Of a DNA stretch of 53,715 nucleotides, positions 1-53,715 are shown piece after piece; the stretch's first letter is position 1, and the number at the start of each line of letters is the position of its first letter. The stretch lies in the NCBI GenBank assembly GCA_937883755.1, contig CAKZYA010000042.1, positions 1 through 53,715 on the forward strand. Direction: 5' to 3'. The translations under genes and the position numbers were made by a program. The notes under the pieces are model-generated. The model did not search any database. It saw only the letters and a program-made list of their open reading frames with translations, and was not told the origin of the DNA. The stretch is from an uncultured Flammeovirgaceae bacterium (GTDB lineage: Bacteria; Bacteroidota; Bacteroidia; Cytophagales; Cyclobacteriaceae).

Positions 1-2
1 AG

Positions 3-468
3 CTTAACTATCTTTTTGAATTAGTGATATCGGTCGAGGCTATAGGGCCAGTAACGGCTGGACACTTACTTGTCGTTACTAATGAGCGGCCGCCGCTGCG
101 GTTTAGAAATTTTAGCTGTCCTAAAAAATTTGCCGCTCGGCGGTTCGATTGCTATGCTGGGACTGCTCCTTTCGAGAACAGTTCGGGTACTAGTATCCGA
201 GGGAAGAGTCGCGTGTCGCCCTATGCAAATAAAGATAGTAAAAAGCTATTGCATATGGCGGGGCCACCCTGGCAGCACTATCGGCTATTAACATGCAGAG
301 TGAACTAGCCATCTATTACCAGCGAAAAGTCTCAGAAGGCAAGAATAAAATGGCAGTCATCAATGCGGCCGCCGTGGCACGGTGAGAAACAAACTGATCA
401 AACGCATTTTTGCTGTGGTAGAACGGGGTACAAAATATGAAAAAAAGTATACACCAACGCTTGCTTAA
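3..468 (+). pseudogene. IS110-family transposase, C-terminal remnant
   Basis: This is the C-terminal part of an IS110-family transposase, cut by the window edge. It aligns by eye with the intact copy at 21665-22672: AIGPVTAGHLLVVTNE, CYAGTAPFENSSG and the C-terminal KLIKRIF segment are shared. Relative to that copy it carries four short GC-rich insertions at about 87-101 (15 bp), 134-148 (15 bp), 260-273 (14 bp) and 367-380 (14 bp). The two 15-bp insertions keep the frame and the two 14-bp insertions break it. Removing all four restores a continuous reading frame to the stop at 466-468. The family cuts and rejoins DNA with a RuvC-like DEDD domain and a C-terminal serine domain; only the latter is present here, so this copy is dead. 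Confidence 0.9.
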
Positions 469-580
469 TCCATAGAAATCGGTGAGAAACAAACTAATCA
501 AGCGCATTTTTTCTGAGGTCGAGCGAGGTACAAAATATGAAAAAAACTATATACAAACACTTGCTTAATCCATAGAAATC
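381..580 (+). repeat. 100-bp tandem duplication of an IS110 3' end
   Basis: Two diverged 100-bp units, 381-480 and 481-580, each start with GGTGAGAAACAAACT and end with CTTGCTTAATCCATAGAAATC. Each encodes the last ~30 residues of an IS110 transposase plus the terminal sequence of the element. The same end, CTTGCTTAATCCATAGAAATC, follows the intact transposase at 22672. The differences between the units show they come from two related IS copies rather than from a very recent duplication. Confidence 0.85.
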
Positions 581-747
581 GGCCAGCGTGGCACGTATAG
601 TTGCCAGACCTCTAAAGGCTACGAGCTCAGTATAGTTGTTGAAGTAAAACTAGGTAATAAGCAAATCCCTAATTCCTAGTACTAATTAGCTTTAAATGAT
701 GGCTGGCGACCGTCTCGCGGCGGATATTGAGTAGAAAGATCCATGCC

Positions 748-1160
748 AAAAAAAGAGGCAACCTAGTGGCTACCCCTTTTCGCATAAACCTTAAAAAAAA
801 TAGCAGAGTAGACTTGATTGGACAACGAAAGTTAATGGTTCTGCTTGAGAGGTTCAAGCCTACAAAAAAAGGGAAGTAAACCACCTCCCTTTTTATTTCA
901 CCATTACATTCAAACTTAACATTTTAGATCGGATTGGACTGCACAAATACGTTTGTTGATTGTGTGATAAAAAAAGGTAGCCCATATACTACCCTTTTTT
1001 CATAGACTATTATTGCTTACACCGCTAGGCGGTTTCGGACAAATATCTGTACAACAGAAAAGTAGCAAATTCTGTAGTAGATAGCCATCATTTGTAAGAA
1101 TGGTGTACTGTAATAGGTAAACTTCATAAAAAAAGGTGCTTACTGTTGTGAGCACCTTTC
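748..1160. terminator. Cluster of terminator-like hairpins in a gene-poor stretch
   Basis: No convincing gene lies in 590-1357. It holds a series of A-run/stem/T-run hairpins: 864-895 (AAAAAGGGAaGT pairing with ACcTCCCTTTTT), 969-1000 (AAGGTAG pairing with CTACC, then six T) and 1133-1158 (AAGGTGCT pairing with AGCACCTT, with the T-run on the minus strand). A weaker one lies near 748-780 and another near 1261-1292. These look like intrinsic terminators, several of them usable in both directions, perhaps left over from deleted genes or cassettes. Confidence 0.5.
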
Positions 1161-1357
1161 CTCCACCATTAAAATCCGAATTTTATCCACATACTAAGGT
1201 AATACTAATCATGTAAAGCGATGCAAACATGATCGGTCATGTAGTATAATAGCTAATAAAGAAAAAAGCCAACCAATAGGCTGCCCCTTTTCTCTTACAA
1301 AATAAAGCCGTAGAGTAATATCTACGGCAGCAAGTTAAGTATTTACACGTATAAACC

Positions 1358-1993
1358 CTAGTTGTTTTCCTTATCTGGCAGCCATCGCCCGGCGACCCAC
1401 TTCGGTTTCCCGTTCTCATCATAGTGATCTGTTCTAACCCGATTCATCCGACTAGGGTCAGTTGGAGAAATATTAAGTATCCGCTTATCAACAGGCGTGA
1501 ACTGAGGCTTTCTTCCTTGCTCGTACTTGTGCGATTTAATCATTTCAACAGCTTCTAAGACTTTCTCATAGGTCGTACAGCGAATCTTACGGGGGTGGCT
1601 GGACTTGGATAAGAGCATGGCGTACTGGCTTTTGGCATTCTGGCGTTGCAAGAAATAGATTTTGTGTTTGAAACAGAGACGGAGGATTTTACGGTCGCCG
1701 CCTTTAGGCAGTAGATTGTGTGCCCTTAACAAATCATAGAGCTTATCCCGACCCATTTTGATATGGTGTTTTGTAAGGAAAGGTTTGATGAGTAGGTACA
1801 CTTTTTCCGTGCCTAGTTGTGGCTGATCTTCTTTGATATTGCGCACTTTACCCAGTGCCAACGCTTCTTGTAAGTACCGTATGTTCATCCGTTTTTCTGC
1901 CTTATAGAACGCATCTCGGGATAGGCCAAACAGTTGGCAGAGCCGTGCTACTCCCGTTAATGGATAGCGACATAGTACATGGTTTACTGTCGG
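1358..1993 (-). pseudogene. IS3-family OrfB fragment fused to an unrecognised C-terminus
   Basis: The N-terminal part, reading from about 1993, is a classic IS3-family OrfB start: YPLTGVARLCQLFGLSRDAF, then the QPQLGTEKVYLLIKPFL region and the GRDKLYDLLRAHNLL helix region. After LLPKGGD the DDE integrase core is missing. The frame continues instead into about 100 residues I do not recognise, ending in KPKWVAGRWLPDKENN. A natural ATG for the 176-residue open frame is at 1888, but the OrfB frame is open further upstream, as expected for a product made by frameshifting from OrfA. The IS is dead. Whether the chimeric protein is made is unknown. Confidence 0.7.
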
Positions 1994-2115
1994 TCGGCGA
2001 TCCGATTGGCTCCAGACTTTTTTCTAATAGGAATCTGGAATTCTTTCTCGGCGATCTCGTCCATCGTTTTATGGGCGTAAGCTTCGATGCGTAGTTTTTC
2101 GTTCTGCTCTTCTAA
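1984..2115 (-). pseudogene. IS3-family OrfA, 3' fragment
   Basis: The residues LEEQNEKLRIEAYAHKTMDE and the basic tail RKKSGANR are typical of the C-terminal leucine-zipper end of IS3-family OrfA. The upstream part, including the helix-turn-helix, is cut away exactly where the 182-bp element begins at 2116. That suggests the small element, or a rearrangement at it, disrupted this IS. Confidence 0.7.
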
Positions 2116-2297
2116 GGGTTCGTTTACATAAACGGACGAAAATATCCGTAGGATTGACGTACCACATTGACTATCAGCCATTTATAATATGTGATTTTTA
2201 ATAGATTTCTATGAATTTTTCGGTTTAGCAATCTGCTGAATATCAATACTTTAACTAGTTTCTATTGAGAATTCCGTCCCTTTATGTAGCGATACCC
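2116..2297 (+). mobile_element. 182-bp miniature element with Tn3-like ends, copy 1
   Basis: A 182-bp unit that appears identical by eye to 24826-25007 and, inverted, to 4499-4680. It starts with GGGTTCGTTTACATAAACGG and its other end, read inward, is GGGTATCGCTACATAAAGGG. The ends are therefore imperfect inverted repeats of about 23 bp beginning with GGG, as in Tn3-family transposons. It has no coding capacity. The size and layout fit a Tn3-derived inverted-repeat miniature element (TIME), mobilised in trans. No 5-bp target duplication is obvious. Confidence 0.75.
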
Positions 2298-2371
2298 AAC
2301 TCTATGGGTTACCCGCCTTGTCGGGTAAGAGCACGATGTTACCATCATACCCTCCCCTAAGAACCGCTCGT

Positions 2372-2385
2372 GGGGGCGGTCCCCC
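2372..2385 (-). other. 14-bp GC-rich insertion inside intron domain V
   Basis: On the minus strand, removing GGGGGACCGCCCCC leaves GAGCCGCTTGCCGGGAAACT followed by GGGCACGAGCGGTTC. This is a normal 35-nt domain V hairpin with its GAAA tetraloop and closing GAGCCGCU/AGCGGUUC stem. With the insertion, the lower stem is split on one side of the catalytic bulge region. Confidence 0.7.
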
Positions 2386-2407
2386 GCCCAGTTTCCCGGC
2401 AAGCGGC

Positions 2408-3930
2408 TCAAGCAAACGAAACAGCAGCCTGATTTGGTGACTGCTGCGGCTGAACTGAGCGTTTCTGGTCATGAACTTGTCGGTGACAGTTAGGGTGTAA
2501 CAACACTAGATTGTTCATCGTCCATTTGCCCCCCAGATGTTTTTCCTGAATGTGATGGGTATGCCACCCCGTATCAGTCGTGATCTTGGTTTGGCAAACT
2601 GGACATTTACCTTGCTGTCTTCGGTAGAGTAGACGAAGCTTGGGTTTGATACGTACTTGCATCTTTTGCTCTTGCCGTCTCTCGAAGTATATTTCCCAAG
2701 CCGGATCATAAGGATTAGCATTACCTTTCACCTTGACGTGCCGTTTGATAATTACCGTTTGGGTACGGAACAGGCGAACTGCTTTGCCCTCACGGTCAGT
2801 ATCATGAAATCGCCATCCGTCATCAGTGAGAAAGTACTTGCGTATCTTCCATTTCCATGACTTATTCGGATGCTTCCTGTTCATCCATCGGACTAATTTG
2901 GTGTATACAAATTCGTCTACGTCTGAAATGGAAAGAATCCGCGTTTTCTCTTCGGAAAAGGATAGCCCTCGTTCTTTCAAGAAAGACTCAATCACTGGTT
3001 TGACCTTTTCTTCCAAGATTTCCCTACTTTTAGCCGTCACGATGAAGTCATCGCAATAGCGTACCAGGTTGATCCGGTCTACTGTAGACTTTCTACCTTT
3101 ACCGTGGTCTTTGAGAGTACTACAGTTTCTGACCTGTTGCTCCAAACCATCCAGCACCATATTGGCTAGGGTGGGCGAAGCAATTCCGCCTTGTGGCGTA
3201 CCTTGTTTGGTAGGGTAAAAGTGCCCGGCACCCCGGTGATTCTTTTCCATGAATCCTGCCTTCAACCATTTCTTAAGCATTCGCTTTTCCATCGGAATGT
3301 TGACCAACATCCATTCGTGAGAAATGGTGTCAAAACAGTTTTTGATGTCCGCATCCAGAACCCACCGCGCTGACCACTTTTTGGACAATACTTTATAGCA
3401 TTGTTCCATTGCATCAGCACAGCTTCTTTCTGGTCGGAATCCATAGCTGTTTTCGTCAGCTCTACATTCGGCTAGCGGAGATAGGGCTGACAGGTATAAC
3501 GCCTGCATCGCCCGATCTTTCATTGTCGGAATACTTAAGGGGCGGAGTTTCCCGTTGGCTTTGGGAATGTACACTCGTTTTAAAGGAAGCGGGTGATACC
3601 CTCTTCGCTTTAACGAGTGTATAGCTTCCCATTTGCCTTTGGGGGTACTCCAGGTTTTGCCATCTACTCCGGCAGCCGCCGTGGCCCGGTTCGTCTACCT
3701 TGATTCTCAGTCACTCGCTTCACGGCCAATGCTTTGGCGTAAAACGAGCTAGTCAGTAAGCGTTGTAAAGCTTGCACTTTACCCCGTTTACCTTCCTGTT
3801 CAGCCTTCACAATCCGTACCTGAAGTTTACGAACCGAGCGGTGAGCCTTTTGCCAATCAATAGCGTGCCATTGGTTGGTTGAGGCTTCGTCCGTTCGGGA
3901 AGAAACAGCACATTCATTTGATGAATCCAT
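2408..3930 (-). pseudogene. ltrA: Group II intron reverse transcriptase/maturase with HNH domain, frameshifted
   Basis: An LtrA-type protein helps its intron fold, splice and retrohome. The N-terminal 80 or so residues are in one frame (3930 down to about 3690; MDSSNECAVSSRTDEASTNQ to VTENQG). The rest is in another frame, including GVDGKTW, the RT active site YCDD (in NLVRYCDDFIV), the maturase X domain and a C-terminal HNH endonuclease (CPVC, HHI, NNLVLLHPNCH). The frames join cleanly if the 14 bp AGCCGCCGTGGCCC at about 3674-3687 (plus strand) are removed, which gives NQGRRTAGVDG, the usual motif at this place. The gene is therefore broken by a single short insertion and is otherwise full length. 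Confidence 0.9.
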
Positions 3931-4498
3931 TTGCTCAGTTTCTATAAACGCAATTACTTCTAACTCTTGTGATCATTCACCGACCGGAAGTCAGCCCCCT
4001 TTCGGGTGAAGCAATGGCTTCTATCTTGGCCATTACAGCCAAGCATTCGCTTTTTCCGGTTTCCTCTACCCGCTGTTGCATCATCCTTCCTTGCGGTCAG
4101 ACTGCCACGAGGGCACAACATCGGGCTTACCAAGTTCCGCAGCTAAAACATTACAACGAGAGTAGGCTCCGTCTATCCACCGGTGGGATGTCGATCACAT
4201 ACGAAAGAAACCCAAGCTTCCGTACCACCCACGCACCTTTTTGGTTTAGGCCTGTCAGCACTTTTGGCCTATCGCAGCTTACGATGGTTGCACGACGGTT
4301 CAATTCCTTTAGCCTTACTCATCTAGCCTAGCGCATCATTCAGCTAGTGCTACCTCCTGATGCTCCATTGTCCCCCAGGCTTCGCACATTAGGTTGCTCC
4401 TTTGCACGCTGAGGTAGGCTTGCAGTGGTGATTCACTGACTCAGAATTGCGGTTTTCACCGCTCACTGAGATTTTTAACTGCGACTTCTTGTCGCACT

Positions 4499-4680
4499 GG
4501 GTATCGCTACATAAAGGGACGGAATTCTCAATAGAAACTAGTTAAAGTATTGATATTCAGCAGATTGCTAAACCGAAAAATTCATAGAAATCTATTAAAA
4601 ATCACATATTATAAATGGCTGATAGTCAATGTGGTACGTCAATCCTACGGATATTTTCGTCCGTTTATGTAAACGAACCC
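4499..4680 (-). mobile_element. 182-bp miniature element with Tn3-like ends, copy 2 (inverted)
   Basis: This is the reverse complement of the unit at 2116-2297, running from GGGTATCGCTAC to GTAAACGAACCC. With copy 1 it forms a large inverted repeat around the group II intron. The base immediately outside on the left is the first exon base of the intron, so the two elements lay only about 7 bp apart before the intron inserted. Confidence 0.75.
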
Positions 4681-4825
4681 AGAGTTCACCCACTTCTCGA
4701 GGGGACAGTATTTTTAGGTGGGTATTGTCCATAAGGCAGGGTTGATGGTTGCTAGGATATAACGGTCGTAGTCGGATAAACTGTCTACAAAAAGGGTGAA
4801 AAAACTGTTTATGATACTTTGATTT

Positions 4826-4841
4826 ACTATACGAGTATAGT
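4826..4841. promoter_or_regulatory. Perfect 7-bp inverted repeat, possible resolvase site
   Basis: ACTATAC-GA-GTATAGT lies 80 bp upstream of the resolvase start. A short palindrome with a central dinucleotide is the form of a serine-recombinase crossover or binding subsite. It could equally be an autoregulatory operator. Only this one subsite is evident. Confidence 0.45.
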
Positions 4842-4881
4842 ATACTTACCAAGAGCAGATTTCGGTGTTACGTTCAAAAAG

Positions 4882-4920
4882 AAGAATAAGTATAAGAAAA
4901 CGTCCGTTTAAGTAGACCCC
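4882..4920 (-). repeat. Diverged Tn3-like terminal inverted repeat
   Basis: Read on the minus strand it begins GGGGTCTACTTAAACGGACG. It matches the end of the 182-bp element (GGGTTCGTTTACATAAACGG) at most positions and starts with the GGGGTC typical of Tn3 ends. The outer end abuts the ATG of the resolvase gene at 4921. Confidence 0.55.
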
Positions 4921-5535
4921 ATGAAAATAGGATACGCCCGAGTAAGTACTAAAGAACAGAACCTTTCGCTCCAACTGGATACATTAGAAAAAGAAGGGTG
5001 TGAACAAATTTTTCATGAAAAAATTACGGGCAGCAAAACGAAACGTCCCGAGTTGGACAATATGTTGAGTAACTTGAGAAAAGGGGATGTGGTGGTGATC
5101 TGGAAGCTAGACCGATTGGGGCGTTCACTCAAAGACCTTGTAAATCTGATGACCCAGCTTCAGAATAAAGGAGTAGGTCTACTAAGCCTAAACGATCATA
5201 TTAATACGACGACCCCCACGGGTAAACTGACCTTTCATCTGTTTGCTGCCCTAGCGGAGTTTGAGCGGGACATTATAAGTGAGCGCACCCAAGCAGGTTT
5301 GGTAGCAGCCCGAGCCCGAGGGCGGAAGGGTGGCCGGCCGAAAGGGTTATCCCAAAAAGCGGAGCATACGGCAATCATCGCCCAACGCTTGTACGAAGAA
5401 GAGAACTTGAGTGTGCAACAGATTTGTGACCAGCTCTCCATTGCCAAACGTACCTTCTATAAGTATCTGCGCCACCGGGGGGTAAAGGTTGGTACTCCTC
5501 GGGTAACGAAGAATGCACCCAAGCAGAGGCGATAA
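4921..5535 (+). CDS. Serine recombinase, Tn3 resolvase/invertase type
   Basis: A 204-residue serine site-specific recombinase. The N-terminal catalytic domain shows MKIGYARVSTKEQNLSLQLD with the nucleophile Ser9, then VVIWKLDRLGRSLKDL and the LFAALAEFERDIISERTQAG helix E region. GRKGGRPKGLS marks the linker. The C-terminal helix-turn-helix (SVQQICDQLSIAKRTFYKYL) binds DNA. The length is normal for resolvases (about 185-205 residues). Such enzymes resolve Tn3-family cointegrates or invert DNA, and the surrounding Tn3-like ends make the former likely. No Tn3 TnpA transposase is seen in the window. The ATG is the only reasonable start and no strong ribosome-binding site is visible, which is normal for Bacteroidota. 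Confidence 0.9.
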   Translation: MKIGYARVSTKEQNLSLQLDTLEKEGCEQIFHEKITGSKTKRPELDNMLSNLRKGDVVVIWKLDRLGRSLKDLVNLMTQLQNKGVGLLSLNDHINTTTPTGKLTFHLFAALAEFERDIISERTQAGLVAARARGRKGGRPKGLSQKAEHTAIIAQRLYEEENLSVQQICDQLSIAKRTFYKYLRHRGVKVGTPRVTKNAPKQRR

Positions 5536-5864
5536 GAACGGAGATGTTATTACTCACAAACGGACAAGCATTAGTGAAGTATTATTCCAACGATACAATT
5601 GGGTAAATCAGTAGTCGTCATTTGAATAGAAATTATATGATTATTTTCAATCAGTTTCTGCTATTTTAACAGAAGCTGGAAATTGGTCACTATAGCCATT
5701 CGTATTGGGATGATCGCTATTTGTGCAGATTCCGTTACAACTTGCAATGGATTTCTTCGGCATAATAGTGCTTTGGATATGAATAGAGGGTGGGAAGACA
5801 GCTTATTGCACATGGTGTAAATCATATGCTTGGTAATTGAGAAAAAAAGGAATGTACATTAGAT
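5536..5864. other. Intergenic region without recognisable genes
   Basis: I see no supported gene, repeat or RNA in this AT-rich stretch between the resolvase and the terminator of the surface-protein block. Confidence 0.4.
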
Positions 5865-5899
5865 GAAAAAACAAAGACCCACTGATAGCAGGCCTTTGT
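5865..5899 (-). terminator. Rho-independent terminator of the surface-protein gene block
   Basis: On the minus strand ACAAAGgCC pairs with GGaCTTTGT around an 11-base loop, followed by TTTTTT (5870-5865). It lies about 150 bp beyond the stop codon of the gene at 6050-8998 and closes the minus-strand block. Confidence 0.65.
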
Positions 5900-5958
5900 A
5901 TCATCAATCAACCCCCAAGCGAACACCAAGTCAGGAAACAGGATCAGGAGGCAGGAGC

Positions 5959-5977
5959 AGGATACAGACTGTATCCT
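5959..5977. repeat. Perfect 9-bp inverted repeat
   Basis: AGGATACAG-A-CTGTATCCT is embedded in purine-rich sequence with several GCAGGAG/CTCCTGC-like repeats (5940-6045). It may form a hairpin in the 3' untranslated region of the large secreted protein. Confidence 0.45.
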
Positions 5978-6049
5978 CGTACTATAACAATACCCCTTTG
6001 CTCACCCTCTGATACCTGCCCCCTGCCTACTGTCCCCTGCTCCTAAAAA

Positions 6050-8998
6050 CTATTCTTTCAGAATCCGCAGCGTCTTGCGCCGATCACCTTCCTGTAATTG
6101 CAACAGGTAGGCACCCTGAGGCAACTCCCGTACATCTAGCTGATGCGAACGCTCCCGGCTGTTTAACACCTGCTGCTGCATTAGTTTGCCCGACAGGTTG
6201 TAGATGAGTACGTGGGTTTGCTCGGCCTGAGCTTCACCGTTAAACTCTAAGTTCACCCAGTCTAGCACGGGGTTCGGATACACCTGTAATTGCCAAGTAG
6301 CTTGCTGTTCTAGGCCGGCTTCTGCTCCCAAGCTGGGGGTAGTGCCTTTAGCGGAAGTATTTTCGGTGCGGGCGACCGAGGAAGCACAGCCTACGATGTA
6401 GCCATTGCTACAGTTATACCGGATTACCTCACACTCGTAGCCCAGCTTGGCTCCTTTGATGCGGCCGTAGAACGGACGATCCGAGAGTGCCCAGGAGACG
6501 GGTACAACGGTGCCGGGTGGTACATCGGGAACCCCAGCGGCTTTACACTGCCCTCCTGTGACCACAAATCCCTCATCGTTGATAGCATCGGCGAAGACAG
6601 TACCGCCATCCGGGGAAATACCGGTGACTTCAAAGCGCCAGTTTTGGCTGTACTTTAAACCGGAGTGAGCATTATTGGGCAACTCGCTGTTATTCTTACG
6701 GGCACCCTGCCGCAGCGGCTCGATGGTGCAATCGTTGTGAATCTCCCAGGCACCGGGTCGACCATCGGTACGCATCCCGGCAATCACCCCTACTACGTAA
6801 CTACCTCTTCGGAAGGTAAAGTCGGCGTACGTAGCTGGAGCCGAAGCCACAATCTCGGCTAAGTCCTCCGGTAAGTCGGTACGTGCAATCTCACAGCTTC
6901 CTTCCGACGTAGTTAAGGTTACCGTAGGGTCGCAGAAGGCTCCGCCCGAAGCTTTCACCTTTTGCTGTTCTACCCCGTTTTCATCCTGCCAAAGGATCTT
7001 GGTGGTGTTAGGGCCACTGACCGCCTCAGTGGTAAAGTAGCTTAACCCTGGGGTGGCAATCAGGTTTTCGGTCTGACTGGTTCCTACGACTACGTAGGTG
7101 TAGGCTACCTCAAAATCATTGGGGTTAGTGACGCGCCAGCGACGTTCCTGCCGAGGATTATCTGAGCACTCGGAGGTGAGGTTGAGGGATTCTACCACAG
7201 CTAACTCTACGATAATGGTTTGGGTCTGGGTAGCCACGTTACCCGCCGCATCGGTATATTCCCAGGTGATGAGGTAAGAGCCGGGCTGGTCGTAGCTGAG
7301 TGGGTCGGTAGTAGTGGCCACAATAGTGCCACTGCTACAGTTATCCGTAGCGGTGGGGAAAGTAGTAATTTCATCGTTTACGTCTACGGTGAGTTCGGGT
7401 AGCGGGTCTACATCGGGAATGGGCATTTCATCATCGCCCACCATGATGGTGACCGTATCACTATTGCTACAGCCGTTGCCATCGGTAACGGTATAGATGA
7501 TGTCATACTCCCCGATGCCCACGGAAGCTGGGTCAAAGCTCGTGCCGTTGATGCCGCTACCCGAGAAGGTTCCTCCGGCGGGGGAAACGGAAGCCGACAG
7601 ATCTACAGCAGCATCGTTAGGACAGTAGGGACCTACCTGATTGAAAGTGACGGTAGGTAGGTCATTGACGACAATGTCCACGGTGGCCGTATTTTCACAG
7701 CTATTGCCGTCGGTGTAGCTATAGGTAATCGTATGGGTGCCTATCCCAGCTTCTGCCGGATCAAAACTGCTGTCAGTGATTCCCCTACCGGAAAAGCTAC
7801 CTCCGGCCGGGGACACCAATCCACTCAGGTCTACCACCGCATTGTTAATACATTGAGGGTCTACCGCAGCGAAAGAAACGGTAGGCAGGGCATTCACCGT
7901 AATGGTGACCTGGCTTTCATCGGTGTTGTTGTTGGCATCGGTCACCCGCAGGGTGTAGGTAGTGGTAGCCATAGGCGTGGCGGTCGGGTTGGCCAAGGTG
8001 GCATCATCCAGCCCTTCGGTGGGTGACCAGGCGTAGGTGTAGGGTTCGGTACCATCTGTAGCAGTAGGATTGCCCCCCAGTTGTACCGATTCTCCGGCAC
8101 ATACTTCCGCATCGCTACCCGCATCGGCTACGGGCAAGGCTTGCCCTTCGGAAAGAGTAGTGAAGCTCAGGGACGCTAGCCCGCCGTACTCCACGAAGTT
8201 TTCATCGGCTGACTGATCCGTGGCCGATTGCTGTTGCCAGCTATTGCCATCCTCAGAAGTAAAGGGCGCCAGGCTGCTTTCGGTCAGGTTGTTCAACTCA
8301 GCATCAAAGTACTGCAAGCGCAAATTAGCATTCAGGTTTTGGTTATTGGTCGGGCTAACTGCATACGAACGTTCAATACCATTATCCTCGGGCCCGGTGG
8401 GAGTATGGGTACGGGTAACGGTAGTGCTACCCAGGCTGGCCCCACTGCTAATGAATAAGCCTAAATTACCCGGCTGGGCGGCGGAAGGAGCACTCAGATC
8501 AGCCGAGGCGGTCAGGCTGCCCGGCCCGGTAGCCCGACTGTTTTCCTGCTCATTGAATAGCTCTCCTGTAGTGCCCAAAGCCAGACTGCGGTTTTCGTTC
8601 AGGTGGAGGATACCCTGGGCAAAGCGCAAGCCAGTGGTGACGCTCACCCCGTCGCGGGCGAGCGTCACGCTATCGGGATTATTGATAATGAGGCTATCCA
8701 GGTTGATAGCCCCACTACCACTGCCCCCGATGGTTTGCCCGCTGCTACCGGCCATCTCCACGGTACCTTCGGTGGTGAACAGAGGTTGGTCACTTTCTTG
8801 TAGCAGATCGCCGGTCAGTAGCACCCGACCTTGGTTATCGAAGGTAGCTCCGGCAGTATTTTGCCAGTCGCCCTGCACGGTGAGGGTACCATTTCCAGTA
8901 AAGGTCAGGTTCGCGCTTTGGTAGAGAGCGGGGTTCTGCGCCAGAGCGGGCAATACCGCCAGGCTACTGAGTATGAATAGAAGAATAAGACGTTTCAT
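6050..8998 (-). CDS. Large secreted protein with PKD/HYR-like repeats and T9SS sorting domain
   Basis: 982 residues. It has a signal peptide (MKRLILLFILSSLAVLPALA, cleaved near AQN). A beta-rich N-terminal region of about 290 residues is followed by PKD-like repeats with the FSGSGINGTSFDPASVGIG pattern in two near-identical units, then a HYR-type repeat (PTATDNCSSG, GSYLITWEYTDAAGN). The C-terminal 80 residues (LQVYPNPVLDWVNLEF to LLQLQEGDRRKTLRIL) are a type A sorting domain recognised by the Bacteroidota type IX secretion system. It is therefore predicted to cross the outer membrane and be anchored on the surface or released. A role in adhesion is inference; no catalytic domain is recognised. 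It is probably cotranscribed with 9003-10526, from which it is separated by only 4 bp. Confidence 0.85.
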   Translation of the reverse strand: MKRLILLFILSSLAVLPALAQNPALYQSANLTFTGNGTLTVQGDWQNTAGATFDNQGRVLLTGDLLQESDQPLFTTEGTVEMAGSSGQTIGGSGSGAINLDSLIINNPDSVTLARDGVSVTTGLRFAQGILHLNENRSLALGTTGELFNEQENSRATGPGSLTASADLSAPSAAQPGNLGLFISSGASLGSTTVTRTHTPTGPEDNGIERSYAVSPTNNQNLNANLRLQYFDAELNNLTESSLAPFTSEDGNSWQQQSATDQSADENFVEYGGLASLSFTTLSEGQALPVADAGSDAEVCAGESVQLGGNPTATDGTEPYTYAWSPTEGLDDATLANPTATPMATTTYTLRVTDANNNTDESQVTITVNALPTVSFAAVDPQCINNAVVDLSGLVSPAGGSFSGRGITDSSFDPAEAGIGTHTITYSYTDGNSCENTATVDIVVNDLPTVTFNQVGPYCPNDAAVDLSASVSPAGGTFSGSGINGTSFDPASVGIGEYDIIYTVTDGNGCSNSDTVTIMVGDDEMPIPDVDPLPELTVDVNDEITTFPTATDNCSSGTIVATTTDPLSYDQPGSYLITWEYTDAAGNVATQTQTIIVELAVVESLNLTSECSDNPRQERRWRVTNPNDFEVAYTYVVVGTSQTENLIATPGLSYFTTEAVSGPNTTKILWQDENGVEQQKVKASGGAFCDPTVTLTTSEGSCEIARTDLPEDLAEIVASAPATYADFTFRRGSYVVGVIAGMRTDGRPGAWEIHNDCTIEPLRQGARKNNSELPNNAHSGLKYSQNWRFEVTGISPDGGTVFADAINDEGFVVTGGQCKAAGVPDVPPGTVVPVSWALSDRPFYGRIKGAKLGYECEVIRYNCSNGYIVGCASSVARTENTSAKGTTPSLGAEAGLEQQATWQLQVYPNPVLDWVNLEFNGEAQAEQTHVLIYNLSGKLMQQQVLNSRERSHQLDVRELPQGAYLLQLQEGDRRKTLRILKE

Positions 8999-9002
8999 AA
9001 GT

Positions 9003-10526
9003 TTATTGGTTAGAAGCCGTGGCTTCGGTGGGAAGGTTCAATGCTTTTTCCAGGGTTTGCAGACGCTGTTGCAAGGATTGGAGTTGATCTAATTGGGTTT
9101 GCTGGGCCGTATGCTGCGAAGCATTTTCTTGGGTCAACCGCGTATTCTCGGCTTGCAAAGCTTCAATCAGCTCCTGTTGCTCCTGCACCGCTTGCACCAG
9201 CGGAACCACGAAAGTAGCGTAGCTGAGTTGGTAGTGATCGTTTTCGCTCTGGGGCTGAATGATGCCATTGAAGGTGTAGCCCAGCGTATTAGCCACTTCT
9301 TCTACTTCCTGAGCAATAAAACCAGTTTCGCGGGGCTGCTCTTGAGCGGTTTTTCCGTTTTCTACTGCTTCTCCTTTGAGAAAGGCATGCAAGGCAGCCC
9401 GATCTACTCGGTAGCTCACCGGGCGCAGGCGGGTGACAAAATCCAAACCAGGCACATCTTCGGCTACTTCCCGTTTAAAGCGCCCATCCGAGAGGGTTGA
9501 CCAATCGGCGTAGCCGCCAATGGAGGTCATACTACTGTTACCAATGGTGACCGTGTTATTACCTCGGGCATTCACGTTAGCACCAATGGCAATCGCGTTG
9601 GTAAAGTTACCACTTCTACCCGCCCGATAGCCAAGGTAGACGTTTTCACGGCCCGTGGAGTTGTTGCGTCCGGCCTCGTAGCCACTGAAGTGGTTCTGAT
9701 TACCTGTAGTGTTGCTCAGTCCCACCAGATAGCCACTGAAGTGGTTGCGACTGCCCGTGGTGTTATTGGCACCCGCAAAATTGCCACTGAAGTAGTTTAA
9801 TTCTCCTGTGGTGTTGTCCTGTCCGGCCCCATAGCCTATGAAGTAGTTTTGGCTGCCCGTGGTGTTGCGGCGTCCGGCCTCATAGCCACTGAAGTGGTTT
9901 AAATCGCCCGTGGTGTTGCGGTTACCCGCCTGATAGCCACTGAAGTAGTTACTACTACCCGTGGTGTTAGCAACACCCGCCTGATAGCCACTGAAGTGGT
10001 TGAATGCGCCTTCGGTGTTAGCTCGGCCCGCCTGATAGCCACTGAAGTGGTTGCGGAAGCCCGTGGTGTTGTTCAGTCCCGCCTGATAGCCACTGAAGTA
10101 GTTCTCACTGCTGGTGTTGTTCAGTCCCGCCTGATAGCCGCTGAAGTAGTTCTCACGGCCTGTGGTGTTGCTACGTCCGGCCTCAAAGCCACTGAAGTGG
10201 TTGCGGAAGCCCGTAGTGTTGTTCCGCCCAGCTCGAAAGCCACTGAAGTAGTTGCTACTGCCCCTGGTATTGTTCTGCCCGGCTCCCGGCCCCAGGTAGA
10301 GGTTGGTAAAACCACTCACCACTTGGGTGCGTAGCACGGGGGAGCCATTAATCTGGTAGGCACTGTCGGGGGCAATGTTGATAGTCCCGTTCACATCCAG
10401 GGTATGCTCAGGGGTGGTGGTATTGACTCCTAAACGTGCTGGTTCGGTGGTCTGTGCCCACGTGAGCGTGTTCGCTAGTAACAGAAGTGATAGTACAATT
10501 AGTATTCGTAAAGTGTTCATGTTCAT
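9003..10526 (-). CDS. Secreted repeat protein with C-terminal S74 self-cleaving chaperone
   Basis: 507 residues with a signal peptide (cleavage near TWAQ). A short domain (LGVNTTTPEHTLDVNG) precedes 13 tandem repeats of about 17 residues with the pattern NTTGxxNHFSGYQAGxx, roughly residues 85-305, and then YLGYRAG and AIAIGANVNARGNNTVTIGN. The repeats resemble trimeric beta-roll heads. WSTLSDGRFKREV opens a Peptidase_S74 intramolecular chaperone, the domain that trimerises phage tail spikes and then cuts itself off with a Ser-Lys dyad; the S of SDGR and the K of FKRE are present. A coiled coil (VQAVQEQQELIEALQAEN onward) ends the protein. It has a close paralogue at 10557-11954. The function is probably a trimeric surface fibre, by analogy. 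Confidence 0.85.
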   Translation of the reverse strand: MNMNTLRILIVLSLLLLANTLTWAQTTEPARLGVNTTTPEHTLDVNGTINIAPDSAYQINGSPVLRTQVVSGFTNLYLGPGAGQNNTRGSSNYFSGFRAGRNNTTGFRNHFSGFEAGRSNTTGRENYFSGYQAGLNNTSSENYFSGYQAGLNNTTGFRNHFSGYQAGRANTEGAFNHFSGYQAGVANTTGSSNYFSGYQAGNRNTTGDLNHFSGYEAGRRNTTGSQNYFIGYGAGQDNTTGELNYFSGNFAGANNTTGSRNHFSGYLVGLSNTTGNQNHFSGYEAGRNNSTGRENVYLGYRAGRSGNFTNAIAIGANVNARGNNTVTIGNSSMTSIGGYADWSTLSDGRFKREVAEDVPGLDFVTRLRPVSYRVDRAALHAFLKGEAVENGKTAQEQPRETGFIAQEVEEVANTLGYTFNGIIQPQSENDHYQLSYATFVVPLVQAVQEQQELIEALQAENTRLTQENASQHTAQQTQLDQLQSLQQRLQTLEKALNLPTEATASNQ

Positions 10527-10556
10527 TAAAGTGTTGAATGGTTAATTATGAAATAA

Positions 10557-11954
10557 TTAAGGTTGTCGTTGAGATACAGCTTCCGTAGTGTATGGTAATC
10601 GCTCGCTTTCTAAAGCCTGTAAGCGGCTTTCCAATTGCTCTAATCGATCTACTTTGGCTCGTAAATGGCCATTTTCTGCTTGCAGAGCTTCAATCAACTC
10701 CTGCTGCTCTTGCACCGCCTGCACCAGCGGAACCACGAAAGTAGCGTAGCTGAGTTGGTAGTGGTCGTTTTCGCTTTGGGGCTGAATGATACCGTTGAAG
10801 GTGTAGCCCAGCGTATTAGCCACTTCTTCTACTTCCTGGGCAATAAAACCAGTTTCGCGAGGTTGCTCTTGAGCGGTTTTTCCGTTTTCTACTGCTTCTC
10901 CTTTGAGAAAGGCTTGCAGGGCAGCTCGGTCGACCTGATAGCTGACCGGCCGCAAACGGGTGACAAACTCCAGGCCGGGCACATCTTCTACTACTTCCCG
11001 CTTAAAGCGTCCATCCGAGACTTGAGACCAGCCCACGGCTCCCCCAATGGAGGTCATGCTACTGTTACCAATGGTGACCGAGTTATTACCTCGGGCATTA
11101 ACATTCGCTCCAATGGCAATGGCGTTGGTGAAGTTGCCAACGACACCTGCCCGATAACCAAGGTAGACGTTTTCACGGCCCGTGGTATTGTTCAGTCCCG
11201 CCTGATAGCCACTGAAGTGGTTGTTATTGCCCGTGGTGTTGTTGAAACCTGCCTGCAAGCCACTGAAGTGGTTCTGAACACCCGTGGTGTTGCGGTTACC
11301 CGCCTGATAGCCACTGAAGTGGTTTCGGCTGCCCGTAGTGTTGCTCCGCCCGGCCTGTAATCCACTGAAGTGGTTAGCTGTGCCCGCGGTGTTGGCTCGG
11401 CCGGCCTGATAACCACTGAAGTGGTTCTGATTACCCGTGGTGTTCGCTTCACCCGCCCGAAAGCCGCTGAAGTAGTTGATTTCGCCCGTGGTGTTCGCTT
11501 CACCGGCCTCAAAGCCGCTGAAGTGGTTCTGAACACCCGTAGTGTTGTTCCGCCCAGCCCGATGGCCACTGAAGTGATTAGCTGTGCCGGTGGTATTGCT
11601 AAAGCCGGCCTGATAGCCAATGAAGTGATTAGCTCTGCCGGTGGTGTTGTTCAGTCCCGCCTGAAAGCCACTGAAGTGGTTCCTATTGCCCGTGGTGTTG
11701 CTCTGCCCCACCCCTGGCCCTAGGTAGAGGTTGGTAAAACCATTTACCACTTGGGTACGTAGCACGGGGGTGCCATTAATCTGGTAGGCACTGTCGGGGG
11801 CAATATTGATGGCCCCGTTTACATCCAGGGTATGCTCAGGGGTGGTGGTATTGACTCCTAAACGTGCGGGGTCGGTGGTCTGTGCCCACGTGAGCGAGCT
11901 GGCTAACCAGAGCAGTGATAGTACTGTCAGTGTTCGTAAAGTATTCATGGTCAT
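10557..11954 (-). CDS. Secreted repeat protein with S74 chaperone, paralogue
   Basis: 465 residues. The architecture matches the neighbour at 9003-10526: signal peptide (SSLTWAQ), LGVNTTTPEHTLDVNG, 11 tandem NTTGxxNHFSGYQAG repeats, then WSQVSDGRFKREV with the S74 Ser-Lys dyad and a C-terminal coiled coil. The N- and C-terminal parts are almost identical between the two proteins, while the repeat number (11 against 13) and the last 40 residues differ. The sequence upstream of both start codons is also shared (GTGTTGAATGGTTAATTATG), which points to duplication of the gene with its leader. Repeat number may change by recombination between the 51-bp DNA units. Confidence 0.85.
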   Translation of the reverse strand: MTMNTLRTLTVLSLLWLASSLTWAQTTDPARLGVNTTTPEHTLDVNGAINIAPDSAYQINGTPVLRTQVVNGFTNLYLGPGVGQSNTTGNRNHFSGFQAGLNNTTGRANHFIGYQAGFSNTTGTANHFSGHRAGRNNTTGVQNHFSGFEAGEANTTGEINYFSGFRAGEANTTGNQNHFSGYQAGRANTAGTANHFSGLQAGRSNTTGSRNHFSGYQAGNRNTTGVQNHFSGLQAGFNNTTGNNNHFSGYQAGLNNTTGRENVYLGYRAGVVGNFTNAIAIGANVNARGNNSVTIGNSSMTSIGGAVGWSQVSDGRFKREVVEDVPGLEFVTRLRPVSYQVDRAALQAFLKGEAVENGKTAQEQPRETGFIAQEVEEVANTLGYTFNGIIQPQSENDHYQLSYATFVVPLVQAVQEQQELIEALQAENGHLRAKVDRLEQLESRLQALESERLPYTTEAVSQRQP

Positions 11955-11989
11955 TAAGGTGTTGAATGGTTAATTATGAAATGGTTGAT

Positions 11990-12349
11990 TTAGTCTAGTA
12001 TCTCCAGGGTGCGCATCGCCACAAAGCCCTCACCTTCCAATTGGTAGAGGTAGCGTCCGGCTTCTACCGGGCTACCGTCGGTCCTTTTGGCCTCCCAGCC
12101 AATGCAGTGCCATCCGGCCTCCATTTCTCCCTGGTACAGAATACCGACCTGCTTTCGGTCTGCGCTTAACAGCCGCAAGGTGATCCGTTCGGATTTAAGA
12201 ATATAAAAACGGATGGTGGTATTGCCCCGAAAGGGATTGGGCTCATTTTGCTCTAGTACTAAGGAGAGCGGCTTATCAACGGCGTTTGGGCTGAGCGGCT
12301 GAGGAACAGCCGTAGCGAGTGGCTGGGGTAGGTCATCGTTCTTTTTCAT
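11990..12349 (-). CDS. Small FlgD-Ig/T9SS-like beta-sandwich protein
   Basis: 119 residues without an obvious signal peptide. LEQNEPNPFRGNTTIRFYI, then VEAGRYLYQLEGEGFVAMRTLEI, matches the pattern of FlgD-like Ig or type IX sorting-type C-terminal domains (NxPNPF, then xGxYxxxL). It is the first gene of the minus-strand block and lies 36 bp before the S74 paralogue. It may be a detached C-terminal domain or a cytosolic partner. The start is the first ATG (MKKNDDLP); translation from further upstream is possible. Confidence 0.55.
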   Translation of the reverse strand: MKKNDDLPQPLATAVPQPLSPNAVDKPLSLVLEQNEPNPFRGNTTIRFYILKSERITLRLLSADRKQVGILYQGEMEAGWHCIGWEAKRTDGSPVEAGRYLYQLEGEGFVAMRTLEILD

Positions 12350-12716
12350 AGCGTGTAGTAGGTGGCTGGTTAGCAGTTCGGGCTAACGATCCAAGTAGAT
12401 ACAAAGCTAGTGAGATGCTTCCTGGCAGGCCTTGCCGTACGCGACTTTGTACACGCTAAAAACGACAATACCACGCTGAAAGCGACATTGAGCCATACTA
12501 AATGCGACAAAGGGAGTTTTTAAGTGGCAGAATTTTAGGGACAGGTGGCAGTCAAAAGGTGGCAGGGAGCGGGAGCATAAGGATGGGTAGTATGGGGAAA
12601 ACATAGATATAGAACAATCGCATTATATCATGATACCTTTTAGTGAAGGTTTTACTTAACTCATCTTCCATATTTTGCCACCTTGGGCCTTCTAACTGCT
12701 TCTCGTAACCTGTTTC
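12350..12716. other. Intergenic region, presumed promoter of the surface block
   Basis: 367 bp between the small FlgD-like gene and the hybrid regulator, both on the minus strand. I see no gene in it. It should hold the terminator of the regulator and the promoter of the surface-protein block, but I cannot pick out either with confidence. Confidence 0.35.
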
Positions 12717-15700
12717 TCAAGAACTCTTTTTCTGTAAGACCACCGAAGGAGCCGCCCCAAACTCTTCGCGGAAAGCGCGGGTAAAGGCATTCACATTTCC
12801 GTAACCCACCTGAAAACATACTTCCGAGACGGTACCGGTGCCCTGTTCTAGTAGTTGTTTAGCCCGACTGAGGCGCATGGTGCGGATGCACTGCTGAGGC
12901 GAACTATCCGTCAGGGCTTTGAGTTTGCGTTGTAACTGCCGCTGGCTTACCCCCACCTCTAATGCCAATTTGTCTACCCCAAATGCTTCGTTGTTAATGT
13001 TGTCTTCAATAGTCTGCTGTATCTGTTGGAGAAACTGTTGATCTAAGGAGGTAGCGGCTATTTCACCGGGCTGGAGTATGATCTGACCACCTGTCTGCTG
13101 ACGGAGCTTCTGGCGCATCTCAATCAGCTTTCGTACCCGTATCAGTAATTCCTCTTTGTTGAAGGGCTTGGTGAGATAGGCATCCACTCCCTGTTCCAGG
13201 CCGGCCAGTTTGTCCTCTTCTGCGGCCTTAGCCGTGAGCATGATGATGGGAATGTGCGCCGTCACCGTTTCTTGCCGGATTTTGCGGGTAAATTCATATC
13301 CGTCTACTTGGGGCATCATCACATCGGTAATAATGAGGTCGGGAACATGCTTCTGCGCCTGAACAAAGCCCTCCTCGCCGTTAGCGGCTTCCAGGATGTG
13401 ATAGGCCTTCTCTAACCCTTGCCGGATGTAGGTACGCATATCGGCATGGTCTTCCACCATCAGGATCAAATCTTTTCGCTCATCTATGGGTTCGAGGTTG
13501 TCCGATGGAGAGACTTCCTCCGGTGAAAGGAGTTCTTCAAAAGCCGACCCAGGCAGCTTTTCCCAACCAGTGGCTACTTCTGGGGTATCAACGATCTGCT
13601 CAGCCCGCAAATGCGCTGTACCTAGCGGCAGAGTTACGGTGAAGGTAGTGCCAAAGCCCTCGGTACTTTCTACGGCAATCCCTCCTCCGTGCAGTTGTAC
13701 CAACTCTTTGGTCAGGGCCAATCCGATACCTGTGCCTTCAAACTCCCGAGTCTGCGAGCTATCCACCTGAAAGAAGTGATCGAAGATGTGGGGCAGTCGG
13801 TCAGAGGGAATACCGACCCCCGAATCGCGTACGCTAATTTTCAGTTTGCTCTTTTCTTCCGAGGTGCCAACCTGACTTGAGCCTCCTCCCGCAGTGGCTA
13901 CGTTCACCAGTACCTGCCCTCCAGATGGGGTAAACTTCAGGGCATTGGACAGAAGATTGTACAGAATCTTTTCTACCTTATCATGCTCGTAATACACCCG
14001 AATGGTGGAGGAGGTGCTCTCAAATCGTAGGGCAATATGTTTCTTCTGGGCCATTGACTCAAAAGTACTGGTCAATTGCCGTAGCAAGGGCACGATATTC
14101 TGGCAGGAGGCTTTTAGGGTCATTTTCCCTCCTTCTAATTTAGACAAGTCCAGGAGTTGGTTAATGAGGTGCTGCAATTGCGCTGCATTGCGGTGGGCCA
14201 TCTTGAGTTTATTGGTATCGGGGGCGGTGAGGAAGCTTTCAATCTGCCCCATCACCAGGGTGAGCGGAGTTCTAAACTCATGAGAGATATTGGTAAAGAA
14301 GCGAGATTTGATGGTATCCATCTCCTGGAGTTGTTCATTCTTTTCAGCCAACTCTTCCGTGCGGTCGGCTACGACCTGCTCCAGTTTGATGGTTTGGCGT
14401 TGCACAGCCCGCAACCGCCATCGTATGAAGCCCAACACCAAGCCACAAGCCAACAACCCCTGCAACAGGTAGCTCCACCAGGTGCGATGCCAAGGGGGTA
14501 AGATGGTAAAGGCATAGTTGCCTTCATCACTCAGATGCCCGTACAGATTACGGGCCCGCACTCGGAATGTATAATCTCCCTCTGAAAGGTTGGTATAGTC
14601 TTTTCGCGTCTCATTGGTCCATACGGACCACCGCGGGTCGAACCCTTCTAAAAATACCTGATACTGGTTAGCTCCACTTTCTTCATAACTGGTAGCCGCA
14701 AAGACCAGCCGAAGGTTATGATCGGCAAAACGTAAGGTAGGGGCCACCGTGCTGGGGGTAGCTAGCCCCCCAAACAGCAGGGAATCTTCCGGCAGGGTTA
14801 CGCGCCGGATCAGGGTCTGAAAATCGGTGCGGTAGTCTTTTTGGATACTGTGGTCGTAGCGGACGATGCCTTCCGGTCCTCCGATCCAGACGACATTTTC
14901 GTACTGGGGATCGGGATACATCACATACGTACTGCCCCAATCAGCGATGCGGTTAAAGGCGGTACTCTGGTAGATCCTTTCGCCCTTGGCCTTCCGTCTT
15001 AACCGGCCAGTTTCCCTAGTGCCGCCGGCCAGGGTGCTTTTGATCCATACGTTGCCCTGTGGGTCTTCCACTACCCGGGAGACACTGAGGGTGGTATCGG
15101 CAAACTGAGCTCCCAGCGAGGTGTCGGGCACAAACTGACCGCTAGCCTCGTCCAATCGTTTCAGTCCGGCATCGGTGGCAAAAACTACCCGTCCGTCTAC
15201 TGAATACAACCGCGCATATCCTCCGGGTACCCCCTGGGCTTGCTGATAACGCGCTACGGTGGCCGGTATCTCTTCCGATTGGGGACTAATCAAATCAGCT
15301 TCATCCAGCCGGACCCGGATGTACCCATCCCCCCCGGAAGTACCCAGCCAAATGACTCCCTTACGTTCTTCTACGATAGATCTTATACTTTCCGACACCC
15401 CTTGGACCCGGCCTAATATCTGCCATTGCCCATCCATTTTCTTCAGTAGCACTAAGCCGATACGCATACCTACAAACATAATATTTGGATCAGTGGGTGA
15501 ACGGTAGAGAAACCGGGCAGTTTGGTCAACGATCTTGGTAGTTTTATCCTCGGTCATACGATACACTCCCACATTGGTGGCGGCCCACAGGGCCTCGTCT
15601 ATTGATAAAAGGGACCAGGTAGGAGTCGTCATGTCCTCCACGAATTGAAACCGGGGATGGTGGTTGGCTGGGGTAGTCGGTGATAAACGGTACACCCCCC

Positions 15701-16829
15701 GATTACCGCCCACATACAGTCCTCCCCGATGCCTGACAATGGTACTGACATCGCTCTCCAGCCCCAGAGTTTTATCAAAATAGGAAAAGGAGGAGGGTAC
15801 CTCTATCCGGCTCAGCCCATTGTTGAGGGCTACCCACAGCCCCCCTTGCTGGTCTTGATAGGCAAACCGAGCGGATTCATCATCCAAGCCCGCTTCTTGG
15901 TTCAATAACTGCTGCAACTGCCCCTGCTGATTGATGATGGCGACCCCTCCGGTTCGCAGTAGCAAAGCCAACTGACCATTCGATAACCACAACCCCTCAT
16001 ACAGTTGTTGTTCGTTGATCAAGGCTTCTACCTCCGCCGAGAGAGGGAAGGACTCGAAGGTGGTACCATCATACATGAAGAACCCCCGAGCACGGGTACC
16101 GATTAAGAGACGGGATGATGAGGCCTCCGGTGCGGGGAAAGGCAGCATCAGATAGATGTATTTTTTAGCAAAGCGTTCGCCCCCAGGCACTAACTGCCAC
16201 TCGTCATCAACGAGTTTCATCAGGCCGATTTGACGCTGAACGAGGTAGTGGGTGTCCTGAACGGTATAAAAGCGATAAAACTCAGTTTCCGGTTGCCACA
16301 CTTTTAGGCTACCCTGACCGGCTGATGCTTCATTCCAACGAAACAAATATTCTCGGCTTCTAAAATAGACTCCCTCTGCGGTGATAGATATATCCCACAC
16401 ACTAGAAAAGTCACGGTATTCAGTCGCCAGATCATCTAACAGCGAAACAAACTGACGTTGCCCTAGCGAGTCGGCAGCCAGGTACCCGAAATCCCCTTTT
16501 GCCCCCACGTAGATACGACCTTGTTGGTCCATGCCCAAGGAGTATACCCCTGACTCATTGGGAACGGAAATGAGCCGCCAGGATACTCCGTCGTATTCCA
16601 AAACACCTATACCATTCGCAAAGTACATCAGGCCTCGTTGATCCTGGAGGATGGCCCAATTCTGGCTGTGGGCATCATAGTCTTTGGGGGTAAAGTGTTG
16701 GATGAAAGGAAGACCCACTTCGCTGGAGGGCAGAACGGAAGGTTGGGCCAGTAAAGATCTGGGTATCAAAGCGATTAACCATAGCCAACCCATTAAAAAA
16801 AGACCGCACCTAATAGCCTTAACACGCAT
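12717..16829 (-). CDS. Hybrid two-component system: propeller sensor, kinase, receiver and AraC output
   Basis: 1370 residues in one chain. A signal peptide (ALIPRSLLAQ) is followed by about 650 residues of two-component-regulator propeller repeats (for example GLWVALNNGLSRIEVP, GLYVGGNRGVYRLSP) and a Y_Y_Y domain (YQVFLEGFDPRWSVW, YTFRVRARNLYG). A membrane helix (WWSYLLQGLLACGLVLGFI) follows. The kinase has the H-box FFTNISHEFRTPLTL, the N-box ILYNLLSNALKFTPSG and the G-boxes DSGVGIP and GTGIGLALTKEL. A receiver domain (LIITDVMMPQVDGYEF, acceptor Asp) and an AraC-type helix-turn-helix complete it. It should sense a periplasmic ligand, often a glycan in this family, and bind DNA directly. Its position upstream of the surface-protein block suggests control of that block, which is inference. 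Confidence 0.92.
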   Translation of the reverse strand: MRVKAIRCGLFLMGWLWLIALIPRSLLAQPSVLPSSEVGLPFIQHFTPKDYDAHSQNWAILQDQRGLMYFANGIGVLEYDGVSWRLISVPNESGVYSLGMDQQGRIYVGAKGDFGYLAADSLGQRQFVSLLDDLATEYRDFSSVWDISITAEGVYFRSREYLFRWNEASAGQGSLKVWQPETEFYRFYTVQDTHYLVQRQIGLMKLVDDEWQLVPGGERFAKKYIYLMLPFPAPEASSSRLLIGTRARGFFMYDGTTFESFPLSAEVEALINEQQLYEGLWLSNGQLALLLRTGGVAIINQQGQLQQLLNQEAGLDDESARFAYQDQQGGLWVALNNGLSRIEVPSSFSYFDKTLGLESDVSTIVRHRGGLYVGGNRGVYRLSPTTPANHHPRFQFVEDMTTPTWSLLSIDEALWAATNVGVYRMTEDKTTKIVDQTARFLYRSPTDPNIMFVGMRIGLVLLKKMDGQWQILGRVQGVSESIRSIVEERKGVIWLGTSGGDGYIRVRLDEADLISPQSEEIPATVARYQQAQGVPGGYARLYSVDGRVVFATDAGLKRLDEASGQFVPDTSLGAQFADTTLSVSRVVEDPQGNVWIKSTLAGGTRETGRLRRKAKGERIYQSTAFNRIADWGSTYVMYPDPQYENVVWIGGPEGIVRYDHSIQKDYRTDFQTLIRRVTLPEDSLLFGGLATPSTVAPTLRFADHNLRLVFAATSYEESGANQYQVFLEGFDPRWSVWTNETRKDYTNLSEGDYTFRVRARNLYGHLSDEGNYAFTILPPWHRTWWSYLLQGLLACGLVLGFIRWRLRAVQRQTIKLEQVVADRTEELAEKNEQLQEMDTIKSRFFTNISHEFRTPLTLVMGQIESFLTAPDTNKLKMAHRNAAQLQHLINQLLDLSKLEGGKMTLKASCQNIVPLLRQLTSTFESMAQKKHIALRFESTSSTIRVYYEHDKVEKILYNLLSNALKFTPSGGQVLVNVATAGGGSSQVGTSEEKSKLKISVRDSGVGIPSDRLPHIFDHFFQVDSSQTREFEGTGIGLALTKELVQLHGGGIAVESTEGFGTTFTVTLPLGTAHLRAEQIVDTPEVATGWEKLPGSAFEELLSPEEVSPSDNLEPIDERKDLILMVEDHADMRTYIRQGLEKAYHILEAANGEEGFVQAQKHVPDLIITDVMMPQVDGYEFTRKIRQETVTAHIPIIMLTAKAAEEDKLAGLEQGVDAYLTKPFNKEELLIRVRKLIEMRQKLRQQTGGQIILQPGEIAATSLDQQFLQQIQQTIEDNINNEAFGVDKLALEVGVSQRQLQRKLKALTDSSPQQCIRTMRLSRAKQLLEQGTGTVSEVCFQVGYGNVNAFTRAFREEFGAAPSVVLQKKSS

Positions 16830-16957
16830 TGCTTGTACGATTTGAGTTTACCCGTATGGTATTATCTGCAAGGACAGTCGGGTCTCTTACCACCTAGTAG
16901 CATCCTTGGCAACGATAGTACAGTAAAGGTACGGCATAATCGTAGGTAAAAAAATAA

Positions 16958-17323
16958 TTAGAGTGCCTTCAACTTATTACCGTTTCCGAACGCGATTTGG
17001 CGGCTCAAAGCCCAATTTTGGAAAGCTTAAGAGGTAGGGCAGTATTTGCAGACAAAGCGTTTTGCAACGCTTCGCTAGAAGCTCATCTGCCAGAACAGGA
17101 TAGTGAATTACTCACTCCAGTCAAATATTGGAAAGGGTAATCAATAGAAGACAAACAGCGGCATAGGGCAGCCGACGACCTGTAGTCAAAAGCAGTTTCT
17201 AGTATCAGACAGCCCATTGAATCCCTATTCAATTGGATCTTTCAGCATACCGGCCTTCAAAGAGCGGGTAAAGTCCGCGCTACCAAAGGTTTATTAGTAA
17301 ATGTATTCGGCAAATATTTATAA
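16958..17323 (+). pseudogene. DDE transposase C-terminal remnant
   Basis: One frame reads ITVSERDLAA, GRAVFADKAFC and LLTPVKYWKG, then two in-frame stops and SIRQPIESLFNWIFQHTGLQ, ending VFGKYL. This is the C-terminal half of a DDE transposase of the IS4/IS982 kind, with the Asp-Lys (ADKAF) and Glu (PIESLFNW) elements of the catalytic core visible. The internal stops (about 17138 and 17189) show it is dead. I see nothing else in the rest of 16830-17582. Confidence 0.7.
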
Positions 17324-17582
17324 TATTATCTATTATTTGATAATATAATTATAATAAATTAGCCTAAAGATTATATTATATAGTATTAAGACCCAACTCT
17401 GAGCCAATGGTAATTATAAGAACCCCTGGCTGACTAGATTTCCACTATTCACCTGAAATCAAATCTAGTATCCAAATATTATGCTCTGTGCTTTATACTC
17501 CTATTTTACCTTTTTGTCGCTACAGGCGGGGCCTCCCTCACTAGATATTTTCGCCAACAGTAAAGTATATCGGCTATACCCA

Positions 17583-18602
17583 TTATTTCTGAACCTCTTT
17601 ACTTGTAAAGTCCGTAAAGGTCTTTCCATCATAACGATGCACCCCACCTCCAGATCCAAACCAAATGCTTCCATCGTTCGCTTCCAATAGACACAAAAAA
17701 TCCATTATTCTTCCTGACTTAATTTCGGTTACCGTGGGCGTTTTATCGTATAAGGTGTTTGCATCATAACGGGATAATGCCCAGACATTTGAATTTCCTG
17801 CACCAGTGGTCCAGATGTTTCCTTTTTTATCTTCGATGATAGCATAAGCATCCCTCTGCGATACGTGTGTAAAAGTGCTGCCATCATAACGCCAAAGACC
17901 ATTAACGTCACCGAACCAAATGTGTCCTTTTTTATCTTCGATGATTGACCACACGTTGTTAAACGCCTTGCCATCGTTGTTTTTTAACACGGTAAATGTT
18001 TTTCCATCATAAACGAACATATCTTCGCCGTGTGCACCAAACCAAAGCCTGCCGGTTTTGTCTTCAAGGAGTAATCGAATATGGTTACTGGGAAATCCAT
18101 CTTTTGTGGTAAAATTTCGAAAAGATTTCCCATCGTAACGGCTTGCTCCGAACCAAATATTACCGGCGCTGTCTTCATAAATATCAAGTGCCATATTACG
18201 GGCAAGCCCATCCTTGGTGGTAAAATGTTGAAAGCTTATCTCCCCGGCTGGTAAGTGATAAACCCCTGAATCTTTGGAAGCGAACCAAAGATTTCCTTTT
18301 CGATCTTCCAGAACATCCCAGAAGCTGGAGAAGCGGGGCGAACTTATTTTACTGGTTAGATTGGTAAACGATGTTCCATCGTATCGAAACACGCCTAAGT
18401 AAGAAGCAATCAAAATGTCTCCGTTCCTGGCTTGCTTTACATTCCGAACCATACTCACAGGCACCTTTTCCGACTCTAAAAGTTGAGACTCGGAGTAAAG
18501 TCCTTTACTGACATTATCTTGTGGTACGCTTGTTTTATCCTGTCCACAGGAGGTGTGAAAAACAGAAAGTAAAAACAGCGCAAATACGTGAAAATATTTC
18601 AT
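17583..18602 (-). CDS. Lipoprotein with two-component-type propeller repeats
   Basis: 339 residues. The N-terminus is a lipoprotein signal (LFLLSVFHTSC, Cys19 lipidated). The body is a chain of about 40-residue propeller units with the pattern IIEDKKGHIWFGxxxGLWRYDG and YDGKSFRNFTTKDG. These are like the sensor part of hybrid kinases but have no kinase or DNA-binding domain. It is probably a periplasmic seven-bladed propeller anchored to a membrane. Stand-alone proteins of this kind may act as ligand-binding or signalling partners; the ligand is unknown. It has no obvious operon partner. Confidence 0.8.
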   Translation of the reverse strand: MKYFHVFALFLLSVFHTSCGQDKTSVPQDNVSKGLYSESQLLESEKVPVSMVRNVKQARNGDILIASYLGVFRYDGTSFTNLTSKISSPRFSSFWDVLEDRKGNLWFASKDSGVYHLPAGEISFQHFTTKDGLARNMALDIYEDSAGNIWFGASRYDGKSFRNFTTKDGFPSNHIRLLLEDKTGRLWFGAHGEDMFVYDGKTFTVLKNNDGKAFNNVWSIIEDKKGHIWFGDVNGLWRYDGSTFTHVSQRDAYAIIEDKKGNIWTTGAGNSNVWALSRYDANTLYDKTPTVTEIKSGRIMDFLCLLEANDGSIWFGSGGGVHRYDGKTFTDFTSKEVQK

Positions 18603-18757
18603 GAATAGTCAGCCGGTTTATTTCTACAAACCTATAGCTAAAGGGTATTGATCCCCAAAAAAATAGTGTAAAATGAATTGTAAAAAATGTAAAATCTACC
18701 GCGCGACGTCCGCTGTAACCTATGCCGTAACGATAGATTTTCCGTTAAACTCGCTTT

Positions 18758-18796
18758 CTTAGAGTAAGTCACTTACCTCTATGCTACGAATACCCC
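18758..18796 (-). repeat. 39-bp Tn3-like terminal inverted repeat (copy A)
   Basis: Read on the minus strand it starts GGGGTATTCGTAGCATAGAG and ends CTCTAAG. A 38-39-bp repeat with GGGG at the outside and TAAG at the inside is the hallmark of Tn3-family ends. Close copies lie at 48073-48111 and 52978-53016. The outer end faces right and cuts straight into the RTX gene that starts at 18798. Confidence 0.7.
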
Positions 18797-18797
18797 A

Positions 18798-19760
18798 AAC
18801 TGGATAGTCCTTGATACGGTCACCGGTGAAACGGGATGGGCATCCGGTGAAGAACGATCCTTTAGCTTTAATAACACGCAAGAATATTCAAGTTACCGTC
18901 TTGATGTAACGGCCAATAATGGCGATACCAAAAACTTGGCAATCGGTGAGATTGATTTGATTGAAGCTCAGCTCGGCAGCAGTACTTTGGTGATTGATGA
19001 TGATATTACTTTGAGCGATGTGGACGGAACGCATTTAGACGGTGCCGAAGTTCGATTATCCGGTGTTCTGGATGGCGCTGATGAGATCTTGTCGGTGACC
19101 ACAGTGGCAGGGATCAATGCCAGTTATGCGGCCGATGGGGCCGATATGGTCATGAGCTTAACCGGCAATGCCACCCTGACTGACTACGAACAAGTATTAG
19201 AAAGTCTCACCTATAACAACACCGCTACCTCCATCACGGCAGGACAGCGATCCTTGCAAATCTCCATCACCGATGAGACAGGGCAAACAAGTGAGGTGGT
19301 TAGTACAGACATCAATGTTTTGAACCCTGACGCTGTCTATGGGACAGCCACCAGTGAAACTTTACAAGGCGATAGCAATAATAATTTGCTATATGGTGAA
19401 GAGGGTGACGACATACTTTACGGTGATGATGGGTTGGATGTCCTATATGGCGGCACCGGTCAGGATACTTTTGTATTTGAACAAAGCTCTGCTTTTAACG
19501 ATGTTGATATCATTCATGATTTTGATAAATCAGAAAGTGATGCCATTGATATTAGTGATTTACTAGGTGCTTATGATCCACTGAATGATGCGATTGCTGA
19601 TTTTATATCTATCACTCAAAATGGCTCTAACAGCCTTTTGGCTATAGATCAGGATGGTACCGGCACGACTCATGCCATGCAAGATGTTGTACAAATCAAC
19701 AATACAGCTAATCTGAATATAAACGATATGATCAGTGATGGTGAATTGATTATCGCTTAA
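18798..19760 (+). pseudogene. RTX-type calcium-binding protein, 5'-truncated, type I secretion C-terminus
   Basis: The frame is open from the edge of the Tn3-like repeat, with no start codon of its own. The first 55 residues (NWIVLDTV to YRLDVTANNGDTKNLAIGEI) look like the end of a discoidin or other carbohydrate-binding beta-sandwich. Then come Ig-like repeats (DGTHLDGAEVRLSG) and RTX nonapeptides (LQGDSNNNLLYGEEGDDILY, GDDGLDVLYGGTGQDTFVF). The end, NLNINDMISDGELII, matches type I secretion C-terminal domains. Such proteins are usual in Proteobacteria and odd in a T9SS-type bacterium. I infer a transferred fragment truncated by a transposon end. An internal TTG or GTG start is possible but unsupported. 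Confidence 0.75.
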
Positions 19761-19849
19761 AAGCTACCCCACGCAGAAAACCGCTGTGATCTCCTGCCAA
19801 AGGAAAGAGCTCAGCAGTTTTTTGTTATCTTGTTGGCTAAAAGAAAAAA

Positions 19850-20134
19850 ATGGTATTTAAGCTGCCAAGACATTTACAAAGCCAAATGCCCTACCAGGTG
19901 GGACAATGGCTGATCTGGACCGATACCCAGGAAAGGGCTTTAAAATTCTTCTATAAAATTGAATTGCGGGAAACATCGCGCCCGAGAGAATATGCCGCCG
20001 GTGTATTTCGGTTTACTGATAATAAAACACTGACACAAGAAAGCTGCTTTTATGCTCGTATGGCCGTAGCGATGCGGCCGGGGCTTTGGCAAAATGTTGA
20101 AGATGAAAACGCCGAATGGGTGCAAGCTTATTAA
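19850..20134 (+). CDS. Small hypothetical protein
   Basis: 94 residues, MVFKLPRHLQSQMPYQVGQW onward. There is no signal peptide and no family I recognise. It is Trp/Arg-rich (WLIWTDTQERALKFFYKI) and compact. It follows the truncated RTX gene in the same direction and belongs to the block of foreign-looking genes at 18798-21347. Confidence 0.5.
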   Translation: MVFKLPRHLQSQMPYQVGQWLIWTDTQERALKFFYKIELRETSRPREYAAGVFRFTDNKTLTQESCFYARMAVAMRPGLWQNVEDENAEWVQAY

Positions 20135-20155
20135 ATTCAGTAAGGTTTTGAGGAA

Positions 20156-20446
20156 TTAGCGTTTATTCAAATTATCTCTAGCAATGTCTTCCATTGTCTC
20201 AAACATACTTTGTAGCCGTGCGAGAATCTGATCGGTAGGTTCATTGAGATGCATGAGTGCTTCTATAGCACTTAACATATAGGCTCCCGACAATTCTGGT
20301 AAAGCGCCCTCCTGGTTTAAGTTGTTTTCACGGGTGATTGCCGTAATCTTCTGAGAAAGAATATACATCCGTTTGAAAAGCGTTTCGGCTTGCATCTTCT
20401 CAACCATATTCACATGGTCTTCTGGGTCTAAATAAGGCATCGCCAA
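20156..20446 (-). CDS. Small helical hypothetical protein
   Basis: 96 residues, almost entirely alpha-helical in appearance (NMVEKMQAETLFKRMYILSQ, LARLQSMFETMEDIARDNL). No family is recognised. It converges on the gene at 19850-20134. Nothing supports a function. Confidence 0.5.
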   Translation of the reverse strand: MAMPYLDPEDHVNMVEKMQAETLFKRMYILSQKITAITRENNLNQEGALPELSGAYMLSAIEALMHLNEPTDQILARLQSMFETMEDIARDNLNKR

Positions 20447-20508
20447 TTATTAACAGATACCAGGTTGCCAATCCATAAGAAATCACTCACTAGCTCATTT
20501 CTCTTTCA

Positions 20509-20847
20509 TTGGATACACTTATGATCATGAAACCTCTATCGCTTCACCATCAAGCTTGGTGGCCAGCTCTTCGGGAACGGGCGTTCCGCAAATATGGCTA
20601 TCGCTGTATTATTTGTGGCCACCAGGGTAGCCAGGATAATCCGCTCCAGGTGGATCATATTCTGCCGCGTTCTATCTTTCGCAGACACCAAAAAAAGCTT
20701 TGGAACTTACAACCCATGTGCCAAGTGCATAATAAAGCCAAGTCGTTCCGCTCGTGGAAAGATTGTCGTCCATGGAAAGGAAATGTATTCGCTAAGCTGC
20801 TCGTTCTTAATGCTCGCTTCTGGCTTGAGTTACGGCGTAAATATTAA
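20509..20847 (+). CDS. HNH endonuclease family protein
   Basis: 112 residues. The motif order CIICG, then LQVDHILPRSIF, then NLQPMCQVHNKAKS is a standard HNH (McrA-like) nuclease fold: two Cys pairs hold a structural zinc, and the His of DHI and the Asn and His of the last helix form the metal site. The start could be the first ATG at 20509 or the ATG at 20521 or 20527. A stand-alone HNH protein of this size is common on mobile and phage-derived DNA. Its target is unknown. Confidence 0.75.
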   Translation: MDTLMIMKPLSLHHQAWWPALRERAFRKYGYRCIICGHQGSQDNPLQVDHILPRSIFRRHQKKLWNLQPMCQVHNKAKSFRSWKDCRPWKGNVFAKLLVLNARFWLELRRKY

Positions 20848-21015
20848 TCTTCGTCTTAGTATTGGGGGAATGAGGTTCTTATCCATATAATTCAGACATG
20901 CGGCCTGCTGTAAAAATTGGTAAGCTCGCTCTCGTTGCCAAAATTTAACAAGCTGTTTGGATTGGGACGTTCGCATAAGCTGGTACGTTAATTGTGCAAA
21001 GATAAGAAACTTAGT

Positions 21016-21029
21016 CGTGCAATTGCACG
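21016..21029. promoter_or_regulatory. Palindromic operator upstream of XRE regulator
   Basis: CGTGCAATTGCACG is a perfect 14-bp palindrome 35 bp upstream of the XRE gene start. Half-site copies of TTGTGCAA occur nearby at about 20990 and 21056, the latter overlapping the start region. The layout fits an autoregulated XRE repressor. Confidence 0.55.
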
Positions 21030-21064
21030 TGTAAGTCTCGAAAGATTTTGGCCGTCTTTGTGCA

Positions 21065-21277
21065 ATGGATACTGACGATCTAAAGCGCAAATTTGCGGCC
21101 AATGTCAGACGCTACCGGAAAGCAAGGCAAATTACGCAGGCTGATTTAGCGGCAATGGCGGAGACCGATGATCGCTATATACAAAATATTGAAGCTGGGG
21201 AACGCATGCCCGGTGTCATTATCGCCTACCGGATTGCCAAAGCTCTAGGCGTTACGGTGGAAGAATTATTTTGTTAA
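21065..21277 (+). CDS. XRE-family transcriptional regulator
   Basis: 70 residues making up a single Cro/C1-type helix-turn-helix: NVRRYRKARQITQADLAAMA, DRYIQNIEAGERMPG, IAYRIAKALGVTVEELF. There is no partner domain. The palindrome at 21016-21029 suggests it represses its own promoter. It lies in the foreign-looking block ended by the IS110 insertion. The reverse-strand frame overlapping its start is not convincing. Confidence 0.85.
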   Translation: MDTDDLKRKFAANVRRYRKARQITQADLAAMAETDDRYIQNIEAGERMPGVIIAYRIAKALGVTVEELFC

Positions 21278-21290
21278 TCAGTATCAAAGA

Positions 21291-21347
21291 ATGGCTAACT
21301 TAAATCCTGTTGCGATCACCAATATTGCCAAGCTCTGGCAGTGTTAG
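21291..21347 (+). pseudogene. Short 5' gene fragment cut by IS110 insertion
   Basis: An ATG 13 bp after the XRE stop opens MANLNPVAITNIAKLWQC and then stops. The element carrying the IS110 transposase appears to begin about here. Sequence just beyond its 3' end (22687-22732) can be read as AKSLPVGISTVAARS, a helix-turn-helix-like stretch that may be the other half. This is tentative. Confidence 0.3.
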
Positions 21348-21439
21348 GTAACTCCCATGTTCGTGTGATATTTCACGTCCGGCGTGGATCCTTTAGGTTT
21401 ACGCACTATAAATATTTTTGGAAGAAGCTATTATTGTTG

Positions 21440-21600
21440 GGGTGTGGAAATGTGGGTAACTTAAGAAGTTATCCATATTTCCATCACCAGAAGTTACGCT
21501 GACAGGGAACAGGCATGGGCGTGGAATAGGAAAGACCTATCGTGCGATTTTGCCCCCTGTCAGTTTGCTTGTCCATCTTCAAATAGAAATTTAGACTTGC
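21440..21600 (+). ncRNA. Putative IS110 bridge RNA region
   Basis: In IS110-group elements the noncoding region before the transposase gives a bridge RNA whose two internal loops pair with target and donor DNA. Here a long hairpin pairs 21446-21462 with 21466-21482 (GGAAATGTGGGTAACTT with AAGTTATCCATATTTCC). A second stem pairs CTGACAGGG (21499-21507) with CCCTGTCAG (21555-21563). Its large loop contains an inner stem (ATAGG/CCTAT, 21526-21540). The order of a 5' hairpin followed by a looped stem fits the known architecture. Exact RNA ends are unknown. Confidence 0.5.
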
Positions 21601-21664
21601 AGGTCTGTTATTAAGGTTCTGAAGCAGAACAAGCAACGTAACTTTCATTAACCTAAACAAATAT

Positions 21665-22672
21665 ATGAAAAAGTTCTCTTACCAAGTAGGCATTGACGTG
21701 GCTAAAGATACCTTAGATTGTACAGCACTCCGGGAAGGCCAACCGATTAGCTATTGCCGTATCACAAACACTTATAAAGCCGTACAATCCTATCTGCAAC
21801 AACTCTATGAAGAAGGCATTGGGCTATCAGAAACGCTCTTTTGCATGGAACATACCGGAGTGTATAATGCCCATGTTTTACAAGCGTTAGCGGAAGGTAA
21901 GTGTGCCATTTGCTTAGAGGCAGCTATGCGTATAAAGTCCGCTATCGGTTTTACAAGAGGTAAGAACGATAAAGTGGACTCTTACCGAATATCTCGGTAT
22001 GCTTATCTTCATCAGGATGAACTACGGCTTTGGATACCCAAACGGCAGGTAGTGCAACAACTTGCCCAGTTCACTACGCTTCGGAAGCGTTTGCTTAAAA
22101 CAAAAGTATCTTTACAGCAGCCCTTGAGTGAAGCTAAACGCTTTTTAGGCAACACTGCTTATCGTACAGAAAAGAACATAACTGATCCGGTAGTGAAAGC
22201 TATTGAAAAGCAACTTAAACAAGTAGAAAAGAATATACAACAGCTTATCAATGAAGATGCTCAACTCAAAGAACTATTCGCCCTCGTCACTTCTGTAGAT
22301 GCAATAGGGCCAATCACTGCGGGTCATTTGTTGGTTGTAACTAACGAATTTAAAAACTTCAATTGTCCGAAAAAATTTGCTTGCTATGCTGGCACAGCCC
22401 CATTTGAAAATAGTTCTGGGAGTAGTTTGCGAGGTAGGAGTCAGGTGTCTCCGTGGGCTAATAAAGAAACCAAAAAACTCTTACACATGGCGGCTATGTC
22501 TGCGATCAATATGCCAGGAGACTTGGCTCAGTTCTACGAGCGTAAGGTGCGAGAGGGAAAGAACAAAATGAGTGTAATCAACGCTATTCGGAACAAACTC
22601 ATTAAACGGATTTTTGCCTGTGTTAGAGATAACCGAGAATATGAAAAAAATTATACCCATGTACTTGCTTAA
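21665..22672 (+). CDS. IS110-family transposase (bridge-RNA-guided recombinase)
   Basis: 335 residues, full length for the family. The N-terminal RuvC-like DEDD domain shows YQVGIDVAKDTLDC (Asp), FCMEHTGVYN (Glu) and KNDKVDSYRISRYA (paired Asp). A coiled coil (KQLKQVEKNIQQLINEDAQL) links to the C-terminal Tnp_20 domain, with DAIGPITAG, CYAGTAPFENSSGSSLRGRS (catalytic Ser expected here), VSPWANKETKKLLHMAAMSA and KLIKRIFACV. It should recombine donor and target DNA guided by the upstream RNA. It appears intact, in contrast to the insertion-ridden remnant at 3-468. Confidence 0.93.
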   Translation: MKKFSYQVGIDVAKDTLDCTALREGQPISYCRITNTYKAVQSYLQQLYEEGIGLSETLFCMEHTGVYNAHVLQALAEGKCAICLEAAMRIKSAIGFTRGKNDKVDSYRISRYAYLHQDELRLWIPKRQVVQQLAQFTTLRKRLLKTKVSLQQPLSEAKRFLGNTAYRTEKNITDPVVKAIEKQLKQVEKNIQQLINEDAQLKELFALVTSVDAIGPITAGHLLVVTNEFKNFNCPKKFACYAGTAPFENSSGSSLRGRSQVSPWANKETKKLLHMAAMSAINMPGDLAQFYERKVREGKNKMSVINAIRNKLIKRIFACVRDNREYEKNYTHVLA

Positions 22673-22870
22673 TCCATAGAAATCGCTAAGAGCTTGCCGG
22701 TTGGCATCAGTACGGTCGCCGCGCGATCGTGAAAACGTCAATATGAGAGTATGAGGCTAGAAAATCTATTGTATTCTATACTTCTTTAGGCAATAAATTT
22801 ATATTCATGATAACGAACGTTAAGACCATACAGATAGCTCTATTCCAAGTATGTAAGCCTTCTTTTCTAA

Positions 22871-24049
22871 TCATTTTAGCAATGGCAGCACTTCTCCATA
22901 CATCGCATTATTGATCTGCTTAAATAATTTATCATCCTTTTTATTCGGCAGTCTATAGGTGGTATTCCACGCAAAAAGGTATCCACTCTTGGTCTCCGTA
23001 TTTACCCAAACAGAAGACATAAATCCTGATGACTCACCGTCATGTCCCACCAACCTAAATGAATCAGGGTTTATGATATCAATACCTAAGCCTTTAAAAT
23101 GATCATGTCCTTGACCATTCTTTTGTTTGCCGTGTACCCGCTGTTGAAGCACCAACATTTCTTCTATGGATGCATGTTTTAAGGGATTACTGGCTGAAGA
23201 GTTTATCCCACACAGGAAATTGACAAACAAAAGCATATCGGTCATCGGGGCATTCAGCCCTCCTGATGGATGATCCAAGCCAGTATTATCAACCTTGTCA
23301 AAATCCTGAGCTTTACTGTATAGCTTCTTCCTATGACCCCGGTAGTTGTTGGATCGGTATTTTTGGAGGTGGTCTGGCAACACATTAAAATAGCTGTTTT
23401 TCATGCCCAAAGGGGTCAATATGTTTTTGGTTACATATGATGTATAGGTCTCATTGATCACTCTTTCTATTAACAGACCGAGGATATCATACCCCATATT
23501 GGAATAACGATAGACTGTGCCTGGTGTATACTCCAGAGCGGTTTCTTCAAACGCTTCCAGATAGGCCTCCTCAGATTGCGTCTCATAAAAATTCCCATCA
23601 ATAAGCTGGGTTGTTTTGCTAAACCTGGGGAAACCCGAAGTATGGGTTAATACCTGTTTAATGGTAGGTTCTTTATCAAATTCATTTTGAATGCTCTTCA
23701 CTTCAGGAAGATGCTTACTAATAGGATCATTTAATGCCAGTATTCCCGCATCTCGCAATTGCATCATGGCGATGGCCGTAAACATTTTAGTACAGGAAGC
23801 CCAGTTATAAATGGTATTGAGGGTAATAGGTTCGCGGGTATCCTGGTCCTGAAATCCGTACATATTCTCAGCTACGATCTCGCTATTCTTCACAACGACC
23901 ATTCCGTTACCAATAATATTGACTTTGGTTAACCTTGGCTCATACCAGCTCATTAAGGAATCCCATTTGTCTAGAAATTCATTACTACCTTGTCCATGGG
24001 CTATAAATGGTAGTGATAGTAATGCAATAGCTATCTGTTTTCGTATCAT
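22871..24049 (-). CDS. Secreted serine hydrolase of the beta-lactamase/PBP family
   Basis: About 392 residues from MIRKQIAIALLSLPFIAHGQ, a clean signal peptide; I chose this ATG (24049) over upstream ones that would bury it. Class C beta-lactamase-like motifs are present: SxxK in WASCTKMFTAIAMMQLRDAG, YxN in YRYSNMGYDILGLLIERV, and HDG in VGHDGESSGF in place of KTG. The fold covers penicillin-binding DD-peptidases, esterases and beta-lactamases. The HxG variant is usual for esterase or D-aminopeptidase-like members, so a resistance role should not be assumed. It is monocistronic. Confidence 0.85.
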   Translation of the reverse strand: MIRKQIAIALLSLPFIAHGQGSNEFLDKWDSLMSWYEPRLTKVNIIGNGMVVVKNSEIVAENMYGFQDQDTREPITLNTIYNWASCTKMFTAIAMMQLRDAGILALNDPISKHLPEVKSIQNEFDKEPTIKQVLTHTSGFPRFSKTTQLIDGNFYETQSEEAYLEAFEETALEYTPGTVYRYSNMGYDILGLLIERVINETYTSYVTKNILTPLGMKNSYFNVLPDHLQKYRSNNYRGHRKKLYSKAQDFDKVDNTGLDHPSGGLNAPMTDMLLFVNFLCGINSSASNPLKHASIEEMLVLQQRVHGKQKNGQGHDHFKGLGIDIINPDSFRLVGHDGESSGFMSSVWVNTETKSGYLFAWNTTYRLPNKKDDKLFKQINNAMYGEVLPLLK

Positions 24050-24316
24050 ATGACTATCGGTTATTGACCCACTATTACTACAAACAACGGTGCTGATAGT
24101 AACCACAAGGTATGACTTAGGCATCGTATTTTCAAAAATATGTAAGGCACGGTTGTACATTACTAAAAAGAAGCGGATGGTTACTGTTCTATCTCCAGAA
24201 TATGACCACTCCTTATCTGAGGGAACCCCACTTAGCGTGAAAAAACCCACGAACATGGGAGTTACCTATAATAGTCCTCCATCACAGAGGGCTATTTTGC
24301 ATAACCCCTATCCTAT

Positions 24317-24825
24317 CTAGGCGAAGATAAAGTCTGTGCTGGTCAAACTGACCAGTCCATCCACACGGATCTGGAAGCTGTTATCATTATGGTCAATAAA
24401 GGTATTGGTACCGTTGTTACTAATCGTAATCTCATCGGTGTCAGTACCTATCGCCGTTACGCCTATCGCAGAAAGGTCAATCAGGTCATCCCCAATCACG
24501 AAGTCGTTGATACGGTCATGTGCGCTTGAGGTAGAGTGTGTAATATCGCTAAACAGGAACACATCATCTCCGTCATTCCCTTGCAACGTATCGTTATCAG
24601 CGCTGCCATCCAGCGTATCATCGCCGCCATTACCTACTAATGTATCATTTCCGGTATCGCCTCGCATCGAATCATTATCATCATGCCCCCATGCCAGGTC
24701 ATTACCATCGCCACCTAGTACTGTATCAAAGCCACTTTGCGCATGTAGCGTGTCGTTGCCAACATCTCCGAATAGCGAGTCATCCCCTGCTCCACCCCAG
24801 AGTGAATCATCTCCGGTGCCTCCAT
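24317..24825 (-). pseudogene. RTX calcium-binding protein, C-terminal fragment
   Basis: The frame enters from the edge of the 182-bp element and runs through seven or more RTX nonapeptides (GGTGDDSLWGGAGDDSLFGD, GNDTLVGNGGDDTLDGSADN), then FVIGDDLIDLSAIGVTAIGT and the terminal LVSLTSTDFIFA. This is the M10/serralysin-type C-terminus used by type I secretion. The N-terminal effector part is missing, cut at 24826 by the element. It differs from the RTX fragment at 18798-19760. It is probably a non-functional foreign remnant. Confidence 0.8.
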
Positions 24826-25007
24826 GGGTTCGTTTACATAAACGGACGAAAATATCCGTAGGATTGACGTACCACATTGACTATCAGCCATTTATAATAT
24901 GTGATTTTTAATAGATTTCTATGAATTTTTCGGTTTAGCAATCTGCTGAATATCAATACTTTAACTAGTTTCTATTGAGAATTCCGTCCCTTTATGTAGC
25001 GATACCC
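24826..25007 (+). mobile_element. 182-bp miniature element with Tn3-like ends, copy 3
   Basis: This copy appears identical to 2116-2297 over its full length. On the left it truncates the RTX gene, on the right an ArdC-like gene. The 5 bp on either side (TCCAT, AAACT) do not match, so the copy did not arrive by one simple insertion here, or one side was later replaced. Confidence 0.75.
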
Positions 25008-25009
25008 AA

Positions 25010-25135
25010 ACTTTAGAAAATAGTGCCGCTTATATAGAATCCTGGCTAGGAAGGCTACGGAATGATAAAAAACTCATTGTTGAAGCGGCCGCAGGAGCAC
25101 AGAAAGCCACCGATTATATTCTTCAGCGCATCTAG
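25010..25135 (+). pseudogene. ArdC-like antirestriction protein, C-terminal fragment
   Basis: 42 codons reading LENSAAYIESWLGRLRNDKK, then LIVEAAAGAQKATDYILQRI and stop. It is clearly homologous to the C-terminus of the intact protein at 33259-34197 (SWLGRLRNDKKLIVEAAAGA is identical). The rest of the gene is replaced by the 182-bp element. Confidence 0.85.
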
Positions 25136-25176
25136 GAATACCAGTCGGCTCTACCTGATGCAGCTTAACCGAATAG

Positions 25177-25208
25177 GCGGGGGCCTGCTCCAGGCTTCCG
25201 CTTTTTTT
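25177..25208 (+). terminator. Rho-independent terminator after the ArdC fragment
   Basis: GCGGgggCCTG pairs with CAGGcttCCGC around a CTC loop, followed by seven T. A similar sequence (CCAGGCTTCCGC) follows the intact ArdC-like gene near 33220-33236 on the minus strand, so this is the native ArdC terminator carried with the fragment. Confidence 0.75.
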
Positions 25209-25450
25209 ACATGACAACCGAGGAAGCACTACTATCAGTGTTATTGTCTTACGCCTTCATGAAGAAACCATGACGGGAAGGGAACTGCCGGTATGGTAAG
25301 TCCTGCTAAGTGATCATTCTCTCAGCTTTGCTTTATCAGAATTAACTAGATAAGCCATACACTTCCCACCCTTCGGCGGTGAGCGAAAAAGTAGTGTAAA
25401 CTCATTTGGTGCTTCGCTTAGTATTAACCCACCCTCCACCGATCAAAGAG

Positions 25451-25480
25451 GAAAATTTCCATCCTTTTGAGAAAATTTCC
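25451..25480. promoter_or_regulatory. Paired palindromic boxes, probable antitoxin operator
   Basis: GAAAATTTCC occurs at 25451-25460 and again at 25471-25480, 20 bp apart (two helix turns). The first box extends to the palindrome GGAAAATTTCC. They lie 20-50 bp before the antitoxin ATG, where antitoxin-toxin complexes usually bind to repress their own operon. Confidence 0.55.
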
Positions 25481-25499
25481 GTATATTGTAGTAAAGAAA

Positions 25500-25904
25500 A
25501 TGAGTATGGAAGCTTCCGCAACCTCTATAATATCCCCCATTATGTTCATTCAGCAGGCTGAAGAAGGGGTCGATACCGCGCAAATTGATACGTTTTTGCA
25601 AAACTCCGGCCTGCACAAAACCGAGCTGGCTGAACTATTGAGCTTAGACCCCAAGACGCTGGAGAATTACCGGAAAAAGGATAAGCACCTGGATACGCTG
25701 CGTTCGGAACTCCTTCTCAAACTAGTGGATCTTTTCGCGCTAGGTCAAGAAGTTTTGGGGGATAAGGAATCCTTTCGCACGTGGCTTACCCTTGCTGCCG
25801 GAGAATTTGAAGGCGCCGCCCCCTGGCAGTTATTATCAACGGTCACCGGGGTAGGGGAGGTGCATGATCAGTTAACTAGGATCGCCTACGGTTACACGGT
25901 GTAG
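25500..25904 (+). CDS. Xre/MbcA/ParS-type antitoxin (DUF2384)
   Basis: 134 residues from the ATG at 25500. An N-terminal helix-turn-helix (FLQNSGLHKTELAELLSLDP, KTLENYRKK) is followed by the MbcA/ParS C-terminal toxin-binding domain, with LFALGQEVLGDKESFRTWL and the ending GAAPWQLLSTVTGVGEVHDQ, the conserved region that blocks the toxin active site. It lies 15 bp upstream of a RES toxin gene in the classical order. An in-frame TTG at 25467 would add 11 residues but overlaps the operator boxes, so I prefer the ATG. Confidence 0.9.
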   Translation: MSMEASATSIISPIMFIQQAEEGVDTAQIDTFLQNSGLHKTELAELLSLDPKTLENYRKKDKHLDTLRSELLLKLVDLFALGQEVLGDKESFRTWLTLAAGEFEGAAPWQLLSTVTGVGEVHDQLTRIAYGYTV

Positions 25905-25919
25905 CGAGCTACTTTATTA

Positions 25920-26372
25920 ATGGAAGTCTACCGGATCACGCTTACTAAGTACGCTGATAAACTATTTGCCCCAGGACTTGCCGGACGCTGGAACCAGAAA
26001 GGACAGTTTGTTATTTATACGGCTAGTTCCCGCTCGCTAGCATGCCTAGAGAATGTCGTACATCGGCGCGGCACAGGTTTGCACAAATCCTACAAGGTCA
26101 TGGTCATACATATTCCAGATAGTTTGTCAATTAGGCGCATTGAAATAGATGAGCTGCCCAAAGACTGGGCTTCTCAACCCAATAGTTCAGCGTGCCAGAA
26201 AATGGGCAGTGCCTGGTACCAAGAAGCGCGTTCTTGTCTGCTATCCGTGCCTTCGGCCGTAGTAGCTGCCGAGCGGAATCTCGTTATCCATGCCAAGCAT
26301 CCTGATTTTGCTAAGATTCAGTTGATTGACTCAGAACCTTTCGTGTTTGATCCCCGCCTGGTAGCAACGTGA
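25920..26372 (+). CDS. RES-domain toxin (NAD+-depleting)
   Basis: 150 residues. RES toxins degrade NAD+ and arrest growth until bound by the antitoxin. The family signature residues are visible: Arg in MEVYRITLTKYADKL, GRWNQKGQFVIYTASSRSLA with the second Arg/Tyr, Glu in ACLENVVH, and Ser in the LLSVPSAVVAAERNLVIHA segment. The length is typical (about 150-160). It overlaps no other gene and is 15 bp after the antitoxin. The pair may have been picked up to stabilise the element bounded by the Tn3-like ends at 24826 and 27858. Confidence 0.9.
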   Translation: MEVYRITLTKYADKLFAPGLAGRWNQKGQFVIYTASSRSLACLENVVHRRGTGLHKSYKVMVIHIPDSLSIRRIEIDELPKDWASQPNSSACQKMGSAWYQEARSCLLSVPSAVVAAERNLVIHAKHPDFAKIQLIDSEPFVFDPRLVAT

Positions 26373-26411
26373 TATAATAGAAGGAAGTATACGCTGAAGC
26401 GATCACGATAA

Positions 26412-27642
26412 ATATTCACTGGGCTTCTTGCAGGCCGCTATCCCGAATTTTACCTTTCCAATTTTAAACCCATCGCGGTATTAAAAGGCAAGCTTCATAC
26501 TTCTACTGGGGCATTATGGGTTCGTCAGGGCCTGGTTGTTTTTCAGTTTACCTTATCGGTCTTATTTATTGTTGGGCTGTTGGTGGTCAACGAACAAATC
26601 AAATTTATCCAGACGAAAAACCTGGGATACAACCGAGACAATATCATATCCTTTCCGTGGAAAGGTGAGCTATACAATAGACGTGGATTACGGGAAGGAA
26701 AATCCAACGAGCGGTTTGAGACCTTTATATTGGAGATGAAAAACATTCCGGGGGTGGTTAGTGCAACTCATATGTCGGGTAATATCTTAAGTGAAATTTA
26801 CGGGCAAAGTGGTATTTCCTGGAGTGGCGAAGAATCAGATAGTGAATTTTTATTCAAATCCCCAGTAGTAGTGTATGATTTTATCAAGACTCTAGGGATA
26901 GAGCTGTTGGAAGGGCGTTCTTTCTCAAGGGATTATAATGACGATTATTCAAAAATTATACTCAACGAAGCTGCGGTTCAACTAATGGAACTAGAGAATC
27001 CGGTAGGTGAAATTATTCAGATGAACGGGGGGGGGGTGAAATTATTGGAGTAGTCAAGGACTTTCACTACGGCTCGCTTCATAACCCCATAGAGCCCCTA
27101 ATTTTCCGGTTTGACCCAACCGGAAGAAATGTGATGGTAAAGATCAAAATACCATCGCTTAACTTAAAAAACTACAGAGTGAGTTTCTTCCCGGCAATAC
27201 ATTTGAATTCACTTTTCTGGATGAGGATTATCAGGCACTTTACGAAGCAGAAAATAAGGTGGCTACTCTATCAAATTACCTGGCAGTAATTGCTATTATC
27301 ATTTCCTGCTTAGGCTTGTTTGGTTTATCCGCGTTCACTGCTCAGCGACGGTTGAAAGAAATTAGCATTCGAAAAGTGTTGGGTGCGAATAGTTTCAGCA
27401 TTATCCGTTTGCTATCTACTGATTTTACCAAGATGGTGCTGATTGCCGTGACCATTGCCCTACCTATTAGCTACTTCATCGCCAAAAGCTGGCTGGAAGA
27501 ATTTGCTTACAGAATTGATCTGGAATGGTGGCTTTTTGTAGGAGCGGGACTACTAGCACTACTCATTGCTTGGCTCACTGTAGGATTACAGACGATAAGA
27601 GCCGCGCAAGTAAATCCTGTAGAATGTCTTATAGATGAGTAA
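26412..27642 (+). pseudogene. FtsX/MacB-type ABC transporter permease, truncated and frameshifted
   Basis: The C-terminal two thirds of a Bacteroidota MacB-like permease. It opens without a start at GLLAGRYPEFYLSNFKPIAV, then has a membrane helix (VVFQFTLSVLFIVGLLVV), the periplasmic domain, and the final membrane helices (YLAVIAIIISCLGLFGLSAF, EISIRKVLGANSFSIIRLLS) ending RAAQVNPVECLIDE. A 10-G tract at 27027-27036 shifts the frame just before GVVKDFHYGSLHNP. A second shift or deletion near 27170-27185 precedes FLPGNTFEFTFLDEDYQALY. Such permeases export small molecules or peptides using ATP. This copy is not functional unless the G-tract is a sequencing error. Confidence 0.85.
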
Positions 27643-27850
27643 ATCTATTCCACCGAAGCTCTTTCTTCGCTTCTTTCGCTGGTTCTGCCAGGATGACTAC
27701 CTAGAAGAAAGCGAGGGGAACTTGGGGTTTCAGAGCATAAGGGATACGATTCCCCGCCGGGATCGGCACCCGAACCAATTTTACGGAAGCATCTGCGGTG
27801 CAGAAGATACTAGTTCTGTTACAGAAAAATTTAAACGTCCGTTTATGTAA
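27635..27850 (+). pseudogene. 5' fragment of a second MacB-like permease
   Basis: Overlapping the previous stop, an ATG opens MSKSIPPKLFLRFFRWFCQD, then DYLEESEGNL. This is the cytoplasmic prefix found at the start of Cytophagales FtsX-type permeases. Homology ends after about 30 residues and the frame runs into the Tn3-like end at 27833-27858. It shows that tandem permease genes once continued here. Confidence 0.65.
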
Positions 27851-27858
27851 ACGAACCC
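27833..27858 (-). repeat. Tn3-like terminal inverted repeat, right end of the toxin-antitoxin segment
   Basis: CGTCCGTTTATGTAAACGAACCC at 27836-27858 is the exact reverse complement of the left end of the 182-bp element. Together with 24826 it bounds a 3.03-kb segment with the toxin-antitoxin genes and the permease remnant. The inner sequence does not continue into the 182-bp unit. Confidence 0.7.
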
Positions 27859-28061
27859 AATTTCTTTCCATAGGAATTTGACTGGGTAGTACTTTTTAGT
27901 GATCGGTGTTTCTTCTTTGGCAAGCATGGGTGTACAAGGGTTATGTAGACCTATTCTAGCGTATGACCAAGAGTTACGTAATTTTTTAGGTTAAATAATA
28001 TGAGTAACCACATGCCTCCATCCAAAATTTTATATGGCGTAATCTCCGCTCAACATTTCTG

Positions 28062-29063
28062 TTATTCACGACAATAAAATTGACCAAACGTTGGCAAATG
28101 GTCGCTGATCATTCTCATCGTATCAGGGGGAAAGAAATATTTCACTTGAACAGAACCAGTTACTACTTCTTGAGCCATATTTTGATTGATCAGCATATAG
28201 TCCAGTCTCCGGGTGGGCGCATCGGCCGGATGGGAAAGAACAGTCGGGTCAATGGGATCTAGGAAGGGGTTAGTCAAACCTGCATTATCTACGAATAATG
28301 CTATTTCTTCGCTGCCTAGCACTGAGTTCAAATCACCCGCCACCATCATATTTCGCGCCGGGTCTTCTTGTAGCCAGCGGTTAAACTGGGCTACTAACAA
28401 GTTGATCTGACCCTTGCGTATTGCGCTATTTCGCTGACCAGTGCCCGCTTTTAAATGAACGCCAGTTAGTGAAAAAGCGTAATTTTCCGCCGGAAAAACA
28501 TCAATGCTCCACATTCGTGTGTTGATATTATTCTGCGTCTCGTACCCACCGTTTTCAGTAGTGTATCCTGGTAGCGGGGTCGTCGTAGCACCGTAACCAG
28601 TCATCAGGCCCAACGGAAAACGGCTCATCAGCACGACATTCATGTACCAGCCGTGACTAGGAATATCGGCAAAAAAGCGGTAATTCATACTCAATAGCGA
28701 GTCATAGGCGAGTTTTTTTAAATAGTTCGCCCCTTCAAATTCCTGTAACACAACAATATCCGCATCCGCTTTTCGCAGAGCTTTTACGAATAAATGGACT
28801 CGTTGGGTTATATTCTCGGAAGGTGCGTTTTCCCGCTCGTTATCAATATAGGGATCATCGTACGGATCAACGAAGTGCTCTACGTTCCAGGATAATACTC
28901 GAAATACAGAATCATCTGGGTAGGTATAATCCGCTGGGGTGGCGATCACTGAGTTTGGTAAACTTGTCAGTGGCCGAGCCTGATCACTATCCAGGTAGCC
29001 TCTTCGGGTACAGCAGTAAAGCAGGACTACGATAATAGCTAGTATAGTGATAGTTCTTAGCAT
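28062..29063 (-). CDS. Endonuclease/exonuclease/phosphatase (EEP) family lipoprotein
   Basis: 333 residues. The N-terminus MLRTITILAIIVVLLYCC looks like a lipoprotein signal ending at Cys17 or Cys18. EEP motifs follow in order: LSWNVEHF (Asn), VVLQEFEG (catalytic Glu), LTGVHLKAGTG, MVAGDLNSVLG (Asp-x-Asn), RRLDYMLIN and ISDHLPTFG (Asp-His). The fold cuts phosphodiester bonds in nucleic acids, inositol phosphates or sphingomyelin. The substrate is not evident, but a membrane-anchored extracytoplasmic nuclease or phosphatase is likely. It is monocistronic. Confidence 0.85.
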   Translation of the reverse strand: MLRTITILAIIVVLLYCCTRRGYLDSDQARPLTSLPNSVIATPADYTYPDDSVFRVLSWNVEHFVDPYDDPYIDNERENAPSENITQRVHLFVKALRKADADIVVLQEFEGANYLKKLAYDSLLSMNYRFFADIPSHGWYMNVVLMSRFPLGLMTGYGATTTPLPGYTTENGGYETQNNINTRMWSIDVFPAENYAFSLTGVHLKAGTGQRNSAIRKGQINLLVAQFNRWLQEDPARNMMVAGDLNSVLGSEEIALFVDNAGLTNPFLDPIDPTVLSHPADAPTRRLDYMLINQNMAQEVVTGSVQVKYFFPPDTMRMISDHLPTFGQFYCRE

Positions 29064-29637
29064 AGTGCAAAATTAATGTGGGAGTAAAAGCCCCGTTTTA
29101 CCTGTCAATGTTACGCATTAAATGAGCGGCAATCAATCAAAAGAAGATGATTGTGTGTTTCTGAATTTGATAAAATGAAACAATGCTGCTGGCAAGCGTA
29201 CCAAAATTCAAGAAAATCAAAATATCGCCAGCTAGATACCTATTCTTCTACATGCCAACCATTGATAGTATTGAGTCTTGCTTTCCACTAGCTCGGCTCA
29301 GCAGACGTAATCGTACCTGAATTCCAAAAAATGGGTATAGGTACTTGTTTGAAATCGATTTTATTGAATTAAGCTCTTTAAAAGAAACCTAATGCGTAAA
29401 TGTCCAATCTGCCATTGACCTATGAGATCGCCCAGTAGAAGCTATGTATGAAGGTCAAATTTTTGCCAACATCGCTTTTTTTAGCCTAATTCAGTCATTC
29501 TACGAAATTGAATGATTGTAAGCCGCTCTACGGAGACCCCGATTAGCGTAGCTTTTTTCTGTGCACGTTCCATCCATCTGCATACTGATGTATCATCTTC
29601 TGTGCAGATGACCTATTATACTGATAAAATTATCATC

Positions 29638-29680
29638 AAAAATAACTAACGATAAGGTTTACTTATCACTAGTTATTTTT
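29638..29680 (+). terminator. Strong hairpin with T-run
   Basis: AAATAACTA pairs with TAGTTATTT and an inner GATAAG with CTTATC around a short loop; T-rich sequence follows. It is the only structure I see in the otherwise empty stretch 29064-29767. Confidence 0.6.
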
Positions 29681-29767
29681 TCATGAATCCTTGCAGCCCA
29701 TGAGCCAATTTCGTACCTTAGGCTTCATCAACTTAGTATGCTTATTCCCATCACTAATCCTTGAACG

Positions 29768-30025
29768 ATGGACAGTGTGCAAACACTCACCTACTTACAC
29801 GACCGCTATCTTCGGGAGGCTCGTGAACAACTGCAATTACGACTATCGTATGCGCGTATGAAAAAGGAGCAGCCCGATAATCCTGGGTTGACCTCAAATT
29901 TATGCTTGCATCAAGGCAAGGAAGCAGCATTATATACGGTGGTGAATGATTTGCGACATTTACTAAATCTTCCCCCGCTGGAGGAATCTTCTCATTATCA
30001 TGGATACGCTTACAATGAAGCGTGA
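29768..30025 (+). CDS. Small hypothetical protein
   Basis: 85 residues from an ATG (MDSVQTLTYLHDRYLREARE). It is helical and charged, without a signal peptide or recognised domain. It lies between the hairpin at 29638-29680 and the integrase. It may be a cargo gene of the integrase region. Confidence 0.5.
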   Translation: MDSVQTLTYLHDRYLREAREQLQLRLSYARMKKEQPDNPGLTSNLCLHQGKEAALYTVVNDLRHLLNLPPLEESSHYHGYAYNEA

Positions 30026-30329
30026 ACCCAACAAGTGCTTCAGTAACCTGCGTGACCTAAATGGCATAATTACATTGGACTACAGGGCTAGACAAAACGA
30101 CTACCATGGTAGCGGGGGAAACTGGGGGCGGACGGTAAGTTACGGGTGATAAGCGTTTATTTCATCAAGGAATTGCTAAACGAAGGACGATCGTCCTAGC
30201 GGCCTTAAGGTATCATAACTGGGCTAAAAATATCATGAATGAAAAGCAAATCATATGGACGTTCAACCGCGCGGTGGACCACCAAAAGAACCGGATAAAA
30301 GTACAGACTGGCTCGCTGTGAACACGGGA

Positions 30330-30374
30330 GACCCGGTCAGGCGTGACCCGGTCAGGTGTGACCCGGAACGGCGG
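30330..30374 (+). repeat. Three 15-bp GC-rich direct repeats upstream of the integrase
   Basis: GACCCGGTCAGGCGT, GACCCGGTCAGGTGT and a degenerate third copy beginning GACCCGGAACGG follow one another without spacing, about 90-135 bp before the integrase start. They could be arm-type binding sites for the integrase. Their length and composition also resemble the 14-15-bp GC-rich insertions elsewhere in the window. Palindromes at 30101-30112 (CTACCATGGTAG) and near 30188 (ACGATCGT) lie upstream. Confidence 0.6.
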
Positions 30375-30465
30375 TTCCCGGTAACGGCTCAACCGCTGAG
30401 TGCGACTAACCATCCGCAAGTACAAGCTTCCGTGTTTTCGTATTCTGGAGTAACCCGAGCAAACG

Positions 30466-31497
30466 ATGGCAGATAAACCACATGCTGTAAAGCACGCGCA
30501 AGCTTCTAGATCAGCTTCGGTTCACGTGAGTACTTCCGCCCAGCGTTACTTAAAACTCGGGATTGAAAAATCCGATAATACTGTTCGGGCATATAAATCA
30601 GACTTAGATTGCTATACCCGGTGGTGCGAATCCCATCACTGTACCCCTTTCCCCGCTAGTCCTGGCCAGGTGGTAAATTACATTAGTGCCATTGCCCAGC
30701 ACTACAAAGTAGCCACCCTGGAAAGGCGCCTTTCGATGCTGTCTTCCTTTCACGAGCTGCAAGGCTTGGAAAGTCCTATCGGAAGCAAACTCGTTCGCAC
30801 GGCCATGGACGGAATCAAACGTGAGAAGGGCATTCGGCAAACCCAGGCTCCAGCCTACAATGCTGAAACGTTTCGCAGAGTCGTGCTTTCGTTAGATGAA
30901 ACCAGTAATACTCAATTACGCGATAAAGTGATCATCTTATTAGGGTATACCGGGGCATTTCGTCGGGGCGAGCTTTCGGCCGTCAACCTGGCTGATTTGT
31001 ACTTTGATGAGGATGGGCTATTAATAGACATTCGCAAAAGCAAGACCGATCAGCTCTCCGAAGGAAAAGTTAAAGCCATCTTTTTTGCTTCCGATCCTCG
31101 TCTTTGCCCGGTGCGCACGCTGCGACGGTATTTAGAGCGAGTAGGTGTTTCGCGTAATAGTTTTTCGTCTTCAGAAGACGGATTTTCTTCGTTTGATTCA
31201 ATGAATGAACCTACGCTGTCTTCTCGCCCCTTATTGGTGCGGATGCGCCGAGGGGACCGGTTTTGTAAAGAGCGGTTGACGGACCAGTCGGTCAACCTGG
31301 TGGTCAAAAAATACTTTGGGGCTCGGTTTACCGCCCACTCATTGAGGGCGAGCTTTGTGACGATTTCCAAAAAAAACGGGGCGAGTGATAGCGAAATTAT
31401 GGCGCAAACCTTTCATAAGACGACGGCGATGATCCGGCGCTATACCCGTTTTGAGGATGCCCGAACCCATAATGCGGGGACGAAGCTGGGGTTGTAA
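30466..31497 (+). CDS. Tyrosine recombinase/integrase
   Basis: 343 residues. The N-terminal SAM-like core-binding domain (AQRYLKLGIEKSDNTVRAYK to HYKVATLERRLSMLSSFHEL) is followed by the catalytic domain with Arg in YTGAFRRGELSAVNL, Lys in DIRKSKTDQ, His-x-x-Arg in FTAHSLRASFVT, a second His in FHKTTAMIRRY and the nucleophile Tyr in RRYTRFEDA. It carries out site-specific recombination by cutting and rejoining DNA. The sequence resembles integrases of Bacteroidota islands more than housekeeping XerC/D. The start at 30466 is the first ATG after the repeats and gives a complete N-domain. Confidence 0.92.
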   Translation: MADKPHAVKHAQASRSASVHVSTSAQRYLKLGIEKSDNTVRAYKSDLDCYTRWCESHHCTPFPASPGQVVNYISAIAQHYKVATLERRLSMLSSFHELQGLESPIGSKLVRTAMDGIKREKGIRQTQAPAYNAETFRRVVLSLDETSNTQLRDKVIILLGYTGAFRRGELSAVNLADLYFDEDGLLIDIRKSKTDQLSEGKVKAIFFASDPRLCPVRTLRRYLERVGVSRNSFSSSEDGFSSFDSMNEPTLSSRPLLVRMRRGDRFCKERLTDQSVNLVVKKYFGARFTAHSLRASFVTISKKNGASDSEIMAQTFHKTTAMIRRYTRFEDARTHNAGTKLGL

Positions 31498-31820
31498 ACG
31501 AATAGAATGCATCATTATGTTAGGCAACATCAAGCGCTTATCCGACTTTACATCCATAAAAGACGATAATTTCCGGATTTAATGCTTCCAGCGATTGTTT
31601 TCTGTACTGGTAAGCCTTAATGCAAGGGTAAATTTGAGGTCAACCAACGTTTTTAGGTGGATAGGTATTCAAAAAAGAATATCTATCTCAGCGTGAATGA
31701 AAAAATAAGAACTCCTTTTTTTATATATTAATCACAATATCAAGGGAAAATGGTGCAGCTACCTGCGAAATAACTGCAGTTGCAGCTAGGCAGTGGTTGG
31801 CATTCACTACATTAGGTTCA

Positions 31821-32255
31821 ATGGAAAATGAATTTTTAAGACATACTTTATCAACAATAGCCTATCGGTTTCAAAGCGCTGTAAGCAAAGCAGATACTAA
31901 ATTTGGGAATTTCAGTGCAGGTAATGGTAGTAGAACACCTAATGAAATTATTAATCATATGTATCATGTATTACATGCGACTCGAGTTTTCATTTCGGAA
32001 GAGCGGTACAACAAACAGCCACCTGAAAAACTTAATATGAGATCAGAAATAGACCGATTTATTGCAGAAATAAAGAACTTGGATCATGTGCTGGCAAAAA
32101 AACCGCTTGAAATTAATTATGCCAAGCGATTACTACAAGGACCATTTTCGGACTTGTTGACTCATATTGGACAAATTTCACTGCTCAGTAGATTAAACGG
32201 AAAACCTATTACAGGTGAGGATTTTTCCTCAGCTCCGATAACAATCCTACCCTAA
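31821..32255 (+). CDS. DinB/DUF-like four-helix protein
   Basis: 144 residues from the ATG at 31821 (MENEFLRHTLSTIAYRFQSA). The pattern TPNEIINHMYHVLHATRVFI, then EIDRFIAEIKNLDHVL and GPFSDLLTHIGQISLLSRLN, is that of the DinB superfamily, four-helix bundles with a triad of His that bind metal. Known members include thiol-dependent transferases. The substrate is unknown. No operon partner is evident. Confidence 0.65.
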   Translation: MENEFLRHTLSTIAYRFQSAVSKADTKFGNFSAGNGSRTPNEIINHMYHVLHATRVFISEERYNKQPPEKLNMRSEIDRFIAEIKNLDHVLAKKPLEINYAKRLLQGPFSDLLTHIGQISLLSRLNGKPITGEDFSSAPITILP

Positions 32256-32415
32256 AATTAGAAACACCGGGCAACCGCAACTATTAGCAAGCGAGCGAAA
32301 CAGTAACATAATCCATCTAATTACAAAGATCAGTCTCTACCACATTGACAAGGATATGAACGCCCGCCTGCTGATACTCATACTCGTGTGGGTCATCCTG
32401 AAAAAAACTATTGGA

Positions 32416-32817
32416 ATGAAAATTAACCAATCACAAGAAACGTACTTCGGTTTGACATTCCTGGCAACGGGAAAAGAAACCGATGGAAAATACTTTTTAA
32501 GCCATACCACCATACCGGCTGGCGACGATGGTCCACCAATACATTTTCACGCAAATGAAGATGAAGGGTTTTATCTCAAAAAAGGGGAATTGAACTTCTT
32601 AGTCGATGGAAAAGAAATTCGATTGAAGGAAGGCGAGTTTTTAAATATTCAAAAGGGTGAGAAGCATACTTGGCAGAACAAAACAGAATTTGATGCCGAA
32701 CTCATGGTCACTTTTGTTCCCGCAGGCATAGAGCATATGTTTAAGGAACTTGAACAGAATATATCAGACATGAAAGAAATTGGTAAAAAATATGGAACGG
32801 ACTTCCAAATGGATTGA
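32416..32817 (+). CDS. Cupin-domain protein
   Basis: 133 residues from MKINQSQETYFGLTFLATGK; the frame extends upstream but that part (ARLLILILVWVIL) is unlike the family. The single cupin shows the metal motif IHFHANEDEGFYLKKGELNF and the second motif GEFLNIQKGEKHTWQN. Small cupins of this kind include quercetin-dioxygenase-like and isomerase-like enzymes. No substrate can be inferred. Confidence 0.8.
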   Translation: MKINQSQETYFGLTFLATGKETDGKYFLSHTTIPAGDDGPPIHFHANEDEGFYLKKGELNFLVDGKEIRLKEGEFLNIQKGEKHTWQNKTEFDAELMVTFVPAGIEHMFKELEQNISDMKEIGKKYGTDFQMD

Positions 32818-32988
32818 CTAGCCATATCCTTCGTGTTCTAACCAATGAGCACAACCATGTAACCATTGGTGCTGGATAAGAAAATTCGTAATAATCGATA
32901 AGCCTGCTAAAATCAATGAGTCAGTCATGGACTACAAAAAATTTCAACCCCATTCTGATTTAAAGTCCTTCGTTGGGTCCGTTGACAT

Positions 32989-33063
32989 CAAGGGACGGCG
33001 GGGTGTCTCCCAGGCTCTCCCGGACGTAATTCTCAACGGTGGCCGGGGCGACCCCGACGTGCC
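32989..33063 (-). other. GC-rich island of unknown origin
   Basis: In an AT-rich intergenic region, about 75 bp are strongly GC-rich. On the minus strand one frame reads WHVGVAPATVENYVRESLGD and then TPPSLDVNGPNEGL before a stop, which could be a helix-turn-helix remnant. The stretch also contains 15-mers such as CGGGAGAGCCTGGGA that resemble the short insertions described elsewhere. I cannot decide between these readings. The remainder of 32818-33174 shows nothing. Confidence 0.35.
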
Positions 33064-33174
33064 ATAGGATCAGTGTAAAAGCTTAATAATCAACGCGTTG
33101 AGTGATCTGGACATGAACATAATGTAGGCTAAATAAACAGTGTTGTAACTGGTTGATAGCCAGTGAAATGTGCT

Positions 33175-33214
33175 AATCCTACGGATATTTTCGTCACTGC
33201 ATGTATTGTAACCC
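33175..33214 (-). repeat. Diverged Tn3-like terminal inverted repeat
   Basis: The stretch AATCCTACGGATATTTTCGT (33175-33194) matches the inner part of the 182-bp element end exactly, while the outermost 20 bp are diverged but keep GGGTT at the tip. Its outer end faces the ArdC-like gene. It could pair with the left end at 24826 to bound an 8.4-kb unit. Confidence 0.6.
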
Positions 33215-33258
33215 AAAATGGCGGAAGCCTGGATTTGACTCCCGCCTGATCCCGGTAG

Positions 33259-34197
33259 TTAAGTCGGTACAACTGCCGGTTGTTCTTCTACCTGGTCCAA
33301 GATATAATCTACGGCCTTCTGTGCTCCGGCAGCTGCTTCTACGATCAGCTTTTTGTCATTGCGTAGCCTTCCCAGCCAGGATTGCAGATAGGCAACGCTA
33401 TTGTCCAGTAGCTCCTTGCGCCCGTAGCCGTAGTGGTGCATCAGAAAGCAGCTACCAAGCTCGGCAATCAATTCTTCTTTAGCGTAACGCTCACTGCGGT
33501 TGTTGACCGCTTCGGTAATACCAATCCTCGCTAATCGGTTTTGGTGGCCCGTGCTATGGGAGAGTTCGTGATAGAGCGTATCTACGTAGGCCGAGGTGCT
33601 GTGAAAGTGATGAATACTAGGCATATAGATCGTATCCTGTGGGGGTGAATAGCAGGCACGGTTCCCGCCACTCACGATGGTTAATCCGGTTAGCGATTGT
33701 ACGGGGAGCATAGCCTGAGCAAGTTCATCGATAGATAAATCCTGGGTGGGTTCCGGCATCTCAGGCACCGTATAGTCAATACCTTCGGTATCCTCTAGAT
33801 TGAATACCCGGTAGTAGCGCAGCAGCGGAACGATCTTGCTGCCTTGGGGTGGGGTTTGTTGCTGCGTAAGATTTTTCCAGCTTTTAGCAGTCTCATCCGG
33901 ATTGCCGGCCACATAATAGCGCATCTGCCAGAAGACCACGATCTGACTTTTGGCTCCCTTCTTAATATGCCCTCCCAGTTGCTGGGCTTGCTTATAGGTC
34001 AGGTAGTCGGGGGTAGCATATTCGTTCATTCCCAACAGTAGCAGATTAATTCCTCGGTAAGGCTTTTTGGTCAGAAAATTACGTGGGGTGCCCAGACTGC
34101 GCCAGGGTCGCTTCCAGGGAATGATGCCCTGTTCTAGTTGTCTGATAATGTGATCGGTGACGATCTGATACACATCAGAAGAAGTTTTTTTGGTGCA
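33259..34197 (-). CDS. ArdC-like antirestriction protein (ssDNA-binding, zincin domain)
   Basis: 312 residues from MCTKKTSSDVYQIVTDHIIR; a start 5 codons upstream is possible. The N-terminal ArdC domain shows the typical GIIPWKRPWR, TKKPYRGINLLLLG and GGHIKKGAKSQIVVFWQ. The C-terminal zincin-like metallopeptidase domain has the His-rich motif LYHELSHSTGH and the downstream Glu in KEELIAELGSCFL. In plasmids, ArdC protects incoming single-stranded DNA from restriction. Its presence marks conjugative or mobilisable ancestry. It converges on the Tn3-like end at 33175-33214. Confidence 0.9.
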   Translation of the reverse strand, partial: CTKKTSSDVYQIVTDHIIRQLEQGIIPWKRPWRSLGTPRNFLTKKPYRGINLLLLGMNEYATPDYLTYKQAQQLGGHIKKGAKSQIVVFWQMRYYVAGNPDETAKSWKNLTQQQTPPQGSKIVPLLRYYRVFNLEDTEGIDYTVPEMPEPTQDLSIDELAQAMLPVQSLTGLTIVSGGNRACYSPPQDTIYMPSIHHFHSTSAYVDTLYHELSHSTGHQNRLARIGITEAVNNRSERYAKEELIAELGSCFLMHHYGYGRKELLDNSVAYLQSWLGRLRNDKKLIVEAAAGAQKAVDYILDQVEEQPAVVPT

Positions 34198-34620
34198 CAT
34201 GGCAGTAAACAATTAAAATAATGCCCTGACCAACCGCGATCAGGTTCTGCTCTGTTTCCCACTAAACTACTTGCTTAAGTCAAGAGCGGACGGCTATTTA
34301 CGGAGCGAGGAAATGTGGGCAAGCTAACTGGCCGGACGGTTCACGTACTCTTGACTTTTGCGCAGTAGGCTTAGTAATTTTGCTAGAACCTGGCGCGGTG
34401 GGAATGAGAATAGGTAAATGGGCGGGTTATTAATCAGCGACTCGGCTATAAATAAGAAAAAATCCCTTTCATTAACGGGGTGGGTATTTTAAGAATCGAT
34501 TTTGCTTTTATCTTATGGAAAGAGAGTTAAATGTTAATTAGACATAAGACAAGTATAGGGGTATACAATCCACTTTTTCTGGAAAGTCTGATTGGTCAAA
34601 CCTTGCTGCATTTCCTCTCG

Positions 34621-34956
34621 TTAATCATCAAATGTATAGGTACCATCGGGCTGCTGAGGATAGCAGTTTAGAATTAAAAGAAATAGCTCTTCCGACATTA
34701 CCTGGGCTAATCTGGAGAGCAAGTAAATCCGCTCCATACTTAATTTTTTCACCGTTTGGCGATTTTTCCACCATACCAGGTAAGTCGTTCCCCACGCCTC
34801 AGCAGTCTCCCCTTGTGTAATTCGTCTTTTCTTAAGGAAGTCAAATAGGATATCTGCCTTTTCTAAAACATTGGAAGGAGATTTCTTAACATGGTCTTCC
34901 TTATTGTCTGCTACTGGATTCGCGGTGGCTATGGCGGCGGTTTTCGGATTGTCCAT
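34621..34956 (-). CDS. Hypothetical XRE-like small protein
   Basis: 111 residues from MDNPKTAAIATANPVADNKE. The second half is helical, with a possible helix-turn-helix (LKKRRITQGETAEAWGTTYL) and VKKLSMERIYLLSRLAQVMS. No family is assigned. An upstream start (34986) would add ten residues encoded by a GC-rich stretch, which I consider unlikely. It lies upstream of the ArdC-like gene on the same strand but 420 bp away. Confidence 0.45.
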   Translation of the reverse strand: MDNPKTAAIATANPVADNKEDHVKKSPSNVLEKADILFDFLKKRRITQGETAEAWGTTYLVWWKNRQTVKKLSMERIYLLSRLAQVMSEELFLLILNCYPQQPDGTYTFDD

Positions 34957-35530
34957 CGCCCGGTTCGGCGTGGATGCGGCGACCACCGATTTACTATAAC
35001 GCTGGGCTAAAATATTCGTAGCACTCTAAATGAGTGCTTTTAGTTCTTGGTCATTGATCTTGGCAGGCAGCGAAGGGGCAAATAGGAGTGCTCATAGTAC
35101 GATCGTAGTCATTTTCTCAAAGATACGTTTTTTACGCTGCCTTTTTGCTGCCGCAATGGCAGCGGCCGGAGTGTAGGTCAATGCCTACCGAAAGATAACT
35201 CTCCAGATTCTTATGTGATAGATTTCTGTACAGGTATAGGATTCGTTTCTCCGTTTTTCAGGTTAATAAAACCCATTGTGTCATTTTGTAACTATGTTTT
35301 AGCAGTTGCCAAAGTAGTTGTGAGGCATGAACTCAACCGTCGTATGGATAAAAAAACCTGCCAACTAATCACTTGCTGATCTCAAGCAGTTACTAGCAGA
35401 TTATACTAACAGAAACCTTCATTCAATGAACATATGCAGGTGCCAAAATTACTGCTTTCGCAGTAGAAATGTCTCATTTGTTTGAAGCCCCATGCTGAGC
35501 CACTACCCTAAAAATTACCAGGAGTAGTTT
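34957..35530. other. Intergenic region without supported genes
   Basis: About 570 bp with no convincing frame on either strand. I looked in particular for further double-glycine leader peptides next to the exporter locus and saw none here. Confidence 0.4.
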
Positions 35531-36298
35531 TTATGAGGAGGTATACAATCCCATAAGTTGATTTACATTACCTCGGTAGGTATCACCAATTGGAAAGACT
35601 ATGCTCATATCTTGTAATTTTATAGTATCTCTACCCATTGACGTAATCTCACTAATGGCGACAATATATGATTTATGAATTCTTACGAATTGTTCCTTGG
35701 GTAAAAACTTTTCTATTTTATGAAATGCCATGTAGAACCTTTCATCTCGCCCGTTTTTTAAAGTAACTATGACTGAATTCTTACTACCTGAGATATATAA
35801 TATTTCATTTAGATTGATTACCACTTTTTCTCGACGTCGCTTTAAGATTAAAGGTTGTCTACTCAAAGAGCCTATTAAATTAGTATCCAGAGTAGTTTGG
35901 GATTTTATCTTCTCAAGAGTTGCTAAGAATTTTCGATATCCAAAAGGCTTGCATAAGAATCCTCTAGTGTACTTAGAGGTTTCTAGTGCTGGCAAAGCAT
36001 ATTTTGGATGTGCCGTGGTTAGCACAACAGCTGGACTACCGTACTTCATATCATTCTCAATAATACTTAGAAAATCCATCCCGTTAAGACCTGGCATATC
36101 TACGTCAAGAAACAGTAGATCAATTTGACAATTAGACTCAGAAAGGAAAGAAATAGCTGAAATAGGATCAACAAATGATTTAACTAATAATGTTTCATTG
36201 CACAGTTGTATATAATTCGTTAATACATCAATAGCAGCAACATTATCGTCAATAACTAAGCTTTTCAATTGATGGTTTGAATACTTCTCAAGAGTCAT
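35531..36298 (-). CDS. LytTR-family response regulator, downstream of the GG peptide gene
   Basis: 255 residues. The receiver domain shows LVIDDN, the phospho-acceptor Asp in LLFLDVDMPGLNGMDF, Thr in AVVLTTAHPKYAL and Lys in FLCKPFGYRKFL. The LytTR DNA-binding domain follows (LNEILYISGSKNSVIVTLKN, EQFVRIHKSYIVAISEI). LytTR regulators commonly control peptide-signalling and bacteriocin genes. It follows the double-glycine peptide gene by 60 bp on the same strand, separated only by a long hairpin, and is divergent from the kinase gene. It and the second LytTR protein (39969-40679) are the candidate outputs of the kinase. Confidence 0.92.
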   Translation of the reverse strand: MTLEKYSNHQLKSLVIDDNVAAIDVLTNYIQLCNETLLVKSFVDPISAISFLSESNCQIDLLFLDVDMPGLNGMDFLSIIENDMKYGSPAVVLTTAHPKYALPALETSKYTRGFLCKPFGYRKFLATLEKIKSQTTLDTNLIGSLSRQPLILKRRREKVVINLNEILYISGSKNSVIVTLKNGRDERFYMAFHKIEKFLPKEQFVRIHKSYIVAISEITSMGRDTIKLQDMSIVFPIGDTYRGNVNQLMGLYTSS

Positions 36299-36313
36299 AG
36301 TGATCTACAAGAG

Positions 36314-36349
36314 ACCCAAACTGAGAAGAATTTTCTTCCCAGTTTGGGT
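36314..36349 (-). promoter_or_regulatory. Long intercistronic hairpin between peptide and regulator genes
   Basis: ACCCAAACTG (36314-36323) pairs with CAGTTTGGGT (36340-36349), and inside it GAAGAA pairs with TTCTTC, with one A/C mismatch and a 2-base loop. On the coding (minus) strand no T-run follows, so it is less a terminator than an mRNA-stabilising or attenuating stem. Such a stem would raise peptide mRNA above regulator mRNA. Confidence 0.7.
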
Positions 36350-36357
36350 ACGAAAAA

Positions 36358-36498
36358 CTATCTTGACCTCTTGGGTCTCGCATTGATGTTACTCCGTGGG
36401 GGTCTTGGTGAGGAACCTCCTAGAATAGCTTTTTGCTGTTCGGCATCCAGTGGAAGCAGTTTGCCTTTGCTCTCAGGTTTCGAATTTAGCTTTTTCAT
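36358..36498 (-). CDS. Double-glycine leader peptide precursor with Pro/Arg-rich core
   Basis: 46 residues. The leader is MKKLNSKPES, KGKLLPLDAE, QQKAILGG (residues 1-28). It has the amphipathic pattern before GlyGly (Leu-4 to Leu-12 region, then AILGG) that C39 peptidase domains recognise. The predicted core is SSPRPPRSNINARPKRSR: 18 residues, five Arg and one Lys, four Pro, no acidic residue, no Cys. No modifying enzyme is encoded nearby, so an unmodified linear peptide is likely. A C39 ABC exporter and HlyD adaptor are encoded at 40679-44187. TATTTTTG at 36538-36531 fits a Bacteroidota -7 element about 33 bp before the ATG. The PRPPR motif recalls insect proline-rich antimicrobial peptides, but a pheromone role is equally possible. 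Confidence 0.82.
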   Translation of the reverse strand: MKKLNSKPESKGKLLPLDAEQQKAILGGSSPRPPRSNINARPKRSR

Positions 36499-36530
36499 AA
36501 TAAATACAGTTAGAGATATATAGATTTATT

Positions 36531-36538
36531 CAAAAATA
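36531..36538 (-). promoter_or_regulatory. Probable -7 promoter element of the GG peptide gene
   Basis: On the minus strand TATTTTTG matches the Bacteroidota consensus TAnnTTTG and lies 33 bp before the peptide start. I see no clear -33 TTG at the usual distance, as might be expected for an activator-dependent promoter. Confidence 0.45.
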
Positions 36539-36705
36539 TATATTCTGCTTAGAAATCCTTTGGTCGTTATCATATATTTCACCAACGGCAATTATTAAGT
36601 GCCAACTACCATTTTTGGTCATGAACGGCACGAATCAAAGCACCAACTGCTAAACTTCAAGCTGAAAATGAACTTTGTTTAAAATAGATAAAGCTATATT
36701 AGTAG

Positions 36706-36713
36706 TATGTTTG
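36706..36713 (+). promoter_or_regulatory. Probable -7 promoter element of the kinase-exporter operon
   Basis: TATGTTTG matches TAnnTTTG and lies 41 bp before the kinase ATG. A TTTG at 36674-36677 is somewhat too far away (28 bp) for a normal -33 element. With the divergent peptide promoter it shares a 255-bp control region that the LytTR regulators could bind. Confidence 0.45.
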
Positions 36714-36753
36714 TAGTGTTTTGAGATAGACTCATACCTAGCTTCACACTGTT

Positions 36754-37836
36754 ATGAAAAACTTTCTAGCCTTTAAGAAAGAGGAAATTCAAGTTCTAAG
36801 TGTCCTAATCTTCCTTTATTGGCTATCTTTTATTATATCCGCACTTCATTTTGGCTTTCCACTGATACACACCCTATGGACACAAACACCCTATGTCCTT
36901 TTAGATATAGTTGCCTGTTTTATTGTATATCGTTGGATATGTCCCGATGCGCATAAAAACATTGGATTACTCGTTTTAAAGCAACTAGGGCTATTCATTA
37001 TTTATTTTGGATGTTATAGGGGATTAAATAATATTATTCCAGAGTACAATGATGGCAACCCTCAGATTGTAATATATTCACTAGAAGATGATGCAATAGC
37101 TGCTTTTATCGTTCTTTTAACGACGATTGTTCCAGCCTATGGGTTGTATTACTATAAATATGGACTGTACCGTGCTGAGAAGGCAAATGAGAAAAAAGTG
37201 CAGTTTGCGATGTTAAATGAACAGCTGGCTAAACGAGAACTTCAGTACTACAAAGGAGAGTTTAACTCTCATCTCACTTTTAATATATTAACATATTTAC
37301 ATTCTAAGGCAATTAAGCTTCCTGATTTAGCTGAACCTATTCTTCTACTGACTGAGATTTTACGGTATAATACGGCTGTAGAATCAGATAAGAAAGTTTC
37401 ACTTAATACAGAAATAGAGTACCTCTCGAACTTCATGTTCCTTAACCAGCTCATTCACCCTCATCACTATATTAAATTAGAAATAGCTGGTCGTACTGAA
37501 AATATATGGGTTTATCCACGCATAATTATGGGATTTGTAGAGAATGCGATAAAACATGGAAACGCCAGTGACCCTAATTTTCCAATAAAGGTAGAGCTTG
37601 TTGCGAATGAATCTGAATTACAAATTCAAGTAACCAATAAAAAGAAGGATATTCCGCTTAATAACACGACCCAAAAAGGTCTCCTTATTACTAAAACCAT
37701 GCTTGATAAGCTCTATGGTGAGTATCACCACTTGCTTATTGAAGACGGAATCGACACTTTTAAAGTCAATTTGGAAATTAAAATAAAGAATGAAACACCA
37801 GCCTTTACGTACAGCGGACATGAAATTATCTCTTGA
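36754..37836 (+). CDS. LytS-type sensor histidine kinase, four membrane helices
   Basis: 360 residues. Four membrane helices (about residues 13-33, 46-62, 70-90 and 113-135) form a compact sensor without a large periplasmic domain, typical of peptide-pheromone receptors in this family. The His_kinase domain has His173 in FNSHLTFNILTYL, where most relatives read NPHFLFN. The ATP-binding domain follows, with N-box IIMGFVENAIKHG and a weak G-box (TQKGLLITKTMLDKLYG). It is divergent from the GG peptide and overlaps the next gene by 17 bp. It should phosphorylate one or both LytTR regulators. The altered H-box deserves attention. Confidence 0.88.
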   Translation: MKNFLAFKKEEIQVLSVLIFLYWLSFIISALHFGFPLIHTLWTQTPYVLLDIVACFIVYRWICPDAHKNIGLLVLKQLGLFIIYFGCYRGLNNIIPEYNDGNPQIVIYSLEDDAIAAFIVLLTTIVPAYGLYYYKYGLYRAEKANEKKVQFAMLNEQLAKRELQYYKGEFNSHLTFNILTYLHSKAIKLPDLAEPILLLTEILRYNTAVESDKKVSLNTEIEYLSNFMFLNQLIHPHHYIKLEIAGRTENIWVYPRIIMGFVENAIKHGNASDPNFPIKVELVANESELQIQVTNKKKDIPLNNTTQKGLLITKTMLDKLYGEYHHLLIEDGIDTFKVNLEIKIKNETPAFTYSGHEIIS

Positions 37837-39961
37837 AAGAATTCATAAACGTGTAAAGCAGGGCATAGCTCTTATCATAATAACAATAGGAATTTGTCAA
37901 ATTGCTTTTGGGCAAGTTCCGCTTCCCTTATTACCGAAGAATTCCTCAGATACCATACATGGTATCCAGATCGATGACCCTTTTTCACCCTTTGAAGATC
38001 CTGCAAATCTAGAAGCTAAAAAGTGGATTGAGCAGAAAAACTTAGAAGCCAAAGCGGCACTTAATGGTCAGCCTATTCATACTCTATTAGTTGATACAAT
38101 TTCTGCGTTATCGGCTTCAACACCAATACGAGCTACTGTTCCACTGAATAATAATGGGGTCATCTATACGCAATTAGATATCGCGGAGGGTAACGAAACG
38201 AAATTAGTTAAATACAACACGCTTGCTGAACCATATGAAGTTTTACTTACTAATGAATTGTTAACGATTAATGGTTCGGTTTACGAGATATTTGACTACA
38301 ACCCTTCCCCTGATAACCGTTATATAGCCCTTCAACTATACCCTAAAGGGCTTGACGATATGATTATTCGGATTTATGATAGTAAGACAGGTAGTTTTAC
38401 TGAAGATATTATTGACGCAAGCACATCCTATTACCCATTTTGGCTACCTGATAGTAAATCATTCTTCTACACTCAACTATGCTCCCCTATGAAGTTTGAT
38501 TCTGTCCAAGTTAAACGGCACATAATTGGACAATCGCAAAATACGGATCAATTGGTACTTGACCGACAATCATCAAACATACTCACCTACGGTGATGGTG
38601 ATTTTCCAGTAATACAAATGCTGCCCGATGGAAAGCGAGTAGTATGTTCAATGGCCTATGGAATTTCTCAGTATGTTGACCATTATATTGCACCTTTAGA
38701 CGAGATTTTAGGAGAACAGTCTAATTCTTGGCAGCGAATAACTTCTTCCGATCAACAGATTATTACTGCTGATTTTACGCAAAATGATGCATATTTATTG
38801 CGGGCCGAACCTGACTCAACAACATCAATTGTATACTTTAACATTCAAGAACTGGAAGATACAACAGTGCTAATTAACGAAAAAGAGGGGTTTATTGCAG
38901 AAATGATGATTGAAGAAGATGTTCTGTATTATGAAAAGTCATATCAAGGTTCTAGTCAATTAATTCGAGTAAATCTCATTGATAAATCAACGTCAACTCT
39001 TCAACTCCCCTTTCAAGGGGATCTTGTGCTAAATACAGAAAGTCCCGTTCGAGTGAATGGTCAAGGACTATTCTTTGGCCTATCAAGTTGGAATCAGGGA
39101 TATGGAATTTACTATGCTTCTTCGGAAGGTGATACTATTATAAAAACAGATATTAGACCTGCTGGGAAATACGAAAATCCTGATAATCTTGTCGTAGAAC
39201 AAGTACTAGTACGATCTCACGATTCAACAGAAGTACCATTAACACTTATTTATAGAGAGGGGGTAAAAGGAAGTGATGTAGCTCCTGTGATATTAGAGGC
39301 GTATGGTGCATACGGAACGTCGCTAGAACCATACCTACAAGTAGAGTCTCTGCCTTGGCTGTATAATGGCGGTATCTTAGCGAAAGCTCATGTGCGGGGT
39401 GGAGGTGAAAATGGCCCTCAATGGCACACTGCTGGCAGAAAGAAAACAAAATCAAATACCTGGAAAGACTTAATTGCGTGTGCTCAATTTCTGATCGAAG
39501 AAAATTATACAAAACCTGAGAAGTTAGGTGTCATAGGGGGAAGTGCTGGGGGAATTGCAGTTGGGATGGCTTTGAATAAAGCACCAAAACTTTTCGGTGC
39601 TGCTGTGCTAAGTTATCCAATGGTCAATCCAGTACGCTTGGAGTCTGAAGAGCAATTTGATGAGTTTGGTGATCCAAAAGACTCTACAGAATTTAATTAT
39701 CTTTACCAAATGGATCCCTATTTACATATATCTTCTAAGAATAATTATCCACCTATCTTAGTTATTGCAGGAGTCACCGATCCCAGAATTCCTTTATGGT
39801 CTACCGCTAAATACGTAGCCCGAATACAGCAAGTAACTGATCAGCCCGTTTTTCTCAGGGTCTACAATACAGGTCATGGGACACAGGGGACAGATAATGT
39901 TTTAGAATTAGCTGATCAGTTCTCCTTCTTTATGTGGAAATTGAATGCTTGGTACGATTGA
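37820..39961 (+). CDS. Exported prolyl oligopeptidase (S9A)
   Basis: 713 residues from the ATG at 37820. A signal sequence (VKQGIALIIITIGICQIAFG) directs it to the periplasm. The N-terminal part carries the PxDP(F/L)xPFEDPxNxxAKKWIEQ pattern and the seven-bladed propeller. The alpha/beta-hydrolase domain has Ser575 in GVIGGSAGGIAVG, Asp654 in GVTDPRIPLW and His686 in YNTGHGTQG. Prolyl oligopeptidases cut after Pro in peptides shorter than about 30 residues, because the propeller excludes larger substrates. The 18-residue Pro-rich core peptide of this locus meets both limits, so it is the obvious candidate substrate, for maturation, turnover or self-protection. It is translationally coupled to the kinase gene (17-bp overlap). 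Confidence 0.92.
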   Translation: MKLSLERIHKRVKQGIALIIITIGICQIAFGQVPLPLLPKNSSDTIHGIQIDDPFSPFEDPANLEAKKWIEQKNLEAKAALNGQPIHTLLVDTISALSASTPIRATVPLNNNGVIYTQLDIAEGNETKLVKYNTLAEPYEVLLTNELLTINGSVYEIFDYNPSPDNRYIALQLYPKGLDDMIIRIYDSKTGSFTEDIIDASTSYYPFWLPDSKSFFYTQLCSPMKFDSVQVKRHIIGQSQNTDQLVLDRQSSNILTYGDGDFPVIQMLPDGKRVVCSMAYGISQYVDHYIAPLDEILGEQSNSWQRITSSDQQIITADFTQNDAYLLRAEPDSTTSIVYFNIQELEDTTVLINEKEGFIAEMMIEEDVLYYEKSYQGSSQLIRVNLIDKSTSTLQLPFQGDLVLNTESPVRVNGQGLFFGLSSWNQGYGIYYASSEGDTIIKTDIRPAGKYENPDNLVVEQVLVRSHDSTEVPLTLIYREGVKGSDVAPVILEAYGAYGTSLEPYLQVESLPWLYNGGILAKAHVRGGGENGPQWHTAGRKKTKSNTWKDLIACAQFLIEENYTKPEKLGVIGGSAGGIAVGMALNKAPKLFGAAVLSYPMVNPVRLESEEQFDEFGDPKDSTEFNYLYQMDPYLHISSKNNYPPILVIAGVTDPRIPLWSTAKYVARIQQVTDQPVFLRVYNTGHGTQGTDNVLELADQFSFFMWKLNAWYD

Positions 39962-39968
39962 GGTTACT

Positions 39969-40679
39969 ATGGAAAAAATAAAACTTATTGCGGTTGATGA
40001 TAATATAGGGGCATTAGAAACAGTTCATAACTACCTTGAAAAAATATCGTGGATTGAACTGATAGGCACTTACACATCCCCAATTAAGGCACTTGATATT
40101 TTACTTAAGGAAGCCGTAGATATTGCTTTGGTCGATGTTCAGATGGATGAATTGTCAGGACTTGAATTTATAAACATAGCCAAAAAACAGCATACAACTA
40201 ATAATCCTGCATTTATCATTATCTCATCGTATGATAAGTATGCAATTAATGGTTATGAACTTGATATTACCGACTATCTACTAAAACCATTTAGGTTTGA
40301 TCGCTTTTTAATAGCCTTGGAGAAAGGACGGTCAGTAAGATTGGGTCAATATCAAAGTGAATCAAAATATATCTTTGTTCCTAATGGAAGTAAAAACAGT
40401 AAGATCTATCCTTCACATATTCAGTATGTACAATCTTGCGGTCATTTTGTAAAGATAGTAAGCCTTGAAAGCGATTCTATGATTATCAACCAAACTATAC
40501 AATATCTAAATAGTCTATTACGACCTTATCGCTTTATACAGATACATAAACAATACCTGGTCAATATCCAACATATTGAGGAAATTAGTAATAATGCAAT
40601 CTCAATTAAGGATGTTAAAGATAAGCTTCCTATTGGACGTAAGTACAAACCTGAAGTATTACGAATCTTGCTGTCTTGA
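39969..40679 (+). CDS. LytTR-family response regulator, in the exporter operon
   Basis: 236 residues from MEKIKLIAVDDNIGALETVH. Receiver: VDDN, acceptor Asp in DIALVDVQMDELSGLEF, Lys in LLKPFRFDRFL. LytTR domain: YIFVPNGSKNSKIYPSHIQY, RFIQIHKQYLVNIQHIEEI. It starts 7 bp after the oligopeptidase stop and its stop overlaps the exporter start (TGATG). It is a paralogue of the regulator at 35531-36298 but clearly diverged, which suggests separate promoters or an antagonistic pair. Confidence 0.92.
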   Translation: MEKIKLIAVDDNIGALETVHNYLEKISWIELIGTYTSPIKALDILLKEAVDIALVDVQMDELSGLEFINIAKKQHTTNNPAFIIISSYDKYAINGYELDITDYLLKPFRFDRFLIALEKGRSVRLGQYQSESKYIFVPNGSKNSKIYPSHIQYVQSCGHFVKIVSLESDSMIINQTIQYLNSLLRPYRFIQIHKQYLVNIQHIEEISNNAISIKDVKDKLPIGRKYKPEVLRILLS

Positions 40680-42880
40680 TGAAACCGTTTCCCTTCTACA
40701 GACAGCTCGACTTTGCCGATTGTGGCCCTACCTGCTTGCGCATGATTACTAGTTATTATGGCAAGCATTACTCGTTAGAGGAGATCATGTCGAAAACTCA
40801 TTTGGGAAGACAAGGGATTTCATTACTCAATCTTTCAACGGCAACGGAAAATCTTGGATTTCGCTCTGAAGCGGTTATTGCTGGATTGCATACTTTACAG
40901 CAAGATGTAACACTACCTTGTATTGCTCATTGGCGTGATCGTCATTATGTGGTTATCTACCGGATAACAAGTAAATATATTTACGTATCTGATCCAGCCA
41001 CCGGAAAGCTTCGGTATACCTATCAAGAATTTCTCTCTGGTTGGCAAAACGATGATCTGTCAATAGACGAACCTAGTGGTGTCCTGCTGGTACTAGAGCC
41101 TTCTTCTGAATTTTATGAGCAGACTACATTGGGCTCTACTAAATCGTCTAATGAGTGGTCTTTCCTACTCCCATTTTTTCGGCCATATCATCGCTATTTA
41201 GCACAGCTCTTACTAAGTGTGATAGCCGTAAGTCTGATTCAGCTTGTTTTCCCTTTTCTAGCTCAATCGCTAGTGGATGAAGGTATCCGTAATCAAAATC
41301 TGCATTTTGTCTATATCATTCTTATTGGTCAACTGGTATTATTCATTTCTCAAACTGTTGGGGAGGTGATACGAAGCTACCTATTATTATATGTTGGCAA
41401 CCGGGTTAGTATTTCACTCTTATCTAGCTTTCTACAAAAAATGATGCAACTACCCCAGTCGTTTTTTGAGCAAAGAAATTTAGGGGATTTATTTCAGCGT
41501 ATTAGTGATAACCAAAGAATTGAAGATTTTTTAACGGCTCAATCGCTTAATGTACTCTTTTCTGTATTCAGTATTTCAATATTCAGTATTGTACTGGCTT
41601 ACTATAACTCTTTGATCTTCTTGATATTTATCATAGGAGCTGCGCTCTACATGGGATGGATTTTGTTGCTTGCCAGAAAAAGAAAGCAACTGGAATATAA
41701 ACGCTTCGAGACTTTTTCTCAGCATCTCGGACAATTGCATGATTTGATTTACGGGATGCCAGAAATACGGTTGAATGGGTCACAGCGTCGTCGGCGTTGG
41801 CGTTGGGAATCAGTACGTATTAAGCAACATCAAGTTGATACGGAAACCCTCTCAGTAGATCAGCTACAAGAAAGAGGAGGTATGTTTATTCATGAATTAA
41901 AAAACATCGGCATTACCTTTTTAGCTGCTGTATTGGTTATTCAAGGGGAAATGACGCTAGGAATGTTAATCGCTGTGCAGTATATCATCGGGCAAATGAA
42001 TTCACCGTTACTGAATCTGATAGATTTTTTCCGTTCTGCTCAAGACGCCCAATTGAGTATTGCCCGGCTTCGTGAGGTACTTCAAAAATCAGGTGAAGAT
42101 AGCGAGGAGGCTCAAATTCAGGACAAACTACCTCCAGGTGATTTACGAATAGAAAATCTCACTTTCCATTACGAAGGGCCACATTCGCCCGCAGTTCTCA
42201 ATGATATATCCGTAACAATTCCACAAGGAAAAGTTACCGCTATTGTAGGTGCCAGTGGTAGCGGCAAGACGACGCTGCTCAAATTACTACTGAAGTATTA
42301 TTCCCCTATTCAAGGATACATTACTATTGGCTCCCAGAAGCTTGATAAGCTACCCTCAGCTAACTGGCTTTCTCAATGTGGAGTTGTCATGCAGGAAGGT
42401 TTTATTTTTGACGATACCATTCTTGCTAATATTACGGAATCGGATAGCCAACACAAATTAGATAAAGAAAGACTCGCTCATGCGGTTCGTATTGCTTATT
42501 TAGAATCATTTATAGATTCTCTTCCTAAAGGATTTTCTACACAAATTGGAAAAAACGGTATGGGGCTTTCAGGGGGACAACGGCAGCGGATGCTTATTGC
42601 TCGGGCGATATATAAGAACCCTACCTACCTATTCTTTGATGAGGCTACGAGCGCCCTAGATGCTGCTAGTGAGCGCTATATTGTCAATAATCTAGAAAAC
42701 TTCTACCAGGACCGAACTGTCATCATCATCGCCCACCGTCTTAGTACCGTTAAACATGCTGATCAAATATTGGTGATGGATCAAGGGAAGATAGTAGAAC
42801 AAGGTACACATCACGAGCTGACGTACCAGAAAGGAGTATATTACACGCTAGTGAAAAATCAACTAGAACTAGGGGAATGA
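40679..42880 (+). CDS. Peptidase C39-containing ABC exporter
   Basis: 733 residues. The N-terminal C39 peptidase has Cys15 in DFADCGPTCLRMI, His89 in HWRDRHYVV and Asp105 in VSDPATGK, a full triad that cuts after GlyGly in leader peptides. Six membrane helices (about 160-440) and an ATPase follow, with Walker A GASGSGKTTLLKL, signature LSGGQRQRMLIARA, Walker B YLFFDEATSALD and the switch His in IIIAHRLST. It should process and export the peptide encoded at 36358-36498. The start ATG overlaps the previous stop by one base; the TTG just before it is less likely. The sequence is complete. Confidence 0.95.
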   Translation: MKPFPFYRQLDFADCGPTCLRMITSYYGKHYSLEEIMSKTHLGRQGISLLNLSTATENLGFRSEAVIAGLHTLQQDVTLPCIAHWRDRHYVVIYRITSKYIYVSDPATGKLRYTYQEFLSGWQNDDLSIDEPSGVLLVLEPSSEFYEQTTLGSTKSSNEWSFLLPFFRPYHRYLAQLLLSVIAVSLIQLVFPFLAQSLVDEGIRNQNLHFVYIILIGQLVLFISQTVGEVIRSYLLLYVGNRVSISLLSSFLQKMMQLPQSFFEQRNLGDLFQRISDNQRIEDFLTAQSLNVLFSVFSISIFSIVLAYYNSLIFLIFIIGAALYMGWILLLARKRKQLEYKRFETFSQHLGQLHDLIYGMPEIRLNGSQRRRRWRWESVRIKQHQVDTETLSVDQLQERGGMFIHELKNIGITFLAAVLVIQGEMTLGMLIAVQYIIGQMNSPLLNLIDFFRSAQDAQLSIARLREVLQKSGEDSEEAQIQDKLPPGDLRIENLTFHYEGPHSPAVLNDISVTIPQGKVTAIVGASGSGKTTLLKLLLKYYSPIQGYITIGSQKLDKLPSANWLSQCGVVMQEGFIFDDTILANITESDSQHKLDKERLAHAVRIAYLESFIDSLPKGFSTQIGKNGMGLSGGQRQRMLIARAIYKNPTYLFFDEATSALDAASERYIVNNLENFYQDRTVIIIAHRLSTVKHADQILVMDQGKIVEQGTHHELTYQKGVYYTLVKNQLELGE

Positions 42881-44187
42881 ACAAACTGCCTAAAGCCATT
42901 GAAGAGCTTAATGAGCCTTCGGAATATCTGAAGGAAGTCTTAGATACCCCTCCCAGTTGGGCTGTTCGGTGGGGAGAAGTCTTTGTACTGTTTATCGTTG
43001 TGCTTCTCTTACTGCTCGGCTATCTAATCCGCTACCCCGACCGTATTCCGGCTCAAGTGGTAATTACAACGGTTCAGCCTCCGTTGCCAGTGAATGCCAG
43101 GGTCAATGGCCCATTATCCCAACTCTTGGTTCAAGATCAGGATATGGTAACGAAAGGACAGGTGCTTGCAGTAGTACAAAATACGGCGATATACTCCGAT
43201 ATCGTTCAGCTTAAACAAGAACTTCAGCGGTTTGATGTATCAATCAATAGTGATACACTTAGCTTTGCTATTTCCTACCGACTCGGCAGTTTACAGGAAA
43301 AGTACGCCCTATTACAGAAAGCTTACCAGGCATACCGCCTTTTTCGAGAACTGACCCCAGCTTACAGGCAACAGCAAGCTATACTTGGGCAACTGGCTCG
43401 TTATCAAGGGTTACTTATACAAAAACAAGAACAACAACACCTCTTAGAGCGAAAAGTACAACTGGCCGAAAAAGACTATCGCCGTAATCAAGAGCTACAC
43501 GAAACTCAGACCATTGCCGATAATGCTTTAGAAGCAAGTGAAGGGCAGTGGTTAGCAGCACAAGAAGCTTATGAAATTTTACTTAGTGAACGTTCTCAGC
43601 TTTCGGTACAGATTGCAGAACTAAAAAGAGAACAGTCTCAGTATGGCACCCAGCATACCCAGGAAGGAGTGCAATTACGGAGCACTTTGCTATCGTCCTT
43701 AGATCAATTACGGGCCGCCATCCGGCAATGGGAGGAAAATTACTTACTAATTGCTCCCCGCTCAGGTCAGGTAGCCTTTTCGGATTTTTGGACAGAACAA
43801 CAGGAAGTGGAAGCAGGTCAAACGGTTATGCGTATCGTCCCTCCGATAGAGGATGCTGCCGGAAACATCATTGGACAACTTCGTGTACCAACCCAGAATT
43901 CCGGTAAGCTCAAGAAAGGACAGCAAGTGGAAGTATATCTGGAAAATTACCCTCACGTCGAATATGGTACCTTGTCTGCCACAGTTAAAACAATCTCTTC
44001 ACTTCCTAAGCAGGGGCAGTATCTTTTAACGATTACGTTTGACAATGGACTAGTAACCCAGTACAACCAAGAAATTCCTTTTCAGCAACAACTACAAGGG
44101 AGGGCTGAAGTCATTACGGAAGACTTGCGATTGCTGGAACGATTTATTTATCAATTACGCAGTGTCAATGCAACATTTCCTAAGTGA
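42877..44187 (+). CDS. HlyD-family secretion adaptor
   Basis: 436 residues. One membrane helix (EVFVLFIVVLLLLLGYLI), a lipoyl half-motif (PVNARVNGPLSQLLVQDQDM), a long coiled coil (about residues 110-270, rich in Glu, Gln and Leu), the second lipoyl half (LIAPRSGQVAFSDFW) and a beta-barrel region (GQLRVPTQNSGKLKKGQQVE). It bridges the ABC exporter to an outer-membrane channel. No TolC-like gene is in the operon, so a housekeeping channel is probably shared. Its ATG overlaps the exporter stop by 4 bp (ATGA), showing translational coupling. It is the last gene of the operon. Confidence 0.93.
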   Translation: MNKLPKAIEELNEPSEYLKEVLDTPPSWAVRWGEVFVLFIVVLLLLLGYLIRYPDRIPAQVVITTVQPPLPVNARVNGPLSQLLVQDQDMVTKGQVLAVVQNTAIYSDIVQLKQELQRFDVSINSDTLSFAISYRLGSLQEKYALLQKAYQAYRLFRELTPAYRQQQAILGQLARYQGLLIQKQEQQHLLERKVQLAEKDYRRNQELHETQTIADNALEASEGQWLAAQEAYEILLSERSQLSVQIAELKREQSQYGTQHTQEGVQLRSTLLSSLDQLRAAIRQWEENYLLIAPRSGQVAFSDFWTEQQEVEAGQTVMRIVPPIEDAAGNIIGQLRVPTQNSGKLKKGQQVEVYLENYPHVEYGTLSATVKTISSLPKQGQYLLTITFDNGLVTQYNQEIPFQQQLQGRAEVITEDLRLLERFIYQLRSVNATFPK

Positions 44188-44331
44188 TTTTCCTGTAAAA
44201 TACACTAAGTAACACACTATACACTAGGAATATCCTCTGCTTGGTAAAGTTTGTCATTCCCTAAAATCAGTCTACAGGTTTAGACTAAGATTTCTTATGT
44301 TAAGTAAAAGACAATAACTCTTCCCTACGAC

Positions 44332-44721
44332 CTACCACAATGTATTTATAGAATAGTTTTTAAACTGAGGATCGGTCGTAATGATAATTAAATTCTCTGT
44401 TTGCGCCTGGCTGATAATAAGCCGATCAAACGGATCGCGATGATTATCCACATAGGCTAATTCTTCTAGCGTTTTGAGGTGTTCAACGGTGAGGTTTAGA
44501 AAATTAAATTCACTGACTTCAGTTTGTTTAATAATATCATCCAGTGTAGGCTTGAAATTAAGTTTACCAACCCCGCGTTTAATGGCAATTTCCCAAAGGC
44601 TGACAATGGTTATGGTAATCTCATTATCTTCATGGTCAATCGCATTTCGTGCCTGTTTTGACAGCCTTGGATCATCCTCTAGCGACCAGATTACCGCTTG
44701 GGTATCAAGCAAATACTTCAT
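44332..44721 (-). CDS. vapC: VapC-type PIN-domain toxin
   Basis: 129 residues. PIN ribonuclease features: MKYLLDTQAVIWSLEDDP (first Asp), SLWEIAIKRGVGKL (Glu), HRDPFDRLIISQA (Asp) and IIITTDPQFKNY (last Asp). VapC toxins cut tRNA or rRNA in the cytoplasm until neutralised. Its start overlaps the antitoxin stop by 4 bp. The length is standard. It converges on the exporter operon and is probably unrelated to it. Confidence 0.9.
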   Translation of the reverse strand: MKYLLDTQAVIWSLEDDPRLSKQARNAIDHEDNEITITIVSLWEIAIKRGVGKLNFKPTLDDIIKQTEVSEFNFLNLTVEHLKTLEELAYVDNHRDPFDRLIISQAQTENLIIITTDPQFKNYSINTLW

Positions 44722-44981
44722 GAATGGGGTTGCTCGTCGGGCATATCGTCTCTGAAATCGTCCAATGGCTCATTAAAGTCATCAGCCATATATATTAGGG
44801 AACCCTTCATACTGCCAATAAACCGCTTTTTCTTTGGTTTTACGGCACTTTCATCCACTTCTAGGACAGCATCTAGCATATCATGAAGCTGTTGCAGCTC
44901 ACTTTCATCCATCGAAGGAAGCTTCTGCATCAGATACGGAAGCTTCTGTTTAATATCCTGACGTAGTTCTAATTCAGTCAT
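44718..44981 (-). CDS. vapB: DUF2281-type VapB antitoxin
   Basis: 87 residues. A helical N-terminus (LEELxx-like: MDESELQQLHDMLDAVLEVD) is followed by the conserved end KKKRFIGSMKGSLIYMADDF and NEPLDDF, typical of DUF2281 antitoxins that partner PIN toxins. The stop overlaps the toxin start by 4 bp, giving the usual antitoxin-first order. Confidence 0.85.
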   Translation of the reverse strand: MTELELRQDIKQKLPYLMQKLPSMDESELQQLHDMLDAVLEVDESAVKPKKKRFIGSMKGSLIYMADDFNEPLDDFRDDMPDEQPHS

Positions 44982-45233
44982 AACGTTATTATAGGCGAAA
45001 TCAGCCTTCTTTTCAATCGAATACGCAGAAACACATGGCTAAGTTCGTTTTAGAGGGGTCCGCGACCCCCTCACGGGTCAAGACAACCTGCATGGCAGGA
45101 TGGCAGGTAGGTTAAGGCGTATCCCTTACGCTCACGCTTGCATTGCTGCGAGCTGGGCCAGCATGGAATGCCAATCCCCCTCGCCTCACCCTGATCTTGA
45201 CCGTTTCCCCCCGCTCATTGCCGCGAGGCTAGT

Positions 45234-45258
45234 CAGGGTTGAATATTTTTTAACCCTG
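45234..45258 (+). promoter_or_regulatory. Hairpin immediately before the 45262 start
   Basis: CAGGGTT (45234-45240) pairs with AACCCTG (45252-45258) around an AT-rich loop, 3 bp before the likely ATG. It could hide the ribosome-binding region or be an operator. The preceding 45050-45230 is unusually GC-rich for the window and holds no gene. Confidence 0.4.
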
Positions 45259-45261
45259 TTT

Positions 45262-45771
45262 ATGAAAAGGAATCAAATAATGTCACTTCGTGCCCGCTTA
45301 TATGGCGAAAAGATCATACTACCTCAAGGCAATCCGCCTAAAAGCCGTATTATAGAAGATGGTTTTGAGGTAGTTAGCATGCAGTTAAAACTAGGCTATT
45401 GGATCAATCATCCTGACCTTCATGGTTATATAATAGATAAATTCTCAGATAACATTTTTCATGAATCTGAAGGATACCAAAGCATCGTTAAAGTATACCT
45501 CTCAGCGGATGAAATGAGCGACATTCTTTGGACTATTGAAGAAGATATGCTACCAGATTGTTATGATATGTTTATATCATCTTCCAGCGAACCAATGCAA
45601 AGCGATCTTCAAAAAGAACGTTCCCGCTCAATGGACATTTTTACGCAAGCGATTCAATGGAAAGCAAAGATGGGATTTGGCACTACAGTGTTGCATAGAG
45701 TCATTTATGAAGCAGAAATTTTAAATGTACCTATTCTGAGAGAAATCAAAGTAGAACAAATAAATGAATAA
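45262..45771 (+). CDS. Hypothetical protein
   Basis: About 169 residues from the ATG at 45262 (or 163 from 45280, MSLRARLYGEKIILPQGNPP). It contains VSMQLKLGYWINHPDLHGYI, then VYLSADEMSDILWTIEEDML and the helical end DIFTQAIQWKAKMGFGTTVL. No signal peptide and no family I can name. The frame extends upstream through GC-rich sequence that does not look coding. Possibly foreign, like the block at 18798-21347. Confidence 0.55.
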   Translation: MKRNQIMSLRARLYGEKIILPQGNPPKSRIIEDGFEVVSMQLKLGYWINHPDLHGYIIDKFSDNIFHESEGYQSIVKVYLSADEMSDILWTIEEDMLPDCYDMFISSSSEPMQSDLQKERSRSMDIFTQAIQWKAKMGFGTTVLHRVIYEAEILNVPILREIKVEQINE

Positions 45772-45983
45772 ATGAAGGAATGAGACTATGGTAGAAGCCA
45801 GGCTTCTGCCGTAGTGTATATATTGGAAAACCAATGTTTCCGCTATAATAACTCTACATTCCGCCCTGGCACTAGGGAGAGCAGAAGAAGGAGATTTCGG
45901 CGTGGTAATCACACCAAATTGTTTAACACGGGTATTTCAAAGGCAACCAGTCAGCTTAAGTTTATTAGAATGATGCCCCCAAA

Positions 45984-46427
45984 CTATTCTTCAGACCTAT
46001 CAATACGGTGGACTTCCCAATTGCCTCTCATGCTATTTCCGGCGATCACTATTCTATATTGATCGCTGGCCTTGAGTGGTACGGAAAAGGTTCTGGTTTG
46101 ATCGATAGAATTAGAGGGAGTAAGGATATGATCCCAGATGATTTGATCATTGGAACGAACTAGCAGAAGATGCACTTGGCCGGAATCCATTTCGCACGCA
46201 TATTCGTAAGAAAGTGTACTTCCTTTTTTAGCATCAAAAGCAACACCTCGGATCGTGCCCTTAAAACTATTATAGCTGGCACTAAAGTAGTCTTTCTTAT
46301 TGGTGCTTTGCCAATCTGTCATTTTAGTAGAGACCATCCCTTCAAATGATGTGTCCTGCCCGAAACTGATGCTTGTTGCAGCCAAAGTAAAAAGAAAGAT
46401 CAAAATATACTTCAGTGATTTTTTCAT
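45984..46427 (-). CDS. Small secreted hypothetical protein
   Basis: 147 residues with a clear signal peptide (YILIFLFTLAATSISFGQ). The mature part is beta-rich (FKGTIRGVAFDAKKGSTLSY, QVHLLLVRSNDQIIWDHIL). A pattern of this kind is seen in small Bacteroidota exported proteins, but I assign no family. It is divergent from the metallopeptidase gene at 46512, with 84 bp between the starts. Confidence 0.65.
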   Translation of the reverse strand: MKKSLKYILIFLFTLAATSISFGQDTSFEGMVSTKMTDWQSTNKKDYFSASYNSFKGTIRGVAFDAKKGSTLSYEYACEMDSGQVHLLLVRSNDQIIWDHILTPSNSIDQTRTFSVPLKASDQYRIVIAGNSMRGNWEVHRIDRSEE

Positions 46428-46511
46428 CTCGTAAGGGAAGCAGCTTCAATATACAACATCTTTGCATAGAATCCGCGACATATGCCACACTGAACAAGAA
46501 TTAGTATATTG

Positions 46512-47645
46512 ATGATCAATACTACTAAAAACATTCCCATGAAGTTCGCCGCATTGCTCACCGCACTCTTAATAAATCTAGGTTCCAATAGTGAGCCCAA
46601 ACCTATCCACATTGAAATTAACCAGAATGTAGAAAGCATTGGCATTTGCTTCGGGCTGGCTAAGAACGGGTTCTCCTCGTTTCCCAAAGATTACTATGAA
46701 CCCTTCAGAACCCAAGCGCAGCAACACTTTTACTCCTATAAAGATCATCAAGCAGTGAAGATGGTAGAGGGATTTGTAAAGCAGGGATTTTGGTTGGACA
46801 AGCTAATGTATATCGCCTTACATACTTCGCCGGTGCCTCAAGCCGAGATAGTGCATGAATTGGATAGTACGCTGTTGCGAGCCGCTTCAAAAAATAAAGA
46901 TGTAGAAGAGGGGAAAGAAACGATAGAACAATTTATTCAAGCCTTAAATGATTTCTATAAGCAAGCTCATGTGGATGAGTTTCTGGAAACTAATCAACGC
47001 TACTATCAAGAAGTGCTTCAAGAGGTAGAAGCCAATCTCCCTTCTTCTGATTTTATCCCCACGATGGAGCAATACTATGGTACGGAACAACATTCATATA
47101 CACTGATTCCCTCACCAATGATGTATCGAAGTGCGGCGATTGGCCCTCGCGTAAAAACATCTGAAGGGTTTGCCGTTTTCAATATATTTGGGCCTATTGT
47201 CTTGACCAACGATTCAAGCGAATTTGGCTATGGCTACAATGATGCGCAGAAGATTCACGAATTATCTGTGCATGAATTTGGTCACTCTTTTGTCAACCCT
47301 ACCTTGGCAACACCCGAGAACAAAGAAGTTATTGATCAGAATAAGCATTTGTTTCAGCCCATTCAGGAAGAGATGAAAAGACAAGGGTACAGAAACTGGA
47401 ACCAATGCCTGACGGAACATATTGTCAGATTAGGTGAAATCCGTATTGCTTATGCGATGAATGCTGACGAAACGGCTGAACGATTACGCCAAGATTATGT
47501 AGAAGAAAGAAAGTTTATTTATATCCCACCACTAGAAGAAAATATAAAAGTTTATGAAGAGCATCGTAGCCAATATGCCAACTTTGAGCAATATGTGCCT
47601 GTTTTATTGAAAGTCTTCAATGAGATTGACGTATCTGAAGAATGA
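46512..47645 (+). CDS. DUF4932-like zinc metallopeptidase
   Basis: 377 residues from the ATG at 46512; another start at 46539 (MKFAALLTALLINLGSN) gives a neater signal sequence. The catalytic motif HEFGHSFVNP (HExxH) is preceded by IHELSV and followed by helical segments with further acidic residues (WNQCLTEHIVRLGEIRIAYA) that could supply the third ligand. The layout matches Bacteroidota DUF4932 proteins, which are predicted secreted zincins. The substrate is unknown. Confidence 0.8.
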   Translation: MINTTKNIPMKFAALLTALLINLGSNSEPKPIHIEINQNVESIGICFGLAKNGFSSFPKDYYEPFRTQAQQHFYSYKDHQAVKMVEGFVKQGFWLDKLMYIALHTSPVPQAEIVHELDSTLLRAASKNKDVEEGKETIEQFIQALNDFYKQAHVDEFLETNQRYYQEVLQEVEANLPSSDFIPTMEQYYGTEQHSYTLIPSPMMYRSAAIGPRVKTSEGFAVFNIFGPIVLTNDSSEFGYGYNDAQKIHELSVHEFGHSFVNPTLATPENKEVIDQNKHLFQPIQEEMKRQGYRNWNQCLTEHIVRLGEIRIAYAMNADETAERLRQDYVEERKFIYIPPLEENIKVYEEHRSQYANFEQYVPVLLKVFNEIDVSEE

Positions 47646-47839
47646 CTTAATGTTCTTATTTTTTTGGTATCTTATGTATCCCCTTGCAGCGAAGCCAAAA
47701 GAGACAATGGGCACTTAGCTCAGGTCGTAGTGTGATTCTACGATCCCCTTAGGTTACCGATTGGGTGTTAGAGCCCGCATGGAAGATTAAAGTCCCATAG
47801 GATTGTAGGCAGGGGTTTTATTCACTAACCCTATTAATT

Positions 47840-48072
47840 ATGAAACGGACAAGAGCAAAAAAAACTAGCATTGTGAACATGCCTTTGGTCAACCCAAATG
47901 CTGCGGGTATTGATGTGGGTGACACGCTTCACGCAGTAGCTGTCCCTGATGGTAGAGACGAGCTGCAAGTTTAGACTTTCGGTACGATGACCTGTGATTT
48001 GCATGAAATTGTCGCTTGGCTGCAACAGCGCGAAGTAGATACCGTTGCGATGGAAAGCACCGGTATCTATTG
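47840..48072 (+). pseudogene. Second IS110-family transposase, N-terminal remnant
   Basis: The frame MKRTRAKKTSIVNMPLVNPN, AAGIDVGDTLHAVAVPDG, then (after an in-frame TAG) TFGTMTCDLHEIVAWLQQRE and TVAMESTGIYW is the DEDD-domain start of an IS110/IS1111 transposase, unlike the copy at 21665. It is cut at the Tn3-like end at 48073. The upstream 47700-47839 is hairpin-rich and may be its bridge-RNA region. Confidence 0.8.
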
Positions 48073-48111
48073 GGGGTATTCGTAGCATACGGGTAAATGA
48101 CTTACTCTAAG
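48073..48111 (+). repeat. 39-bp Tn3-like terminal inverted repeat (copy B, left end)
   Basis: GGGGTATTCGTAGCATACGG at the outside and CTCTAAG at the inside. It is inverted relative to copy C at 52978-53016; together they bound 4.94 kb. It interrupts the IS110 remnant. No matching 5-bp duplication was found outside the two ends. Confidence 0.75.
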
Positions 48112-48223
48112 GATTTTTACACTATCTCTTTCTCACCAGATTTTTTCGCTAACGGTCTCGTGTATGAGCAGTAGCGGATTTCAACCCACTAAACTGTCAG
48201 ATTGTAATATACTTGATTAAACG

Positions 48224-48253
48224 TAAAAACGGTTCAAGTATGTACTTAAACCG
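48224..48253 (-). terminator. Terminator of the HXXEE gene, split from it by the intron
   Basis: CGGTTCAAGTA pairs with TACTTAAACCG around a 2-base loop, with TTTTT following on the minus strand. Before the intron inserted, this stem lay about 20 bp beyond the stop codon of the minus-strand gene now ending at 50090. Confidence 0.7.
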
Positions 48254-48271
48254 CTATTGTTTATACACTTT

Positions 48272-50114
48272 GTGTGTGCCTTGAATGGTAAATATAGTCC
48301 TTTAGAAGGATGTCCCAAAGGGTGAAAGTCCCGTAGGCGGGGGAGTCGTTACCCCAAGCGAAGCAAGTGGCAAGGTTGTCAGAGGTGACTCTGGAACTGA
48401 AGTAAGCCAGACTGCGGTGTCTGTACTGACGAACAGAAACTACATACCGAGGCTATGAGGCTGGATGAGGTAACACATCATACCGAAGTCCAAAACCTTG
48501 TAAGAGGTCAACGCTAAAATAGTAGATGTAGCAGGAATAGGCACAAGGGTATTTACCTTACCAAAGGAGGTCTTTTGGTACTTGACATATCAAGAGAAGT
48601 CAGCAGAGGTCATAGTAGTCACTGGAAAGGTGACGAAGGACTGAACGTTAAATTCGTCCTAAATGCCATCGGGAGGTTTACAGATTGAGAGTCTGCCAGC
48701 CCGGTGATAGGCAGGACAGGCCGCCGCGGCGCGGAAGTTTTAAAGTAGTAGAGGATGATTGAAAAGGTAATTAGCCGAAAGAACATACAGAAAGCATACC
48801 ATCAAGTCCTGGCTAAAAAAGGTTCGGCTGGGGTAGACGGCATGCCCGTGGGTGATCTGCTGGGATTCTTCAGAGAACACCAAAACAAGATCGCCACATC
48901 GCTATGTAACGGCACTTACCTTCCTCAACCTATCCTGGGGGTTGAAATCCCTAAAAGTAACGGTAAGAAACGCCTGCTAGGCGTGCCGACCGTAGTAGAT
49001 CGAGTACTGCAACAAGCGGTCAGCCAAGTGATAGCACCAAGGTTTGAACTGGAGTTCAAAGAACACAGCTATGGATTCCGACCTCATCGCAATGTCTTAC
49101 AGGCAATCAGGCAATCGCAGAAGTATATCAATGCAGGAAATCAACACATTGTTGACATTGACCTGAAAAGCTTCTTTGATGAAGTGGATCACTGCTTACT
49201 GCTGCAACTTGTCTACCGGAAAGTAAAATGTCCACTCACCCTACGCCTAGTTCGCAAATGGCTACGAGCACCCATTCAAATCAATGGGGAATTAGTCAAA
49301 CGTAGAAAGGGCGTACCGCAGGGAAGTCCGCTCTCACCACTGCTGTCCAATATTATGTTACATGAGCTGGACAAAGAAATGGAAAAGAGAGGGCTTTGTT
49401 ATGTTCGATATGCGGATGACTTTAGTATTTATACCAAAAGTCAACAGGAAGCCCGGCAGGTGGGAAACGCTATCTTTTTGTTTCTCAAGGACAAATTGAA
49501 GCTACCCATTAACCGAGAGAAAAGCGGCATACGTAGACCGGTAAACTTTGAAATACTAGGGTATAAGTTCGTTTCCGTGTACAAGAAGGGGGTGAAAGGA
49601 CAGTACCAACTTACGGTAAGCGATCAAAGTTGGAAATCCCTAAAACGAAGCTTGAAAGCCATCACTAAGAAGACCACGCCTAGCTCCTTAGCCGAGCGAA
49701 TCGTTAAACTCAAAGAAGTCCAAAGAGGCTGGCTTAATTATTTCCGAATGGGAAATATACAGGGCAAACTCAAGGATATGGACAGTTGGCTTCGTAACAG
49801 GCTAAGGTACTGCATCTGGCACGATTGGAAAAAGCCCGAACGGAAAAGGAAGAACCTGATCCGATTGGGTATCCGATACGGCCAGGCGTACGCTTGGAGC
49901 AGAACTAGGATGGGGGGCTGGGCAGTAGCTCAGAGTCCTATTCTTGGAACGACGATCACCAAAAAGCGACTCGCCAAAAGAGGCTATCAGTCAATGCTTG
50001 ATTACTACACGAAAGTATCCTTGAAATTTAACGAACCGCTCAGTACGAGACCCGTACGCTGAGTGGTGTGAGAGGCGCACTGGCAGTCACTAGACTGTCA
50101 GCCGCCTACTCGAT
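48272..50114 (+). mobile_element. Group II intron with maturase (intron 2)
   Basis: The start near 48272 (GTGTGTGCC) is followed by a structured domain I, then the maturase gene, then domain V (CCGCTCAGTACGAGACCCGT pairing with ACGCTGAGTGG) and domain VI, with the end near CTACTCGAT at 50114. It lies just downstream of a hairpin on the same strand and antisense to the end of the HXXEE gene. Domain V looks intact. A GC-rich stretch GCCGCCGCGGCGCG at 48720-48733, just before the maturase, has the size and base composition of the insertions seen in intron 1. Confidence 0.85.
48755..50062 (+). CDS. ltrA: Group II intron reverse transcriptase/maturase
   Basis: 435 residues. MIEKVISRKNIQKAYHQVLA and KGSAGVDGMPV begin the RT domain. 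Further blocks are GVEIPKSNGKKRLLGVPTVV, SYGFRPHRN, VDIDLKSFFDEVDH, GVPQGSPLSPLLSNIMLHEL and the active site CYVRYADDFSIY. The maturase X domain follows (WLNYFRMGNIQGKLKDMDSW); no HNH domain is present. The protein should bind and splice its own intron and copy it into target DNA. It appears intact, unlike the maturase of intron 1. Confidence 0.95.
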   Translation: MIEKVISRKNIQKAYHQVLAKKGSAGVDGMPVGDLLGFFREHQNKIATSLCNGTYLPQPILGVEIPKSNGKKRLLGVPTVVDRVLQQAVSQVIAPRFELEFKEHSYGFRPHRNVLQAIRQSQKYINAGNQHIVDIDLKSFFDEVDHCLLLQLVYRKVKCPLTLRLVRKWLRAPIQINGELVKRRKGVPQGSPLSPLLSNIMLHELDKEMEKRGLCYVRYADDFSIYTKSQQEARQVGNAIFLFLKDKLKLPINREKSGIRRPVNFEILGYKFVSVYKKGVKGQYQLTVSDQSWKSLKRSLKAITKKTTPSSLAERIVKLKEVQRGWLNYFRMGNIQGKLKDMDSWLRNRLRYCIWHDWKKPERKRKNLIRLGIRYGQAYAWSRTRMGGWAVAQSPILGTTITKKRLAKRGYQSMLDYYTKVSLKFNEPLSTRPVR

Positions 50115-50887
50115 TGTATGCCGTTATTATTTTTATGATTTCTAAAAATTGCAATTGGTAGAATTGACCATACAATTAAAACTACCCAATAAATAAACTC
50201 TGGAATTATCCTAAACCAATTTGCGGCTAAAAGTCCTGCAACCATAATAACATGCGCAATAATTGCCCAAATTAAACCACCTATGACCAATCTTCTGTAG
50301 TTCTCAGTCGAATGGCGAAGTTTAGCTGCAAGCCAAAAGTATAGTGGGATAAAAATTAAGACAGATGTGAGTAAGCCCGGATTATAAGCCTGCGTTGCAA
50401 CCCCAGCAATTATATGGACAAACCCATTGACAGCTATTATTCCGGCCATAGCAAAAAATGGGAACAAATGCTTTGGACTTCTCAGAATTGCTAGGGTACC
50501 TATTAACCAAACAAGTGATGTATTAATAATGAAAATACTTTCTCTTGTAAGTGGTCTTATTGCGGAGTTCGGTTCGCCCAGATTAGTTAGAATGAAGTTG
50601 TTATTGAAAGTATAAAACGCATAGACATTTCCATAAATATCTACCCAATGCTCCTCAAATTGATGTATTACATATGCTACAAGCATTAGTAAGGAAAGAA
50701 ACCTAAGATTTGATTTAGGAGATAACTCTTTTTCTCTAAAAGCAAACAAACCAATTCCAATGAAAGGAATGGAATACGTTCCTATTTTCATCCAATGATT
50801 AACCAAGAAGTCACATTGCCCGAGGGGCACCCATAGCATTATAAAAAGCAGAGTAATACTAGCTACTAGGAGATTTTGGTTTTTCAT
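50090..50887 (-). CDS. HXXEE-domain membrane protein, tail altered by intron
   Basis: 265 residues with about seven membrane helices. HQFEEHWVDIYGN supplies the His-x-x-Glu-Glu signature of the HXXEE family of membrane proteins, whose function is unknown. After NNNGIQ the last residues (SSRRLTV) are encoded by the end of the antisense group II intron. Joining the exons across the intron would give NNNGIQSV and a stop, so the insertion changes only the last residues. It is the last gene of the Crp/DoxX/SDR group. Confidence 0.75.
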   Translation of the reverse strand: MKNQNLLVASITLLFIMLWVPLGQCDFLVNHWMKIGTYSIPFIGIGLFAFREKELSPKSNLRFLSLLMLVAYVIHQFEEHWVDIYGNVYAFYTFNNNFILTNLGEPNSAIRPLTRESIFIINTSLVWLIGTLAILRSPKHLFPFFAMAGIIAVNGFVHIIAGVATQAYNPGLLTSVLIFIPLYFWLAAKLRHSTENYRRLVIGGLIWAIIAHVIMVAGLLAANWFRIIPEFIYWVVLIVWSILPIAIFRNHKNNNGIQSSRRLTV

Positions 50888-50930
50888 GCTTCTTATTTAA
50901 CGTTCTATAGTACTATGCTATATGCCTTTT

Positions 50931-51716
50931 TTACTTCAATAATTCATCTATTTGTTGGGTGTCGATATTCGCTTGCATGTCTTTCACTTTGCCTCCACTT
51001 ACATATATACCGCTACCCTTAATACTATTGCTAAATGCTCCATCGTACAAATTTTGAGCACCTTGCTCTGGTAACTTAAAAAATAAATTTCTAATTGGTT
51101 TTAACCAAAACGGCATCCCATCCCCAGCAGTCATTTTTGTTTTAATCGAACCAGGATCAACACTTATAAAGCGAACATCTTTCGTATCATTGCTCAATTG
51201 ATTCATCAATGCTACTAGAGTTAATTTTGAATCTAAGTAGGACCCCATGAGTTTGGTGAATTTTTTAGGATTTTTGAAAGCAGCAATATCAATGAACTTT
51301 TTTGAATTTAGTCCACCAGTGGCAGTATTTACAACAAATGGATTCTTCGTTTTCTCGAATAAAGGCAGTAGTGATTTTGTTAGAAGGTAAGGACTAATTG
51401 CATTGATTTCTAATTGCAATTCGTTTCCGTAATCAGAAAAGTAAAGCTTATCAAGAAGTACACCTGCATTGTTGAAAATGCCATCTAACTTGCCATAATT
51501 TGATTGTATCTCTTTTGCCACTAATGCGATTTGATCTCTATTACTAAGATCCGCTATGAAAATTTTCGGGTTATCTTCACTAGGAAATAATTGTTGCGTT
51601 TCTGCTTTTCTTTTTTCGTTTCTAACAATAAGACCAATTTGATGCCCTTCTGCTAGTAGTTTTTTGGTCAGCTCAAAACCCATGCCTGAGTGTCCGCCAG
51701 AGATGATGATGTTCAT
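50931..51716 (-). CDS. Short-chain dehydrogenase/reductase
   Basis: 261 residues. A Rossmann fold with the glycine motif IISGGHSGMGFELTKKL, Asp in IFIADLSNRDQI, NNAG in DGIFNNAGVLLDKLY, and the catalytic pair as Tyr-x-x-x-Lys in GSYLDSKLTLVAL. SVDPGSIKTKM is the usual PG motif. It reduces or oxidises an alcohol/ketone substrate with NAD(P)H; the substrate cannot be told. It lies in a minus-strand group with a DoxX protein and a Crp-type regulator. Confidence 0.9.
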   Translation of the reverse strand: MNIIISGGHSGMGFELTKKLLAEGHQIGLIVRNEKRKAETQQLFPSEDNPKIFIADLSNRDQIALVAKEIQSNYGKLDGIFNNAGVLLDKLYFSDYGNELQLEINAISPYLLTKSLLPLFEKTKNPFVVNTATGGLNSKKFIDIAAFKNPKKFTKLMGSYLDSKLTLVALMNQLSNDTKDVRFISVDPGSIKTKMTAGDGMPFWLKPIRNLFFKLPEQGAQNLYDGAFSNSIKGSGIYVSGGKVKDMQANIDTQQIDELLK

Positions 51717-51794
51717 TTTTTAAAATTTATATTATTTTATTTCTCATTTCTTATGGCTGTAGTGACAAGTTATGATTACCACAGCCCGCAAGCA

Positions 51795-52190
51795 TTACTT
51801 AGATTGAATTGGTGCTTTTTTGAGTCTACCCCATGCCACGAAAGCAGCCAATGCAAACAAGATAATATTGGGAACGGGCGGCTCACCCACTGAAATGTGA
51901 TAGATAGCAGCCAACACCATAACTATCGCTAATGCTATAGCTGCAATTGGTGTAAGTATAGGTTTGATTCTCAGCCAGGCGGGTAGTATCAAGCCAATAC
52001 CTCCTAGTAACTCGCTAATTCCAATGAAGCGCACTATACCTTCAGAGAAGGTGTTCACAAATGACATTCCATTTGCGGCCAGTTCATCAATTGGTGCAGT
52101 TAGTTTCATGAAGCCCGCTATTAAAAAAGCCGCAACTAGTAAGCCCTGTGCTACCCACAAAGCAATGTTCAGTCCTTTTGATTGTTTCAT
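51795..52190 (-). CDS. DoxX-family membrane protein
   Basis: 131 residues with four membrane helices (GLNIALWVAQGLLVAAFLIA, RFIGISELLGGIGLILPAWL, LTPIAAIALAIVMVLAAIYH, NIILFALAAFVAWGRL). GFMKLTAP and the Glu in GISELLGGIGL are typical of DoxX/DoxD-like proteins, thought to take part in thiol or quinone redox at the membrane. It is 78 bp upstream of the SDR gene on the same strand. Confidence 0.85.
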   Translation of the reverse strand: MKQSKGLNIALWVAQGLLVAAFLIAGFMKLTAPIDELAANGMSFVNTFSEGIVRFIGISELLGGIGLILPAWLRIKPILTPIAAIALAIVMVLAAIYHISVGEPPVPNIILFALAAFVAWGRLKKAPIQSK

Positions 52191-52283
52191 TTTTATTCAT
52201 ATTTCAATGAGCAGATAAAAGTCACTGATTGAACAACAAAAAGCATTAATATAAATTAAGAAATGGTGGAATTGATACTCTCG

Positions 52284-52748
52284 CTATTCTCGAGCTCTCA
52301 TGCGCTTAGCTGCGGAAAGAGCTTCGGGCGTAACACCAAGGTAGGAAGCGATCATTTTTTGAGGTACGCGTTGTACAATATCAGGATAGGTCTCTAAAAA
52401 ATGTTCATACCGCTCAATGGCAGAGGCACTCATTAACCTTATTATTCTTTTCTGAAGCACTTCAAGTCGATTGATGAGTTTTTGTACGTCTGTTACAGGA
52501 ACAACTTCTTTTTTCTTTTGTATGACCACTGAATCTTGCAAAGCATCAATAAATAGATCACATGGGGTTTGCGGAGAAACGCTATCACCAATAATCCAAT
52601 TTTCAGGAGCGAACATATAAATGTGTTCTCTTCCTTTATTATCAATAGAATAACTTCGCAATAATCCTGATTGCACAAGATAGACTTTGCTGTTCAAGTC
52701 TCCTTTTCTCTGAATTATTTGTCCTTTCGTTAGCTCAACTTTATTCAT
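52284..52748 (-). CDS. Crp/Fnr-family regulator, short N-terminus
   Basis: 154 residues. The cyclic-nucleotide-binding barrel begins late (KVELTKGQIIQRKGDLNSKV, YLVQSGLLRSYSIDNKGRE) and about 30-35 residues usual for the family are missing at the N-terminus. The dimer helix (LEVLQKRIIRLMSASAIERY) and helix-turn-helix (VPQKMIASYLGVTPEALSAA) are complete. This Bacteroidota subfamily often regulates an adjacent SDR or DoxX gene. The short form may be natural, or the start may lie upstream as a non-ATG codon. Confidence 0.8.
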   Translation of the reverse strand: MNKVELTKGQIIQRKGDLNSKVYLVQSGLLRSYSIDNKGREHIYMFAPENWIIGDSVSPQTPCDLFIDALQDSVVIQKKKEVVPVTDVQKLINRLEVLQKRIIRLMSASAIERYEHFLETYPDIVQRVPQKMIASYLGVTPEALSAAKRMRARE

Positions 52749-52977
52749 GGATCATGCTTTTATATAAGTAGTCTAATGGCATACAACAATTGGATAAAGT
52801 GCATATGCACTTTATATCCATTACATCAAGGGGTATTATGTTTTAAAAACCCATTGTTGATGAGCTTTCTACACTTTGAATATTTACTTAGCAAAATAAA
52901 CACTAATATCTGGTAATTTTCCTACTGGACGAGTTTGTGTAGAAAAACGGTCGTTTAAATTTCGTGATCTTCGCTTT

Positions 52978-53016
52978 CTTAGAGTAAGTTATTTACCCGT
53001 GTGCTACGAATACCCC
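52978..53016 (-). repeat. 39-bp Tn3-like terminal inverted repeat (copy C, right end)
   Basis: Read inward from 53016 it starts GGGGTATTCGTAGCACACGG and ends CTCTAAG. It also shares TCGCTTTCTTAGAGTAAG at its inner edge with copy A at 18758. It pairs with copy B at 48073. Confidence 0.75.
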
Positions 53017-53138
53017 TGGTAGCAAAAGCATTTTTTTGGTTACCGGAACATCTTTGTATACAATTGTGAAAATGCATACATTTAGTAATCTGACAATACA
53101 GAATGTCCAACAAACGGTGGGTTTCAGGCATTTTATTC

Positions 53139-53175
53139 ATAAAAAAACCGATAGATCGTTCTACCGGTATTTTTT
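53139..53175. terminator. Bidirectional terminator-like hairpin
   Basis: AAAAAAACCG and CCGGTATTTTTT flank a stem with GATAGA/TTCTAC, giving T-runs on both strands. The rest of 52749-53715 has no supported gene. Confidence 0.5.
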
Positions 53176-53586
53176 CTTGCATTCCATGTGTGTGGATTGA
53201 CTTACAATTCTACATGGTAAATCTACGAGTCTAGCATTTCCTTAAGATCACTAAGCCGTTAAGTCTAGATGAAATTTTGTGTAGAATTGCAACTCGGTGC
53301 TCCCTACCCTATCACCCACCAATTCTTTTTCTTTTAGTGGTCAACTATCTTGGTTCACCTATCAACGTGCACAAATGTCACGGTTATGCCGAGTTCTGGT
53401 ACTGATTTGCCGCACTGTTGCTCAAGGATCATCATAACGCAGTTTAGTACTCATAATGTTGACTTATGAGCACCTATATTATTTACCTAGTGGAAAAAAG
53501 GACGTTTACCGCTACCGAGAATTTTCTTATTTTCAGTCAAAAAGACTGATTTTGTAACGTGTTGATAATTAGCTATTTGATGCATT

Positions 53587-53623
53587 CCTACCGAGGATTT
53601 CGCCCGTTTGTGTACAGATACCC
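53587..53623 (-). repeat. Diverged Tn3-like terminal inverted repeat
   Basis: On the minus strand GGGTATCTGTACACAAACGG, then GCGAAAT and CGGTAGG. It matches the left end of the 182-bp element at about two thirds of positions and keeps the GGGT tip. It points to a further related element extending left. Confidence 0.5.
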
Positions 53624-53715
53624 TATATACAGACCTTACTGGGCTATAATTCAAGTAAAACTACCGACCGGTACCCCGGCGAGAGGTATACGCATGTGGC
53701 TACGAACGCTTTTTA

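Follow-up and report, generated by a model that had tools for sequence, protein, structure and literature searches.

The window, by which we mean the whole 53,715-nucleotide stretch analysed here, which comes from an uncultured bacterium of the Bacteroidota, carries a gene cluster (Table 1) that is best explained as an autoinducing peptide-pheromone circuit on mobile DNA, working like the streptococcal Sil system, a reading that from its sequence features we consider probable at roughly 60%. The finding matters because a peptide language with double-glycine (GG) leaders is hardly known in Bacteroidota, and the circuit, which offers an 18-residue signal, sites for regulator binding and a receptor, all of them predicted, lends itself to a direct test with one synthetic peptide.

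From the gene set, the conservation of the precursor, the repeats in front of it, the kinship of the loci and the mobile context of the relatives, all read in the DNA itself, we infer secretion, sensing, repeat binding, a peptidase role and an output. The precursor would be made with a GG leader that the C39 domain of the exporter cuts off, and a core of 16-18 residues, mostly rich in Pro and Arg/Lys, would leave via the HlyD adaptor and an outer-membrane channel of the host. The PF06580 kinase would sense the core and phosphorylate one or both LytTR regulators, which may then bind the tandem 21-bp repeats and raise transcription of the precursor, one of them perhaps lowering it. The exported S9A enzyme, mostly inherited with the kinase, could act at the cell surface, editing or clearing the peptide, and in this way set how sensitive the response is or when it ends. 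Weighing against the circuit are the failure to find an output gene, the deviant core of the L087 relative, the doubtful leader cleavage in L086, the class of the kinase, a kinase locus (L085) with no S9A gene adjoining, and the rarity of the system.

Gene content of the cluster

Open reading frame (ORF) calls and Pfam searches recovered every gene named in a previous, sequence-only reading of this DNA at the positions it gave, including the 46-codon minus-strand gene with a leader ending in AILGG and a divergent plus-strand operon of kinase, S9A enzyme, second LytTR regulator, C39 exporter and HlyD adaptor, whose content, order and Pfam domains agree. Counted from the first start codon, kinase and peptidase genes overlap by 47 bp and the following junctions by 17, 4 and 4 bp. 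If translation is taken to begin at the next Met, the kinase/peptidase overlap is 17 bp and the RR2/C39 overlap 1 bp, and on that choice the 1-17 bp overlaps of the sequence-only reading are a fair description.

Table 1. Features of the peptide cluster and the gene adjoining it (positions in the window).
Feature	Position	Strand	Evidence and remarks
ArdC-like anti-restriction protein adjoining cluster	33259..34212	-	Pfam ArdcN 2.9e-29, MPTase-PolyVal 6.4e-33
LytTR response regulator RR1	35531..36298	-	Same strand as peptide gene and downstream of it; Pfam Response_reg 5.3e-13, LytTR 1.3e-14
Peptide precursor, 46 aa	36358..36498	-	ORF and relatives L035 7614-7769, L086 10156-10290, L087 8423-8557
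TAnnTTTG-like -7 box, TATTTTTG	36531..36538	-	48 bp downstream of where the last repeat begins
Predicted LytTR-type direct repeats	36578..36647	-	Oriented toward precursor
Histidine kinase, PF06580 class	36754..37836	+	Pfam His_kinase; His173 in FNSHLTFN
S9A oligopeptidase	37790..39961	+	Pfam Peptidase_S9 and S9_N; alternative start 37820 possible
LytTR response regulator RR2	39945..40679	+	Pfam Response_reg and LytTR
C39 peptidase-ABC exporter	40676..42880	+	Pfam Peptidase_C39 and ABC
HlyD-type membrane adaptor	42877..44187	+	Pfam HlyD_3

The exporter gives full-length matches to ComA (8hf4), the competence-pheromone exporter, and PCAT1 (4ry2). Cys16, His90 and Asp106, which we take to be the catalytic residues of the C39 domain, are kept in three cluster exporters, and the exporter of relative L035 is broken. 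A search of a defence library gave matches only to the exporter, mostly to its ATPase part.

In the kinase, PF06580 was the only domain found by Pfam; the 'LytS' label given to it in the sequence-only reading therefore stands for the kinase class and goes no further. Its N-terminal half is hydrophobic with an acidic loop (by eye).

The precursor and its relatives

The window precursor consists of a leader, MKKLNSKPESKGKLLPLDAEQQKAILGG, and a predicted core, SSPRPPRSNINARPKRSR, of 18 residues with 4 Pro and a net charge of +6; a Pfam search with the 46-aa sequence matched no family. A small ORF of GG type is by itself not above chance, since 27 ORFs of the window pass a loose GG filter, a count that favours a reading in which this ORF arose by chance and the operon has some other export substrate. 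That reading is very improbable: the ORF is conserved in related loci and has conserved regulator sites in front, which lifts it above chance and bears out the sequence-only reading that took it for a genuine gene. The same reading had named the lack of a conserved GG small ORF in related loci as what would speak against it, and such an ORF is present in 5 of the 6 loci with a close kinase relative (the near-identical copy G002:C122 counted). We conclude from its sequence relatives that the tiny peptide gene is real.

By Smith-Waterman comparison with the window peptide, the precursors of L035 (score 79, next-best 40) and L086 (score 74, next-best 34) rank first among 96 and 173 small ORFs, respectively, and none of 2000 shuffles was as good for either. 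The L087 precursor is weakly similar (30/2000 shuffles as good). Its core, KEFPKWLEKLVNRSEH, has one Pro and a net charge of +1, unlike the others: among the four distinct cores, three carry a net positive charge of +4 to +6 and are rich in Pro, with 4-5 Pro per 16-18 residues. Leu(-12) and Ile(-4) occur in the leaders of the window, L035 and L087 precursors. In L086, Pro would be the first core residue after GG and the GG lies two residues off the Leu(-12) register, which makes leader cleavage there doubtful. The Leu(-12)/Ile(-4) pattern is near the ComA rule as quoted in PMC6363468.

A precursor profile matched 4 of 295 genomes of the family below 1e-19, and these are the same 4 that have a kinase below 1e-60 when at most six candidates per genome are scored; the sole further match, in G490, is weak (0.007) and lies within a 384-codon frame. 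Because the profiles were built from the found loci themselves, this search shows absence elsewhere and does not rediscover the loci independently.

Direct repeats upstream of the precursor gene

Direct repeats of GTTSRTG with a 21-bp period lie upstream of the precursor, pointing at it, in all four distinct precursor loci. In the window they start at 36647 (GTTGGTGCT), 36626 (GTTCATGAC), 36606 (weak, GTTGGCACT) and 36586 (GTTGGTGAA). Such repeats are typical of LytTR regulators, and we regard them as predicted sites; they were absent from the sequence-only reading and were found in this follow-up. Another locus, L085, has LytTR-type repeats before its RR1-like start. Strict repeat pairs in the precursor loci and L085 are confined to the strand of the gene they precede, and of 5000 dinucleotide shuffles each, 0 (window), 0 (L035), 1 (L086), 1 (L087) and 0 (L085) contained a strict pair. 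A site matrix, derived from these same repeats, placed its top pair at the precursor-upstream sites in the 54-kb window, in 85 kb of G516 and in 82 kb of G556. In L086 a -7 box, for which we assume the consensus TAnnTTTG, lies 49 bp from the start of the last repeat, and none was found in the remaining three repeat regions. PMC2766830 quotes a 9-bp repeat and a 12-bp spacer, with which the spacing found here is in agreement. Together, the GG ORF conserved at the kinase loci and these LytTR-type sites support the self-contained secretion-and-sensing circuit proposed in the sequence-only reading.

Whole-genome searches gave 1, 7, 4 and 4 strict pairs in G000, G002, G516 and G556, of which 1, 5, 2 and 1 are at circuit loci; the off-locus pairs (0, 2, 2 and 3) are no commoner than hits of a reversed-pattern control (3, 2, 0 and 2), and a regulon beyond the circuit is not claimed from strict pairs. 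The matrix scan revealed no further strong repeat pair, and hence no candidate output gene, near the window, G516 or G556 copies. This result favours a self-induced proline-rich bacteriocin, in which the peptide would serve as a weapon that also induces itself, with the exported S9A enzyme as a periplasmic immunity factor destroying it in the producer. The cationic, Pro-rich character of three of the four cores agrees with such a weapon, and mobile elements often carry bacteriocins. S9 enzymes, moreover, prefer peptides under 3 kDa (PMC3778648). We nevertheless judge it unlikely: L087 keeps the S9A gene in spite of its different core, no other immunity gene is present, the S9A gene stays with the kinase and not the exporter in L035 and L087, and a PDB search with the 20 C-terminal residues of the window peptide gave no matching chain up to E = 10, a weak test at such length.

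The S9A oligopeptidase

The catalytic residues Ser585, Asp664 and His696 are present in all four cluster S9A enzymes; that of the window has the S9 domains and a signal-like N terminus (by eye). At the S1 position held by Trp in the prolyl oligopeptidase (POP) reference 2bkl (RTWIPEYG), where the Trp presumably stacks on Pro, we found Gln in the window, L035 and L087, His in L086 and Asn in L092. The same position lines up with the motif EFDEWGNP in 19 OpdB-type rows, which we take to be the place of Glu576, and the enzymes thus also lack the Glu of oligopeptidase B. In oligopeptidase B this Glu576 makes the P1 preference basic (PMC3778648). With neither the POP Trp nor the oligopeptidase B Glu in S1, the S9A enzyme is atypical for a prolyl oligopeptidase, and the earlier name, understood as a prolyl-specific enzyme, is not supported; an argument for a Pro-rich substrate from proline specificity was dropped after the S1 comparison. 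An AlphaFold model was set aside (mean pLDDT 44.3 from a 4-row alignment), and the best S9A relative in a plasmid search has 28% identity.

The enzymes belong to a clade of 27 rows with a changed S1 pocket, apart from the OpdB- and POP-type rows. Some members stand beside secreted-peptide genes in other Bacteroidota, among them those of L092, L101 and L102, where the S9A gene lies beside GG-leader precursors: the class I lanthipeptide cluster of L092 (genome G196) carries an operon of the order HK-S9A-HK-LytTR, and the S9A genes of L101 and L102 also have lantibiotic dehydratase genes near them. The sequence-only reading knew of no described system with a prolyl oligopeptidase inside such an operon; in view of these loci the idea that nothing else makes this pairing is not supported, and the pairing is no longer regarded as unique.

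These neighbours favour a role in maturation, in which the enzyme would trim the peptide released by C39 until it is active, like the POPs of class III lanthipeptide clusters, the product being a signal or a bacteriocin. This role concerns one step and is compatible with the circuit. We hold it possible yet doubtful: the S9A gene adjoins the kinase in all four circuits, including L035 with its broken exporter and L087 with precursor and exporter in a separate unit, and staying with the kinase fits signal handling at the receiver better than maturation.

Relatives, distribution and mobile context

The same gene set occurs at four distinct, divergent loci (window, L035, L086 and L087) in three gene orders, with L087 having precursor and exporter as a unit apart from kinase and S9A genes. 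Relative to the window, the circuit relatives show 28-37% identity in the kinase and 39-44% in the S9A enzyme. RR1-like genes are also found in L034, L035, L086 and L087, and RR2-like genes in these and L085. L085 keeps RR2, the sites, the beginning of RR1 and the kinase, beside which there is no S9A gene; neither a precursor nor an exporter nor any S9A gene is seen, and as the contig ends within RR1, genes past it may be missed. Its content and the broken exporter of L035 are as expected of receivers.

The circuit is rare, occurring in 4 of 295 family genomes, and a named-genome search gave one hit, the near-identical MAG contig CAKZYJ010000122.1. A kinase profile of five rows finds the circuits at 1e-156 or better; the best non-circuit matches are 1.7e-67 in the class (395 genomes; G196) and 1.5e-53 in the order (390 genomes), with matches between 1.5e-53 and 5.7e-51 in eleven other genomes of the order. 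In the family, G523, G499, G700 and G708 (matches from 1e-44 upward) have kinase-regulator pairs without an S9A gene or full exporter.

The relatives appear to sit on mobile DNA, judging from their neighbouring genes. Tyrosine integrases directly abut the clusters in L035, L086 and L087; a coupling protein and a relaxase-like gene (below the NCBIfam cut-off) lie by the cluster in L086 and L087; and G556 has ArdC further along and a large Tra-like gene (by eye). In the window ArdC adjoins the cluster and an integrase is 4 kb off, with no other element genes there. This setting favours a circuit that governs transfer or excision of its carrier integrative conjugative element, a reading that concerns the output and is compatible with the pheromone circuit. 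We think it rather improbable: no strong LytTR pair lies near integrase, mob or tra genes in the 85 and 82 kb, and no att repeats were found for the G516 and G556 elements, nor a repeat of the L035 tRNA-Asp end.

A bolder version of the pheromone reading, which we put forward tentatively and hold to be less than even, is that a Bacteroidota mobile element carries its own peptide language, each version having a distinct, mostly Pro/Arg-rich pheromone, a receptor, a positive loop via tandem LytTR sites and, at the surface, an S9A enzyme of its own with a third kind of S1 pocket that would read, edit or erase the signal. The receptor-peptidase module might then have been recruited in another Bacteroidota family to switch on lanthipeptide production.

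Comparison with known systems

Textbooks treat peptide signalling through GG leaders and LytTR regulators as a Gram-positive subject; in the open-access literature searched we found no described case in Bacteroidota. The nearest Bacteroidota counterparts are class I lanthipeptide clusters (G196/L092, and L101 and L102 with a two-part LanB), which share the S9A clade and GG leaders. In L092 the likeness extends to kinases of PF06580 type, a LytTR regulator, C39/HlyD genes and a GG peptide that is Pro-rich but divergent. These clusters differ in LanB, LanC (L092) and Cys-bearing cores; the circuit cores, that of the window included, have no Cys and do not qualify as class I lanthipeptides, and BLAST with LanB, LanC and S41 of L092 found no match in 50 window ORFs of at least 100 aa or in L034, L035, L085, L086 and L087. 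The L092 peptide resembles that of the window only weakly, ranking third among 149 small ORFs with 53/2000 shuffles as good. It has lost value as proof of an unmodified pheromone, since NCBIfam NF038153, a leader of class I lanthipeptides, matches its leader at 1.9e-9.

Animal proline-rich antimicrobial peptides are short, cationic and Pro/Arg-rich, a likeness to the window core that includes a PRPPR-like run; a peptide of this class would kill bacteria by binding the ribosome. They are host-defence peptides (PMC11484942), however, the L087 core is not Pro-rich, and the likeness is one of composition alone. LanPB of class III lanthipeptide clusters is likewise a prolyl oligopeptidase family member in a secreted-peptide cluster, but the peptide class is another and the accessible text of PMC7268733 does not mention a kinase/LytTR circuit.

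The window kinase, having PF06580 alone, falls outside the class of the Gram-positive pheromone receptors. That class is, we assume, a different one from PF06580, and the same presumably holds for the kinase of Sil, whose components are SilCR, SilA-SilB and SilD-SilE. The plnABCD system of Lactobacillus plantarum has, as here, a GG pheromone, one kinase, two LytTR regulators and a C39 exporter with accessory protein; it differs in that it is not known to include an S9A enzyme, drives bacteriocin operons and is Gram-positive. Sil differs in being Gram-positive, in its single regulator and in its known bacteriocin-type output, and the accessible part of PMC2766830 does not mention an S9A enzyme. 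Sil, which comprises an autoinducer peptide, kinase, LytTR regulator and ABC exporter, shares these with the window, along with direct repeats of 21-bp period, in Sil 10-bp repeats with an 11-bp spacer before the exporter/peptide unit (PMC2766830). The circuit thus works like the GG-leader autoinduction systems Sil, Pln and Com, yet we do not file it as a member of them.

Gene content and related loci

The most economical reading of this cluster, to which we give a probability of roughly 0.6 from sequence, is an autoinducing peptide circuit carried on mobile DNA. The exported peptide would induce its own circuit, and a surface S9A peptidase would act on the signal. The missing output gene counts against this reading. 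ORF calling and Pfam matching placed all genes of the sequence-only reading where it had put them, with the domains it had assigned.

A kinase profile was run on 295 family genomes, with at most the six best candidates scored per genome, and among these candidates six loci in four genomes fell below the threshold of 1e-60 (see table). A peptidase search among 98 relatives had pointed to G000 and G002, the genomes of the first three clusters. With each protein as query, no further circuit of this make was found in 395 class genomes (best 2 / 5 candidates per genome). The conserved gene order that had been anticipated in relatives was found in part: L086 keeps the window's order, but L035 and L087 share its genes and arrange them differently.

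Loci and features, with predicted core peptides
Locus	Position	Feature	Predicted core
Window (G000:C42)		Kinase locus	SSPRPPRSNINARPKRSR
Window	44332-44981 (-)	PIN-domain gene adjoining cluster; 87-aa ORF upstream, weak DUF2281 match
G000:C58	25238-27708	Two neighbouring C39-domain genes, same genome as window; one exporter 49% identical to window exporter
L034 (G002:C122)		Kinase locus
L035 (G002:C449)		Kinase locus	DPIKPPASKVLHRPRR
L035	9456-11030	Broken C39 gene, then two ORFs, the second without Pfam match
L085 (G002:C6)	1-2540	Kinase locus: kinase and regulator RR2, same LytTR-type sites before RR1-like start; cut by contig edge
L086 (G516)		Kinase locus	PKPPRVRMMVRPNQKPK
L087 (G556)		Kinase locus	KEFPKWLEKLVNRSEH
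L092 (G196:C45:291000-310000); L100	6812-18803; 2-3388	Class I lanthipeptide cluster with HK-S9A-HK-LytTR operon
L101	4756-10230	S9A gene adjoining ORFs that resemble GG-leader precursors, and genes for a two-part lantibiotic dehydratase
L102	3509-10857	As L101

Precursor, exporter and kinase

Because a loose GG filter lets through 27 ORFs in the window, the small ORF alone is little proof, and the related loci decide. The conserved GG small ORF on which the claim of a peptide system depended is present in five of the six kinase loci, L085 being the only one in which it was not seen. Ranked by match to the window peptide, the small ORFs of L035 (first of 96; score 79 vs 40) and L086 (first of 173; 74 vs 34) were the best matches, and that of L087 ranked first of 172, weakly (33 vs 29, with 30 of 2000 shuffles as good). 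When aligned, the window, L035 and L086 cores have PP and RP at corresponding positions. These three Pro/Arg cores could instead be those of an antimicrobial peptide, an explanation that we consider improbable. The L087 core is without the matching PP and RP, an unlikeness that counts against the pheromone circuit.

The window exporter aligns over its full length with ComA and PCAT1. Cys16, His90 and Asp106, which we take to be the catalytic residues, are invariant in the alignment of three cluster exporters; the L035 C39 frame stops after 109 codons. Leu(-12) and Ile(-4) precede the GG in the window, L035 and L087 leaders, with Gln, Gln and Ala respectively at position -8, and these leaders come near the ComA rule Leu(-12)-X3-Glu(-8)-Leu(-7) as excerpted from PMC6363468. 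The L086 leader, two residues out of register and with Pro immediately after the GG, counts against the pheromone circuit.

His173 and ENAIKHG are kept in the cluster kinase, whose membrane part and acidic loop were identified by eye. Up to the contig edge of L085 no precursor, peptidase or exporter was seen. This locus is possibly a receiver-only relic, and its kinase without an S9A gene counts against a circuit that includes the peptidase.

Repeats upstream of the precursor gene

GTTSRTG elements recur with a period of about 21 bp in five regions, each with three strict sites: before the precursor in the window, L035, L086 and L087 and before the RR1-like start in L085. Strict pairs are confined in all five regions to the strand of the gene that they precede, and the last site starts 77-91 bp upstream of the precursor ATG. 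Per 5000 dinucleotide shuffles, a pair occurred in 0 (window), 0 (L035), 1 (L086), 1 (L087) and 0 (L085). When a weight matrix built from these same sites was run over the window, 85 kb round the G516 locus and 82 kb round the G556 locus, no other pair was comparable; the next-best pairs scored 17.1, 19.1 and 15.5 vs 26.2, 27.5 and 25.2 for the top pairs, and the G556 next-best pair falls in the same region as the top pair. The repeats are spaced like LytTR sites, which in the excerpted text of PMC2766830 are 9-bp repeats with 12-bp spacers. The repeats tie the predicted regulators to the peptide gene and are the strongest support for autoinduction, regulator binding being itself predicted from these sites.

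The S9A peptidase and its relatives

The peptidase had been called a prolyl oligopeptidase. The S9A family assignment stands, with Ser585, Asp664, His696 and an N terminus that by eye is signal-like, but the prolyl oligopeptidase Trp (2bkl), at the place of the oligopeptidase B-type Glu (Glu576 in the excerpted PMC3778648), is replaced by Gln, Gln, His and Gln in the four cluster enzymes. A tree was built from 48 rows, several being copies or pieces of a single gene shared by overlapping loci. It places the cluster enzymes in a single clade (100/100) joined by the G196 enzyme (100/98), and together these nest in a 27-row clade (100/100) separate from 21 rows with OpdB- or POP-type motifs.

GG-leader precursors adjoin the S9A enzymes of L092, L101 and L102 within the 27-row clade. 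Near the enzymes of L037, L038, L039, L041, L042, L043, L048, L099, L103 and L104 the same filter yielded no precursor, and near that of L036 it gave a single unconvincing frame; one frame each also passed next to two genes of OpdB type (L045 and L047). In L099 a precursor-like ORF lies 2 kb from the S9A gene. Since precursors stand beside some enzymes of the clade and not others, the coupling recurs without being universal. The idea that no other system has such a peptidase in an operon of this kind is not supported, given the S9A gene of the G196 operon and the precursors by the L101 and L102 genes. The S9A enzyme may, less probably, be a maturation protease, a reading compatible with a pheromone circuit.

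The LANTHIPEPTIDE cousin is L092 of G196, from a different family of the same class. After its operon come a GG precursor with Cys, then genes for an S41 peptidase, LanC and LanB, and beyond these C39 and HlyD genes. A GG peptide divergent from the first kinase occupies the position of the window precursor and has a Pro-rich core without Cys, APPIITGPLHTHTPPTGKI. It is similar to the L035 peptide (score 60; 0 of 2000 shuffles as good) but barely to the window peptide (32; 53 of 2000; rank 3 of 149). Its leader is of the lanthipeptide type, and the 147 bp upstream of the kinase contain no GTTSRTG site. This peptide may be not a signal but a modified product.

Mobile context

The window is an entire contig of a 7.6-Mb genome. 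A same-genus MAG (uncultured Flammeovirgaceae) holds a near-identical stretch (99.74% over 10,154 bp). The two 99.7% identical cluster copies diverge at window 44308 (L034 750), 121 bp past HlyD; as the match ends there, either the cluster has different surroundings in each genome or one of the contigs was wrongly joined or binned. The PIN protein and the 87-aa ORF next to the window cluster are likely a toxin-antitoxin pair.

Tyrosine integrases of one domain type directly adjoin the clusters of L035 (near tRNA-Asp), L086 and L087 (near tRNA-Pro). In the window ArdC adjoins the cluster, and an integrase of a different type lies 4 kb beyond. A search for integrases found none next to L085, which has tRNA-Pro and tRNA-Ser genes about 6 kb away. 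A T4SS coupling protein gene adjoins the cluster in L086 and L087; its neighbouring gene has a match to MobB relaxase at 139.9 bits in L086, under the 200-bit cut-off, and to DUF5712 in L087. The G516 and G556 elements have patches of common DNA over about 35 kb and 25 kb respectively, with ArdC further on in G556, and no att repeat was found for either. L086, L087 and L131-L136 present a putative conjugative element (tyrosine integrase, relaxase-like gene, coupling protein, ArdC in G556) bearing the circuit. Transfer control, a further and improbable alternative, is likewise compatible with autoinduction, so the probabilities of these readings overlap.

Comparison with known systems

Among the top-listed matches of open-access literature searches there was no Bacteroidota system of this make; the papers on pinensin and Pedobacter lusitanus may describe S9A genes. 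The predicted circuit would work like streptococcal Sil or Pln of Lactobacillus plantarum, known GG-peptide autoinduction systems. Because its kinase is of a different class, and secretion and response are only predicted, we do not file it as a member of either.
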